DNA of 64,000 bases, taken from positions 558,001-622,000 of the forward strand of contig QYRS01000007.1 of NCBI GenBank assembly GCA_006503535.1. The letters run 5' to 3'. Under the pieces are notes generated by a model, which searched no databases, was not told the DNA's origin, and was given only the letters and a program-made list of their open reading frames with translations. This DNA is from Arthrinium phaeospermum. Lineage: Eukaryota > Ascomycota > Sordariomycetes > Amphisphaeriales > Apiosporaceae. The number at the start of each line of letters is the position of its first letter. The first letter of the stretch is position 1. The position numbers and the translations under genes were made by a program. Positions 1 to 64,000 of this stretch are shown in pieces.

Positions 1-695
1 GATGCCCTTCTTGGACTCAGGTTGATACTACTTACCACCAAGACCCTGCAATATGCCGATGGAGTCAATTTAGCATCTATAACACGTTTCATCTGCGCAT
101 CGTGGCTGTCTTAGGAGCGTACCTGGACTGTTCTCCCACCCAGTACCACATTGAAGTTCTTCGCGAGCGCCACGATCAGTGACCCGCCTCCGAACCCAGC
201 AGCACTGAGATACAGCATCTAGCGTAGATATTGTACACAGTCAGCATAGAAAGCGTCAGGGGTCCGCTACCCGCAAGGATCGTTGGATGACATGGTCCCA
301 TTAAAGCTAAGCAGACTCACAATCCTACGCCCCAAGATGTGCGACATGGACGCCACGGGCGGCTGCACGACCGTCGACGCCAGCATGTAGCTGGTGCCGG
401 CCCAGAAGGCCTGCAGGGCGGTGGCGCCGAGCTCCGCGCTCATGATGGGCAGCGCGGTGGGCAGGGCCGTGACCTCGAGGCAGACGGCCGAGATGACGAG
501 CTGCAGCGAGATGAAGGCGAGGAGGAAGCGGCGGGTCGGCTTCCACTGCACATCTGTGTCGCTTTCGGGGCCTGCTGCTGCTGCCTTTTCGTCGACATCT
601 TGCTGCTGTCCGGTGGTGCTGCCGGGCTCGGTCTGGTTCGGTGCGGGGTGGCGGTAGACTGCCCGCTGGGCGGGGGACGATTGGATTGCCTCCAT
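1..695 (-). CDS. MFS transporter, DHA14 drug-efflux type (5' part only)
   Basis: Exons read on the minus strand: 695-321, 218-123 and 45-36; the next exon lies beyond position 1. I chose the ATG at 695 because the upstream in-frame sequence does not look coding. The first exon encodes a polar, Gln/Pro-rich cytosolic N-terminus and then TM1 and TM2 typical of drug:H+ antiporters (residues around LEVTALPTALPIM and AFWAGTSYMLA). Joining exon 2 gives the GRR loop followed by a glycine-rich TM3 (GFGGGSLIVALAKNF) and GGRTVQ. The 10-nt third exon adds GLGG, completing the usual VQGxGGG element. Introns are 102 and 77 nt, and phase is kept at each junction. Such carriers export toxins or secondary metabolites across the plasma membrane. 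It is divergently oriented to the SDR gene at 2184. The fold is confident; the substrate is unknown. Confidence 0.85.
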
Positions 696-2183
696 GTTCA
701 AGGGGCCGGTATGTGACAGCCCACGTACACTCGACAGCTTGAAGTTCAATGGCGGCCTTTTGCGTATAATGAACACAAACTATGAATGGATGAAGAGCAG
801 CTTTTCTTGCGCACTCTGATCTTCCCGATTCGATCATAGTGGGCCCTCTTTGGTTTCTGACATGTCGGCGTCCCAATCGCGCCCTCCGATTGACCGCTCC
901 GAAGCGAACTCCGATATAAGGCAATGCGACTTCCCGTAGAGCCCATTCAAGACATTCTCTCCACTGCGTGCGTGTAATTTATTGCTTTGCTCTTGGATAG
1001 TGTCGCTCCTGAAAGCAGTCCAGTATTCCTGCGACGATACTTCGTTTCCCTATCCCGCGGCTTCCCTCAATAGATACGGGTGGGAGCATACTGGCTACGG
1101 ACGGGTTCACAGTGGCGTGGTGTTTGTGATCACCCTTTGATACGTCATGAGGAGTTTTGGGACTGTTCTTGAGATCACATCGGGCGCTTCAAGAAAGGGA
1201 AAACTCAACTAGTAACTTCGATGAGGGCCTGATAGGATTGACATGGCTTGCTTATCGTCATATCTAGAGTAATAGGGGAACATAGACCCTTGTTCTGTTT
1301 CTAAGTTTCAAGTGATCGTCGGACAGTCAAGTCAGGGGTGGAATAACTGGCGGATGCCAACGGACTGGTTAGTTCGTGGCTGGAGAAACAACAACTGGTT
1401 GTCAGAGTATGCACTTATAGAAGAAAGAGGGCTCTCCTGAATCCAGTTCAATATCGGAAACACTTCCCATCAGGTAATGCAAAACGCCTGACTTCGTTCA
1501 GCAGGCTACCCCAAGCGGTAAGGTCTCATCACCACATGATTTACCACCCCTGAACCATCAGTATATCAGCTATTGTTCCGGGTGCTTTCACATGTAAGTC
1601 ATGCATCCTGGCGGTCCGTACCTGATAGACATACCCAAATCCCTTTTACGGAATCGTATTTGGTACCAGGTCATTCAGATAAGGGGCGGCTGTGTGACAG
1701 GACCGCCCTCCATCCATTTTCCTCAAGCTGTGCTACGTAGCACATAAGATAATGCCTCATCTACTGCAGCATAGCCAAGCGGGCAAATCTCGGGGGCAGA
1801 TCTCTGGTCCATCCATATGCCAGATCCACCGGTCGTCAAAGAAAAGCCCGAAACCACTGGCTTCGGCATGCAACCATGGGGTCGAGAGTGGAGACTCCAT
1901 GACTAGAATGTGCAGACACCCCAGATCTATACCCACCTTTACGAACTATTGAGGGGCTACGTCGGACTCGATTGCGAAGACTGGCCCACGAAGTACTGCA
2001 CGGAGTATGCCAACGGCGCGGGGGTGTTGTATCACAATGCATCCCACTAACGGGAAGTCCATAGTTCCGTGTGTCCATAAAAGCAACACCTAGCAAACAC
2101 ACTCGAGCTGCAGCTCTCAGAAGTACGCCACCAGTCCTCCTCAACTGCATATTCGACCTTATTGCCAAGCCTGGATAGCAAAC
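696..2183. promoter_or_regulatory. Divergent intergenic region between MFS carrier and SDR gene
   Basis: About 1.5 kb without a convincing reading frame; short frames here lack family motifs. It must hold the promoters of both flanking, divergently transcribed genes. One visible element is a perfect 6-bp inverted repeat, GGGCGG at 1684-1689 and CCGCCC at 1703-1708, separated by 13 bp. It is GC-rich in an otherwise mixed region and could be a regulator site, but this is unproven. Confidence 0.45.
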
Positions 2184-3157
2184 ATGAACGGCTCCGCGGA
2201 AACCTCTCCTAGGCAGACTGCCGTTGTCACGGGAGGCTCCAGTGGTATCGGCCTAGCGATGGCACGGTACTTTGCCTCCAAAGATCACCACGTCTATATA
2301 TTGGATCTAGGTTTGGAAGCTGGCGAGGCCGTGGCTAAGCAATTATCCTCCGAGTTCCCTAGTGCCACGGTCAGCTTCAGGAAGAGTGACGTATCATCCT
2401 GGGACGAGCTCGCCCGGGCTTTCAAGGATATTTATGCAAGCCGGGGCCGAATCGATGCGGTTATGGCCAATGCGGGCATATCGGAGCATGGATCCTCCAG
2501 TCTGCTCGCGCAAGAGGAAGACGAGCCCTCGCAGCCAAGCCTGAAGACCCTGGATGTCAACATGACTGGCGTCGTCTACAGTAAGTGCACCTTTCCTATT
2601 CCGACGTACAGCTGTTATGTCTCCAGGCACGAACGACTAACCCAACCCCCTTGTCTGCTTTCAGCTGTGAAGTTGGCGATTCATTACATGTCGAAGAACC
2701 AGCCCAGTCCGTCAAATGGCTCACGTGGCGCCATAATCTGCACGGCGTCCAATGCGGGCATCTACCCGTTCCCCGTTGCTCCGCTCTACGCAGCATCCAA
2801 AGGCGGCGTAGTTGCGTTGGTGCGCTCGCTGGGCCCGGCCCTGGAAAAGAGCCAGATCCAGATCAACGCGTTGGCGCCCGCAGTTCTAGGTATGTCCCGT
2901 GGCCCAAAAGAAAGTGCACGTCCTGACGGAGAATAGAAACGAACATTGCGCCGTCGAAGGATTTGTTCACCAAAATGGTGGTGACGCCCATGTCGACCCT
3001 GGTCCGGGGCGTGGACCAACTGCTCGGGGATAAAAGTACGACCGGGACGGTGGCCGAGATCCACGGCGACAGCGTGACTCTACGGCCGCACCTGGAATAT
3101 GTGGACGCGGACAGCAAGGCCAATCTGGACAACTTCTGGCGGCTAGGGTATGCTTAG
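2184..3157 (+). CDS. Short-chain dehydrogenase/reductase (SDR)
   Basis: Three exons, 2184-2580, 2665-2889 and 2937-3157, give a 280-residue protein; introns are 84 and 47 nt. The Rossmann motif TGGSSGIG occupies residues 16-23. NAG is at 96-98. The catalytic triad fits Ser161 (in CTASNAG), Tyr174 and Lys178 (YAASK). These mark a classical NAD(P)-dependent SDR. The overall layout, with a C-terminal segment ending in a short acidic tail, is like the 15-hydroxyprostaglandin dehydrogenase-like fungal SDRs, but the substrate cannot be told. It lies between two MFS carriers, the nearer 500 bp downstream on the same strand, which suggests one accessory metabolic or export unit. The cofactor is probably NAD(H), as an Asp (Asp41) follows the second beta strand. 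Confidence 0.9.
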
Positions 3158-3657
3158 ACGTGTCTTACGGAAGCAGGCGGGTGACGTAGCACAAGCAATT
3201 GCCGACATGGCTAGTTACAGATCCTGCCTGGTCTTTCCCCCGCAAATGCTACGGCGCGGATTCGGATCGCAACCCCAGAGTGGAGATGGTGCTGGGATCC
3301 CCCGCAGCGCGCAGGGCTAGAGGGCCAAGTGATAAGCAATAGGAGTCCGAGGGCTGAGACTTCGCCTGTCGCCAAGGTCCACTATCGCGCCGACTATGTG
3401 AAGCTCTCCGCATCAGGTTGGTAGTACTGCTGATGATCATGTGGGGGAAAGGGACCACCCCCAGCTTTTAGCGAAACATAGCTGCTAGCAGGTATCCACA
3501 AGGATCCTGAGTAGGTAGGTCACCAATTCAATATTTAGTCCGTCATCTGCAAATCCCCAAGGAAGGCTCAATCCGAGGGCAGGTATTATTGTTCAATTAC
3601 CGATTGCTTCCAACATAGCCCCTGAGATCTAGACAGTCTCTCGAGCTTGAAGCAAAG
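3158..3657. other. Intergenic, SDR to MFS
   Basis: 500 bp. It must carry the 3' end of the SDR transcript and the promoter of the next MFS gene. I see no reading frame, repeat or clear TATA box. Confidence 0.4.
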
Positions 3658-5491
3658 ATGCCTCTCGGAATCCTCGAAGACAGACATCTGGAGCATGTGC
3701 CGGGCACATCGCCCCTGAGCACGCTCGGTCGTGTAGACCTCGAGATCTCGGCCGGCGTCGACTCGAACCTACTCAAACACGACCCATCAGGCAAGACCGT
3801 CCTAGTTCCGCAACCATCCGAGTCGCCCAACGATCCCTACAACTGGCCCCGATGGAAGAAGGAGCTCTTCACAGTCGCCATTGCGTATGGCTGTGGCTGT
3901 GTAGGAGGTAAGACAAGCCTTCTCCCGTGACACTTATCTACCTCGGAAGCATTGATTGCTGACTATATCTATCACGATCTTACAGCCGTCGGCCCCCTCC
4001 TCACCTCCGCCTTTGTACCCCTGGCGCAGGAGTTTGACGTCCCGCTCGAGCGCTTCACCCTCGGCTGCAACGGCGCCATGATCGCCGCCATTTCGGCCGG
4101 CAGCCTGATCTGTAACACCTTGGCGGTCAAGATCGGCAAGCGGCCCATCTACTTGATCACCTCGGTCGGCCTGTTCGTCACCAACTTCTGGGCCGCCGAG
4201 GCCACGAGCTTCGGGTCCCTGGTCGCGGCCCGCACCATCGGCGGTTTCTGCATGGCGCCCATGGAGGCCCTGGTCCCGGCGTCTATCGCGGATATCTGGT
4301 TCGTCCACGAGAGGGGGTATCGGACCGCGATATTCAACCTCGGCGTCTTGGGCGGCATCAACTTGGCTTCTCCTATCGGTATGTTGCTCGGGGGTGCACC
4401 GCGGCTCGCGGCCTCTTTTACATGCCACTAACTTACGTCACAGCTGGTGCTATTATCGAATACGCTTCGTGGCGGACGTGCCTGCACGCCATGGGTGCCG
4501 CTTTCGTGGTACAGTTCCTCATAACGTTCTTCTGGATGCCCGAGTCTGCATTCCACCGGGTGGGCGCCATCGATATTGACTCGGGCGACAAAGCCGCCGT
4601 GGTGGACAAGGCGGAGAAGATCGAAGCGGAGCACGTCGAAAACTTCGCCTCTCCAGCCCCCGTTACTGAGGCGAAGAAGAGCTATATGCGGGAGCTGCTT
4701 CCGTACTCTGGATACTGGGCCAAGGTCTCATTTTGGCGGACGTTTCTGCAGCCTTTTGCCATGATGGCCTCACCCGTGGTTCTTTGGGCTACCGTTCTCT
4801 TCACTACGTGCATTTCGTGGCTGGTGTTGATCTCGGTTACTCTGTCGCAAATCTTCTCGGCACCCCCTTACAACTTCAGTGTGGCGGCCGTGGGGGCTTC
4901 CAACCTGTCGTCGTTCGTGGCGACTCTGATCGCCACTGCGCTTGCTGGACCGATTGTCGATGGATGTATCAAATATATGTCCAAGAAGAACAATGGAGTG
5001 TTTGGTAAGTCACTGTTTCTTAAGCCTCCTACCCGATCTCTACTAACACGAACACAAAAACAACAGAACCCGAGTTCCGCCTGCCCATCATGACATCCTA
5101 CCTCCTCTTCACGGTGACGGGCTTCTTCGCCTGGGGCGAGAGCCTGTACCGGGAGGACCCGTGGCCGATCCCCATCGTCGTGGGCATGGGCTTCATCAAC
5201 TTCGGCGTGCAGCTGGGGACGACGGGCGTGGTGGCGTACGTGTCGGACGCGCACCGCACCATGGCGGCCGAGGCCTTCGCCGCCATGAACTTCGTCAAGA
5301 ACATGTTCGCCTTCGGCATGACCTTTTACATCAACGACTGGATCGCCACCCAGGGCGTCCGCCAGGTCTTCTTCGTCATCGGCGGCATTACTATTGGTGT
5401 GGTGCTGCTGACCGTGCCCATGTACATCTTTGGGAAGAGGGCGCGGAGTTTTACGTACCGGCATAAGATTATTCGTAGGTTGGTGGAGTGA
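3658..5491 (+). CDS. MFS transporter, DHA1/HOL1-like
   Basis: Four exons, 3658-3907, 3986-4378, 4444-5004 and 5067-5491, encode 542 residues. Introns are 78, 65 and 62 nt, all phase 1. A soluble N-terminus with the signature DPYNWPRWKKE precedes TM1. This motif is common in fungal DHA1 carriers related to yeast Hol1. TM2-TM3 carry the GKRPIYL loop (the GxxxGRR-like MFS motif A), followed by six membrane segments, a charged central loop of about 60 residues (near DSGDKAAVVDKAEK) and six more segments. It ends with a basic cytosolic tail. It probably exports or imports a small organic molecule by proton exchange at the plasma membrane. The divergent MFS and adjacent SDR suggest a shared accessory pathway; the substrate is not inferable. 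Confidence 0.92.
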
Positions 5492-6256
5492 AGACAAGAA
5501 CGGATCAGTCATAGAGAGAATAACAAAAGTCTCATGATATCTCTGGAATCGAATCCGAGCAGAAGTCTTTTTGACAATCGGTCTTATGTCGTGCCACGTT
5601 CTGCAGTGAGAAAACTGGAAGGCATCTGCAACAAAGGTGTCTAAGACAATTCAATGCCAAATCATTGCAAGTACTACTACGCTCTAGAAATTTGTTTCTA
5701 GCCGCGGCCAGATGCACCGGTTTGATATCATGCGAAGGGTGTAAATCTTTGCTCTTAGTCTTCTCTTTGCCCATCTGTTTCTACGCATCCTGCCACTGTA
5801 GTCACATATTCTAGGCTTGGAATGATTTCGAAATTAATTGCCTTGCCTTGCCTTTGCTTTCGGGTCCCCGACTGAACCTTGTATATCAGAGAGAATCTAG
5901 GGGATGTCTCTTTTTCACTAGGTGCATCGATATGCTGCGAGACGGAAAGCGAAATCATGGGCCAGACTTTCACCGTAGTGTCTACGTTGCTTGCTCCTAG
6001 CAGATTTCCACTATATATGCGATAGTTCTAGCTCCATTAGTGGCAGCATTCTGTACCTGTCAGACTCAGCAAAACAATCGTCATTTGACTAGCAACAGCC
6101 TTTGCACCGAGATCAACCTCAGGTCACTGGGTACGGGAAATCTGGTAACCCAAGGTGGAGATATCAAAACATCTGAGAACATCACAGGTTGGATCCACAG
6201 CATAAACTCCCCTAATCATTTTGGCTCATACTAATAGCAAAACAGATCCCTTCGCC
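5492..6256. promoter_or_regulatory. Intergenic with possible TATA and leader intron
   Basis: 765 bp between the MFS gene and the first DUF6604-like gene. TATATAT at 6012-6018 could be a TATA box. Just before the start at 6257 there is a branch-like ACTAATAG followed by ACAG at about 6245, so the leader may contain an intron. No other coding signal is seen. Confidence 0.35.
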
Positions 6257-6682
6257 ATGTCGACACACAAACTGATAAGAGAATACAAAGAGCTGACCGA
6301 CTCTGTTGCTCAATACTTGAGTAAGACAGCGTCGAAGCTTGGTTACCGCCTAGAGCCCCGCAGAAACTCCAACTATCTCATGCAAATCGAGGACTACATA
6401 CCCGTTGCGCAGTACCTCGCTGGCCGGCTACACCAGTGTCGTTGCCACGGTGGGGGTTGCCAAGCCCATCTTGCTTGTAAACAATACCAGGAATTCCGCC
6501 GAACCTTGAAAGTCATGATTGACTTAAGAGGTGAGGTGGATAGCCGCCATGAGTACTTCTTAGATAAGATGAAGACGGTGGACAGAGTCTTTGATGAGGC
6601 CGAGAAGAAAGGGGATACCGAATGCAACGCCAACTCTACCGGACCGAAGACCCAAGAGAACGTTTGTGGCTTCAACGGGTAA
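6257..6682 (+). CDS. Small DUF6604-like protein, copy A
   Basis: Single open frame of 141 residues starting at the ATG of MSTHKL; the in-frame sequence upstream begins only with a TTG. Three blocks align with the two neighbouring genes: VAQYLSKTASKLGY near residue 15, IEDYIPVAQYLAG near residue 43, and a charged helical block ending VDSRHEYFLDKMKTVDRVF. I associate the pattern (hydrophobic-W/Y-L, then LGY, then a D-hydrophobic-P/R-A motif) with the N-terminal module called DUF6604 in fungal proteins. Those proteins are usually several hundred residues, so this is a stand-alone short form. A Cys/His-rich insert (HQCRCHGGGC) is unique to this copy. The C-terminus runs into a possible donor (GGGTAATAAG), so a further exon is conceivable. 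Function unknown. Confidence 0.6.
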   Translation: MSTHKLIREYKELTDSVAQYLSKTASKLGYRLEPRRNSNYLMQIEDYIPVAQYLAGRLHQCRCHGGGCQAHLACKQYQEFRRTLKVMIDLRGEVDSRHEYFLDKMKTVDRVFDEAEKKGDTECNANSTGPKTQENVCGFNG

Positions 6683-7560
6683 TAAGACGACGGAAGAAGC
6701 GAATACGTCATGCGCCATGAGAAGAGCCTCACCGAAGAAATGATTAGCATGTCGACTTGATTGTGAATCCGAGGGGGATATCTTAGAGTTATGTAACGGA
6801 ACATCTACTTGATTCTGTCATGGGTTTTCTCATAGGTTATACGAAAAACTTGGTAGCTGATGATTCAGTGGGCATACTGGGTGAAATTTAAACCAAGTTC
6901 TTTAGATCTAATCTCCTGAGTATTATACTGGTACTATCCTATAAAGGTACCCATGGTAACTGGTATCCCATACATTTCATATTCCGACGATGGTCACAGA
7001 GTAAACTATTCGAAATTGTAGCAGCCATGTGTCCGTACTGGTTCATTTCCTACTCATTTCCTCTGTACGTGGATATTCATGAGGCAGGGGTTCTGCATGA
7101 AGAGTCCTTCGCTTATTCATGCATGCCTTCAACCACCCTCAAATACCCTAAAGATGATATCACAGCGCACTTGCTTACTGGAGATATTGGACAGTCAAGG
7201 AGATCTGCCTCGTTATAGGTTGAGACATCATTGTTAATAGTTAGGGGTAGAAAAGCGTTTCAAAACATTTTAAATATGTCGCCTACGTGGTTCTGAGATA
7301 TTAAAGCTAAAAGAGACATGCCACGCAAGACAGAGAAACCAAGCAAGACAGAATATTTCTCTGATCTTCCACTTGCTGGTCGGGGATGTTGTAGGTCGCT
7401 ATGGATACATATATGGCAAACCTACTTGTTCAGTTCCAATGGCCTTGAACTATTCTCAAAACCCAGCTCTATTGCAATTATCAAGTTACAACTTTTCTTG
7501 TTGGTACCTAGAGATAAGTCTGCTTAACTTGTCCAAACCACCCCGAGAAATTCTTACGAG
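6683..7560. other. Intergenic between copies A and B
   Basis: 878 bp, fairly AT-rich. A 63-codon frame at 7027-7218 lacks homology to the neighbouring family and looks accidental. I see nothing else. Confidence 0.4.
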
Positions 7561-8134
7561 ATGAGCAAGCTCTATGGGCAACCCTTATACCAGGAATATG
7601 GTCAGAAGACTGAGATTGTTGCGAAATGGCTCAAGGATACTGCCAAGGGACTTGGTTATGAAGCCGAACACGGCGCGCTCCAGAAACAGACCGGACACAA
7701 ACGGGTGTACACGCTCAACTCCGCCGACTTCATCCGTGCTGCTGAGTTTATAGCTGAATCCGACCCGCCATTCGAGGTGCCTTCCCACGTTATCACTGCT
7801 CTCGATGAGGCGATTCAATATCGTGAGAGAGCCCAAGATAACCATGCCCACTTCATCAACATACTCAAAGATGTGTGGTGGGTCTTTCAAAAGCGAGCGA
7901 ACAAGGGGAATATCTGGGTCATGTGAGTACTTCCCATTGGACTTCGCCACATCGGCATACCCCCGCATTCAAACTACGACTACTGACTGGAAATTCTAAT
8001 CATCTAGTATGCGAGATTACCGAGCCTCTATAGGTACGTTTGGGGCGGCGGCTGGTTGTGCGGCTCTTGCAATGATGTACAGAGAGGCCTTGCGGCGGCA
8101 TTGGGATGCCGTTCAACCCTGGCCCTATTCCTGA
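7561..8134 (+). CDS. Small DUF6604-like protein, copy B
   Basis: Two exons, 7561-7922 and 8008-8134, give 162 residues. The 85-nt intron has a GTGAGT donor, a CTGAC branch site about 20 nt from the CTAG acceptor, and phase 2 is kept. Exon 1 alone would stop at once after the donor, which supports splicing. Blocks shared with copies A and C: VAKWLKDTAKGLGY, SADFIRAAEFIAE and VPSHVITALDEAIQYRERAQ, followed by a helical FINILKDVWWVFQK. Exon 2 adds a small-residue hydrophobic stretch (SIGTFGAAAGCAALAMMY) that could be a short membrane or packing helix, then a short basic-aromatic tail. Function unknown. Among the three copies it keeps the family pattern best. Confidence 0.7.
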
Positions 8135-9068
8135 GGTCTGCTCGTTGTATCAAATCAGGAAGAGACAGACTGTGGGCCGCGTGGGAATTCCAGATGCTCG
8201 GGACAACAGGTATCTTTTGAGCTTGGCGAAGCGGACTATGGAATGGCTGCAATGGTGTATCGTGTAGATCATATTCAGTCATAGAAACAAGTAACCCTTT
8301 GTGTGATTTAGTCTATGCTCGAGATGGCATTGATATCTCTAATTCCTACAATATCGTGCGTTTTCCCACTCCCTCGAAACGAAGCAAGCCAATCTACAGT
8401 TCATGAATCCTTGCAGGAACAGTCTCTGGAAGTAATCAAGCAGGTAGTACACACCAGGAGTGGCAAGATAAATTGTCTCTAAATGTTGCACCCCGGCGGC
8501 TACGATCATGTGTATAATGCGATATACCACGCACGTACGAATCAATAAAGGTCAATATCGTATAACGTACGTCGGATCATCAGAAAGTTACAGACTTGAA
8601 TCTAATAGGACACCGACAGGTTAAACTCCCGTGTATTGCGTCGCGGAGCTAATGATCTTCGCTATGAAGTGAGATAACAGGTAGCAATTGCTGCCTGATT
8701 CTACTTGGAGCGCGTGCGCAACGGTCATTCCCATTGTCCCTTGTACAAAGCCTGGAAATGTCTCTGATACTGTCATCATTGAGAAGATATAGTGACTAGA
8801 GCTCGCATCCATTCAGTTGCACACTTGGCGACGAGCATCGTGGCAGCCCCTTATTCGTAAGTTTCAGTCGAACGGTCCCTGTGACTCATGCACGTAGACC
8901 ATATCCCTTCTCCCGTTGCGCAAACGCATCAATATATATCTATATACACCATACTTCGAGAGGTTATTTAGGAGAAGATGTTCACGTATCTGGCTTTGGA
9001 GTCCAAATTATTGTAGGTTATTAGCCTTCTTACGCAATTCTTCTTCATTCAATTCCACTGTACTCATA
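8135..9068. promoter_or_regulatory. Intergenic with AT-rich TATA-like tract upstream of copy C
   Basis: 934 bp without a credible gene. An alternating AT tract (TATATATCTATATAC) at about 8931-8947, roughly 120 bp before the next start, is a plausible core promoter. Confidence 0.4.
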
Positions 9069-9699
9069 ATGGCGCCGGACCATCCTCAAACACAGACCTG
9101 GAACCGAAGTCGTCACTCATTCACGCCTGGCTGGAGGAGAAAGAAATCCCGATACCGAGGGAAACCATACTCCCCAGCGAGAACATACCGCCATGGGGAT
9201 ACATATCACAAGGACCAAAGAGATGTTGCTGAATACTTACTCAACTATGCCAAGCATTGTCAGGGTTTTGAAGAACTCCGCTTGAGAGGAGATTCAAAGC
9301 ACTTGGCCGTTGATGACTACTGCATCCTAGCCAAACACATCGTGGATGCTGAAGATTCTCTTCCGATTCCCGAGAACGTTTGTATTGCTTTAGATACAGT
9401 AATCCAGAGGCGCGAGGATGCGATGCATACTCATGAGTACATGCTTAGCCAGATGAGAAGGCTTCGAAGGCTCTTCCAGCAACATAACAACCAGCTATAT
9501 CGAGCAAGGGGGATTCCAAACACCCCTGGAAGCGAATACGCTGCCGACAGGGTGAGTGGAAGAATATCATATGGAAGCCAAGGAAAATGACTAAGCTAAT
9601 TCGATCCAGGGCGCCCTTCAAACACCGACGACCAATCCTCTCAACATGGAAGGCCTCACCAGGAGTCTTCGGACGATTTTATTAGAGAATCAGGGTTGA
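9069..9699 (+). CDS. Small DUF6604-like protein, copy C
   Basis: Exons 9069-9551 and 9610-9699 encode 190 residues; the 58-nt intron has GTGAGT, an ACTAAG-type branch region and CCAG, in phase 0. A basic, Pro/Arg-rich N-terminus of about 45 residues (HSFTPGWRRKKSRYRGK) replaces the short leader of the other copies and could act in nucleic-acid binding or nuclear import. Then come the family blocks: VAEYLLNYAKHCQG, VDDYCILAKHIVDAE and IPENVCIALDTVIQRRED with EYMLSQMRRLRRLFQQ. The second exon adds a 30-residue polar tail. If read without splicing the frame ends at 9590 after a few residues. Function unknown. Confidence 0.65.
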
Positions 9700-9961
9700 T
9701 CGAACTGTGAATTAAATAGGAGACTGGGTGTTATTCTTGCTTCGACTCAAGATTGGTTTGCTCGAATAGTACAGGTATCTCTGCTCGAAGAATTCATGTG
9801 TCTCGATAACAGTTCAGTCCAATACATTGTTTCTTGTATGATGCGTTGTCAAGCTTGGTAGCACACCAAACCGAATCTCTTATGTCTAAATAGATCCGTA
9901 GTATTTATGAAGCCGGTACTGACAACCTTTCGCGTGTTGACGTGAGGGATTCTCAGCACTC

Positions 9962-10609
9962 TCATTCCATCCCAAAAATCTTTTTGAGCTTAGCCACCTC
10001 CTCGTCAAGCTCCGGCTGCCTCTTAAGGACGAGTTCCGCCCCAGTCTCGCCAACCCAGGCCCGCTTCCGCTCACACCAGTACTCAATCGTAGGCTTCGTG
10101 TTCCATATGTCGTCGGCGGCATCGCCTTCTTGGCCCTCCGTCCCCGCTGCGCCACCTTCGGACGTCGGGTACGGCTCCAAGATGCCCAGGGGTACTATCA
10201 CCATGATTGGAAGTGATGTATTGCGGCAAGCGACCTGCGAACTGCAGTTGCCGCAAAACGTGCGTTCGTTGACGTTGCCCGATGCCTTTGGGGGTTCTTT
10301 GTACTTCTTGAGGGTGGACCCTTCATCGTACTCTGGCTTGACGGTGATGGTCAATTGCTGCGAAGGAGTTGGTCAGTTACGATTCTATAACGAGTGCATA
10401 TTGTCTTCAGACCACGATATCCCGTGGCTGGAGGCAGGATGATTACACACCTGATCCTGTACAGTGACATAGGCACCAAAGACCGAACCCGAGAATTTCT
10501 GGCAGGTGGAGCAGTGGCACAAATGCATCTCCAGCGGTTTCCCCTGAATGTGGACTTGAACAGCACCACACACGCAGGAGCCCGTTCGAGAAGTTGCTGA
10601 GTCGCCCAT
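9962..10609 (-). CDS. CENP-V/GFA domain protein
   Basis: Two exons on the minus strand, 10609-10451 and 10357-9962, encode 184 residues; the intron is 93 nt, phase 0. Zinc ligands typical of the glutathione-dependent formaldehyde-activating (GFA) family are visible: Cys12 and Cys14 (CVCG), Cys31, Cys33 and Cys36 (CHCSTC), and Cys88 and Cys91 (FCGNC). The last pair sits after the usual NERTFCGNC segment. The C-terminal part, with IEYWCERKRAW and a charged helix ending in KKIFGME, matches the length of single-domain fungal GFA proteins. Family members bind zinc and some act on S-hydroxymethylglutathione, but most fungal ones have no proven reaction, so no substrate is assigned. It is convergent with copy C, 260 bp away. 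Confidence 0.88.
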
Positions 10610-11117
10610 GGTGGCAAATGTTGATGGTGAGTATAGGGCTCGATAGGGGTGGAGGAACAGGATTTGAACACTGATTGAATTAAAGACTGATGTATAAGGA
10701 TTGCTTGTATGTCACGGTCTATTTAACTCGGTGACCTGGGACGCGAAGTAGGCATGCTGACTCCAGGCTGCAGGCGTTCGATATTCTTCCGTAGGGTTCT
10801 TGCTACACGTCTCCACATGTTGCATGCAGTTGGCCCGCAGCGTATTGCCGTATTACTGTGCCAAAAGCAACGACCACGCTAGTAAGCGACCATCAGCAGC
10901 CACCAACCCCTGAGGGTCACATCTGCAAAACAGATAGTAGTAGCAGGCGTATATGCGCCTTGATGCAAATATAGGGGTGCTTTTCTTTTGTATTACGAGT
11001 TGATGTACACCACTGCAAACTCTCCGACCAGCCTATCCGGGTCCGTAACAGCACCCAGATGACACACCAGGTTTCTCCTCGGCGTCAGACGGGGGGATAT
11101 CTAGTCTGAAGCTGCGG
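10610..11117. other. Intergenic
   Basis: 508 bp holding the promoter of the GFA gene and the 3' end of the small minus-strand gene. Nothing distinctive is seen. Confidence 0.4.
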
Positions 11118-11367
11118 CTATTTTGATTGTCCGGCCTGCTGCCCTTGGCCCTGATCCTTGGCTCCTTTCGCGGCTTGTGCGGCCCTGTCCTTGGCCATCT
11201 GTTGTCTATGCGAGAGTCAGCTATGTGATGCTCGACGACCATGCAATCATAAATGCTGGAGATTCTTGACGCACAGGAAGTCCCGGGGAAGATACGCACT
11301 CTTTGTTCTTGATATACTGGTTTTCGAGCGACTTCTCACGGTCGGCGAGGGGGTTGTTGGGGTCCAT
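11118..11367 (-). CDS. 51-residue IF1-like (ATPase-inhibitor-like) small protein
   Basis: Exons on the minus strand, 11367-11300 and 11205-11118, with an 88-nt intron (GTGCGT, CTGAC branch, CATAG) and phase 2 kept. The protein begins MDPNNPLADREKSLENQYIK and continues as a charged Ala/Lys/Gln-rich helix. The REKxxExxYI(K/R)xKE pattern resembles the core of the mitochondrial F1-ATPase inhibitor (IATP family). However, there is no mitochondrial presequence and the protein is shorter than usual IF1. It could be a cytosolic relative or an unrelated short coiled-coil protein. Neither exon is longer than 90 nt, so automated pipelines can miss it. Confidence 0.6.
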
Positions 11368-11733
11368 GGCGATTGGTATGTTGTGCTAGTGGATATGGGT
11401 TTTGCTTTTTGTTGTTATGTTGATATCTCAATCGGTCGAAGCCTGGCAATTCGTATGGGATGTTGATCTTGAAGGGGAGAGAAGCAGAGTGACAAGAGGT
11501 AGTCATGATAGAGTTGGCCACCTCTGCCAACTATCATGCCCGTGACGTCATAGGTCAAACGTCGACCCTATTAAATCCACAAGACCGAATAAAGTGGGTG
11601 ACAAGACTACACTCACTTAGACGAGCGATCTATAAAAATCATCGCTGAAGAACAGAACACAAAATCCAACACAGATTGGAATATGGCATTGCGCTATTTG
11701 TCCGGGCATCAAAACCATCGTCACCATCGCCCG
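11368..11733. other. Intergenic
   Basis: 366 bp upstream of the small protein and downstream of the orphan gene. No element recognised. Confidence 0.35.
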
Positions 11734-12651
11734 CTAGGCCTCTACCCTTAGGGCCGTGGTCGCCATTTCCAACAGATCCAATCTTCGTCTCCAATACGTG
11801 ATGATCTTGTCCATGTTTTGTTTGATCTCTGTACACTTGTTCTTCCCATCTCCATGTTTCATGGCGTCCACCAAGTCGGAATCTGTAGCCCAGCCTAACG
11901 CCACCCTGAGCTTCTCGTATGACGGCAGACCCTCCTTCTTCAAGACGGCATCCATGGCCTTGAAAGCCGGTAGCATGGGGACTGGGAGTTTGATGTTGTC
12001 CTTCTGGCACTCCTTCACCAGGAGCATGAAGAAACGGTTGAAGTTGCTAAATTGGGCGAGTGTCTGATCATAGCCAGGGGTTTCTGTTGAAAGCAGTGCC
12101 GGCTGCGTTTGCTCTTTGTAGGGGTGCGGATAATCTGGAGTCCAAAGAGTTAATTTCAGTTCTTTTGCCCGTCACGAAGTCTCTCGCGAGATCCTCAAAA
12201 TCGTCACGTGGTGTCCTCAAGATGGGCGGAATGAAACAGTCAAGGAGACTTGATATAGCTGGAAATACGCACTGGCATCGTCACACGCGGATTTGACGCC
12301 CTCCGTCAAGGCTGCCAGCCCATATGTGCCAAGGAACAGTCCTTTGACTGTATCCACAGCTCGCTGAAGCGATTCGTCGCCTATGCGACTGTTTCTGGCC
12401 ACATATATGTCTAAGACGTATTCAATCGTGTCTTGAACGTCTGACTTTGCTATGGCTTTGTTCAGAGATCATGTTAGCTCTTTCCACACCTTTTGGGATC
12501 TGGTGGATCGTATACCGATGTCTGTAGGATTTCTCATTCTGGGAACCAATGAGTCTTTCACCCATCCTGCTTCTATGCCATTATCGAGATAATTGCCAAT
12601 TTCTTGGCGGCGCTCGAAACGGACTATTTCTTCATTATGGATGCTATCCAT
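11734..12651 (-). CDS. Unrecognised 248-residue protein
   Basis: Model on the minus strand: exons 12651-12516, 12455-12273 and 12161-11734. The introns are 60 nt (GTATAC...AAAG) and 111 nt (GTGCGT...AAAAG), phase 1 at both joins. The acceptor at 12162 was chosen because the nearer AG sites lead to stops. The product is mainly helical: an acidic start (MDSIHNEEIVRFERRQEIG), a middle segment with VKGLFLGTYGLAALTEGVK, then a Trp/Pro-rich turn (LTLWTPDYPHPYKEQ) and a C-terminal helical block with KLRVALGWATDSDLVDAMK and YWRRRLDLLEMATTAL. I do not recognise a family. Donor and acceptor signals are only moderate, so exon edges may shift. It sits beside the DUF6604-like trio in an accessory-looking stretch. 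Confidence 0.5.
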
Positions 12652-13494
12652 CCTGTTGAGATTTTCGAGACTATGGCTGGCAGGAACGATATAACACAAG
12701 ATAACCTAATTGCCATTTCTACAGTAAAGAGGTCGGAGCACATTTCTGGGAACTCGCTCTGCATTATATAACTTTACAGCTCCTGGTCCTGGTGTGTACA
12801 GGACAAAGAAAAAACTGTGCTTGGTAGCTGGATCATGTTCTGGCGGGATCTACACAGCAGAAATCCCATACCATAAATTCTATGTTGGGACTTGAGAACT
12901 GGATGATTGGCATGGAATCTGGTCGCCCATATGTTTGTCCCACACTGCAACCGGAAAAGTTGAGCGAGAAGCCTCGCTTAGGCCATCGGGAATGAAGATG
13001 CCAAGTTAGGGGCAGCAACTCCCGCCCTTGCTTGTACCACCTTGAGCCTCGGACAAGCACGGAAGTGGGCTAGACCAGGGATTCGAGCGAGCTCTGTGGA
13101 ACAAGAATCAAATCAACACCGGAACAAACACTTGTACCTGGCACGTGGCAAGTGTCTGCACGGACATGCATACATTTAGCGATCGCGACTGGCCTTGGGA
13201 GTGGAAATAAGCCCCAGGCCGAATGCCAGGTACGTCAAAAGGAAGTCTGGCACACATGGCTGGCCCTCATCCAGATCTGCAAACTCGATGGACAAGGCAG
13301 GATACAGGATAGATGGCTGAGTAAGACTTAAGGTGGTCAATGTGGTATTATCAACTTATCGCAAGAGTCTTCAGTGGCATTAAGAAACATGGGTAAGTAG
13401 TCACTCGTTTTGCACCTTTTGGCTTTCGCTCTTTTCCAGCTTTACCCAAACCCACACTCTTATACGATGGAATATGTTCAGGAGCCAGCCCTCA
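12652..13494. other. Intergenic
   Basis: 843 bp. A CACGTG box lies at 13142-13147. No convincing reading frame; the frame at 13410-13700 on the plus strand overlaps a minus-strand exon and shows no family features. Confidence 0.35.
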
Positions 13495-14751
13495 TTACGA
13501 GCCGTACCTCTTCAGTTCCACCTCTTTACGAAACTTCCAACATGATGCTTCGCTTCCCACATTTTGGTAGCCCAGCACACCCTCAACAAGAGACAGTACA
13601 ATCATGGGCGAAATGCCATATTGCGCGTATGGTCTATCGACGGACAAGGTCAGGCGATCATATATCAGACCTAATCCGAACGCACATTGGTGCAGCTTGA
13701 TTTCCACGCAAGGCGGCTAGGGGGCGACGAAAGTTAGCAGTCATCCCACTTCCACGGCGATAAAACGTGAGGGGAGAGGACTCACTTTATTGTGGTTTTG
13801 CTGGTTCACCCTACACCACTTCTTGAGATAATCGTTCAACAGCTGGAGCGACGGGCTGTGGCTGCAGTGTATCTCCACTTCACTGCTGCCCCTCTCGTAG
13901 ACGACGAGATGGTACGGGGGCTTGAGGAGCAGTTCATCCGGTCGCGCCAGAGTGCTGCAGTCTGGCAGCACGTCGTATGCTGCCTTCGCTGGCGGGGCGT
14001 ATCGCGTGTTCCCGTAGCGGTCGCCCTCCCTGGCGGTCTCCACAACGGCTGCCTTTCCAGTGGCGGTGTCGAGCGACACGTCCGCCCAGTCATCTGCAGG
14101 CGCTGCGGGACGGGAGGCAAGACTCGTGGTTTGCGATGTGCCTGCGTCCTTCTTGAAGCAATTCAGAAGTTGGCCCCTGAGAACGGATTCAAGCTCCGTT
14201 AGATAGGGCATCTGCCCACGCGGCAGCGTGACCACAAAGCCAGTCCTATCTTTGGACCAAGTCAATCGTAATCCCTCAGTCTTCGAGCTTTGAACCTATA
14301 TCCAGTCATCAAACGTCAGTTCCCTAATACCATTGATATCGCATGAGTCAATCATCTCGTACTTACCTCGAGAAACAAGCACAGGAGCCCGCCGGCGCGC
14401 TCCAGCAGCGTCTCGATCCACTCCTCGTTGGCCTCCTCGTCCTGGAGCGCGGCGGCGAGCACATCGCAAAGCACCCGCACGCACTGCGCCACTGCCGGCA
14501 CGAGGGCCTGCTTGTCCGGGTAGGCGTCGTCGAGCGCCGCGACCAGGAGCGGCCACTCGGGCTCGACGGCGACGTCAAGGCCCAGGATCTCGCGTAGCTT
14601 CTTCAGGGACTGGCGGACGGGCGCATCTTCGCTGGACCAGCTGTCGCGGATGCCGACACGGACCTTGAGGGGTCTTTGGGGCGGGATCAGAAAGGCATGT
14701 CAGTTAGCAGTAATAGTGTCGAGGCGCCTGGATGACTTACAGGTCAGACAT
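13495..14751 (-). CDS. Conserved-looking 349-residue protein of unknown function
   Basis: Four exons on the minus strand: 14751-14741 (only 11 nt, MSDL), 14673-14367, 14295-13786 and 13716-13495. Introns are 67, 71 and 69 nt with GTAAGT/GTGAGT donors and phase kept throughout. The N-terminal 100 residues are helical and GC-rich in codon use (LKVRVGIRDSWSSEDAP, then repeated Leu/Ala helices with a Trp). A central part contains WSKDRTGFVVTLPRG and an Ala/Asp linker. The C-terminal part is beta-like (PYHLVVYERGSSEVEIHC, then VEIKLHQCAFGLGLIYDR). No catalytic motif or membrane segment is apparent. I do not recognise the family. The consistent phase across three introns makes the gene itself credible. 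Confidence 0.7.
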
Positions 14752-15593
14752 GGTTGTAGGAGTTGCTGCGAATGTGGACTCTTCAATTACTGCCTAAAAG
14801 AAAGCAACACTCTTTCAAGGAGTGATACGTAGATAGCAAAGATGATGACTCCAGTCAGGTTCAATTGTCATGACTTGGTCTTCAAAAGGGGTAACCCACG
14901 TGTTCGCGATGGCTGCCTGCTTTCCCCCTCATCCCCTCGCACCCCCCAACCTGCGCTGTAGGCTCCAGAATCTAGAACGAATGAGGCGCTGCATCGAGGC
15001 AGGGTCCTAATGACACCGGATGGCCGTATCTGTCCCAAGAAACCCCGTAGCGGCTGTTATTCCGCGCTTATAAGATAAGTGGCTTCGCCAAGCCCAGCTG
15101 AAGTCAACCCCAACTGACTAGCCAATTTGACAGCACCACCCAGCCAATCCTGTCAATGAGCGAGGCGCATCCAGTTTCCAAAAGACCCTTATGGCGGGTT
15201 CGACTACATTTAGACTATTGGGGGCCCACAGGAATTAAGCGAACTCCCCCAGTTTAGTAGTCTGCTCTAGCTGTATCTGTAGGGCTGCCTAAGCGGCTGA
15301 CCTGACCCCTGGAAGAGGCGTTGCATGTTGGCGATGCCAGTCCATCATGGCACGATTCTAGAGATCCAACAGTGCTCCTGGCCTTGAATCCAAAGGGGAA
15401 GGGAAAGGCATGGGATTGACCCCGCGTGCTCGACGTACTTGTGAGCCGTTTGGCTATATAAGATAGGTCATAGTCTCTTACCTTTGACACGTCTTCGTCA
15501 TACCACTTGGCACAGAAGTATACGGCCTTGAGTCTCTATTGCACCTCTCTCAACAACTCTTCAGTCTTTAATCCTGATTCATACTCTCCCAAC
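14752..15593. promoter_or_regulatory. Divergent intergenic region with TATA box
   Basis: 842 bp between two divergently transcribed genes. TATATAAG at 15455-15462, about 130 bp before the ATG at 15594, is a good TATA box for the plus-strand gene. CACGTG occurs near 14898. Confidence 0.5.
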
Positions 15594-16742
15594 ATGTCGG
15601 AACGTCTACCTCCCGTCGAAAAGCTTCCTTTGGCTCTTCGTAAGAACTGTGCGTCTAAATACACATCTTCGTATCTGGAGTCGAAACACTGATTTGTTAT
15701 AGTGCGCGACGAGTGGGACAACAAGAAAGCCCAGTATGAGAAGGAGCTTTCCGATATCCTGACAGTGCCATGGACCATGGAAGTGAACCCCAACCAGGTA
15801 TATGCGTATGCCACTGAAGGCTACGCCAAGGAGTCCCTGGGCGACTGCATCGCAGCGTAAGTGTCCATCATGCGTCCCTCTTGATCTGCCTCGGGCCATA
15901 TTTCTTACATTACCTGTGGCCCCTGCCGTCAAGATACTTCAAGGGCGCCATCTGGCAGCTCAAGAACTACGAGAGCAACTACGGCGAGGACGGGCTCAAG
16001 GAGCTCAACGACATCTGCCACGCACACATTCTGACGTTGGACGTGGACGACGCCAAGCGCTTCACGTACGGCGGCGTCGACGTGGACGAGCGCGGGGCCC
16101 TGCGCCTGCTGTTCGCGCCGGCCAACCTGGGCTGCAACATCGACTACTGCATGGAGCGCGACACACTGCTCAAGGCGCTGAACAACGCGCCCGCGGCGCC
16201 GGGCGCGAGCGGCGGCGACGGCGCGGTCAGCTTCGCGGCCCGCACGGGCATCCGCCAGGACTACGACCCCAAGATCGAGGCGATCCGCAGCAAGGTCGCG
16301 GAGCTGCTGGCGTGGCCCGAGATCAAGCTGGAGCCCAACTGGGAGCAGGTGTTCGCCGCGCTCAAGACCGAGAGCCAGGTCAAGAAGACGGAGCTGCGCG
16401 AGGACTGGCAGGCGTACATGGGCTCCATGGCCATCTCGTACTTTGAGGGCCTGGTGAGCCAGCTCCAGTGGCAGAAGTTCGAGGACGACGACCTGCTGCA
16501 GGAGGGGTTCCGCGACGTCATCACGAGCGGCGAGATCAAGTTCCGCATCGTCGAGAAGCTGAAGGAGGACTCGTACAGCGAGTGCGAGATTGAGGATGGG
16601 GTCTTGTATCTCCAGGTAAGTGATCTTCTGACTTTCCCGGTGATGGGCTGCGGATATACTAACTTGGTGCACACAGTCTACTGCGAAGACATGGGGAACG
16701 AATACGTCCTACACGGCGCAGAAGCTGGTTGATAAGCTGTAA
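15594..16742 (+). CDS. Conserved-looking 318-residue protein of unknown function
   Basis: Four exons: 15594-15648, 15703-15856, 15934-16615 and 16677-16742, with introns of 54, 77 and 61 nt and phase consistent. The protein is soluble and acidic. Visible stretches are LRDEWDNKKAQYEKELSD, a Tyr-rich segment (NQVYAYATEGYAKESLG), FKGAIWQLKNYESNYGEDG, and a C-terminal charged helix around FRIVEKLKEDSYSECEIED. There are no membrane segments or known catalytic motifs. Third-position GC is high in exon 3, which creates long but meaningless frames on the opposite strand. A TATA box at 15455 and a pyrimidine-rich leader precede it. Family not recognised. Confidence 0.8.
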
Positions 16743-17216
16743 GCATTTTTGGTGAACAGTTCAATAGCAGCAATGTGCTAGAATTAATAATGAATTATCC
16801 TTCGCTGTGGTATTATCAAAATCACGAATGGACTGGTGTCTCCTCTCACATCATGTATTGAAAGCTTGGTTCCTGTGTTGAACAAGTCCAAGTCCTCAGT
16901 GCACGATCACAGTGCCCTGACGCGCAGGTGGTGTCACCGGTAGACCGATGCAGGGTATGGGTGTTACAGTGAGACACTTGAATGCATTGAGGCAGCCAAA
17001 TGAGGGGACAGTGCAATTAGACAGTGTAAAGACCGCGTCACTATGCGGCTGAGTGATTTACACTGTAGCGTCGTCATAGCCGTTGCTTCGCGCCGCCCTT
17101 CGCTTCTGCCTTCACATGCGAATAGCGTCAACAGTCCTCAACCCGCTTCTATCCCCACCTATGCATTTGACCACCAACATTCCCATCTGTACAGTCTTTG
17201 CTATTTTCGCCTAGAC
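16743..17216. other. Intergenic
   Basis: 474 bp between two plus-strand genes. No element recognised. Confidence 0.35.
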
Positions 17217-18222
17217 ATGTCCTCTTCAGTATCGCAAGGCCATAGGCCTAACAGTCATCTACACCATGTTCTTCGGCCGATCGAAAGACCTGTCAATTAT
17301 GTGACGAGAGCGCTGGTCGCGGCATCGTACCCTCTGCGAGGCATCTACTACTTCCTGCGGCATCCCGCCTACTACCCGCTCTTCATCAGCCGACTGCTAC
17401 CGCTGTCGCTTATATCGCTCTTGGTGTACACGATACTATTCACCTTCGCATTCTTGCCACAGTTTGCGTTTCTCGCCATCTTCCATGGCCGCGCCGCATG
17501 GTTTAACGCCGTGGTGCTGACGTTGGGAGAAGGTCTGGTGATTATCCAGGGCTTGTTCGAGGGATTCTTCGTGGATGAATGTCGCGTAGATGTTTTCGAT
17601 GTACGTATACTATATCCCGTTCCTTGCTTGGTTCTCACTTGCGCTTCTTGTGTCAGGTAGCTAACTGAGCCATCAACAGGCAACACTCATTGACAAAGGT
17701 CTCGCTGACCTCGTCGCGCCCCATCGCATTCTGTTTCCCGATGCCCCGAACTCGGTCAAGATGCTGGGAAAGCCTAGCACGGCCGCCGTGTACCAGCCGT
17801 GGAGTCTGATCCAAATCATCGAGCTGATCGTCTTCCTGCCGCTCAATTTGATCCCCTACGTCGGCACGCCTGCCTTCATCATCATCACGGGTGCGAGGCT
17901 GGGAACCTTTGCGCATTATCGGTGGTTCGCCTTGCGCGGCCTGAACAAGAAGGAGAGCAAGCACGAGGTCAAAAGGAGGATGTGGGAGTACACTTGGTTC
18001 GGCACCATCGCCATGGTGTTGCAGCTCGTGCCTATACTGTCGTTCTTCTTCCTGCTCACGTCGACCACGGGCGCTGCTCTGTGGACTGCGAAGCTGGAGG
18101 AGGCGCAGAGGCGGCCGCCGGTGGGCATGCCCATCGCGAACCAAGAGGCTGAGCCCACAGCTGGGGATGAGCAGCATCCGGATGCGCCTCCCCCTCCGTA
18201 CCAAGATAATCCTCCTGTCTAA
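17217..18222 (+). CDS. EI24/RRT8-like integral membrane protein
   Basis: Exons 17217-17600 and 17680-18222 encode 308 residues; the 79-nt intron is phase 0. The ATG at MSSSVSQG was chosen over an earlier in-frame ATG at 17043 because the upstream stretch is low in coding character. The layout matches fungal EI24-domain proteins related to yeast Rrt8/Lds1/Lds2: a hydrophobic pair (LPLSLISLLVYTILFTFAF and a second segment), a loop with FFVDECRVDVFD, a long amphipathic segment (IELIVFLPLNLIPYVGTPAF), another membrane helix near FGTIAMVLQLVPILSFFFLL, and a Pro-rich tail ending PPPPYQDNPPV. The tail holds a PPxY motif that may recruit a WW-domain (Rsp5-type) ubiquitin ligase. Yeast relatives locate to lipid droplets and act in spore-wall formation. 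Assignment by pattern. Confidence 0.8.
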
Positions 18223-20363
18223 GCGAGGATTGGTTATAGACCCCATAGACAGACATACAACGTCCACGAGTCATCGCAAATCTACTTCATTTTTAGTTTG
18301 ACTTTGTATGTTGGTCGCGTAAGGGTGATGATCTAAGATGCGTTTCAACATAAACACGAAAACTTACTACACGCCGCCAGCCTGTGTCTCCTCCTTTCAT
18401 GAATGGTACCCGAGTTCACATCATTTGTATTGCCTGGTGGTGTATCTCTACACTTCGTATGTAACTCGATGGTGATGAGCGATATCACGGGCCTGTCCAC
18501 GCGAGTACGGCTTTGGAAATCTGTCTGGCGATGACTCCGGAATACCATTTTTCTTTTCTTCAGCTGTTAAAGGGGATGCTACACCCAGCCCTGTCAGCAA
18601 CCACCTCCGTTCAGTCACAAAGTCGTAGATCTCGACACGCAGCACTGGATATCAGCTTGATTCGTGTATCTTGCCTAACTCAAGTACATATAGGTAGACG
18701 GTGCATAGATCCTGTCCGCGTCGGACATCGCAGCCTGCAAACACCAGCATTGCACATATTGGCAATACGGGACGTGGGGGTCTTAGGCCTCACCTCAGCA
18801 AAGCCTGCGGTTGGGACATATTGCATCCATTATATTGTAGGGCATGATGACCATGGTTTCGGCTATGGGTGTGATATGCCGCAGCGCTGGGCATAGATGA
18901 TTTGCCCCCAACATGTAAATAACAGCTGAATCGAACTCTTGATTCCCCAACTCACTTTGTTTCCGAGCTCTTCGAGTCCGCTCAGGGAAAGGCTGCTTGT
19001 GGATATCCTCAAATTTAGTCCCTTCGGACGAAGCTCAATAGATGTCAAATACGAAGTTTCAGTTTCCTTGCTTGACGTATGGCCAATGTGCGTTTCAATC
19101 ACTGATTCATATTCGCGGATGCTACAATCATAGAATGCACTCCTAATTGAAGGTACACACACCAAAAGCCACACCCAAAAACGACAATAGGGGCTGGGAA
19201 CGATTTCTCGTGTAAATTGGTCAACGAACAACGAGGACCAAAACTTGCAGCTACTGAATACTCGTCGATAGGAGATGATGACGGGACCTGTCACATCAAT
19301 TGATACATTTACTTGGATACCACTCCGCTGCTCACGGCTCTATACTTTGAACATTGATGTGTTACGTCGATGACTGGATCCTAAGACTGCGATAAGGCTC
19401 TAGCTCAACACTGCAGCGCGACTTCCCCAGCATCCACATTGTGCAAACCTGGGTACCGAGGGGTGCATGCTACATTTCACTTCATATCACCGGGTACGAT
19501 TTGTCAATCGTAAATGCGAGCTCAGGTGCTCTGATGCCAGCCCCCTGACTTGGGTTGGGATTCGATTCTAGAAGGGAACATGACTTCAACCAGAGGTAGG
19601 GTCGATCAAAAAGACGAATGCATTGTGGGAGCTATTTGCTCATGTCAAATCAGCACCACAAGTGCACGCAAGACCTACCTGCATGTGCCGGTGCTGCCTA
19701 ACTGCCCAAGACCAGACTTGTACATCAAGTGTGTTGTTGAACTCAACATTTGCACAAGTTCCAATATGAAACGATAGTGTCGAGCACACACCACACTCAA
19801 CGCGGTCGCTGCCTCCTGCAAAAGGGGAGAGGGAGCTGCCTCCAAGATTGGCGTGGACTTCGACCGGCAAACGGCTGGACCTGTTTGGTTGCGGTTTGTA
19901 ATGGAAACTTCCAGGTCCTCCAAAGTCTGCCTTTGGGACATAGTCTTGGGGAAGGAGCAGCTGCAATTGCTGGCTGCTGGCTCCAGACTAGCCACATGGT
20001 CTAGCGATGTAAACGGAGGCAGGAACGTCCTCAATGGCAAACTCTGCAGCCCGATCAAGAGAATAGAGGAAAGAGGGAAGGGGCATGCTAGGCAACCAGT
20101 CTTTTCGGCCGTGTCAGAGATTTCAAACATGTCCATCTCTCAAGTCTTCCACAGAAGTTGACCACACAGATCTTCTTCCCTCAGACTTCTCCCAAACTTC
20201 TCCCATCCATCTCTCCTCTCTACATCTCCCCCATTCTCGACACCAGGTTCCAACCATCGTCACTCGTTATCGTCACTCGTTTCTGACATCTATCTCCGTC
20301 ACCATACCATACACACTTCTCAAGTAAGATAGACACCAGGGTACGCTCACACACACACTCACA
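18223..20363. promoter_or_regulatory. Long intergenic region upstream of the surface-protein gene
   Basis: 2.1 kb. Reading frames of about 140-150 codons on the minus strand (18863-19294 and 19675-20136) have no recognisable motif or consistent codon bias, so I treat them as chance. A strong pyrimidine-rich tract (about 20165-20300) just before the ATG at 20364 is a typical fungal core promoter or leader of a highly expressed gene. Confidence 0.4.
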
Positions 20364-23300
20364 ATGCGGCACCCTGCCCTTCCGGGCATCTTTGCTGCCT
20401 TACTTGGGTCAGCTTCGGCTCAACAGTATGGCGGCGGAGGTGGAACTGGCATCAACCCATCCTCTGTTCCAAACTCTGGCCCTGGAGGTGCTGGAGGTTC
20501 TGGCTCTGGAGGTCCTGGCGGATCTGGATCTGGATCTGGAGGTCCTGGCGGCTCTGGCATCGGCACCTGCCCTCTTCCTGAGCCCACTACTGTCTTCGTC
20601 ACCATCACCACAGCTGTAGTTCTTCCACCTGCCACTACTGTTACAGTCACTGAGCCCTACCCTCCTTTCGACTACACTCCTGGCGTATCTGCTCCCGGAC
20701 CTCAATGGCCCTCTGGTTTGCCTCCTGCTGGATCCCTCACTGTTCCCTGTGCCACTGGTCCCAACGGCGAGCCTATTCCATCTATCCCTGGCCTTGTCAC
20801 TGTGACCTACCCAGGCCCTCCTGGTGGCTCTCCTGGCGTAGGCACTTTCTCACTTGTCACGGTTCCTCCTACAGGCCAGAGTGGCTATCCAGGTGGCCCT
20901 TTTGGTGTCTCTTCTTCCCCAGGCGGACCTGGAGGTCAAGGCATGAGTAGCGTTCCAGGCTGGGGCTCTTTCGGCTGGCCACCTGAACCTACAGTTACCG
21001 TTACTGCTTCTGAGGGTACAGCTACCGGACCATGGGAAACATATAGTTACGGTGCGACATATCCATACCCAGAACCCACACTCACTCTGTCATACAACCC
21101 TCCTCCTGGTGGCAATGGTGGTGGTGGTCAGGGTGGCTCTTCCTATCTCCCCCCTGTCACTGTCACTGCTCCTGAAGGCTCTCCAGGCGGCCAAGGTGGA
21201 TCAGGCTTCCCAACTGATACTGCCACTAACCCATACGCCCTACCAACCGTCACCCTGACAGTGCCTGAAGGTGGAACAGGCGGCTCGAGTGTTCCTGGTG
21301 GCCCTGAAGGAACAGGCGGCACGTATCCATTCCCTGAGCCTACATTGACTTTGTCCTACAATCCTCCTGGTGGTGGCAGCCCTGGCAGCTACGGCGGACA
21401 AGGTTGGACCTCTATCCCCGAAGGCGGCAACGGGCCCTCCAGCCCTTTCCCAGAAGTCACCATTACTGTACCTCCCAACGGTCAACCCTCTGCCACTCCT
21501 GGAGGTCCTGGTGGCGACGGGTGGAGCAGCACACCTGGTGGCGGATGGGGCCCCTCCATTCCCTTCCCAGAAGTCACCATCACTGCACCACCATATGGTC
21601 AAGGCTCTGCCCCTCCTGGAGGTCCCGGAGGTCAAGGATGGACCAGCACACCTGGTGGCGGATGGAGCCCTTCCAACTCTTTTTCAGAAGTCACCATTAC
21701 TGTGCCACCAAACGGCCAAGGTTCTGCACCTCCTGGAGAACCTGGAGGTCAAGGATGGAGCAGCACGCCTGATGGTGGGTTCGGTCCTTCCAATTCTCTG
21801 CCAGAAATCACCATCACTCTTCCTGATACCACTCTTACTTTTCAGTACACGATCCCCAATGAACCTGGCAGTGGTGAAACCAGCAGCATCCCTCAAGGCG
21901 GTTACGGCGGCGTCCCTCCAACCCCAACAGTCATTGTCTCTACCATTGGTGTCACACCCAGTGGGGGGAGCCCAGGTGGCCCAGGCGGCTCTGGCGGTTC
22001 TGGAGGTTCCGGGGGCTCTGGAGGTCCTGGGGGTCCAGGGGGGTCAGCTAGCGAGACTTTCTCTGGCGGCTACGGCTGGCCAAGCGCAAGTAACGGCGGA
22101 CCTGGAAGTCAAGGAAGTGTGCCGTCAACTCTCACTATTACCTTGCCCAACACTGAAGATCAAGGATATCCGACCACCCCAGCCTTGGTATCTCCAATCG
22201 TGTCTACCTTGTCTGGCACAATCACTGTTACTGTTCCCAGTATTCCTTGGGGTCCAGTCGGTATGTTTATGAGCCTGCCCAACCGTGTGCTCCGACGATG
22301 CTAACATTCAGCTACAGCAACACCGCCTGGGCTTGGCTCTGCCACCTTCTCGACGCCATGCCCTGAAGAAATGACAACACCTGGTGTCCCTGGGGTCGTC
22401 ACCATCACGGCGGGTTCATCGACTCCCAGTGAAGTGACTATCTGGCCACTACCAACCACAGAAACAACACCCAGTGTCGTGACCATTTGGCCAGTCTCAA
22501 CAGAGGAGACCCCTAGCCTCATAACGATCTGGCCTAGTCTTGAAACCATTTGGCCAAGCAACACTGTTGGCACGCAGCCTTCGGGTCAAGGATCGCCCAA
22601 CACTTCCTGCCCTGAAGATGAGGCAACTGCTGCTGATCCTGAGGGAGCAACTTCCACATCCACTCTTGCAACAACCTCCACATCGACCCTCGCATCTTCC
22701 ACATCTACCCTCGTACTGTCTTCAACATCGACTTCAACAAGCCAGGCGTCTGATGCTGGCGCTGTAGGGGCAACTTCGACATCAAGTCTGCTCTCTTCGG
22801 TCCCTACAAGTGGATGGAATGCAACGATTGTGACAGATCTCTCATCTGGTACTTCATCAGCTTTGACATCGTCTGTTACAACCACTTCGCTTCCATTGAC
22901 ATCAACAGACTCGTCCACGTCCACAGTCTTGTCATCGTCCAGCGCTTCAGTTACCAGTAGCTCGACAATCAGTTCCTCTACGAGCTTGTCCACTACTTCA
23001 GAATCGTCGCTGTCCTCTTCGTCGGTGGTTTCTTCAGACTCGTCAAGCATCCCGGCGACTACTACAAGCTTGACACAGTCATCTCAATCCACTTCGACCT
23101 CGCCCAGCTCTCAAGCACCATTCACCAACTCGTCAACTGTTGCAACACAGTCATCGAGCACGTCGTCAGCAATGAACTTGACCACGGCATCTGCTCCAAC
23201 GCCTTCGCTGGGCTTGACCCAGATGGCCCTTCAGACTCCAAATCCCACTGCCAGTTTGACTATGGCCACAGTCCCGAGTCCAGTGGTCATTCCTGCTCAG

Positions 23301-24031
23301 CCTTCCGATGATGGTAATGGCCCGAGCAAGCGCGCCCCTTCCTGCGGCAATCTGGCAGATTCGGGTAATTTCACATTTGACGTAAGTTATCCTTTGAACC
23401 CAATACTGGGCCTGTACGTGCTGCTAACATTACCCAGTTCCAAGATATCAAGCGACTGATGCGAGGTGCACGCACGGAACCGCATGATCCTCGCCCCGTG
23501 CCTTTCTTGAGCCCTTACCACCGTTTCTGGTTCTCGGATGGAATCGAGGCTGCCAATTCACAATCGTCGGGCAAATTGGTTCTCCAGTACTTGCAACCAG
23601 CGATGGACATGGATGACGGGACCAACATGTCTGCAATCTTTAGCACAGGCCCCAAACAAACCACTGAGTGTTTGGCATTCGACTTCTACAGTATCCGTCT
23701 GGGTTGTTCTTCTTCCGAGTCGGAATGCATCTTCACGCTCAAGGGCCTTCGATTGGATGCTGAGGTGGCAGCGGAAGTCGTTCATGTTCCTGCCTGCCCC
23801 TCGAGCGACTGCAGCCTCAAGCATGTTCCTGTCATCAACTACACGTCTCTTACATCCGTCGCAATCAGCCTGAAGGCCCAAGACGAAGACCAGATGTGGT
23901 GGGCTGATGAGCTCGCCTTGGGCTGGTCCAACAACGACTGCGAGCAAGCTGCTTGCCGATCTCAGGTGCATGACACCATCCGCAGCCGAGACTGGATGGT
24001 GGCTGGCAAGAAGTGGCGACGTGGTATGTAA
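20364..24031 (+). CDS. Large secreted Gly/Pro/Ser/Thr-rich repeat protein (adhesin-like cell-wall protein)
   Basis: Three exons, 20364-22260, 22312-23381 and 23438-24031, give 1186 residues (1184 if the alternative acceptor at 22318 is used). A signal peptide (cleavage after Ala19 in GSASA/QQ) is followed by a Gly-rich start and Val/Thr-Pro beta repeats, including an exact 39-residue (117-bp) unit. Next is a collagen-like GGSGGSGG/GGPGG run, a TIWP repeat, a Ser/Thr-rich stalk of about 220 residues (heavy O-glycosylation expected), a dibasic Lys-Arg site at 23328-23333, and a Cys-containing C-terminal domain of about 200 residues with FLSPYHRFWFSDG. That domain resembles carbohydrate- or surface-binding domains on other fungal stalk proteins but I cannot name it. 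There is no evident GPI signal: the end is basic (KKWRRGM). Likely exported to the wall or matrix. Confidence 0.85.
21451..21825 (+). repeat. 117-bp tandem repeat in the surface-protein gene
   Basis: The anchor CAGAA(G/A)(T/A)CACCAT occurs at 21451, 21568, 21685 and 21802, an exact 117-bp (39-codon) period: three full units and the start of a fourth. Each unit encodes PEVTIT(V/A)PP, a Gly/Pro segment (GGPGGQGW) and STPGGG. Copies differ by point changes only, so the array expanded by unequal crossing-over or slippage while staying in frame. Confidence 0.9.
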
Positions 24032-25365
24032 GATCAGCATGGCTTTAGACACTTTGCTTGATATGCCGAGTTGTCGTGATTTTTTGATGAATATTTGATG
24101 GTGGAGGCGGAACACATTCAAAGTTATCACTTCGGAGCTCGGAGTAATGAAATGAAGGGGGATGGGAACTGATAGCTCGCAATTTTGATGGTGCAAGTCA
24201 CCTTGACAAGTCCAGCTTAGTCCTTACTTACATGTAGATCAGACAATCTGATAATAGTCCTGTTGGCACAACATGGCAGCGTCCCAGAATGACGATGTGA
24301 ACAAGCGCGTTTTTGTTGGAGTTTCAACCACTGATGTCGGGATTCGAGAGCCTCTTCGGGCTTTGAAAATTGCTGTTTAGCTTGTCGCTTGAAGGGCGCC
24401 GCATGAGATGGAGTACTCCACTCCCGAACACTCGGTCAGCCAGTCACGTAGAATTGCGGCGATATCGGTACTGAGGGTCAGAGCAAGGTAGTGAGTTCGC
24501 ATCTATGTATGATATGGACCAAAATACAGTATTATTACTACACTGGACCGGGCCGAACTGTATCTGGTGGCGGACTTTGCTCCGGGAATAGCAACTATTT
24601 GCTCCGGCTAAACTTCAACGGGTTGGGGGTGGATTAGCTGGCCGCCATTCAGTAAGTGCATTTACAGAAATGACTCAACATAAGCAGAAAAGACAATGGC
24701 TGAAGCCCGACAAGTTAGGTAATCCACAGCAATCTGAGATGCCGGAATCTGATCTGAGCAGGTTCTTGCTGACCAACGGACAGACCCTCCGGCCGGTCGA
24801 TATCTTTTGCTCCACGCAAGTGATGCATTTCTTCAGAGTCACGATGGGGGAAAGGGCTTGACTGCCATTGACTGATCGGGTATTGTCGATGGTATCAACC
24901 CCGCTTTAACCTAATACCGATATCCACCCAGGCACGCTACTCCTGCTCTCCCAGGGTCCCGGGCCTATCTCCTTACTGATTAACGAGTTACCCACACACC
25001 ATCCACCCCAGTATGTTAAGGCATGTGTCAATGGCTCCGATATGGAGGAGGAGGATGGTGGGCAATCGGAAGCGGCTGTTCCTGGTGTCGCTTGTACTTG
25101 AACCTCCGCCGTCTCGGCAGCCGTTTGCTCGGGTGACAAGTGACTCCCCTGTTTCTGATGGAATCCGCATATAACCTCCATCGCCCTTGCCCCCAAGAAT
25201 AAGGATTTCCGCAGCTTCATTCAGCCAAAGCTTCCGTCGCCACTAGATCGCTTTCGCTGCCATCGTCCAGGAATACGCAATATTACATTCTTCCACCTGC
25301 CCTTGGTACTCCCTACTTACATACCCAACAAGGTCTGCCAGCTTTGAGCGAGTATTGAACCTAGG
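24032..25365. other. Intergenic
   Basis: 1.3 kb. Short frames (24670-24861 plus, 24906-25220 minus) show no family features. A CT-rich stretch near 25250-25340 precedes the next start and may be its leader. Confidence 0.35.
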
Positions 25366-27177
25366 ATGGAGCCCATGCCGTCGTCCGCCTCCTCGAACGG
25401 CTCTACTGCAGCCGAAGACTTGCCTGCGGACATCGAAAAGCAGGATGTCACCAAACCTTCTGGGCCAAGAAGAGTCGCAGAGGAAGGACATCAGGCTCAA
25501 GATGCCGACGAGGATGAGGCTTGGCGAATTGAGCCTGAGCCAGCCGTCTTGGACACGGAAGCCGGTGGTATCGCGGGGACCATGAACCGAGTACTTAGCA
25601 GGATCTCGACCAAGTCCAGTTGGAACCCCGGGCCGCCACCCGATGGCGGGAAGGCCGCTTGGCTTGCCTGTTGCTGTGCACATCTAGTAGTCATGAACAC
25701 GTGGGGATTTATCAACTCCTTTGGCGTGTTCCAGACGTACTACACCAACCTGCTGGGCCGGTCGCCCTCGGAAGTGTCGTGGATTGGGTCGATCCAGGTC
25801 TTCCTGACCTTCTTCATCGGCACCTTCGCCGGCCGCATCACCGACGCGGGCTTCTTCCGCCCTGTGCTGGCCTGCGGCACCTTCTTCCTGATCCTCGGCA
25901 TCTTCACCACCTCGGCCGCGACGACCTACTGGCAGCTGCTGCTGTCGCAGGGCCTGTGCATGGGCCTCGGCTCGGGCTTCCTCTTCACGCCCGCCATCTC
26001 GGTCGTGTCCACCTACTTCGACAAGAAGCGGTCCCTGGCCATCGGCATCACCGCCAGCGGCTCCGTGTCGGGCGGCCTCATCTTCCCCGCCATGGCCCGC
26101 CAGCTGCTGCCCGCCATCGGCTTCGGCTGGACCGTTCGCGCCATCGGCTTCGTGCAGCTGGCCACCTGTCTCTTCGCCAACTTCTTCATGCGGCCGCGCT
26201 TGCCGCCGCGCAGGGCGGGCAGCTTGGTCGAGTGGTCTGCGTTTCGCGAGCTCGAGTACACGTTCTTTGCCGCGGGCATGTTCTTTGTGAGTCGAAACCC
26301 TTGAACCCCTCCCCCTTTTCCATTCCGGTCACCTTCTTGCGCTCGGTGTCTCCTTGTTCGGTTATATCTACTCCCATGGGATGAGACTGGCCATATATGT
26401 CATTGCCGAACAGGTTATTCGACCACCAGTCAACTATTTTCGTTTATTCCACTCAATCATCCCATTCCCCACACCCATGATTCCAGTCATATAAACGGAC
26501 TGTTTGGAGTATACCCCAGTTTCAACATACATACATCATCGCGAACAAAGGGGTGAAAGACCGTCAGTCAGCCCTATTGGTCCGAAGCAATCACTGACAC
26601 GAAATTACACTAGAACTTCTGGGGTGTCTATTTCGGCTTCTACTACTTGTCCTCGTTCGCGCGCAGCGAGCTGGTGATGCACCCCAACCTGTCCTACTCG
26701 GACTCGCTCAACCTGCTGCTACTGACCAACGGCGTCGGCGTCATCGGCCGGCTGGGCCCCAACTACTTCGCCGACCGCGTCGGCCCGCTCAACCTGCTGA
26801 TCCCGACCTGCCTCATCACGGGCGTCGCCCTGCTGTCGTGGATCGCCGTCGGCGCGCCCGCCCAGCTCTACGCCTGGTCCGTCTTCTACGGCATCGCGGC
26901 CGGCGGCATCCAGTCCCTCTTCCCCGCCGGCCTGAGCAGCCTCACGACCGACCTCCGCAAGCGCGGCACCCGCATGGGCATGGTCTTCACCATTGTCAGC
27001 TTCGCTGTGCTGACGGGCAACCCCATCGCGGGCGCCATCATCGCGGCGTCGGGCGGCCGCTACTGGGGCGCGCAGACGTTCACGGGGTGCTCGCTGCTGC
27101 TGGGTATGTGCTTGATCTGTTGCGCGCGGCTCGCGCGGCAGCGACGGGATGGGGTCGGGTTTCGGGTCAAGATATGA
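25366..27177 (+). CDS. MFS transporter, monocarboxylate (MCT) type
   Basis: Exons 25366-26286 and 26614-27177 encode 494 residues, joined in phase 0 across an unusually long 327-nt intron (GTGAGT...CTAG). A polar acidic N-terminus of about 85 residues leads to PPPDGGKAAW, the fungal version of the MCT signature before TM1. TM1 to TM6 follow, with GFINSFGVFQTYY and the loop FDKKRSLAIGITASGS. After a basic loop (RPRLPPRRAG) come six more membrane helices, with GRLGPNYFADRVGP and DLRKRGTRMGM. Yeast Mch relatives carry riboflavin or other small acids; fungal paralogues often accompany secondary metabolism. The substrate is unknown. Third-position GC is very high within membrane segments. Confidence 0.9.
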
Positions 27178-27820
27178 GTTGGTGGCGGTGGTTCGGCGTT
27201 TGCATTTAAGGGGCAAACGAGAAGGTGGGAAGAAAGTAAAAGGGGAGAGGAAGGTGATGGGGTTGCTGTTAGCTACAATAATGAGCGGGAACCGGCAGTC
27301 TCTGAGACTGTTAAAAGGTTTTCGAAAACTTCAAATATATACGATTATATTATCACCTACCTGACGACTATTTCCAACTGGACTTCCCCTAATCCGAGGC
27401 ACAATAACCAGATCGTTCACTAAATGTGAGGCATTATCAAGACCGAAAGGCAAGCGAAGTGCCGAAGGTTTGAGCATCTGGTAGATAGGTAGCCAGTACG
27501 CATCACTTCAAGGAGCGTAGACGGAACGGTTGATAGCGGGATATTTAGCACTTGGCATGAATGTGTAAATTCGTAAAGCTGTCTGACTATCTGACTAATG
27601 TTGGAAAACACAATTTGTATCCTACCTCTCTCAGAGATAGCTCTATCCAAAATCACAATCTATTACCCATTGGGTATATAAGTGTGAAAAGCAATACGCC
27701 AACCATGCAAGGATATCATATAGTCTACTCGCTAATTCGCTCTCACGCCTCAATCAAAACAGGAAAAAGGCAGATAGGGTGTAATAGACAGGGGGGGCGA
27801 GTGTATTTTGTTTTGTTTTC
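27178..27820. terminator. Convergent 3' region
   Basis: 643 bp between convergent genes, AT-richer than the flanking coding sequence. It must hold both 3' ends. T-rich runs near 27808-27820 (TTTTGTTTTGTTTTC) lie at the minus-strand gene end. No gene seen. Confidence 0.35.
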
Positions 27821-29686
27821 TTATAGGGTGCCCGCCCTCACGACGCCATCGGCATCCGGCACCATGCCCCTGGGCAGCTCGGGCGGCGACTTGCCGTTGC
27901 GGTACTGCCAGAGCCGGCTCAGGTCCTTGACCTTGACGTCGCGGCCGTCGTCGAGCATCTGGCCGTGGAAGCTGCCGTGGACGGCGACCTCGGGGTGGAT
28001 CTGGTCCCCGGAGTTCTCGCGCTTCCCGGCGAGCTCGAGCAGGGCCCAGCTGTTGCCGAAGCCCTCGCGGGCGTCCTCGCCCTCGGTGCCGCGGCCGCCG
28101 CGCTCGACCACGCTCTCCATGAAGTCGTTGTTGTCCTCGTCGCAGCCGCCGCCCTCGGCCATGGTCACGATGGCGTGGCCGTCGGCGTCGCGCCGCAGCG
28201 GGAACATGCCGTCGAGGTAGTGCTGGCAGAATTGGTGGCCGCCCCGCGACGAGGTGCGCGAGAAGACGCGCCCGATGAAGCGAGGGATGAGCGCCGAGGC
28301 CCGCTCGCTCGTGACGAAGTGCAGCAGGCCCCAGAGGGCCACGAAGTCGGTCGTGTGGGCGTAATGCTCGATGTGGCCGATGACCCGGTCGCAAGCCGGC
28401 GTGAGGGTGGGGAGGCGCTGAGGTTGCGGCGGCTGCGGCTGCTGCTGTTGTGGCGCAGACACGTCGGTGGCTACAGTGGGCGGGGTGGGAGGTCGGTTCT
28501 CTTGGAACGATGACTGGTTGCTGTTGTCTTGGTGTTGGATGATCGACGGAGCGCGCATCTGGACAGGCGAGTCGTGAACAGGCCCCTTGGTCAGGGCCAC
28601 ATCCGTGTTCAGTGAAGCGGGGTTGCCTTGCTGGGCCTTCTGGCTTTCAATATGCTTGGTGGGCGAGTTCATGTGGTTGGCCGCCGCTCCAAAGGTGTAG
28701 ACTTCGAGCTTGGAAAGTATATCCTGGGGCATCTCCTGCAGCAGCCAGTCTATCACCATGCTGCCCTCGATGGCGCCTTGGCTGTGCAGGATGAACACGA
28801 CCTTGGACTTTGCCGGGTTGTACAGCTCCTCCTTGACGGTCCGGTAGGCTTCCCGGACGTCGGTAGTCGCGTAGCTGAAGTTGCGCTGTACAAGGCACTC
28901 GACGACGTCAAAAATGATGCCATCGGTCTTGTTGTGGATTCCCATGACGGGGCGGCCAAACGTCAGGGCTAGGCGATTGATATTGCTTAGCAACCAGGCC
29001 TCGCCGCAAGCGACACCGTTGATGAAAATCCAACTCTCGTGCGCGTGCTCCTCCTTCGCCTCGGCGTACATGGGGTCGGAGTGGTACGTCAACGAGGGAC
29101 CGTTAAGCGTCAGGCACAGGGCCCAATTGACGGTCGTGAAGAAGCCCACCCACAGGATCGCCGTCCACACTGGGACGAGCACCAGCAGCGGCAGTGATAA
29201 GATGAATCCGAGTTGCATGATGATCAGGACTCCATGGATAAAGAGACACCACATGTTGGAAGCCGTGAAGGACATCTCGTCGAAGTGGCCACCGTGGCAG
29301 GGCCGGAGCGGCCATACGACCCACGGCAGAGCCCAGACGAAGTAGAAGAAATAGTAAATGTCCCACATGAGCAGCGTGAAGGGCGTGTCGGTGTAACTGT
29401 AGTTAATGACGGACTCGCCGCCGACTTGCGAGCCGAAGAAGGCGATGTGGTCGCCCGTCGTGTTCTGCGCCGCCCGGGCCTCGGTGACGGCGTTGAAGCG
29501 CGACCGTTGCCGGCCGGTGTTGGAGGCTGTGGGCATGGCCGTTTTGTGTGAAGGCGACGACGGGCGGCCGCTGTCGCGCGGGGGCGAGACTAGCGAAAGG
29601 CCCATGATGGTGGCGGCAGCGGTGGTGACGACTATCAGCAGCACCGTTAGAGAGTATAGGTAGTATAGTGCAATGGACATAATCAT
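27821..29686 (-). CDS. Membrane-anchored alpha/beta-hydrolase-like protein
   Basis: A single exon of 621 residues; start at the ATG at 29686 (a second Met two codons on is equally possible). An N-terminal hydrophobic segment (LYYLYSLTVLLIVVTTAAA) and further segments near residues 105-130 and 150-200 (FIHGVLIIMQLGFILSLPLL) suggest four or so membrane passes. The region after these reads like an alpha/beta hydrolase: IFINGVACGE (oxyanion strand), MGIHNKTDG, and a nucleophile elbow HSQG with Ser302. The elbow is followed by GSMVIDWLLQEMP and VYTFGAAANHM. A disordered Pro/Gln linker, then the likely acid and His regions (HYAHTTDFVALWGLLHF) follow. The Gly-x-Ser-x-Gly motif is replaced by HSQG, as in several fungal lipase-like families. 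Substrate unknown; a lipid substrate is plausible. Confidence 0.85.
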   Translation of the reverse strand: MIMSIALYYLYSLTVLLIVVTTAAATIMGLSLVSPPRDSGRPSSPSHKTAMPTASNTGRQRSRFNAVTEARAAQNTTGDHIAFFGSQVGGESVINYSYTDTPFTLLMWDIYYFFYFVWALPWVVWPLRPCHGGHFDEMSFTASNMWCLFIHGVLIIMQLGFILSLPLLVLVPVWTAILWVGFFTTVNWALCLTLNGPSLTYHSDPMYAEAKEEHAHESWIFINGVACGEAWLLSNINRLALTFGRPVMGIHNKTDGIIFDVVECLVQRNFSYATTDVREAYRTVKEELYNPAKSKVVFILHSQGAIEGSMVIDWLLQEMPQDILSKLEVYTFGAAANHMNSPTKHIESQKAQQGNPASLNTDVALTKGPVHDSPVQMRAPSIIQHQDNSNQSSFQENRPPTPPTVATDVSAPQQQQPQPPQPQRLPTLTPACDRVIGHIEHYAHTTDFVALWGLLHFVTSERASALIPRFIGRVFSRTSSRGGHQFCQHYLDGMFPLRRDADGHAIVTMAEGGGCDEDNNDFMESVVERGGRGTEGEDAREGFGNSWALLELAGKRENSGDQIHPEVAVHGSFHGQMLDDGRDVKVKDLSRLWQYRNGKSPPELPRGMVPDADGVVRAGTL

Positions 29687-31438
29687 GCGTCAGGGCCGGC
29701 GGTCCCAGCGAAGATTTAAATGAGTGCGGAGTGCGCGTGCTATATATTGGTAAAGGCGTACCTAGGCAACCTAGGGTGAGATCTGTTCTGCTGACAGCCC
29801 AAGCTCAAGCCCCCCTGATTCAGCCCTCCACCTGATCCAGATGACCACCAACTCGGCGCCTCAATGCCTTGTCATGCAAGACAAGCGAGACCTGTGGTGT
29901 GCAGGTGGTGGTTGCAGCGGCGCCCGCTTGCCGCCTGGTAGCAGCAGACTGTTGTGGGTTGCAACTGTTGGTGGTGGTGTGGCAAAGCAAAACGGTCCCT
30001 TTTGCAACCTAACCTCCATTGCAAGAATAGCATTGCGTCACTGAGTTGGGTCGCACGGCGGCGGTGTGCCGACCACCCACAAGAACCGATCATGCACCGA
30101 CCGTTTAGTGGTCGTTGTCGCCTACCACGGTGCTGACAATGCCACCACTGGAAGCTGAGCCGCTTCAGCCGCTGATGGGCGTAGTGTGGTTCGTGCTGTG
30201 CTGGGTGGGCAGTATGCTGGGACTGTGCTGGGTGCTGAGCTCATTGGGCTTAGCAAAGAATTGGCAGGTCCCATTCCACTGCAATGCGAGATCGTCGGTT
30301 GGTGAGATGCCAGATCCAATCACTTGATCGATGGCGGGTAAATTAGCCCACCCGCGCGTACGTAAGTGTGGTCCTTGCGAGGAACAAAAAGAGTCGTTTT
30401 TGAACCAGATGCACTCCCATGCTCGTGTTCCTTGCATGCAGTTCGTTCGGTGTAGAAACATTTTGACTCAAGTCTCAGGTTGCATTGCATGCATGACTGT
30501 ATTTTCTCACAGCCTCAGTGGTGCACACGGAAGCCGGCACGCTACTCAGTGGGTTGGGGTACGCGCTATACGCTGTAGGCTGACAACTCTAGCTCAATCA
30601 TCATCAATCAACCACAACACCCCCTCCCCGCATTTCGACTTACTGGCCTAAGTACCTAATGAGCATTCGTGTTACCTACCACTGGTCTCGTGCCCCTTTC
30701 TCTTTTTCACACGTGAACCTACCAGGCTATATGACGTTTAATACAAAGGAGACGCGACAGCAACTTCGAACAAAGGCGAGCTTGACGGGTTCGGTCCCAC
30801 CTGGACCAAGGCGAAGTATGCAAAATGGCGGATGGGCCATTCTGATGCATGCTGATTCACTATCCAGCTTTGGCTTCTGGAAGGATGCCAAATATCCAAG
30901 ACCTCCTATCAGTACTCATATGGGCTGAAATATTGAGGATCCTTGGCAACTCTTCTCATTGGTTCAGGAAATCCGAAGACTGCCTTGGCCATTCAGTATC
31001 CCCAGTGTCGGCGTACGGCCGGCAGGCACCGCCGACGGAGGCAGCAAAGAGCCTCATTTAAGATGTTGCACGACGTCTACGTACGAGTCTGCCGTACCAC
31101 CTTGAACATTATCGGGAATCAAGACAGTTTGCGTTATTACTTCGATACTTACATGAGGCCATTGTCTCTCAATATGATTCCACAGGTATTGTTCTTGCCA
31201 ATGTCTGTCATCGTACTCACACATTCCTGTGTCTCTGGGAATAAGGGTTACTTACAGCAAATGGCCATATACCCATTCACAAGGGCAGGTGCTTCAGAAC
31301 ATGCAACCGGTATGAGATGTGTATTATTTATATAACTCCCCACGAAGTCCAAATGTGTAGGGAAACGCCAAGCGCCTTCAACTATGCAATAAACGATCTT
31401 TCCAAAGGACACTGGCACCAGGCTACAGCTGTCCTGAA
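29687..31438. promoter_or_regulatory. Intergenic with CCAAT/TATA for the hydrolase gene
   Basis: 1.75 kb. On the minus strand CCAAT overlaps TATATA at 29741-29750, about 55-65 bp before the hydrolase ATG, a plausible core promoter. Around 30170-30240 the sequence is rich in GTGCTGGG-type near-repeats. No gene is supported here. Confidence 0.4.
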
Positions 31439-32149
31439 TTACACCATATGAGCCTCTGGGGGCTGGGTGGGCATTGGCTGCTGCTTGTTCCTCGAGAAGT
31501 ATTTCCTAGTTCCTTCGCGAGCTCCGTCGAACCCATAATCAACCCCCTGTTCGATTTTCTGCTCACCCTTCTTGAAGGCGCGATCGAGCTTGTTGTCGAA
31601 CCAGGTGGCACATCGTGTGCGGAGGCAACCGTAAATGCCGGTGCAGAGCCATAAGATGCAGTTGACCAGATCCAGCCACACAGCCACCTTCATGGCGCGG
31701 ACGCTGGCGCCCTCGTATTTGGTACCGCTCTCGCGCTTCAGGAAGATGCCGGCGAATGTGCCAAAGGTGGCGATCCAGAGGATGAACAAGAAGAGGTCAA
31801 AGGACCACAGTCGCGCAGACTTGATGAAGATCGGGACACTGTAGACCACGGTCGCGATACTGGAGAGTCCGGCGGTGATGACGGCAAAGACCCAGGCGGC
31901 TGACTGAGGGTGGCCTGCCTTGCGATCTTGATCAACACGGTGGCCGTAGAACCCGATGACGATCAGAGCGAAGATCAATTGTATGCCGCGGACGACCCAA
32001 CGAGCAATGAGCTCAAACTTCTGGGCGGGGTTGACGATTGCGAACCCCTTGTCCATGGCCTGCTTCCTGGCGTACGTGGTGGCAGTTGACGTTACTTTGC
32101 TTTTGGCATGGGTCTTGCCCATCTCAAATGCGGTATCTGTGTAACCCAT
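31439..32149 (-). CDS. MARVEL-like four-pass membrane protein
   Basis: Single exon, 236 residues, from the ATG of MGYTDTAFEMG at 32149. The frame is open 34 codons further upstream but that part lacks coding character and begins at a GTG-like region, so I took the internal Met. Four hydrophobic segments at about residues 50-68, 85-108, 114-136 and 153-175 with short loops and a cytosolic C-terminus (basic, Lys-rich, ending in a Pro/Gln tail) match MARVEL-domain proteins of fungi such as the Nce102 group. These organise plasma-membrane microdomains (eisosomes) or vesicle traffic. The Arg after TM1 (HRVDQDRKAGHP) and the WSFDLFLFILWIATF segment fit this family. Function by analogy only. Confidence 0.8.
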   Translation of the reverse strand: MGYTDTAFEMGKTHAKSKVTSTATTYARKQAMDKGFAIVNPAQKFELIARWVVRGIQLIFALIVIGFYGHRVDQDRKAGHPQSAAWVFAVITAGLSSIATVVYSVPIFIKSARLWSFDLFLFILWIATFGTFAGIFLKRESGTKYEGASVRAMKVAVWLDLVNCILWLCTGIYGCLRTRCATWFDNKLDRAFKKGEQKIEQGVDYGFDGAREGTRKYFSRNKQQPMPTQPPEAHMV

Positions 32150-35100
32150 CTTGAGGTATCGAGGTGGTGTATTAAACGATTGTTCGTAAAGATGAAAAGT
32201 CTGCGTTTCTTCTGTTGGGACTGTTGCCGCTTCAAGTATGAATTCAACCAAGTGCTGTTTGGTATCCGTAACAATTAATGAGAGACACTAATAATGAATG
32301 TATCGTGAGAAATGTGACTGGGGAAATGCCCGATGACACGCAGTGTCTAATCGAGTGTGTGTGTGCTGTTGCTTGAAAAGGAAACTGAGTCAAATAAGGA
32401 AAAGACGAGAGGAAAGCAGATAGAGATGCTGAAGACACATGTTAGTTACACGACTAACGATGGCGGGACTCGAGGTCATATAAACGAGTCGGCCACACCC
32501 ATTCATGCCATAATGGGCGAAGGTTTTCCAACAAAGAGGCCATTCAAGTGGCCTTTTTGCCAATCGCCTTTGCTGAAACAAGAGAGGTGCTAAATCGGGC
32601 GTCCCTCGAGGCCTCTGAGCCAACCAGATGCCGGGTGCTTGTTGTGGGTCCCTACCCCGTCCCTTGTCCCGCATGGCCCCAAGACAAAGAGATCTACTGG
32701 CCGACACATCTTCAACGACAATCCAGGCGCTTACGCCGATGGGCCCTTCTGCCCTCTTCTTTGCCATCAGGGCCCTTCTTGTTCGTTGCTTCAGGCCAGG
32801 TCCCTTCATTTTTAACCGCCCAGCGCTTGGAGAGGGCGCGCGCGTGTCAAGAAGAGGATGGCGTGAGCTGGGTTTCGAATCAATTGATCTTCCATGTTGA
32901 ACTGCCAATGTTTCCAATTTGGTCCGAAGCGACGGGTTGCCTGCTAACAACGTGAACCGAACTTCGGTCCAAGCATTCTGCAACTACCCTACCTCGCTAG
33001 ATCTTGCGCAGAGCCGCACATGGGCAGCACCGGGTTTCATGCGCCTGCAGTTGGACACACGCCTGCAATGGCGACATACTACGGCTGTGGTCAATCAAAT
33101 TGACGGCAATGGCAAGGGGTGCTGGTGGCATACCGCGTTTTTGGCTCTATAGGAACGGTACATGTCGTCTACCGACTGTCCTTCGGACTCGGGGCATATT
33201 CACGTCGAGTTGGCTTCATGCACATCATCTTTAATCTTTATGGTGCTTGGTCTGTCCCTCGGTTGACCAAAGCCCGTGAAGATTTGTCCCAGTATTCCTT
33301 GGGGCCATCTCCGGCCAGATGATCGACGACTTAGAAGGTGACACTCTCCATGAAGGACCAAAGATCCTCGTCTGCACCATCGCAGAGATACTGCAAGCGG
33401 GTGCTTGTCGTCTGGTCAAGACCTCGATCTTCGGCGCGAGTCCCGCAGTGCTTGTTGCACTCACCTACGGCGGCACGCACTGCGTGTAGTCCACGTTGGA
33501 CTCGGTGTATGTTGCAACTGCGACTTGGAAATCAGATATATGCCGAGGCTTTAGTACAGCACCTCCCGCATTCTCAGACCCATGGAATATCAGACACTCA
33601 TCCAGCTGGGGAGATGTATTTATTTCGCCATAGCTACCAATATATAAATATCTGTGACGGAAACCCAGGGCGTGGGCATGGAGGACAAGCGCATTACTGG
33701 ATGGTAATTGTGCGGCTCTGTCACAGGCGTTACCTCCATCCCCATTCTTGGGGTACTCATTCAGAGTTACCAGGAGACTGGGCAAGTGAAAGCACAATAC
33801 TGTACCTTTATTCCCCTCCGTCTTTCTCTGTTTTTTGTTTAGTCTGCTTGAGGTCGAGATGGGCTGCTCGGCCGGCGCACGCGACGTATCACCCCAGGCA
33901 GGAACCTTAAGCGCTAAAAGTCAGCCGGCCAGGCCAGGGGGTGAGCACAGGCGGGAATGGGGCCCATATTTTTCTTCTGTCGCCTACGTTTGACCATTTC
34001 GCTCCTTGCCACAGTTGAAGACCGAGTCTCTGCTGGCGTCTATCACCAACCAAATCCACTAATCTAGGGCGCCTCGCCGAGCACCCATAATGCTTCCCGT
34101 TGGGTCGGGCGTTACGCTTCCCAAGAGACCACGAGAAATAAGGCAACAAAGTCGGAACGAGCCGTTGCAGGCATTGGTTCCTTTGCGGCTTTCTGAGAAC
34201 CTTTTCCTGGAGGGTCTGGATGAACTGAATGAGGTTGTACCGTCAGATCCCAGCCATTCACTTGCATATTGCATAGTGCATTGCTCTTTACATCGTCAGT
34301 CAGCCGCATAAAATATTCCACAGGAACAACCTTAAAGAAGGAACTCAGCTGTTCGTTGCTTTTTCCTCTTGTGTTGTTTACTCAAACTCAATAGCCGTCA
34401 CGGGCCCAAGAAAGCCAAAGAAGCTTCGTCGTCTTGTTGGGCACATTTGCCTCCCCGAATCGTGAAGGGTTTTGTCGCCCCCCTTGCTTCTCTCCTATTC
34501 GTCTTGGACACCAAATCAGAGAGCCGAACGGCATTGACGGGCAGCGATCGGCAATCCCGCTCATATACATAATGGCTACCGACTATGCCGCGTCCCCCAC
34601 TACGCTTGCTTGCCCAAAGCCGGCCTTGGCGGGCTGATCACTGTGATGGCTGAAAACGCCATATGGCCTGGACCTATCAGGATGCGGCAGCATTAAGGTT
34701 TATCCTGAAGCCCGTGATAATCCTGATGGAAGTGAAAGCCTCGAGGCGTAGGCGTTTGCTACTAGTCAACGGGGTCTCTGTGCATGATTGGCATATCCCC
34801 AATGCATATCAGGATTCCGTCCTATGGAAATGCTCCCCAAGCCTCAAATCGCGAACAAGATCCTGGCATCATAGGGATGCCAAACCCACGCCACTCATGG
34901 AGGTGGCATCGCTAGCAACCTTATGAAAGCGGCCGCGTTGCCGGACTACACCACAATTGGTTCCCTTCGTTGCTTTTGATCACATCCTGCTGCTTTGACT
35001 TATTTCTTTTTCTTTTCCTTCCTGATCCCTGTGGAACTACTTGGACTCTGTTTTCCTTACTCATTTCGACATCGCCTGCTTTTGCTAGACCCGTGTCGTC

Positions 35101-35164
35101 ATGAACACCATAAACTGTCAATTCGCATAGGCATCTGTCCCTCTTCATATTTCCTTATGCTGCA
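32150..35164. promoter_or_regulatory. Long intergenic region upstream of the RGS-LOV gene
   Basis: 3.0 kb, the largest gap. It contains a gene fragment-like frame at about 33275-33489 (see separate entry) and a pyrimidine-rich tract at about 34970-35050 just before the next ATG, consistent with a promoter and leader. Many short frames on both strands show no family features. Confidence 0.4.
33275..33489 (+). other. Isolated coding-like fragment
   Basis: From just after a TGA, a frame reads RFVPVFLGAISGQM and continues with KILVCTIAEILQ, ending at a TAG at 33487-33489, about 70 codons. Residue composition (alternating hydrophobics, Gly, Ala) is protein-like and the segment starts after a possible acceptor. 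No matching upstream or downstream exon was found. It may be a relic exon or chance. No family is recognised. Confidence 0.2.
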
Positions 35165-38028
35165 ATGGCTGCAGATGGCTTTCCAGTACAGGCCGAGGAA
35201 GTGGCTTGGCATGGCCGGGATGGTGCCGACCGCCCGCTTGACACAAATGGCGACAGCAGCAATGGCGAGCCGGGGCCACTGAGTCAAGCCTTCACAGATC
35301 GAAGCGCAGCCGGGTCCATTGCAGCCGCACAGCAGGCCATCGTGGGCAGGGGCAGTTTCGGTATCACCTACTCCGACCAACGCTGCCAGTCACTTTCTCT
35401 GTCCCAAAAACAGCATGGGGCATTCGGCCTCGCCTCCCGATCCAAGTCTGTAGCCTCAGTTCACCGAAGCAACAGCCGGACCAGACCGCTTTCCAGCATG
35501 GTCTACTACGATACAGCCGATTCGGAGTCCTCCTCGCAAGATGTAACCGCTCAAATGAGGGAAGCGCGACTAAGGACTGCGAAAGACTTGCCCAGGGTAG
35601 AAAACGGCTTGATCCGGATTCCAAGGAGACAATCATCCATTATTGAGCGCCCCCGAAGTATGATGAGCCGAACACACTCTAGCGAACACGGTTCTGGCGA
35701 CCTGCAGCCGCGGAACGAATTTGAGACACACCCTAATCCCGTGGCTAAACCGACGCGCAACGGCGAAGTCGGCCCCGATAATACCAAGACCCCCTATGAA
35801 ACATATACCGCAGTCCTCCCGGTCGTCTCAAACTCCAGGACCGTACACGGCGAGGATCTAGAAAGCGACTCGAAACCTGATCGAAGTATGAGCTCGACGC
35901 CGGTTGCGCTCGTTCGCCTGGACGAAGACCCTGTCTCGCAATATGAGACTCGTCGACGGAACAGTTACTCTAGCATCTCGTCCCGACTCTCGGTGCCTGC
36001 CAGTTACAGTTCGACTGTCAAGCGGCCCAAGACACCTTCACAGTCTCGTTCACACTCGATCCAGGGAGTGGGACCGTTCAGCCGGTTTGATACAAACGGT
36101 CGGCACCAGTCCCCCTTACGGAACCCGTCGGTGCATGTGCTTCCATACGTCGATGAAAATGGCGATTGGGTCGAGTTCAGTGGCGACGGCGCAATTACTA
36201 CCGAAGCCGAAGTTAACACAAATGGAGGCGGATCAGTAGCGTCAGGGATGTTAGGGAGGAGGCCGAGCGTCGCGACAATCAAGAAAGCCCCATCGCAGCG
36301 TGGGAGCCTCAGCAGCCGCGGTTCGAGTCGCCTGCCCGATTTCTTCAGCCAACAGGTATTTCAAGTTGTGCTGCATAATCCCGCGACGGCGCATCACCTT
36401 CTCAAGTTCAGTGAAAATCGAGTATGCAGCGAAAACGTCGAGTTTCTGGCAAAGGTAGGTTTATCGCCGGAACGGAATTTTCTTACCTGTGACAATCATT
36501 TTCGCTAAATAACAACTATACAGATTGAGCAGTACCATACGACCCTAAACCAACTCGCAGATATTATGACAGGCATCCACAAGACTTACATGACGCACCA
36601 GTCGCCGCATCAACTCAACGTGCCCGGAAAACTGCTCAAGGAGGTCCACAAGAGGATGAAGTCGATCGTCATGACCAAACTGCCAGCTATGGAAGCCCTT
36701 TTCACGGAAATGGAAGTACTGGTGGAGCAGCTGGTCTTCACGGATATCTACCCAAGATTCGTAAACCACCAGCTCACACTGAATGCGAGCAAAGCTTTGG
36801 CAAATGACCGGTCCAAGTTCCAAGGACTGGGCGACTGCTTTTGCTTGACGAGCCCAAGGTGTGTGATTTCGCGGTTGTCATTATACCTCACTGGACAGAC
36901 GGTACTAATGCGATAGGGACACTGCAGCCTCGCCGATAATCCCGTTGTGTATGCTTCGGACGGGTTGATCAAGGTCACTGGATATAGTCGCACAGAAATC
37001 ATTTCCCGGAACTGTCGATTCCTACAAGGAAAGCTGACGGACCCCGTGCCGGTGCGGCGCCTGAGGAACGCGATGATTGAAGGCAGGGAAGCAGTCGAGC
37101 TGTTGCTCAACTACAAGAAGAACGGAGACCCGTTCTGGAACCTGCTCTATATCGGTGAGTCGAGAATGCACATCCCCCATCCGAACCATGGCATCTCTTA
37201 ATGAGACTGACTTGCTTGTCAGCTCCCCTTATAGGCGAAAACGGCGAAGTTGCCTTCTGGCTAGGCGGGCAAATCAACTGCTCCAGCACGATTCACAACA
37301 GTGCCGATGTCATGCGCGTGCTATCAACGTCGAAATCGGACGAAGCCGAGCAGTCCCAGGCCAGCCAAAACCATATCCAGCCCCGTACCTCCTTTTCACG
37401 AACTCTACTCCGCGCTCTCGGCTTGCGCAACGACAGCAACGCCAACCCGCTCAAGTCTGTGACCTCATTCGATGTCGGATCGGTGACGGGCGCTGGCGGC
37501 ATGGAACAGGACGTGCTGGGCCGCATGGAGGGCCAAGATCTGCCGACGCAGATCAAGGAGTTCTACACGGCCTACTCCAAATACATTGTGGTGCGCGCCG
37601 ACTCGTTCGTCGTCCACTTCTACTCGCAGGGGGTCGCGGACGTGTTGCATCCCCTGGGGGGCCAGAGCAACAGCAGCAGCAGTAGTAGCAGCAATAGCCC
37701 GACGATGCTGGACGGCGGTGGCAGCAATGGTGCCGGTGCGAGCAGGACTAGCAGCAACGAGAGCACAATGGTCGGGTCAGACGTGTTCAAATTCCTCAAG
37801 AGCTGCATGATCGGCCCCTCGGCGGCGGCGGCGGCGGGCGACTACAAGAACCGCGTCCGCAGCTGCGTGCGCGCGGGTCATCCCGTCAGCGTCGATTTGC
37901 GGCTGCAGACGCGGCGCAGCGCCAAGTTCCGCGGCGACGAGGCGTTCGTGGTGCACTGGACGCCGCTTAAGGACGAGCGGGCCGTGGCGCACTGGGTCAT
38001 TGTCACGCTGGTGCCGACGATTCCTTGA
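35165..38028 (+). CDS. RGS-LOV protein (blue-light receptor fused to an RGS domain)
   Basis: Four exons, 35165-36454, 36524-36858, 36928-37154 and 37223-38028, give 885 residues; introns are 69, 69 and 68 nt with correct phase. Residues 1-385 are a disordered Ser/Arg-rich region. An RGS-type helical domain (about 389-521: FFSQQVFQVVLHNPATAHHL through FVNHQLTLNASKAL) precedes a LOV domain (about 535-645). The LOV core has NPVVYASDGLIKVTGYSR and SRNCRFLQG, with Cys571 the residue expected to form the flavin adduct, then YKKNGDPFWNLLYI and GGQINCSSTIH. Right after the LOV core a basic amphipathic stretch (SFSRTLLRALGLRN) resembles the membrane-binding helix described for Botrytis BcLOV4. The C-terminal domain is a conserved alpha/beta region with a poly-Ser insert. 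Known relatives move to the plasma membrane in blue light and regulate G-alpha. Confidence 0.92.
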
Positions 38029-38879
38029 GCCAGGGGCTGGATATGATTGGGACGAGTATAGAACCAGCGCGACGGACGCAGAGACGCGATCGGCCAGAGG
38101 GCAGGGTACTTCAGTATACGATTGCTTGGATGATGTACTATGCGTAGGTGCCCTGGAGCTGGGGAGTTGGACAGCGAGGTGCTGTTCAGGGGGTGACGTG
38201 CGTAGTCCTGTGGCAGCGTGAGGACTTCGCGTGGTTTGTACCAACCCTAATATTTGTAAACACATATGTATCTACGCAAGGAATACCAAAAGAAAATGGG
38301 GATTACGGTCTCAGTAACCGAGCAGAGGGATATGATTAAAAACAATACATCATATTAACAGTGTTTCGGATGAACGATGATACACTTCGTTCAAATGTAA
38401 TCTCACCATGAACCATTTATTCCAACTATTTATTGCACAATAGCAAATATGCTGAAATGTATAAAATGGTCTACTTATTAAGCATCCCAATCAAGTGTAG
38501 CAAGAGCAATGGGATAAAAACAACCACAAATGCACCTGGTCGTCGGGTACACATAGGGAGTAGGTAAGAAATGAAGCTGTACAAGACTCATTGATCGGCC
38601 TGATTGGGTCTCCTACAGCGCAGTAGTGGAAGCACTAGACCCTCTGTAAAAAGTTCCCTCTAGGCCATTCCGCTGCATTGGCCTGCCCCACCAAACGTCT
38701 GCATTCACTCCCCTAGCTCCAACCTCAAAATCCTCAAGTTCCGGAACCTGGTTCGACAGCCTTGCCCCGGTACATCTTTCCGCACTCCTCCAGCAAAATA
38801 ACACCAGCCGTATATCCCGGAGTGACCAAAGCAATCCAACGATTGGTTCAAGATTACCGCTCAAGTCACTGTCGCCAAG
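38029..38879. other. Intergenic
   Basis: 851 bp, AT-rich from about 38330 to 38520 (likely 3' end of the RGS-LOV transcript). No gene seen. Confidence 0.4.
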
Positions 38880-40511
38880 ATGATGCACCCTTCGCGTCAG
38901 GCGTATGTGGAGGAAGCAACAGAGGTACAGGCTTCTTTGATACCCTGCAATCACCTGCCAGCAACTAACCCCAGATTCAAGGACCGCACTATCGCTCTGG
39001 AAGACCTGCAAACCGATCACGATTATGACATTCCCGGCGGAGATACCGGCATAGCCCCAGAGAAGGCCTCGGCCATCCTCTCCAAATTCGAGCGCAAGCG
39101 ATTCGCCAATACGATCGCCGTACCCACAGACGATGGCCGCGTGCGCGCGAAGCTCCGCGAGCTCGGCGAGCCGATGACGCTCTTTGGCGAAGACCCGGCC
39201 GACCGGAGAGCCCGTTTACGCGAACTGCTTACCGTGCAGGCTGAACAGCAGGCGGCGTCAGGCGCCGACGGCACGCCCGACATCGAGATGGAGGATGCCG
39301 CCTCCGAGGACGCAGACGACCAGGAAGAAGAGTTCTACACACAAGGAGGCGAGGGGCTCCTCAAGGCGCGACAAGACATTGCCAGGTACTCGTTGCCGCG
39401 CGCCAAGAAGCGGTTGGAATCCCAGAAGGAAGAGAGCGGCATTGTTCTACGCACCCACGTCAAGTTCCGCAAGCAGGTCCGGGAGAGGCTACAGGGATTC
39501 GAGCTACAAGGCAGTCAGACGGCAGGCGACAGGCATGTCAGTATGACGAGGATATCGCCCAACAGCGAGATGGTGGCGGCGGGCAACTGGGGTGGCAGCA
39601 TCAAACTGATCGAGATCCCTTCGCTGGAGGAGAAGGGCACACTACGAGGACATACCAACAAAGTTAGTGGCATCAGTTGGTTCCCTGGCGCAACGATACC
39701 CGAGCGAGGTGTGAGCCGGGAGTCGGTCAATCTGGCCTCGGGCGGCGCCGAAGGAAAAGTCCATCTATGGAGTTTGGAGAAAGACACGCCGTTATCGACA
39801 CTGGAAGGCCATGCCCAACGAGTCTGCCGCGTTGAGTTCCATCCTTCAGGCCGTTATCTAGCCAGCGCCAGTGAAGACACGACATGGAGACTCTGGGATG
39901 TGGAGACCACGACAGAACTACTACTGCAGGAAGGTCACTCGAGGGGTGTATTTGCAATCAGCTTCAATACCGATGGTTCGCTCTTGGCCAGCGCGGGCTT
40001 GGACAGCATCGGCAGGATCTGGGATCTACGTTCAGGACGGACAGTCATGATCCTGGATGGTCACCAGGACGGACACATTAAGCCCATCCACGGCCTTGAT
40101 TGGAGCTCCGACGGCCACCGCGTCCTGACAGGGTCAGCGGACGGCTGGATCAAGTGCTGGGACGTCAGAAAGGTGCAGCGGACGGGCGGCATCGGCGCGC
40201 ACAAGAGCGCCGTGTCGGATCTGCGGTGGTACAAGGGGCTGGACGACCCCCTCGAGGGTACAGTGCAACCGGGACTTGATGATAAGGGCAATCGGCTCCC
40301 GAAGAAATCTAGTACCTTCTTCGTGTCTAGCGGGTTCGACAACAAGGTCAACATCTTCTCGGCGGATGACTGGTCGCTGGTACAGAGCCTGAATGGCCAC
40401 ACTGGTCCCGTAGCGAGTGTGGACGTGAGCAGAGATGCGAGATGGATCGTCAGTGGAGGCCACGACAGAACTGTGAAACTCTGGGGTCGCAATGACGGAG
40501 AAGGCATTTAA
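38880..40511 (+). CDS. prp4: U4/U6 snRNP splicing factor Prp4 (PRPF4), WD40
   Basis: An N-terminal SFM motif (FANTIAVPTDDGRVRAKLRE, then LGEPMTLFGED) is diagnostic for Prp4/PRPF4. It is followed by a charged linker, a helical segment and about seven WD40 repeats with GHTNKVSG, GHAQRVCRVEFHPSG, SGGHDRTVKLWG and others. Prp4 stabilises U4/U6 with Prp3 inside the tri-snRNP in the nucleus. The frame is open from the ATG at 38880 to 40511 (543 residues). However, 38903-38974 has a GTATGT donor and a CTAAC branch before CCCAG, is 72 nt and contains no stop, so removing it gives a 519-residue protein (MMHPSRQAFKDRTIAL) that I prefer. Both versions keep frame. Confidence 0.93.
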   Translation: MMHPSRQAYVEEATEVQASLIPCNHLPATNPRFKDRTIALEDLQTDHDYDIPGGDTGIAPEKASAILSKFERKRFANTIAVPTDDGRVRAKLRELGEPMTLFGEDPADRRARLRELLTVQAEQQAASGADGTPDIEMEDAASEDADDQEEEFYTQGGEGLLKARQDIARYSLPRAKKRLESQKEESGIVLRTHVKFRKQVRERLQGFELQGSQTAGDRHVSMTRISPNSEMVAAGNWGGSIKLIEIPSLEEKGTLRGHTNKVSGISWFPGATIPERGVSRESVNLASGGAEGKVHLWSLEKDTPLSTLEGHAQRVCRVEFHPSGRYLASASEDTTWRLWDVETTTELLLQEGHSRGVFAISFNTDGSLLASAGLDSIGRIWDLRSGRTVMILDGHQDGHIKPIHGLDWSSDGHRVLTGSADGWIKCWDVRKVQRTGGIGAHKSAVSDLRWYKGLDDPLEGTVQPGLDDKGNRLPKKSSTFFVSSGFDNKVNIFSADDWSLVQSLNGHTGPVASVDVSRDARWIVSGGHDRTVKLWGRNDGEGI

Positions 40512-41216
40512 TTATTGAGATGTAGATGCATACATAGCATGCCTGTTAGATTGCAAGAGAAACGATACCCCTAAACAATTGGGTTGCCAATGACAACGCA
40601 TGCAGGAAGCCTCACCAATACTGTGCATGTCTCCCCTGGTTGGTCACACGTGATGGGGTGACGATAGAGATCCGGCACCGGTTCTGTCATGTCTGTTGTT
40701 GGGTGTGGGCCCGGCTTGCATTGTTTGAAGCGGTCCAATTTCAAAGAAGCACCCGACACAGTACCTGAATCTTGTACTTTATCAACTCTTATTAGCTACA
40801 TGCCCGCCTAACTGCCTACCTGTATACAGTGCCTATCTTACACACATACTTATCAATCACCGCATGATTGTTTCCTGACCACAAAGGTGCTATCAATCTC
40901 CAGAACGCTTTCTTTTATCCGCCATCAGTGAGTGCTTTTGCGTTGGTATCACCAAGAAGAGGATCAAACAATCCAGCAATCCAGCAACTCGATCGTCGCC
41001 TGGCACTTGCGCTTGCAATTGCTCGGAACAACAGCCGGGGATAGCTGGACCAGGCGGGTTGCCATAGGCCAGCACCTTCCCAAAAATCGGCCATCGCCCC
41101 AGTTCGCCCCAGAAGACGCCTTGACTTATTGACTACGGCACCGACCACGAACCTTCCGAACTTAAACGGAGCGCCTGGAAAGTTGAAGCCAGACCTGTTA
41201 GTTTTACTGCTTCGTC
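40512..41216. other. Intergenic
   Basis: 705 bp between two plus-strand genes. No distinctive element or gene. Confidence 0.4.
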
Positions 41217-42953
41217 ATGGCAAGTATCGACCGATATCGACCACCGGCTCGTGAAGGTTACCAACCCCCGACGAGACCTCCGCACAACCAGCATCAACAG
41301 CAGCAGCATCATCAGCTGTCATCCACTACCACCAACAGCGCCAACGCCAACACCAACGGTGCACGCTCAGCCTCCCGCTCCTCCAAATCGCCCATCAAGA
41401 GACGCGACGTCCCTCCCGCCGTGCCCACACCACCGCCTCACGTCCATTACCCCCCTCCTCCGGCGCACACCAGCAGCAGCCACCTGTCTCCGAGACCTCG
41501 CTCGCGTAGTGCGCGATCGCCCGAACGCACGGCGACGGAGCCCGCAGCGCGCAGGAGCATGGCCGCCAATCAATGGCTGTTCACCCATGACGAGGTGAAC
41601 AGCAGCCCCAGCATTGCTGAGGGCATGCCTCCCGCCGAAGAGCGCTTGCGACGAGCCAAGGGTGTCAATTTCATATACAATGTCGGCATCATGCTCAATC
41701 TGCCCCAGCTCACGCTTTATGTGGCCGGCGTCTTCTTCCATCGCTTTTACATGCGCTGCAGCATGGACGAGAAGCGCGGAATCCATCACTATGTAAGTTG
41801 CACCCCCTTCGCCGAAGCTCTTTTCGCTCCCCTTCATTGGCTCTGGTCCGTCACGCGCAGTTGCTGCTGGTTGGATTCCCACCAGCCCTATCTATATATA
41901 CATTGGACAAGCTGACCGGCCATACCTGCTTCACAGAACATAGCTGCAACCGCATTATTCCTAGCGAACAAAACCGAAGAGAATGGAGCCAAGACGAAGA
42001 ATATCATAATCGCGGTAGCCAAGGTGGCACAGAAGAACGCCAATCTCATCATAGATGAGCAGTCCAAGGAATACTGGCGCTGGCGCGACTCCATCCTCAG
42101 TTACGAGGAAGTTATGCTCGAGTATCTCACCTTCGACCTCAGCATTACACACCCATACCAGATCCTCTACAAGTTGCTCGAGGATCTGAACTGCATCCAC
42201 AACAAAGACTTGAGGAAATCGGCATGGACCTTTTGCAACGATTCATGCCTGTCGGTCTTGCCGTTGCTCGTGGAATCACGCGACGTCGCGTTGTCCAGCA
42301 TTTTCTTCGCCAGCACCATCACCAAGCAGACGATCCCAGACGTTGGCGGCAAGCCTTGGTGGATAGCCCTGGAGGGGAGCGAGGCGCGTATGTCACAAGC
42401 ATGTAACGTCATGGTGGACTTTTACAAAGAGAACCCTCTGAGAAAAGCGGATAGCCCGTACCAAGGCTCTCCTAACTTCAACTTCGACTCGACTAGGTAT
42501 ATGGGCGAAGGTTCTAGCACAAACGTGTCTCCTAGGACGGAGAACCAGACCCAGAGTCCAGAGCCACGATCTAAGGAGCGAGCGAATGGTCACAGTAATG
42601 ATGAGACTGTTGTCGGCGACAGCGCGACTAAGGGAAGAGCTAACGGCGCCTCCAACGATGCTAATGAAGATGCTATGGACATTGACGAGAGTTCTAAAGG
42701 GGGATCTTTCGCAAACCCTGAATCTCAGGGGCCCCAACAGACCGGCCCTGGCGATTCGGACACTGCTCTTAAGGAGGCTGCTAATGATCCTGCCACCCAC
42801 GAGCATACTGCCCAGGACGACAGTAGAAACGCCGAGGGCTTTCCCAGCCCAGCCAAACGGAAAGAGCACCAACCGATATCTGAGGAGAACAGAGACCAGA
42901 AACGGCCACGGAGGGACAGCGAGGAGGATGAAGGTGAGGTTCTGGACGAGTGA
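41217..42953 (+). CDS. Cyclin T/K-type cyclin (Pch1-like, CDK9 partner)
   Basis: Exons 41217-41792 and 41937-42953 encode 530 residues; the 144-nt intron is phase 0. A disordered Pro/Gln/Ser N-terminus (including KSPIKRRD, a nuclear-localisation-like stretch) leads to the cyclin box at about residue 118: WLFTHDEVNSSPSI, then RAKGVNFIYNVGIML, YVAGVFFHRFYM and, after the splice, ALFLANKTEEN and IIIAVAKVAQK. A second helical cyclin fold contains YEEVMLEYLTFDLSITHP. The C-terminal 200 residues are acidic, low-complexity and end in DEEDGE-like stretches. This layout fits fungal transcription cyclins such as fission yeast Pch1 or cyclin T/K, which activate the kinase that phosphorylates RNA polymerase II. 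The exact partner cannot be seen. Confidence 0.88.
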
Positions 42954-43564
42954 ACACGTCTTCACTAGGACAGCCCCAAATTGTTTCTATAGCACTTTTG
43001 TCACCTGTACACCACCCAGCGATTGGCCCTCTTCCATCGCTATTCTTCCCCAGTCTACTCCAGCGAGGATAATTTAGTTGGCGTTTCATGGGGCATGGAA
43101 ATCGGCATTCTTCCCCCCAGCAAGACTAGCATTGGGACGTGATTTTACCTTGGAGTTTGGCTAGGCATGCTTTTTGGGTTTGTTTTGCTTCGAGGAGTTT
43201 CATGGCATACCCGGAAAGGAGAGAAACCCCCAACGGCACATAGTCACTCGCGTATAATGGTTTAATACAGCGATACCAAGGTGTCCAAAAGAATAGTAAT
43301 CAATGTGCTCTAATTATCTCCCACCGGATGTGATTTATCGGTTAATAACATTGACCCGTGACATTGTAACATCATGCCTGAGTAGTTGTACATGTTCATA
43401 ATTTTACTTTATTGCCATTTCTATACCAGAAGATTGTCGCCTGTACCGAGACTTGTTGTATATGCTTATTCAGGTGCATGCCTCTACCCCAAATTCAGGC
43501 TTCCTTTCGCTCCTAGGTTTTGTCAACTCGTCGTACCGTCAAGCCGCCCCTCTGGTCTCGGTCC
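42954..43564. terminator. Convergent 3' region
   Basis: 611 bp between the cyclin gene (plus) and Dus4 (minus). AT-rich near 43300-43400, no gene. It must contain both 3' ends. Confidence 0.35.
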
Positions 43565-45056
43565 TCATCGAGTATTGTTCACCAACTTTTCTTCCGCCGT
43601 GGCGGCCCCGGCCTTGGCCCGTAGCTCCTCGAGTAAGTCGAGCACGTCGATCCAGTTGCCGCACTTGGTGAGCCGCATGCGGTCCCGCTTGCCCACGAGC
43701 GCGCGCTTGTCGGGCCCGTACCCGGGGCCCAGCATCTCGGTCAGGTGGTGCACGCTGGACTTAAGGATGAGCGGCGCCCGCGCCAGGTTCGCAAGGAAGA
43801 CGTCCACGGCCTCCCAGGGGCACGTCTCGTGGCCTGCGAACAGGGCCGGGTTGGCTAGCAGGGCGCGGGCGGACATGAGGCCGGCGAGGTTCGGGAGGTG
43901 GAGGGGGCCGGGTTGGACGGCGACGGTGACGGCGCAGCGGTGGGGTCTGTGGAAGAGATGAAAGTCGGCGTGTGGTTTCTCTCGTCGAGGAGGTGGCTCG
44001 TATAGGGCAGGGTGCGCAATGTGAATACGTCGCCCGACACCAGTATGGGGACCCGCTTGCCGTACTTCTCCGTCAGGATCTCCAGGGCCTCGAGATCGAT
44101 CGGCAGGCTCGACGGCGTCTTACGCGTGCGCGGGTGGATGGTGAGCCAGTCGATGTTGCGCTTCCACCCGCACGCCCCGTCGTCGGCGAGGACCGTGTCG
44201 ATGAAGTCCATGGTATGGCGCAGGTCCTTGTGCACGCGGATCTTGACGGTCACGCTGCGGCCCCGCGCCGACTCGAGGTCGGCGTCCGCCAGCCCCACGG
44301 CCCAGCCGTCGCGGGCGAGGCGGGACCGCGTCTCGACCACCATGTCGCGCACGAGCTCGCGCCGGTCCATCAGGGCCGCGCCCAGCGACTCGGCGCAGGC
44401 CCACGACTGCGGGCAGCCGCAGTTGAGGTCCACGCCGCTCACGTAGGGCGCCGCGAGGCTCGAGGCCCGCGCCAGCTCCAGGGCCGAGCACGCGCCGAAC
44501 TGCGCGACGGTCGGCACCCGGGCCCGCGGCCCGCCTTCCCGCGTCGAGATGCTCAGGTCGGCCTCCCGGGCCACGGCGGACCGGTTGAACTCCTTGGCCA
44601 GGATCATGGGCGTCCAGCACAGGTCGGTTCCATAGTGGTGGACGGTTTGGCGGAAGGCGAGCTAGAAGGATGTTGCGCGTTGCGTGTTCAACATTCGTTC
44701 ATACCCAACAACGCAAGGAAAGAGAAGAGAAGGGAAGAAGCGCCGCTGCTGTCAAACGCACAAGGTCCAACGTGAACAGCACCGGCGGCAGTGTCCATGG
44801 GCTATCGGGGAAGGAAGACACGTCAAAGGAGAAAAGCCGCCTACCTTGCTATACCGCACCATAGGCGCGCATGCGTACAAATATCTGCCTTGAGACTTTG
44901 CCGCATCGAATAGCTTGAGTGGACTGCAAGACGAGGGCGCAAGAACGAATAATCAGCCCGACGAGATTCACACTGGAGAAGAACTTGCTTCCGCCAGAAC
45001 ATAAGAGGAACAAGATGAAACCTACTGCAGAGTCGGGTACAGATGCTCATTTTCAT
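43565..45056 (-). CDS. dus4: tRNA dihydrouridine synthase, Dus4 type (frame break)
   Basis: Exons on the minus strand: 45056-44974, 44923-44845, then from 44661. They assemble PLKLFDAAKSQGRYLYACAP, MVRYSK, LAFRQTVHHYGTDLCWTPM and ILAKEF, the FMN-binding start of a Dus barrel. GVDLNCGCPQSWAC carries the conserved catalytic-type Cys. IRVHKDLRHTMDF, HPRTRK and PILVSGDVF follow. LPNLAGLMSARALLANPALF and the C-terminal helical tail lie in another frame (+2). Either a weak 50-nt intron at 43979-44028 (GTATTC...GAGAG, no clear branch site), giving 402 residues, or a frameshift in a variable loop explains this. I could not find a better splice. Intron 2 is 183 nt. It makes dihydrouridine in the tRNA D-loop. 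Confidence 0.8.
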
Positions 45057-45755
45057 CTTCTACGGGGTCCATTCTTGCGACAAGATCGGAAGTGTCGACC
45101 TTCACATCTCCAGTTTGCAAAGTGTGTTGGTACCCAAAATAGAAGCAAAGCAGAATGAAGCAATTGATCGATCTTGGCCAAGAGCTTATCTCCATGCCCC
45201 CCAATGGAGGGGTACAGAGACACACACAATGGAGGGTGGTGGGGGTTTTAGAGCCGGGCTTTTGGCGGCCTACTAGGAAGTACCTGTCTGCACTCTCCGC
45301 CTGATCTCAGTCTGCTAAATCCAGCCTTGGGCGCTTGAAATAAGCAGTAAAGACGTTTCAACTGGTTATTGTATGTATGTAAGCAATGTGCTTCGGATTA
45401 CGGCGTGATGGACTTTATAAAGCCGACGGTCATCAAGTCCGATTTAGCATGGAGTACTTCGGTAGAGGCCGCATGCAGAAACTGCAAATGCCGGCTTAAA
45501 TCCACCGGGGGGACTTAATGTCCCCGGCATTGTCGTCATGGAGGTAATACTGCTACAGCTACGTGTGCAGGAGGGGCCTGGCATACGGGGACGACGATTG
45601 TGGGCTTTCCAAATAGCGGAATGGAATTCATTCGAACTACTCACAGCAATTGATGGATCTTGGTGAAACCCTGAATGCCTACCGAAGTATAAAAGAGACC
45701 TCCAACCCCCGCAACGAAACAGAATATTAACTGCTCCAAACAAACATCCCGTACT
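45057..45755. other. Intergenic
   Basis: About 700 bp between Dus4 (minus) and the reductase gene (plus), a divergent promoter region. A palindromic TTTATAAAG occurs near 45414-45422. No gene is supported. Confidence 0.35.
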
Positions 45756-45768
45756 TATATAACCAATC
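45755..45768 (+). promoter_or_regulatory. TATA box with adjacent CCAAT
   Basis: TTATATAA at 45755-45762 is followed by CCAAT at 45764-45768, about 85 bp before the reductase ATG at 45848. TATA position fits a focused promoter. Confidence 0.5.
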
Positions 45769-45847
45769 CCGCGACAACGCATTACCAACAATAAAGTGTC
45801 GACGCATTTACACACCCTTGAAGACACTTACTCGTCATCATTTGAAA

Positions 45848-46882
45848 ATGCCTCAACTGTTAGGAAAGGAGATTGGCCCCATTGGCTTCGGTCTCATGGT
45901 AAGGAACAAACCCTCACTCTCATGGTTCAGTCAGGTCTAACGAATCAAGGGTCTCACATGGCGCGCCAACCCATGCTCAGAGGAGCAGGCTTTCGAAACC
46001 TTGCGAACAGCACTGAAGAATGGCATGAACTTCTGGAATGGAGGCGAGATCTACGGAACTCCAGAACATAACAGCCTTACCCTTCTGGACCGCTATTTCA
46101 CCAAGTATCCCGAGGATGCCGACAAGGTCGTGCTCAGCATCAAGGGCGGTATGGGCCCATCCGGGTCAGACGGGTCACCCGAAGGCGTCCGGAGATCCCT
46201 CGACAACTGTATCAAGCTCCTGAACGGCCGCAAGAAGATTGATATCTTCGAGTATGCTCGCCGAGACCCCAACACGCCCCTCGAAGTGACCTTTGGCGTC
46301 ATCGACAAGGAATACGTCCAGACTGGCAAGATCGGTGGCATCTCGCTGTCCGAAGTCAAGGCGTCCACTGTGCACGAAGCCGTCAAGATCACCAAGATCG
46401 TGGCTTGCGAGGTGGAACTTTCACTGTTCGCAACCGATGTGCTTGACAACGGTGTCGCGGCTGCTTGCGCAGAGCACGGCATACCTCTCGTTTCTTACTC
46501 ACCCTTGGGCCGCGGCATACTGACGGGACAGATCAAGTCGTTGGACGACATCCCTCAGGATAGCATGCTGCGCCACTTCCCCCGGTTCCAGCCCGATACG
46601 TTCCCCATCAACATTCAGCTGGCGCGCCAGGTCGAGGAAATGGCCAAGAAAAGGGGCTGCACCCCGGCCCAGCTGGCAATCAACTGGACCAGGGCCGTGT
46701 CTAAGCGACCTGGCATGCCCGTGGTCGTTCCGATTCCCGGTGCCACAACGGCTGACCGAGTAAACGAGAACGCCAAAGTGGTGGAGCTGTCTGAGCAGGA
46801 CATGAAGGAGCTAGATGAGACTCTGAGCAAATTCACGCCCGCTGGTGCACGATACCCTCCTTCTATCCCCATGGAGGGCTAG
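45848..46882 (+). CDS. Aldo-keto reductase, pyridoxal reductase-like
   Basis: Exons 45848-45898 and 45950-46882 encode 327 residues; the intron is 51 nt, phase 0. The beginning, MPQLLGKEIGPIGFGLM, and the second exon's GLTWRANPCSEEQ and NFWNGGEIYG are typical of the AKR family that includes fission-yeast pyridoxal reductase. Tyr52 (in GEIYG) and Lys82 (in LSIKGG) are the expected catalytic pair. The Arg in EYARRD sits where AKR8 members have ARxD. Later motifs are GISLSEVKASTVHEA, CEVELSLFATDVL, YSPLGRG and VVPIPGATTADRVNEN (NADPH binding). It would reduce an aldehyde or ketone with NADPH in the cytosol; vitamin B6 is only one option. Confidence 0.9.
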
Positions 46883-48090
46883 GTTAGGAGCTCAAGACTG
46901 TGTGTGCATAGTCTATTTGTAACCGTTAGCTTCAAATAAAACAAGTTGGGTTCAAGTAAAGCTGGCCAAGTGATGTTCTGATCAGGTCAAGAGAGTTATC
47001 CACGTTTTAGATCCAAGGAAACATCCGAGGACTATCCATAGAGGATCTTTTCAGAATTGCAGAATTCTTGTTGGTAGTCATCATAGAACTGGGAGATGGG
47101 AAAGAAATGCAGCAGCATGAACTTACATAAGATTAGTAGTACTCCTCACACGAAGTTGGCTACGGCTGGATTGGCCATTGAGCTGGTTTCTAGCAGGTAG
47201 ATTCATAGGTATTGTCAGCTCTGCTGTTGTGGGAGTTGAGAGGAAGAGTGCAAATCCATGGCCTAGGAAATGAGATGTTCAGATTTTAACCCAACGCGAC
47301 CGACCCCACCGTGACCAGCCGCTTAAACCCCACTGTTGGCTGTCACCTACCACAGCCAAGACAGTAAAGTCTCGCAAAGCTTCAACGATCAATTTGTCAC
47401 GGGCAATCGATTACTCTACTACTTGGAACTCTTCAGATCTATAATTGGTGTACCTACATGATAGGCGCCCAAGGCTCACAGTACTGGTTGTGAAACAAAT
47501 GGAACAGAATAAAATGATAACGCATCCGACCCAATGCATGCATCTGTCAAGCCCAATGGCAATATAAGTCGTTTTCTTGTCAAGGCTGTGTTATGCTGTA
47601 TGTGCTGCATGTCATGTAACATGCCGTCCAATATCTCACATTGGGCATCAGATATGAACTTGGGAGAATGGCCAAGCTATTGGAAGACCCGATTGTGATC
47701 CGGGCGTGTGACTTTGATCAATGCATAGGCATACTGAAGGAATCGTATTTCGATAGTCGACATCACAAGTCTGCAATTCGAACTCTCGTCTCGTCCCATC
47801 CCGTCTGTTTTGTTTTGTGTGACATGGCCTTTCTCTGACTTGAAGATCTCTGTGGCACAAGCCAATCAAAGATCTTTTGTTACTTGACAGCTCAGTCCAG
47901 ATCGATCGGTCTAATGCAGGGCGATGGTTATTAAACTCTCGGTAATATGGCGAAAGTCCGGAGTGCAGCTCTTGCCGCAACTACCGCCAAAACTTGGTGA
48001 CGATTTGGTTCTTCGCACTTTGGAATAATTGCTTTCTCAACTTTCAGACAAATCCTCGTAGGCCCTTAAAGTACAAGTAAAGAAGTGAAA
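46883..48090. other. Intergenic
   Basis: 1.2 kb between two plus-strand genes. Short frames near 47641-47980 show no family feature. I see nothing else. Confidence 0.4.
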
Positions 48091-49135
48091 ATGGTGCCCC
48101 CATTGATCACGTTGGAAGAGCACTTCCTCTCCGAAGAAGCCGACGATTTGAAGGCGCTGTACTCGGAGCAGTTGGGCAACATTCCTGGGCTCGCCGAGAA
48201 GCTGGCGGACATCGGCCCAGTCCGGCTCAAGTCCATGGACGAGACCAACATCGCCATCCAGGTCGTCTCCCACGGACCGGGCGCCATGCGCGCGTCGCAG
48301 TGCCAGGCCGCCAACGACCAGCTCGCCGCCGCGATGCGGGCGCACCCGGACCGCTTCGCCGGCTTCGCGGTGCTGCCCATGGCGGACCCCGACGCGGCCG
48401 CGCAGGAGCTGACCCGCTGCGTGCGGGAGCTCGAGGGCTTCGTCGGGGCCCTCGTCGACAACCGCGCCGGCAACGGCTACTACGACGCGCCCGCGTACGA
48501 CTGCCTCTGGCGGACCGCCCAGGACCTCGACGTGCCCATCTACCTGCACCCCACCTGGCCGACCCCCGAGCAGACGGATCTGCTCTACACGGGCAACTTC
48601 GCCAAGTCGGCGACGCTGAGTCTCAGCGCGTCCGGGTGGGGTTGGCATTCGGACGTCGGGCTGCACATTCTGCGCCTCTTCGCGGCAGGGACGTTTGACC
48701 GGTTTCCGCGGTAAGCATTGTAGAGCCAGCCCGCCCGTGACAAGCATCGCTGACATCGAGCGTCATAGCCTGAAGATCATCGCGGGCCACATGGGCGAGA
48801 TGCTGCCGTTCATGCTGCATCGCATCATACAGCTGTCGCCGCGGTGGGGCCAGCGCGAGCGCCTCTTCCGCGAGGTGTACGACACCAACCTATGGATCAC
48901 CACCAGTGGGGTCTGGAGTATCGACCCGATGGCGACCATTCTACGGAACACCAAGATTGAGAGGATCCTCTACTCGGTCGACTACCCCTTCGCTAAGAAC
49001 GAGGACGGGCTCCGGTTCATGCACGATCTGGAAAAGAGCGGGTGGGTGACACCCGAGCAGCTGGAGCGCATTGCGTACAGGAATTCGGAGGATCTACTGA
49101 AGCTTAAAGTCACCAATAACATGGCCCGAAATTGA
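48091..49135 (+). CDS. Amidohydrolase-family aromatic decarboxylase (dihydroxybenzoate type)
   Basis: Exons 48091-48710 and 48769-49135 encode 328 residues; the intron is 58 nt with GTAAGC and TAG, phase 2. I chose the ATG at 48091 over a GTG two codons upstream. LITLEEHF at the start provides Glu9 and His11, metal ligands in gamma-resorcylate and 2,3-dihydroxybenzoate decarboxylases. Further ligands are His153 (YLHPTWP), His214 (AGHMGE) and Asp278 (YSVDYPF). This is the ACMSD/LigW-type barrel, about 330 residues, a good length match. It would remove (or, in reverse, add) a carboxyl group on a phenolic acid. The exact substrate is not inferable. An AKR lies 1.2 kb upstream on the same strand. 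Confidence 0.9.
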
Positions 49136-51470
49136 GATTTACATGCACCTATGTAGTTGTTTAACACGACTCGTTCAATGCCATCCACCCCGTCCCGCCA
49201 GCCTCAGATTATATTTAAAAGTTGGTTGAGAGAGCCCCCCATTTTCAATAAGTTCCATGTTTACATCAGCATCTTAGTCAGGGCACTTACGGCCGGCACT
49301 TGCAGCTGTGGGTAATGCCTTGATCCGTCAAGTTGAAACAGGTCCGGAGGCATTCCCGTATTTGCGCTTCCCTCCTCCCTGCATATCTCCTTTCTCCGAG
49401 CTGGGGCATTCCTGTGAGAAATCGAGAGCTGAGCTTGTTTGCGCAAGGTTCCCATGTGGAAACATCTCCCTCCCATCGCAACATTATGCCAGGCGACGGA
49501 GCCATCCATCTTAGCGTTCCGCTGCCGTAACTCAGTATCAAGCGAGGCCGATGGTTTGATTTGCGGTTGACCCCGTTTGGTGGGTTTATTTAGCCAGGAG
49601 GCCCAGGGCCTAAGACTATTGAATGGAACGTTCGGTAGTACGGTAGCGTAGTAAGCCCCCGCGTAGACCATCGCCATTGTTGTGTGGTCAGATACGAAGA
49701 GAGTGCCCATGCTACCATGGGAATCATCGGCATGCAATAATGCCTGCTACTACTACTCTCGGGAGCAGGCACGCAAGAGGAGTGGGTGTGGTTGCTGTAA
49801 GTGCCAGGTTTATTGCGCCGCCAACAGATATGTAACATTGAATATTCATTGGCATTAATCAATAGCAAACAGGTGCTTGGACATATGCTGGGCAACAAGG
49901 TCCCAATCTCCTCACTTGCACACCCTCAAAAGTCAGAAATCGGAGCTGGCGGCCGTGGCGCGTAGATGAAATCGTTCAGTAGCAGCAGCATCAGCAGGGT
50001 TCCTGGAAAACATTCAGCCCGAGAATGCACGCAATGCCTTCGTTCTGACATGCAGCAGATAGGAACCCGGATGCCAAAAAGCACTCTGAGCGGTTTGAAT
50101 CCCTTTCCTTCTCTAACCGGTTTGTAACCCTGATCATGCATTAGATTGGTTCGTACCTAACAGCCGGCACCTTATGCACTAAAGTGCGTGGGAATGGATG
50201 GGTCATGCCGCATTGTGAGCTCATAAAAACCATCTCAATTCATCTCGTGTAGAACCCAACCCGTCTCCAGCATGGCTGATTAAGAGGGACGAGTGCATCT
50301 CCACAAGTGAAAAGGAATGTCCCGTCCGGGCTATGAAGAAAAAGCCACCCAGGTCGCCGAGCTTAGCTGTGCGACTGCTACCAGAAAAAAAAAACAAATT
50401 TGAGGAATTGCCGGAGCTGGTGAGATTCGAGAACCCGAACTTGGGGCATTGTGAGAGAAAGTCGACCCTACGAGGAAAACGTTTCAAGGCATCTTGCCCA
50501 GATCGAGACTAGCATTGCTCCGAATAGTTAAATAACTCGTAAGTGCAATTACGATCCAGGCACCCAAGGCTCAGCAAAGGCCAGAAACTGAGCTGGGCCG
50601 GCGGGTCTGCGGGCCAAGACCAGGAACTGAGAACGTGCGTAGAGGGGTCACCCATTGCAATATCCTTCCTTTGTCCTCTTCCTTGCCGCTTCCAATCAGA
50701 CTGGATGAAAAGCGACTGGGATACACCCCCGTCTGCAGCGGGCCCCATCGTCCAACGACTTGTTGCTTGAACACCCAATCACGGGGCTCCTTGAACCTGC
50801 AAATCTCCAGATAGCACTGCCAGGCCCTCTCCGACAGCAGACTGGAAAGGTGTGGGAGATCATCCCCTATCAGGACTCGGGATCGCGTAGAGTTGGCAGA
50901 CTGCGAGACTTCGTCCGTCCGTTTGCATTCCCTTCCTTTTCCGACCAGGGCCTCCAACAATATGCCAATGCGATTCGAATAGCCTCAGAGCTTCAGACCT
51001 CGAGTTTGCATCGTGCTAGGTTTGCTGCGGCCGCCCACCCAATCTTAGCCTTGTCGAAGCCAGCCAACGTACGTCGACTTTCTCGACTCTGTGAATCGCG
51101 ACCCGTTCTCTTTTTGGACGAGCACCCGGCACCTCCTGCTGGATCTCCCGATACTGCTGTGTTACGCAGTGCCGAATCTGCAACACCGAGAAAAGAAACG
51201 TTATGATTTGACGGCATCCCCGAGAGAGACGCGGCTGTTTGACACATAACAAAATCCGCCTTTATCCACCCCTGACATTTGGGCGAAGGGGCCATCAGCC
51301 GGATCACAGCAAATCGCGTGCGACTTGTCGCACTGTCATTCACTCCCTCGGGCCCAGGACTCAATTCTTGTTCATTTATTTGCGACACGCCTACGGAAAA
51401 GCAAACTTTGTCAGCCCTGCAATTGACACAGACCGCAGCTTCCGGTCGCTCAGTGGGGCCAGTTAGCCAA
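49136..51470. promoter_or_regulatory. Long intergenic region, promoter of the next gene
   Basis: 2.3 kb. A poly-A run at about 50384-50394 and several T/C-rich stretches. Frames such as 50993-51826 on the minus strand are antisense to the next gene or featureless. I see no supported gene. Confidence 0.4.
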
Positions 51471-54173
51471 ATGATTGCCAATATGGCCATGCAGGCAGTA
51501 ACTGACGTATCCAAAGACCGCGGCCATGGCAAGTCGGGGTCAACGAGCTCTGCTCGCTCGATGCCGTACCCGTCGATGCCGGCTTCGCCTACTTTAACCA
51601 ACCCCGACATGATCTTGCCCGACTGGGACCCCGGAAACGTCTCATCGCCCGACAGGTCGCAGTCTCCTCTCATGATGTGGAAAACCGCGAATGGGTTCGA
51701 TATGAACCAGTTCGACCTTGGCGCACCCGCCTTCCCGGCCGCGCCCATCACCCCCACGACTCCCATCATATACGGCAATGGCACCATGCTGTCGGATATC
51801 GGCGAGGTTACCGAGAACGAAAGCACAGTCGGCGGTTATGGTGCGCGCCGGGCGAGTTCCGTCTACAGTCTTCAGCAACCAGAGGCGATGAACGTGGTGT
51901 ACGAGACACTGAGGAAGAAGCATTCGGGGCAGACGATAGTGTCCCGCGACCGCGAGCGGCGTTTCTCGATGGAGTCAACGAGCACTATCACCAACGGAGA
52001 CAACCCTAGAATATTCTCGGATTTCGATGATACGGTCAGCGTTGACGATAGCGTTTTCCAAGGCGATGACGAAGAGAGTAATGCCGCATCGTACGCCTAC
52101 GACGAAGCATCAATGACTGGCGACGAAACCCCTACCACCCAGGAGTTTAGCGAGGTTTTCACTCCTGCGCCCGAAGACCGATACTCGACAGTTCTGAGTC
52201 GAAGGGCTGAACAAATTCTGGCGAATGCGAAAAGGAGGCTCACGGTAAGTGCTGGTGTTTGTTCCGCATGCGCTGGGAGTCAGTTGACTAATTGTCATCA
52301 ACAGACGATGGAAGGAAACCTTAACCGTGCCAGAACGTCCATGTCTTCGTATGGATCAGACTCTACGCCTTCGCCAGGTTTCCAACGACCTGCCACCGCG
52401 GTACACAGCAACAATGAATCTGGCGCGACGAAAAACCCCCGCGGGCACAGCCGTATATCGAGCGAGAATAACGTTCCGACCGAGGTCCGGGCAGCTCCGG
52501 TGTTCTCTCCTCGGGCATCCAGCGCGATGGGTACAGCTGGTGGCTACAGGCGGCCCCTGAAAGGCTCTCGAAGCGCTGAATACATGCCGGCAGAAGACCC
52601 CTTTTTGGAGGAGGAGGAGGACCTCCCGCAGGCCTCTCCGCTATATGGCAACACATCGTTCGCTAAGAGCAAGGCTTCATTACATGACCCAAAAATTATC
52701 CTGGAACCTTTGGACGAGGATGAAATGCCCCAAGAGCCCGAAAACGTCCGAGCTAGCATCGAGAGTTCCAAGCTCGAATCATTTCTAAGCCCCACGTTTG
52801 GCTCGTTTAACGAAAAGGGATTGAGGAGATCGGCCTCTACCGCCCAGATGCGAGAGCTGAAGGACCATATGACAGACCTCAAAGGGCGACTCTCTGCTCT
52901 TCGAGACCAAGCTCGTGAGGACAACATGAAACGGCGGAGTCTCTCAAGTCTGCGCACGCCAAGTCCATTCACTCACGCTCGAGTCGAACAATGGTACACA
53001 GCTGCCAACACCCTGGAAGAGGAGGCGGACGCATCGAGTGAGAACGCGGCGTCGTTGGATGGCAAAACGACTCCTGCTGAAACGGACGGTATCAAGCCTA
53101 GGGTCGTTAGCCAACTGACAGACGAGGATTCGATTTACACTAACCTTGAAGATCCGTCCTCCCCAAGGACAAAGCTTACTCCGGCCGAGATACACATTCA
53201 ATCGCCGAGCAAAACAGGGCTTGAAATTGATGAGGACGACGATTTGAGGACGGAGGACGGTTACGAAGATGTGGCCGGCGACGGATTTGTCGATGTCGTT
53301 GATCTTGACAGCGAAAGTGGCGAGTCGTCTTATCACGATTCCGTCCAGAACCAGATGTCGCATGAAGACCGTGAAGATGCTTTCGATTATGAGCATTTCT
53401 TCTTGCATAGTGCGATGGGAAGCATGACCCAGAGACGGATGCTGCAGCAGGGAAACCGAGACAGCTTCAGCTCCGAGTGTTCGGAAACGTCGGTTGAAAC
53501 TGCTCGCGGGCCTTTGGTGGTCCCCAGGCGCGGACGCAGGCGAGGAAGCGACGCATCCACGTCTACCACCGATTCGTTTGCTACAGCAACCGAGGGAAGG
53601 CTTACAAGGGCGGAGGTTTCAGCTGCTGAAGAGTCCCCTGAGGAGTTCATGCCTGAGAGATCGCGCTCCCATACACCTGAGGGGGCTAAGCGCCTGACGT
53701 TCGGCTTCAACAACATGGCTGACGGCACCAACCTGGATCCCGTGCAGCAGCGCTCTTCTGTTCTCCGGCGTCCCTCGACCAGCGCAGCCGTCTACAAGCA
53801 TCGTCCTGGAGCTGCTTCGATAAGCTCGAATTTTACCAGTCGCAGCGTCCCTGTGGTCCAATCAAGGCCCAATGGCGTTTTGACGCCCGGGGCATCGCCA
53901 AGAGAATCCCCAGATCAGGACCTCAAGCAGATATCCGAGAGCCTTATGAGCGAAACGGCCAGCATCTGCGAAAGTGTCCAAGGCGGTGACCAGGAGGCCA
54001 TGGAAATGCTTCCCAAGGAGGACCAGATTTTGGTGCAACGACTTGTTGCGAGCCTCGGCAAATGCGTGCTCGGTATAACCGAAAATGGCCGGGCAAGCAG
54101 CGAAAGCAGACTCTACCGGCGCCGAATCGACCTCGCCAGAAAAATACTCGAGGGGACGGAACCACGCAACTAA
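51471..54173 (+). CDS. Large disordered Ser/Thr-rich protein, unknown function
   Basis: Exons 51471-52244 and 52305-54173 give 880 residues. The 60-nt intron (GTAAGT...TTGACTAAT...CAACAG) is frame-neutral, and its retention would add 20 residues. The frame is open further upstream only from a TTG, so I used the ATG of MIANMAMQAV. Most of the protein is polar and acidic with many SP/TP phosphosites. One predicted helix (MRELKDHMTDLKGRLSALRD followed by QAREDNMKRRSL) could form a coiled coil near residue 450. Later motifs MGSMTQRRM and ETARGPLVVPRRGRRRG are basic. The C-terminal 60 residues are helical (QILVQRLVASLGKCVLGI). No catalytic domain. It may be a cytoskeletal or polarity scaffold, but that is a guess. 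Confidence 0.8.
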   Translation: MIANMAMQAVTDVSKDRGHGKSGSTSSARSMPYPSMPASPTLTNPDMILPDWDPGNVSSPDRSQSPLMMWKTANGFDMNQFDLGAPAFPAAPITPTTPIIYGNGTMLSDIGEVTENESTVGGYGARRASSVYSLQQPEAMNVVYETLRKKHSGQTIVSRDRERRFSMESTSTITNGDNPRIFSDFDDTVSVDDSVFQGDDEESNAASYAYDEASMTGDETPTTQEFSEVFTPAPEDRYSTVLSRRAEQILANAKRRLTVSAGVCSACAGSQLTNCHQQTMEGNLNRARTSMSSYGSDSTPSPGFQRPATAVHSNNESGATKNPRGHSRISSENNVPTEVRAAPVFSPRASSAMGTAGGYRRPLKGSRSAEYMPAEDPFLEEEEDLPQASPLYGNTSFAKSKASLHDPKIILEPLDEDEMPQEPENVRASIESSKLESFLSPTFGSFNEKGLRRSASTAQMRELKDHMTDLKGRLSALRDQAREDNMKRRSLSSLRTPSPFTHARVEQWYTAANTLEEEADASSENAASLDGKTTPAETDGIKPRVVSQLTDEDSIYTNLEDPSSPRTKLTPAEIHIQSPSKTGLEIDEDDDLRTEDGYEDVAGDGFVDVVDLDSESGESSYHDSVQNQMSHEDREDAFDYEHFFLHSAMGSMTQRRMLQQGNRDSFSSECSETSVETARGPLVVPRRGRRRGSDASTSTTDSFATATEGRLTRAEVSAAEESPEEFMPERSRSHTPEGAKRLTFGFNNMADGTNLDPVQQRSSVLRRPSTSAAVYKHRPGAASISSNFTSRSVPVVQSRPNGVLTPGASPRESPDQDLKQISESLMSETASICESVQGGDQEAMEMLPKEDQILVQRLVASLGKCVLGITENGRASSESRLYRRRIDLARKILEGTEPRN

Positions 54174-55362
54174 TTTCTAATGTTTAACAATTACGCGAAC
54201 TTCCAATCACGTGGGCCTTGGATGGACTCTGGCCACGGCAGATTTGCCTTACACCCACCCCAGCGCTTATGTCTCAGGACAAGATCTCACCCACCTTTCT
54301 ATATCCATTTTCTTTGTTGTCCAAAACCATGTATTATGAGCATGAGACATGCGGAACCGATTCGAAGCCGGCGGCGGAATATCTGTGCTTGTCGTTTGCT
54401 GACAACGGGGGCGGCGGTCTACAAAAATCTCTTTTATTTCCCCCCGGGAGTTCTTGGGCGTCTGAGACGAGACCCTTCCTTGGCTTGACTCTCAACTAGG
54501 CCAAGGGGGAAAACGGCGCAGAACGCTGTTGATTTATCCTTATATTCTTCGATACCCTGGGTTATGGAGCAAGCACCGCTATTTTATCTGAATAGCCTCG
54601 CACCTATCCAAATGTATTTAGTCTCTACGGCTCTCTTCCTGCAACTGTAGCATATAACCTATGGAAATTACCCACCCACTGAGAATGGGGTTCTTCTCAC
54701 AATTTCCAATTGTCGTTGCTGTATATAACTCGAGCTCGAAATGTCTACCTATCAACCATACATGCACTTGACGATTTCATGCCAAGTCAGCCTGATACTG
54801 ATAACAAGACTTGGTGTTGAGGGAGAGACCATGCCGATTGTCTTGGAACATAACCCCACTGACCCTAACCCAGACCCTAACCCAAACCTGGTTAAGCCGA
54901 CGCACCTACTGTACATATGGCAGGTAGGCGGATCTTGGTAGGATTGGTAGATCATTCTTTGCATGATGAACTGCAAGATCGAGTTGCACCAAGATCTGGA
55001 AAGGGTGATCAACTAATAGCACCGCAATAGGCCTGCGATCGTCAAGGTCCTCGCCGATTTTTGATCTCAGAACTCACTATACTTAATATTACACTACTAT
55101 GGCGCCGATGTGCCGCAGTCATGGCTGCCGTGGTTCCAAGCTAAAGCAACGGACTTTAGCCAGGCGCCTTTGGTGGCCTGCGATCAATGACGTATGTTAT
55201 TCGAATCAAGGGGTCATTACATAACAACGATAACAACAATGGACAGCACTGGCCTGCACTTACGATGATTCAAATAGCCGTGTAAGTAGAGACACTCTCG
55301 ATTGCACCGTGGCATAGGCATTGCTCCTTTTGCTTTCGTTCAACATTTCCCAGCCCAGCTTC
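54174..55362. other. Intergenic with telomere-like motif
   Basis: 1.2 kb. CCCTAACCCA occurs twice at about 54862-54883 in the form GACCCTAACCCA, a short match to the fungal telomere repeat. No gene is seen. Confidence 0.4.
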
Positions 55363-57258
55363 ATGGCGAGTGCATCGTTCGATCGGGACATAGAGAGAGA
55401 TAGTGCTACCGCACCCATGGCTCAGAACGGGCACCAGAACGGGGGTCAACATGGCCCCAAAGACGGCCAGCCCAAGAGAGTCCTCATCGTCGGCGCTGGA
55501 GCTGCTGGTATGTCGGCAGCGTACCATTTGACGCAACAGCCCGGCAAGTTTGATGTCACCTTGATCGACGCCGTGGACTACTGCGGCGGGCAGGCCTTCT
55601 CCATCCCGCTGGACAAGGACCGGCACGGCGCGTCGTGGTGCAACCAGGGCGTCCAGGGCGGCTCCTACATCTTTCATCACACGGCCACCATGTTCGCGCG
55701 GCAGGGGTACCGCGCCGACCCGGTGGACCTGCAGGTCTCCTTCGGCAAGGACGACCAGTTCTGGACCAACGTCTTCCCCACGCAGCTGATCGCGCGGCAC
55801 CAGAAGGAGGTTGGCCGCCTGGTGACGTACCTCAAGATCATGCGCTGGTTCGAGGTCCTCTTCGCGCTGCTGCCGCTCCGGCTCGTCTTCAAGCTCGGCG
55901 GCTTCTCCGACGAGTTCACCAACACCATTGCCCTGCCCATGACGGCCCTGTTTCTGGGGACGGGCAACGCCACCCCCGAGGTCCCCGCCATCATGTTCGA
56001 GCGCCTCTGCACCTCGCCCACCTACGGCATGTGGTACAAGCCCGACAAGCACACCGTTGTCAGCAACCAGCCGCCCATGATCGTATTCCCCAAGCTGTCC
56101 GACTTCTACAGCACCTGGAAGGACGACCTCGTGGCCCGCGGCGTCACCGTCCGGCTGTCCACCGAGCTGACCGAGATTGTCAAACGCGACAAGAAGCACG
56201 GCGTCGTGGTCCGGCTCAAGCCCCGCACCCCGGCGCCTGACCACCACAACCCCGCGGGCGGCGACCCCGAGGAGCCCGCCGGCGAGGAGACGTTCGACGA
56301 GCTCATTCTCTGTTGTTTGGCCGACACGGCCAAGAAGGTGCTGGGCAAGACGGCGAGCTGGCGGGAGAAGAAGGTGCTGGGCTCGGCCAAGTTCAGCGAC
56401 GACATCACCATCACGCACAACGACGCCAACTACATGAAGCGGCACTACGAGAATTTCTACCGCGAGGACCTGGCCGTGGCCAAGACGCAGACCGGCAAGG
56501 ATGTGGAGGACTACCAGTCGCGCCTGGACTGGGCCGCGGACAAGTTCCGCCCCATGTACTACATTAAGATGTACCCGTCGGACCGGTCCAAGCTGGAGAT
56601 GTGCTTCGACACGACCAACTACCAGAGCCAGTTCCCGGAGCGGGTGCCGTTCGAGCAGCACGTCTTCCAGACCATCTACCTGAACAAGGCGCGCGACGCG
56701 CACCTGTGGTCCGACGGCGAGATCGCCGAGGACAAGATCATCCGCAAGGATTGGTGGCACCAGCTGTGCCACAGCTATACTCACTACCTCTTCGTCGTGC
56801 CCTGGGTCATGTTCCTGCAGGCCAAGCGCCACGTCCGCTTCGCCGGCTCCTGGACCCTCGTCAACGCCCACGAGGTCGCCATCCTGTCCGGCCTCGCCGC
56901 CGCCGTCGACCTCGGCGCCGAGTACCCCGAGGACCTCGAGCACGACCGCTTCGCGTTCCTCGTCTTCCGGCTGTACTACCTGCTGGCGTACGGCAAGTGG
57001 TACCGCCGCCGCTACACATCGGCTAAGAACAAGAAGCTGCAGGCGCAAAGGGCCAAGGAGGATAACAGCAGCGGTGGGGATGGGTTGAGCCAGAAGGCTA
57101 GGGATGGTCAGAGCTGGGCTACCGGCCTCTACGGGAGCGTTTACAAGGGACCCGGTGTGTCGGAGACGCCGCGGTCTGTCTGGAAGGAGGATATTAAGAA
57201 GGGACTTAGCACGGGCAATCTGGCCGAGAAGAACGCGCCGGGTCGGAGCCAGCCGTGA
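55363..57258 (+). CDS. FAD-dependent amine oxidase-type oxidoreductase
   Basis: A single exon of 631 residues from the ATG at 55363 (the frame upstream begins only at a TTG). After a polar start comes the FAD-binding VLIVGAGAAGMSAAYHL (GxGxxG at about residues 44-49), then VTLIDAVDYCGGQAFSI, the acidic end of strand 2. The middle contains FPKLSDFYSTWKDDLVARG and LSTELTEIV, and the C-terminal half has LFVVPWVMFLQAKRH and FAGSWTLVNAHEVAILSG (the FAD GxW/GE-type region of NAD(P)-binding amino-oxidase proteins). It ends in a basic tail. Such proteins oxidise amines, carotenoids or related substrates; the substrate is not inferable here. Convergent with the GH27 gene, 173 bp away. Confidence 0.88.
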   Translation: MASASFDRDIERDSATAPMAQNGHQNGGQHGPKDGQPKRVLIVGAGAAGMSAAYHLTQQPGKFDVTLIDAVDYCGGQAFSIPLDKDRHGASWCNQGVQGGSYIFHHTATMFARQGYRADPVDLQVSFGKDDQFWTNVFPTQLIARHQKEVGRLVTYLKIMRWFEVLFALLPLRLVFKLGGFSDEFTNTIALPMTALFLGTGNATPEVPAIMFERLCTSPTYGMWYKPDKHTVVSNQPPMIVFPKLSDFYSTWKDDLVARGVTVRLSTELTEIVKRDKKHGVVVRLKPRTPAPDHHNPAGGDPEEPAGEETFDELILCCLADTAKKVLGKTASWREKKVLGSAKFSDDITITHNDANYMKRHYENFYREDLAVAKTQTGKDVEDYQSRLDWAADKFRPMYYIKMYPSDRSKLEMCFDTTNYQSQFPERVPFEQHVFQTIYLNKARDAHLWSDGEIAEDKIIRKDWWHQLCHSYTHYLFVVPWVMFLQAKRHVRFAGSWTLVNAHEVAILSGLAAAVDLGAEYPEDLEHDRFAFLVFRLYYLLAYGKWYRRRYTSAKNKKLQAQRAKEDNSSGGDGLSQKARDGQSWATGLYGSVYKGPGVSETPRSVWKEDIKKGLSTGNLAEKNAPGRSQP

Positions 57259-57431
57259 GGCTAGTTCGAGTGCACGTCAGGATTTAAGGGGGAAGGACCA
57301 CTCTGGTTTAGACTGTATAATATGCGATGTAATGTAATGATGTAGTAAATGGAGTTGGCAAAATCGATGGTGTATCTCCATGCGTGGAAGAGAGAATCGT
57401 TCCATATTTGAAATACTACAGTCTGTCCTGC

Positions 57432-59311
57432 CTATTCAAATATTTCGAACCCGACCAGGTCCGGAGCGAAGGCATCGCCCACAGCAGCAAATGAGACCTC
57501 GTTCTCACCTGCCACGAACCCGTCGACCTCCACCATCAGCCGTCCCGTCTCGTACCAATCGCCCCCTGAAATCGGGAACGCCCATCGCTTGCCTTGTCCT
57601 CCGTTGACCGCAATGGTCATGTTGCGCGTGTTGGACCCAAAGTCCCAAGCGGTCCCCAGCGCCGTCTCGTAGTTGATAAAGTCCACACCCAGCAGCTTGG
57701 CGCCCGCGCTCGCCACGCTGACCCCCTCGAAGTGCACAGTCGCATCGCCAGCAATATCGCCCATCTTCTGCCCCGTGGGCAAGCACTCGCCCTCGCCGCA
57801 GTCGACGACCGTGGCCCGGGTGGCCGTCGCGTTGGCCGCGGCGGCATAGTAGCCCGCCGAGGCGGGTTCCGCGGCTTCGGTGATGTCCGACAGGACCCAG
57901 ATCTTCATCTCGTGGCCGGCCAGGGTCACCTCCTGGGCGCCGCCCTCGAGGGGGTCCAGGTCCGCGGCGGCCCAGACGTCGCGGACCGACCCGGCCGAGG
58001 CCACGCCGGCGGCCGCGAGGTCCACCTGGACTGTCTGTGTGTCGTTGCGCCAGTTGGCTATGCCGACCACTTTCCGGTTGTCGGACAGCTCGCCCGCCCA
58101 GATGTCCCACTCCTCCTCGGTGTAGCGGCGCACGAGCTGCGCTTGCTGCCCGAGGGCGTCCTGGTTGATGGCGATGATCTCCTCGTTCGACAGGATGTCG
58201 ATGGACGCCTGCCCGGCCAGGGCCGGATCAACCGGTCCCCCGAGCATCAGCGGCGACTTGTTGATGGCCCACATGCTGAAGTGGAAGCGCTCCTCCTCTG
58301 CCGATAAGGCGTGGAGACCGACTCTGTGCCACATGGGTTAGGTTTCAGCTCGTTCGGATAGGGGGTCAGACGATACTTACATGAGCATGTCCATGTCTGC
58401 AAAGGCGCCGGGCTTGGTGTGCCGATAGTACGGGACAATCTCGTTGGTGATGCGCCAGATACTCCGCCAACCATTGTAGATATCGTTGCTCATGCGGTAC
58501 GTGTTGCTGATAGCACCGGCCCTGACAGCATGTGTCAACCAACGGGCTGCTTCACTTGGGGGGAGTATGATGCGCTACGTACCATTCACCAACGTCGAAA
58601 CCGACGCCCCATTGGCAGACGAAGTAGGCCATGTCCCTCTCGAGAGATTCGAGGACACCGGCCATCTTCTGGAATCGAGTGGGCGCAATTGCCTCGGCCG
58701 ACTCGTAGTCCACCATTGTCGAGCCGTTGATCGGGTAGCAGTTATCGTACCTGGCGCCGAGGTTAGCTTCCCCGTGGCTACTCGGTCATATTTGGCCAGA
58801 AGGGCTTAGGCCTACTTGAGTGAGTCGCCGCCCCATTCCTCGAAGGCTTGGGCATCCTGTTCCTCGTAGCCTGTCTCAATCAAGTCAGTTACGGACACAC
58901 CGGAGGGAATATCTCATGTCCGGGTTCTGGCATCTCACCCAAACTTGCGGGCAGAACCTCGCTTCCGCACTGCTTGTACCCGGCTCCGCTGTACAATCCA
59001 AAGTCGAGCCCCAACCCGTGGATGAAGTCTCCCAGGGCCTTGCCGCCGCTGGGGAACAGTGTCGTGTTCCATTGCAAGCGGCCCTGCTCATCGCGGTCCT
59101 CGGCGTTCCAGCCACAGTCGGTTGTCACAACCTTGTAGCCCAGTGCTGCGAGACCCGTGTCAATCAAGCCTTGGGCGTTGTGGCGGATGATCTCTTCTGT
59201 GGGCTCGCAAGCATAGTAATTGTACGAGTTCCAGCCCATGGGCGGTGTAGGGTAGCGGAAGTTCTTGGCCAGGGCCAAGGATCCCATGAAAAGAACAAGG
59301 GGCACCAACAT
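57432..59311 (-). CDS. Secreted alpha-galactosidase, GH27, with C-terminal carbohydrate-binding region
   Basis: Five exons on the minus strand, 59311-58939, 58870-58816, 58750-58583, 58521-58381 and 58323-57432, give 542 residues. Introns are 57-68 nt with consistent phase. A signal peptide (MLVPLVLFMGSLALA) precedes PPMGWNSYNYY and TTDCGW. The nucleophile is Asp145 (LKYDNC) and the acid/base is Asp212 in YRMSNDIYNGW, both matching GH27. Later NKSPLMLGG is present, then a beta-rich domain. The last 120 residues (from VVDCGEGE to LVGFEIFE) look like a CBM35-type carbohydrate-binding domain, as in fungal AglD-type enzymes. It releases terminal alpha-galactose from galactomannan and raffinose-type sugars outside the cell. 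Confidence 0.94.
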
Positions 59312-59384
59312 ATTAGCAGAATATTTCGAGCAACTCCTACCACATACTGGGTTTAGGTTGGATGTTGGCGGGAGAGGCGTATTG

Positions 59385-59394
59385 CCTTTTTATA
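59385..59394 (-). promoter_or_regulatory. TATA box of the alpha-galactosidase gene
   Basis: On the minus strand TATAAAAAGG lies at 59394-59385, about 75-83 bp before the ATG. It is a good fungal TATA match for an inducible secreted enzyme. Confidence 0.55.
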
Positions 59395-60897
59395 CATCTC
59401 ACTGTCAGCTTCGTTAGCCCATTTCCCGCCTCGGGGGAAGAGACCGAGTTCTAGGCGCAGATTTGAGGCCAAGGAAGCCCCCTCAGGAACAAGACAAGTT
59501 TATCCATCCTCTCACCAGCTTTCCTCACATGCCTAGCAGCGGGTTTGCGGGGAGAGCATGCAGCAAGGGTTCCCCACAAGAAGTGATTGACAAGGGTAGC
59601 ATCCGGGTGGGCTCTCCCCAGCATTGGGGTAGCTACAAGCGGGCCTATCGCAGCCCGTTCCCTGGCACGTCGCCATGCGAGGTTGACGCCTGCCCAGAGA
59701 CGGTGCCATGACAATGGGGTGCAGAGCTTCTTGGACGGGAGACCAATGGGATGAGTCTTGGGAAACGCTTCAACTACCTTGCTTTCTGCTTAGTAAGACG
59801 AGGTCTTGGCAACCCCTATCTTGCGTCAACACTACTGTAGAGACTATGGGTAGGAAGGAGACCAGTACGACATATATCCTCTATATATGCATATTGCAAG
59901 GCCCAAGTACACGGAAGGAAGTATGTGAAAGTGACATATGAAGTATTGAAAAGCGTCGTGTATGAACAATCGATGAGATGGCAAGGTGGCTACCAAGTCA
60001 ACGCTAGCCCTTGCGATATACGCGCTGTAGGATTCCCCAATATCGAATTGGTAATCTGGGATTTCAATTGATTTCAGAACAGATATCTCTCAGTTTAGAA
60101 GGGCCTAATTGTTGCCCAGGGTAGCTAGCAGTTGCAGCCGTGACGCGCTGGACGTGTCTGGGTCGTGACCCAGCCAGGCAACCACAAAAGAGCTGTTTGA
60201 CTGCCTGAGCAACCAACAAAAGGGAGCTGGTTTAAAAAAGAGCTGCAACACCTGTAATTGAACTCGCTGCATGTACATTGAAGGTATTTCAATTGATTGG
60301 CAAACCGTTGTCATTACCACTGCACCACATGACCAAAAGGGGGGCGCCCAACCACCATGGCGCTCTCACCATGCCCGCCGCCGCCTGTCGCACCTCACCA
60401 CAACCTCACCGCCACGCCATGTACACCAAAAGCAAAGTAAAAAAAAAGGCAAAAAAGAGAGGCCAGGACACGGCTTGGAGGTGTGAACAGTCTGAAAGAA
60501 CACGATTAGTACCGTCGGACAGGCTTTCGGAATTACACCCGAAGGCCACCGTAGGCCATGGCACATAGACCCCGCCACTGAAGGCTGGACCCCCAGAACC
60601 GAGCCGGCTTTAAGAATTCCTCTGTAATTAGGATTTATATAGCTCTGCTTTGGGGACTTCTGGGTTGCCCATGCAAAAACACCAGGCAGCAGTTGGAACA
60701 AAAGCTCCCCCACCAGGTCAAAGAGCTGCAGCTGGACCGCGACGCGTTTCCTGAATCAACTGCCTGCACCAGGGCAACAATTAACGAGTCGACCACCACA
60801 GCCATTCCATTCGTATTGATTGAACACCAGCCATACATGATCGATGCGTACATACCCAACCACGAAGCTGCAAGTTCGCGAAAACACCATGAAGCTC
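59395..60897. other. Intergenic
   Basis: About 1.5 kb upstream of the alpha-galactosidase gene and downstream of Ade2. Poly-A-rich segment at about 60437-60470. A tRNA-like match on the minus strand near 60250-60335 failed on stem pairing (see rejected). No gene seen. Confidence 0.4.
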
Positions 60898-62764
60898 TCA
60901 CTGCTTAACCTCGAGGTACTTTTGCCAGCCTTCCGAAGACAGCTTCGCATCCTTCTCCAATACTTCATCCTTCATCTTGGTCTGGTACGCCTTCATCTGT
61001 GCGGCGTACTCGGGGTAGGTACCGCCCAAGATTCGGATGGCGAGTAAGGCGGCGTTGGTCGAGTTTCCAATACCGACCGTGGCACAGGGGATACCACGGG
61101 GCATTTGCACAATAGAGTGAAGACTGTCGACGCCATCCAGAACCGAAGCCTTGACGGGCACGCCAATCACAGGAAGGTGGACTTCGGATGCTACCATACC
61201 AGGAAGGTGAGCGGCGCCGCCCGCTGCGGCAATTATGACCTTGACTCCGCCCTGTGCCATCTCCGCCGCAAACTTCATCATGTGGTGTGGTGTGCGGTGT
61301 GCCGAAGTGATCCGGACAACGTAAGGCACTTGGAACTGGTCAAGAATCTTGAGCCCGGCAGTCAGCACCGGCAGGTCGCTGTCACTACCCATCGTAACGG
61401 CTACCAGAGGAGCGACCTTGGGTGCTTCCGACGACGACACCGTAGGCGCGGCCTCACCAACCCGCTCAGCTCGGATCTTGTCGGCGCTCGCGATCAATGG
61501 CTGTGCCATCTCTACGAGTTTAGAAATGGAAGAGTAACCAATGGCGGTGATATGTCCAATCTTTCTTCCCGGCTTCGATTCCTTGCCATAGTCGTGGAGG
61601 TATACGTCCATTGACCGGTTAGTCAGTTTTCGTGATAACTCGGCCAAATCGTCGTGGGATGTGGGCTTAGCACCGCCGAGAATGTTCACCATGAGCGCTG
61701 AAGGCACCCTCGGCACAACCTCGAAATCATCTGGGAAGTCGTTCATGATGGCGCAAAGCTGTGCCTTGTACTGTGACATCTGAGGTACGGCTTCTATCGT
61801 GTAGTGCCCGCTGTTATGAGGCCGCGGCGCTATCTCGTTGACGATGACCTGGCCTAGAGTAGATAATATGAGCATGTTGCAAGTCCATGAGTACTAATGT
61901 ATCGCACTTACCGTCTTTGAGTAGGAACATCTCGACAGCAAACACACCACGTCCCCACAGATGGGATACTACGTCACACGCGATCTTCTGGGCTCGTGTT
62001 TGCATATCGTCTGACACGTCCCTCGGCGGGAAGAAGACCTTGGTGCATACACTATCCTCGTGAATCGTCTCGACCACCGGGTACGGCATCACCTTCTGGA
62101 GTTTTCCGGCATCGTCCTCGGTTCGAACGACCATGACGGCCAGCTCCATCTCGAAGGGTACCCATCGCTCCGCGTAGAGAGGCTGGTCGCCCATCTGCTG
62201 GACGGCCGTGTCGAAGTCCTCGGCACTCCGGACTTTGAAGTTGCCCCTTCCATCGTAGGAGCCCTTGGCTCCTTTCAGCATGTACGGGAAGCCGTACTTG
62301 GTGGCCGCTTCCTGCAGCGAGGCCTTGCGGTCAGCCCCCGCGTCCGCAATGGCCATCTGCTCAGCAATGGGGATACCCTTCTGGCCGAGGTACTCCTTTT
62401 GCTGGTACTTGTCCTGGATGAGCCGTATCGTCTTCCAGTCCGGGTGGACGGGGACCTTCTTCTTGGTCATGCCGCCCTGGGCGTCGGGCACGTCGACGCC
62501 GACAGTGGCGATCTCCTCTAAGACCTCAGTGTCGACGTGCTCGATCTCGACGGTCAGGACGTCGGAGCGCGAAGCCAACAGCTTGATCTTGGCGGGGTCT
62601 TTGAAGGACCCGGTGACGTGCAGGTCATTGTGGTTGGCCTGCTTCGCGGGCGAGTTCTCTTCGTCCAAAATGGCGATCTGATAGCCCAGGGGACCAGCAG
62701 ACTCGCAAAGCATGCGGCCGAGCTGGCCGCCGCCCAGCAGGCCGATAACCGGCTTCTTAGTCAT
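60898..62764 (-). CDS. ade2: Phosphoribosylaminoimidazole carboxylase Ade2 (PurK-PurE fusion)
   Basis: Exons 62764-61912 and 61853-60898 give 602 residues; the intron is 58 nt, phase 1 (GTAAGT...TCTAG). The PurK part begins VIGLLGGGQLGRML and has the ATP-grasp motifs LKGAKGSYDGRGNF, ERWVPFEMELAVM and, across the splice, VNEIAPRPHNSGHYTIEA. The PurE part follows a linker: VAVTMGSDSDLPVL, RITSAHRTPHHMMKF and IAAAGGAAHLPGMVA, with ASVLDGVDSLHSIVQ after. This matches fungal Ade2, which makes CAIR from AIR in the sixth purine step. In fungi both steps are fused, as here. Loss of Ade2 gives red pigment and adenine need, so this locus is a common marker. Confidence 0.96.
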
Positions 62765-63382
62765 ATTCAGTCCCAGATGTTAGGCGAATGCAGGTTTGCG
62801 CTCGAGACCTTAGTGGCGGGTTGACTTAAGTATCCAGGCAGGAAACGAAAACCCAATGCTTGAACTCTAGATCACGATGCCTTCCGAAATTGCTTCAGAG
62901 TTATTCCTTTAAGTGGTAAATTTCCATGGAGGGGCAGAGTACCGTGGGGTAATTTTCAGTCCTGGGCAGTGGGGTTCAGGCGATGTGGGGTACATGTCAT
63001 AAAGATCTAATCAGAGGTACACACCTAAAGTACTGCGCTGTGTTACCGATCCTCCTAAGGTAACATGTAGGTAACAAATTGTGACGGCAGGTGCGCTACA
63101 CCCTTCTTCGATGCCCTGTTAGACAATGCTTTTGTTCCCGTTCGGATTGGGTATACTACTCATAGCCGCCCTACTTCACACAATGGCAAATCAAAGAAAA
63201 GGAAGACAACAATGGTGCTTATATGCATGAACAATGAGGAGCGATCATGAAGGCCTTTCTAAACGTATTAGCCAAATCTTGACTGATCTGGTATAATAAG
63301 CTGAGTCGCGACCACATCCTTCTTTATCACTCCCAACCCCTTTTCTCTTGCCATTAGATTAACATTCTTCTCTTACTTCAAA
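62765..63382. promoter_or_regulatory. Divergent intergenic region with TATA-like site
   Basis: 618 bp between Ade2 (minus) and the next gene (plus). TATAATAA at 63292-63299, about 85-90 bp before the ATG at 63383, and a pyrimidine-rich leader (CTTCTCTTACTTC) are consistent with a promoter. Confidence 0.4.
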
Positions 63383-64000
63383 ATGCCTAGCTCTATGTTG
63401 GTTCGCTCAATCGAGCAAGCTATCGCAAGATTCAACGCTGTCCAAGATGCCGGAGTCGATGCTCATCTGGTTCCCATCACCATGCGGCTGATTTCTACCG
63501 ACCTGGAGCTGATCAAGACCGGTCTCCGTCAGATCGTACGCAGAAACCCCGAAATTTCCCCTGCGCAGTGTAGCCTGAAGCTCATTGGCGGGATTCAGTC
63601 CTCGCTGTCTATCCTCATCGACCACATGGACAGCCGTCCCGACGATCCTTATGTTCCGGGTCTTTTCATCGACATTGGCACGACGCTTGGCGGCCTGAAT
63701 GGGTATCTCCTAGAGATCGACCAACTTATAACGAAGAAAGACGAACAGTACAGAGCCGACCACGACCAGAAGGTCTCTCAGATTAGGATCGCAACTGATA
63801 AGATCACGCTCGGAATGTCCTATCAGGTCAAGGCGGCTATTGACAGCCTCAACTCTCTTTATGAGACAAAGACAGAGCATGTCGATGTTTCTGGGGCCAT
63901 AAGTTTCATCAATTCGGTACTCCACGAGATCGAGTCTGGCGTTAACGAGATTATAGATCAAGGGTATGACCATCGTCCCGCGGAGTCTGTCGTCGAGCTT
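63383..64000 (+). CDS. Helical protein, open at window end (5' part)
   Basis: From the ATG at 63383 a frame stays open for 206 codons to the window edge. The codon bias is coding-like, with frequent GAC/ATC and no stops, and the frame is on the strand opposite to Ade2. The product is alpha-helical and polar with amphipathic repeats: MLVRSIEQAIARFNAV, IDHMDSRPDDPYVPG, IGTTLGGLNGYLLEIDQLIT and VKAAIDSLNSLYE. It contains no Cys motifs or obvious membrane segment. It may be a helical-bundle protein similar to fungal heterokaryon- or NLR-associated helical domains, but I do not recognise it and its end is missing. Confidence 0.65.
   Translation, partial: MPSSMLVRSIEQAIARFNAVQDAGVDAHLVPITMRLISTDLELIKTGLRQIVRRNPEISPAQCSLKLIGGIQSSLSILIDHMDSRPDDPYVPGLFIDIGTTLGGLNGYLLEIDQLITKKDEQYRADHDQKVSQIRIATDKITLGMSYQVKAAIDSLNSLYETKTEHVDVSGAISFINSVLHEIESGVNEIIDQGYDHRPAESVVEL

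What the first reader, a model, noticed from the sequence alone, without database searches (positions are those of the whole stretch)
35165..38028. RGS-LOV blue-light receptor with a basic amphipathic segment after the LOV core
The sequence shows an RGS-type helical domain, a LOV core with SRNCRFLQG (Cys571) and, directly after it, SFSRTLLRALGLRN, an alternating basic/hydrophobic stretch. From established work on fungal RGS-LOV proteins (BcLOV4 of Botrytis) such a helix drives blue-light recruitment to the plasma membrane. I infer that this protein couples light to G-protein signalling the same way. The large disordered N-terminus and the poly-Ser insert are lineage features worth comparing. 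The first residue of the GxNCRFLQ motif is Ser instead of Gly.
Basis: partly seen in the sequence, partly recalled or inferred. Interest (0 to 1): 0.75.

Follow-up and report, generated by a model that had tools for sequence, protein, structure and literature searches.

The report
Duplicated RGS-LOV blue-light receptor, Apiospora
A mould gene encodes a blue-light sensor joined to a G-protein regulator; it belongs to a known receptor family, but this fungus keeps two main copies that appear to have divided the work, which could let the two halves of the mechanism be studied apart.

The parts
35165..36454 (+). exon 1: N-terminal extension (aa 1-392, low-complexity, taken as disordered by eye) and first part of the RGS domain
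   Evidence: start Met shared with P0004 and P0007
36455..36523 (+). intron 1 (GT-AG, phase 0)
   Evidence: the divergent paralogue on C2 has an intron at the same place
36524..36858 (+). exon 2: rest of the RGS domain and start of the LOV domain
36341..36793 (+). RGS domain (aa 393-520; Pfam stretch 399-513), interrupted by intron 1; residues equivalent to RGS4 E87, N88, N128, L159, D163, R167 are E423, N424, N462, L500, D504, R508
36859..36927 (+). intron 2 (GT-AG, phase 2; acceptor at 36927)
   Evidence: paralogue B has its one intron near the same place
36928..37154 (+). exon 3: LOV core with ISRNCRFLQG
36833..37293 (+). LOV domain (aa 534-641), interrupted by introns 2 and 3
37013..37015 (+). 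codon TGT of the photoactive Cys571
   Evidence: Cys in 166/166 aligned sequences
37155..37222 (+). intron 3 (GT-AG, phase 1)
37223..38028 (+). exon 4: end of LOV, linker, basic segment, C-terminal PAS-type domain, stop codon
37390..37428 (+). basic amphipathic segment SFSRTLLRALGLR (aa 674-686), aligned with KTSFFKSFKKYK in Botryotinia
37564..38025 (+). C-terminal domain (aa 732-885), predicted PAS fold without a conserved Cys
37654..37773 (+). Ser/Gly-rich insert (aa 762-801) in a loop of the PAS-type domain, holding an AGC repeat at 37666-37693

Best explanation
This is a fungal RGS-LOV photoreceptor of the BcLOV4 kind, and the G-protein-side copy of a duplicated pair. Most likely mechanism: blue light makes a flavin-Cys571 adduct in the LOV domain (inferred from conserved pocket and fold). 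Strain passes through the Jalpha-equivalent and frees the basic segment 674-686, held in the dark by the RGS domain and, I propose, by the C-terminal PAS-type domain (inferred). The freed segment binds acidic lipids at the plasma membrane, probably more weakly than in Botrytis because it carries fewer charges (inferred). The RGS domain is thereby brought to membrane-bound Galpha, where it binds and may speed GTP hydrolysis (inferred from kept contact residues and a near-frozen RGS sequence). In Apiospora a second copy, on contig C8 here, keeps the PAS-type domain and basic segment but its RGS has drifted and lost contact residues, so the two copies have probably divided the work.
Against: The AlphaFold core model draws the RGS region with single helices of 31 and 60 residues, pLDDT 88-95 as far as residue 150 of P0003 and lower after. 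In canonical RGS domains (recalled) these are separate antiparallel helices, so N462 and D504/R508 would not sit together; I had no coordinates to check for kinks. The basic segment is not predicted as a confident helix, is only +3 (lowest class, 43/166, which also holds the C8 copy), and is no more amphipathic than 16.7% of shuffles. Most relatives, 102/166, lack at least one of the five RGS contact residues. MoRgs5 deletion changed neither conidiation nor appressoria in the passages read, its authors thought its role may be independent of G proteins, and all eight RGS proteins bound MoMagC. The reciprocal constraint is not seen in four other Amphisphaeriales: RGS 60 against 61 variable of 128. 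The comparison was made after I saw the identity table; columns and species pairs are not independent; it is at protein level only; for A. marii, A. kogelbergensis and perhaps A. arundinis the two copies come from different assemblies (names).
Confidence: 0.66

Rival explanations
1. The RGS part is no longer a GTPase activator but an elongated helical module that dimerises or clamps the LOV-PAS core; light controls membrane binding or clustering only.
For: Fused helices in the model; only 64/166 relatives keep all five contact residues; a review gives the RGS of BcLOV4 an inhibitory role in the dark (PMC8993538 section 28).
Against: Pfam RGS hit over nearly the whole profile, positions 2-112 of 117; contact residues in register with RGS1; nearly frozen RGS in this copy, though a dimer interface could also freeze it; MoRgs5 RGS domain binds Galpha in yeast two-hybrid.
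Confidence: 0.21
2. Light controls the RGS without membrane recruitment in this copy: with a weak basic segment, the light signal acts by allostery on an RGS that already meets Galpha.
For: Charge +3 against +4 to +9 in 22 Leotiomycetes, R/K at position 676 (124/166) replaced by Ser in 8/8 window-type copies, longer linker after the segment, 21-23 against 10 residues in the other copy.
Against: Positions 677, 681 and 686 are R or K in 8/8 window-type copies, and the other Apiospora copy has the same net charge over 670-690.
Confidence: 0.12
3. An ordinary phototropin-, aureochrome- or white-collar-type LOV protein, misread as RGS-LOV.
For: Source names for some relatives are Phototropin-1A and Aureochrome1.
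Against: No kinase, bZIP or zinc-finger family in the Pfam scan; RGS domain present and alignable to Botryotinia over 543 aa.
Confidence: 0.01

Closest known systems
RGS-LOV photoreceptor BcLOV4 of Botrytis cinerea (compared here through P0140, Botryotinia convoluta, a cluster of 32 sequences; BcLOV4 itself was not fetched)
   Same: Order of parts: N-terminal extension, RGS, LOV with NCRFLQ, Jalpha-equivalent, basic segment, conserved C-terminal domain; 38% identity over 543 aa.
   Different: Ser for Pro before RNCRFLQ; basic segment +3 against +6 in P0140; longer N-terminus; Ser-rich loop in the C-terminal domain; one of several copies in its genome.
MoRgs5 of Magnaporthe oryzae (PMC3248559, passages read; P0067 is presumably this protein, not verified)
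   Same: RGS followed by PAS/PAC; P0067 is in the same family.
   Different: In the three Pyricularia sequences the motif reads SKNCRVLQ, the D163 equivalent is lost in 2 of 3 and the R167 equivalent in 3 of 3.
LovB of Fusarium fujikuroi and rgs-lov of Verticillium dahliae (passages in PMC10056346 and PMC7493669)
   Same: LovB is described as a LOV protein with an RGS domain; rgs-lov by its name.
   Different: Not aligned here; sequences not fetched.
LOV-PAS part of the Brucella LOV histidine kinase (PDB 6pps, 6ph3)
   Same: LOV followed by PAS; the core model aligns over a stretch that spans both domains.
   Different: No histidine kinase here; relative placement of the domains does not superpose (rmsd over 20).

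Membership tests
RGS-LOV (BcLOV4 type) | RGS domain N-terminal to the LOV domain | tested here: met
   Pfam RGS 399-513, 48.0 bits, cut-off 23.9
RGS-LOV (BcLOV4 type) | LOV domain with photoactive Cys and flavin-pocket residues | tested here: met
RGS-LOV (BcLOV4 type) | basic segment between Jalpha-equivalent and C-terminal domain | tested here: met
   position kept, R677, R681, R686 present; aligned to KTSFFKSFKKYK
RGS-LOV (BcLOV4 type) | that segment forms an amphipathic helix | tested here: inconclusive
   pLDDT about 54 or below, four helical residues at most; shuffles 16.7%
RGS-LOV (BcLOV4 type) | conserved C-terminal domain after the basic segment | tested here: met
   33.6% identity to P0140 over 143 aligned residues; PAS fold predicted
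RGS-LOV (BcLOV4 type) | blue-light-driven binding to acidic membrane lipids | not testable with these tools
   needs protein and light
RGS proteins active on Galpha | Galpha-contact residues (RGS4 E87, N88, N128, D163, R167; list recalled) | tested here: met
   E423, N424, N462, D504, R508
RGS proteins active on Galpha | canonical multi-helix fold bringing these residues together | tested here: inconclusive
   model shows fused helices of 31 and 60 residues; the structure rows shown are LOV or contain LOV; the RGS part was not folded alone
RGS proteins active on Galpha | GTPase-accelerating activity | not testable with these tools
   needs an assay
Phototropin / aureochrome | protein kinase or bZIP domain | tested here: not met
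   Pfam scan at E<=0.1 finds RGS and PAS families only
White collar 1 | GATA zinc finger beside the LOV domain | tested here: not met
   none in the Pfam scan

The most novel reading that the evidence does not exclude
In Apiospora the BcLOV4-type receptor was duplicated and its functions split. The window copy is a light-gated G-protein regulator, with a frozen RGS and loose C-terminal half. The C8 copy is a light-gated membrane or partner-binding protein, with intact LOV-PAS and basic segment but a decayed RGS. In the whole family the 'domain of unidentified function' is a second, flavin-less PAS domain that clamps the basic segment in the dark.
Probability: 0.35. Interest if true: 0.68.

Novelty: new variant of a known kind. 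Interest (0 to 1): 0.5.

Why it matters
[quoted passage not shown] A PAS assignment gives a concrete model of how the lipid-binding segment could be masked. [quoted passage not shown] A genus whose two copies constrain opposite halves of the molecule offers a natural separation of the G-protein role from the membrane role.

Tried and rejected
Amphipathicity as proof: I scanned all 18-mers of the protein; the top-scoring basic amphipathic stretches lie inside the RGS domain (aa 459-483), and shuffling the linker gives an equal segment in 16.7% of cases; over the family the median shuffle fraction is 0.15 and 17 of 123 fall under 0.05. I therefore rely on conservation, not on amphipathicity.

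C-terminal domain by sequence: Pfam finds nothing even at E 10 in three versions of the domain; only profile comparison and the predicted structure show PAS. Profile controls against RGS: probability 3.0 and 0.6.

Orthology of the window copy to the second Amphisphaeriales clade: not settled. It sits on a long branch; a tree uniting them is not rejected (p 0.15), nor is a tree uniting both Apiospora copies (p 0.131) (45 rows, 6 of 8 window-type and 7 of 8 C8-type copies).

RGS in solved structures by fold: the rows shown are LOV and PAS chains or fusions, so absence of RGS there says nothing.

Light-element pattern GATCNNNNGATC, a rough recalled idea: 0 in the window, 1.69 expected; dropped.

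Papers: the 2018 BcLOV4 paper and three related ones are not held. The searches (Apiospora with photoreceptor: none) showed me no report of the PAS assignment or of paralogue splitting in titles, abstract starts and the passages that I read; full texts were not read through, so print elsewhere is not excluded.

Full report
What is there. The ATG at 35165 follows an in-frame stop at 35111, and two relatives start with the same residues. Pfam finds RGS at 399-513 and PAS_9 at 534-632, both above cut-off. The LOV part matches oat LOV2 and other LOV structures at E 7e-28.

Where it comes from. The closest proteins are from Apiospora: A. marii 97%, then 86-93% in the next six. The genome is 48.4 Mb in 19 contigs. 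Names of higher groups below (Amphisphaeriales, Leotiomycetes) are recalled.

Family. The first search gave 481 relatives at E<=0.001, of which 120 are listed. A second, started from a longer relative so that Leotiomycetes would be listed, gave 349, of which 120 are listed, adding 43 new ones with Botryotinia convoluta and Sclerotinia. I aligned the 163 listed proteins with the window protein and its two genomic paralogues, 166 in all. The window protein and the Botryotinia protein align over 543 residues at 38%. B. cinerea BcLOV4 itself was not fetched; I take it to be close to this one.

Basic segment. SFSRTLLRALGLR (674-686) stands out from its linker: 1.2-2.8 bits per column against 0.1-1.6 in 655-673 and 687-709, with one column there at 2.0 (123 sequences). 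In Botryotinia the aligned stretch is KTSFFKSFKKYK. Here the net charge over 670-690 is +3, the lowest class (43 of 166, which includes the C8 copy); the 22 Leotiomycetes range from +4 to +9. Position 676, R or K in 124/166, is Ser in all 8 window-type copies. The stretch is not statistically unusual by shuffling (16.7%), and higher-scoring basic amphipathic stretches lie inside the RGS domain. AlphaFold leaves it mostly unfolded, which neither shows nor excludes a helix that forms on membranes.

Inserts. The loop is 19-45 residues in the 8 window-type Apiospora copies, 8 in the 8 copies of the other type, and mostly 8-13 elsewhere, with some long ones up to 56. An AGC repeat underlies part of it.

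Paralogues. The same genome holds a second RGS-LOV gene on C8 (851 aa) and a divergent third on C2 (767 aa, motif GQNCSLLQ, its own basic segment KSRRLFDSFRRR; Pfam RGS and PAS_9 above cut-off). The window copy and the C8 copy fall in two separate, fully supported Apiospora clades. Copies of both sorts are listed for four other Amphisphaeriales species, in three of them from one assembly (names). Whether the window copy is the orthologue of their second clade is open: p 0.15, not rejected.

Split constraint. The five Galpha-contact residues scored by sequence (E87, N88, N128, D163, R167; RGS4 numbering recalled, register checked against RGS1) are all kept in 8/8 window-type Apiospora copies and 5/5 of the second Amphisphaeriales clade, but in 0/8 C8-type copies and 0/5 of the first Amphisphaeriales clade; overall 64/166 keep all five. 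At the N128 place the C8-type copies read Q, T or G and the first clade D, while N88 is lost in 5 of 8 C8-type copies and none of the first clade. Across the same six Apiospora species names, this genome included, the RGS has 5/128 variable columns in the window copy (three of them at the exon 1-2 junction, where the model of P0004 differs) against 41/128 in the C8 type, p 2e-9. LOV does not differ (9/99 against 13/108, p 0.51). The C-terminal domain goes the other way (43/159 against 21/139, p 0.016). In 15 of 15 species pairs, which are not independent, the RGS differs less in the window copy. For some species the two copies come from different assemblies; in the three with both from one assembly the pattern is the same: RGS 3/128 against 25/128, LOV 3/99 against 7/108, C-terminal 30/160 against 10/139. 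I looked at this, columns are not independent, and four other Amphisphaeriales do not show it (60 against 61 of 128). Still, the size of the difference within one genus makes a division of labour the simplest reading.

G-protein link. The genome has Galpha matches over cut-off on C11, C5, C2 and C6. In Magnaporthe, MoRgs5 (RGS then PAS/PAC) bound MoMagB and MoMagC in yeast two-hybrid as RGS domain alone, and its deletion raised cAMP about 2.2-fold without change in conidiation or appressoria (PMC3248559, passages). All eight RGS proteins bound MoMagC there, so that contact is weak evidence. By eye the sequence has no obvious loop within the first of them. I could not inspect coordinates or fold the domain alone.

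Verdict. Observation confirmed; family membership firm; mechanism inferred by analogy; two additions (PAS-type C-terminal domain, split paralogues) and three corrections (Pro baseline, position and charge of the segment, doubtful RGS geometry).

Noticed in passing
L015 (G000:C2:1968500-1974500): Third, very divergent RGS-LOV-type gene (767 aa) with motif GQNCSLLQ: Cys kept, the Arg and Phe of NCRFLQ changed, N128 and R167 equivalents changed, strongly basic segment (+8).
   Followed up: partly
L017 (G000:C1:2609000-2613500): A further LOV gene (motif GRNCRFLQG) whose neighbouring reading frames look by eye like a helical RGS-like part and a C-terminal PAS-like part; possibly the same architecture again.
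   Followed up: no
P0062, P0067, P0121 (Pyricularia): RGS-LOV proteins with SKNCRVLQ instead of PRNCRFLQ and Ala for the R167 equivalent in 3 of 3, while four other Magnaporthales in the list (P0058, P0059, P0061, P0063) keep Pro.
   Followed up: partly
P0010, P0014, P0053 and others: Database names of relatives mislead: Phototropin-1A, Aureochrome1, even MFS transporter, for RGS-LOV proteins; the A. marii model P0001 begins at residue 167 of the window protein.
   Followed up: no
38880-40511: Next gene downstream on the same strand: WD40 protein with a PRP4 motif, probably a splicing factor.
   Followed up: no
20364-23459: Long Gly/Pro- and Ser/Thr-rich repetitive open frames, by look a cell-wall or secreted protein.
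   Followed up: no
37820-37837: Perfect CGG repeat (6 copies) in exon 4, under the alanine run at aa 818-822 of the C-terminal domain.
   Followed up: no
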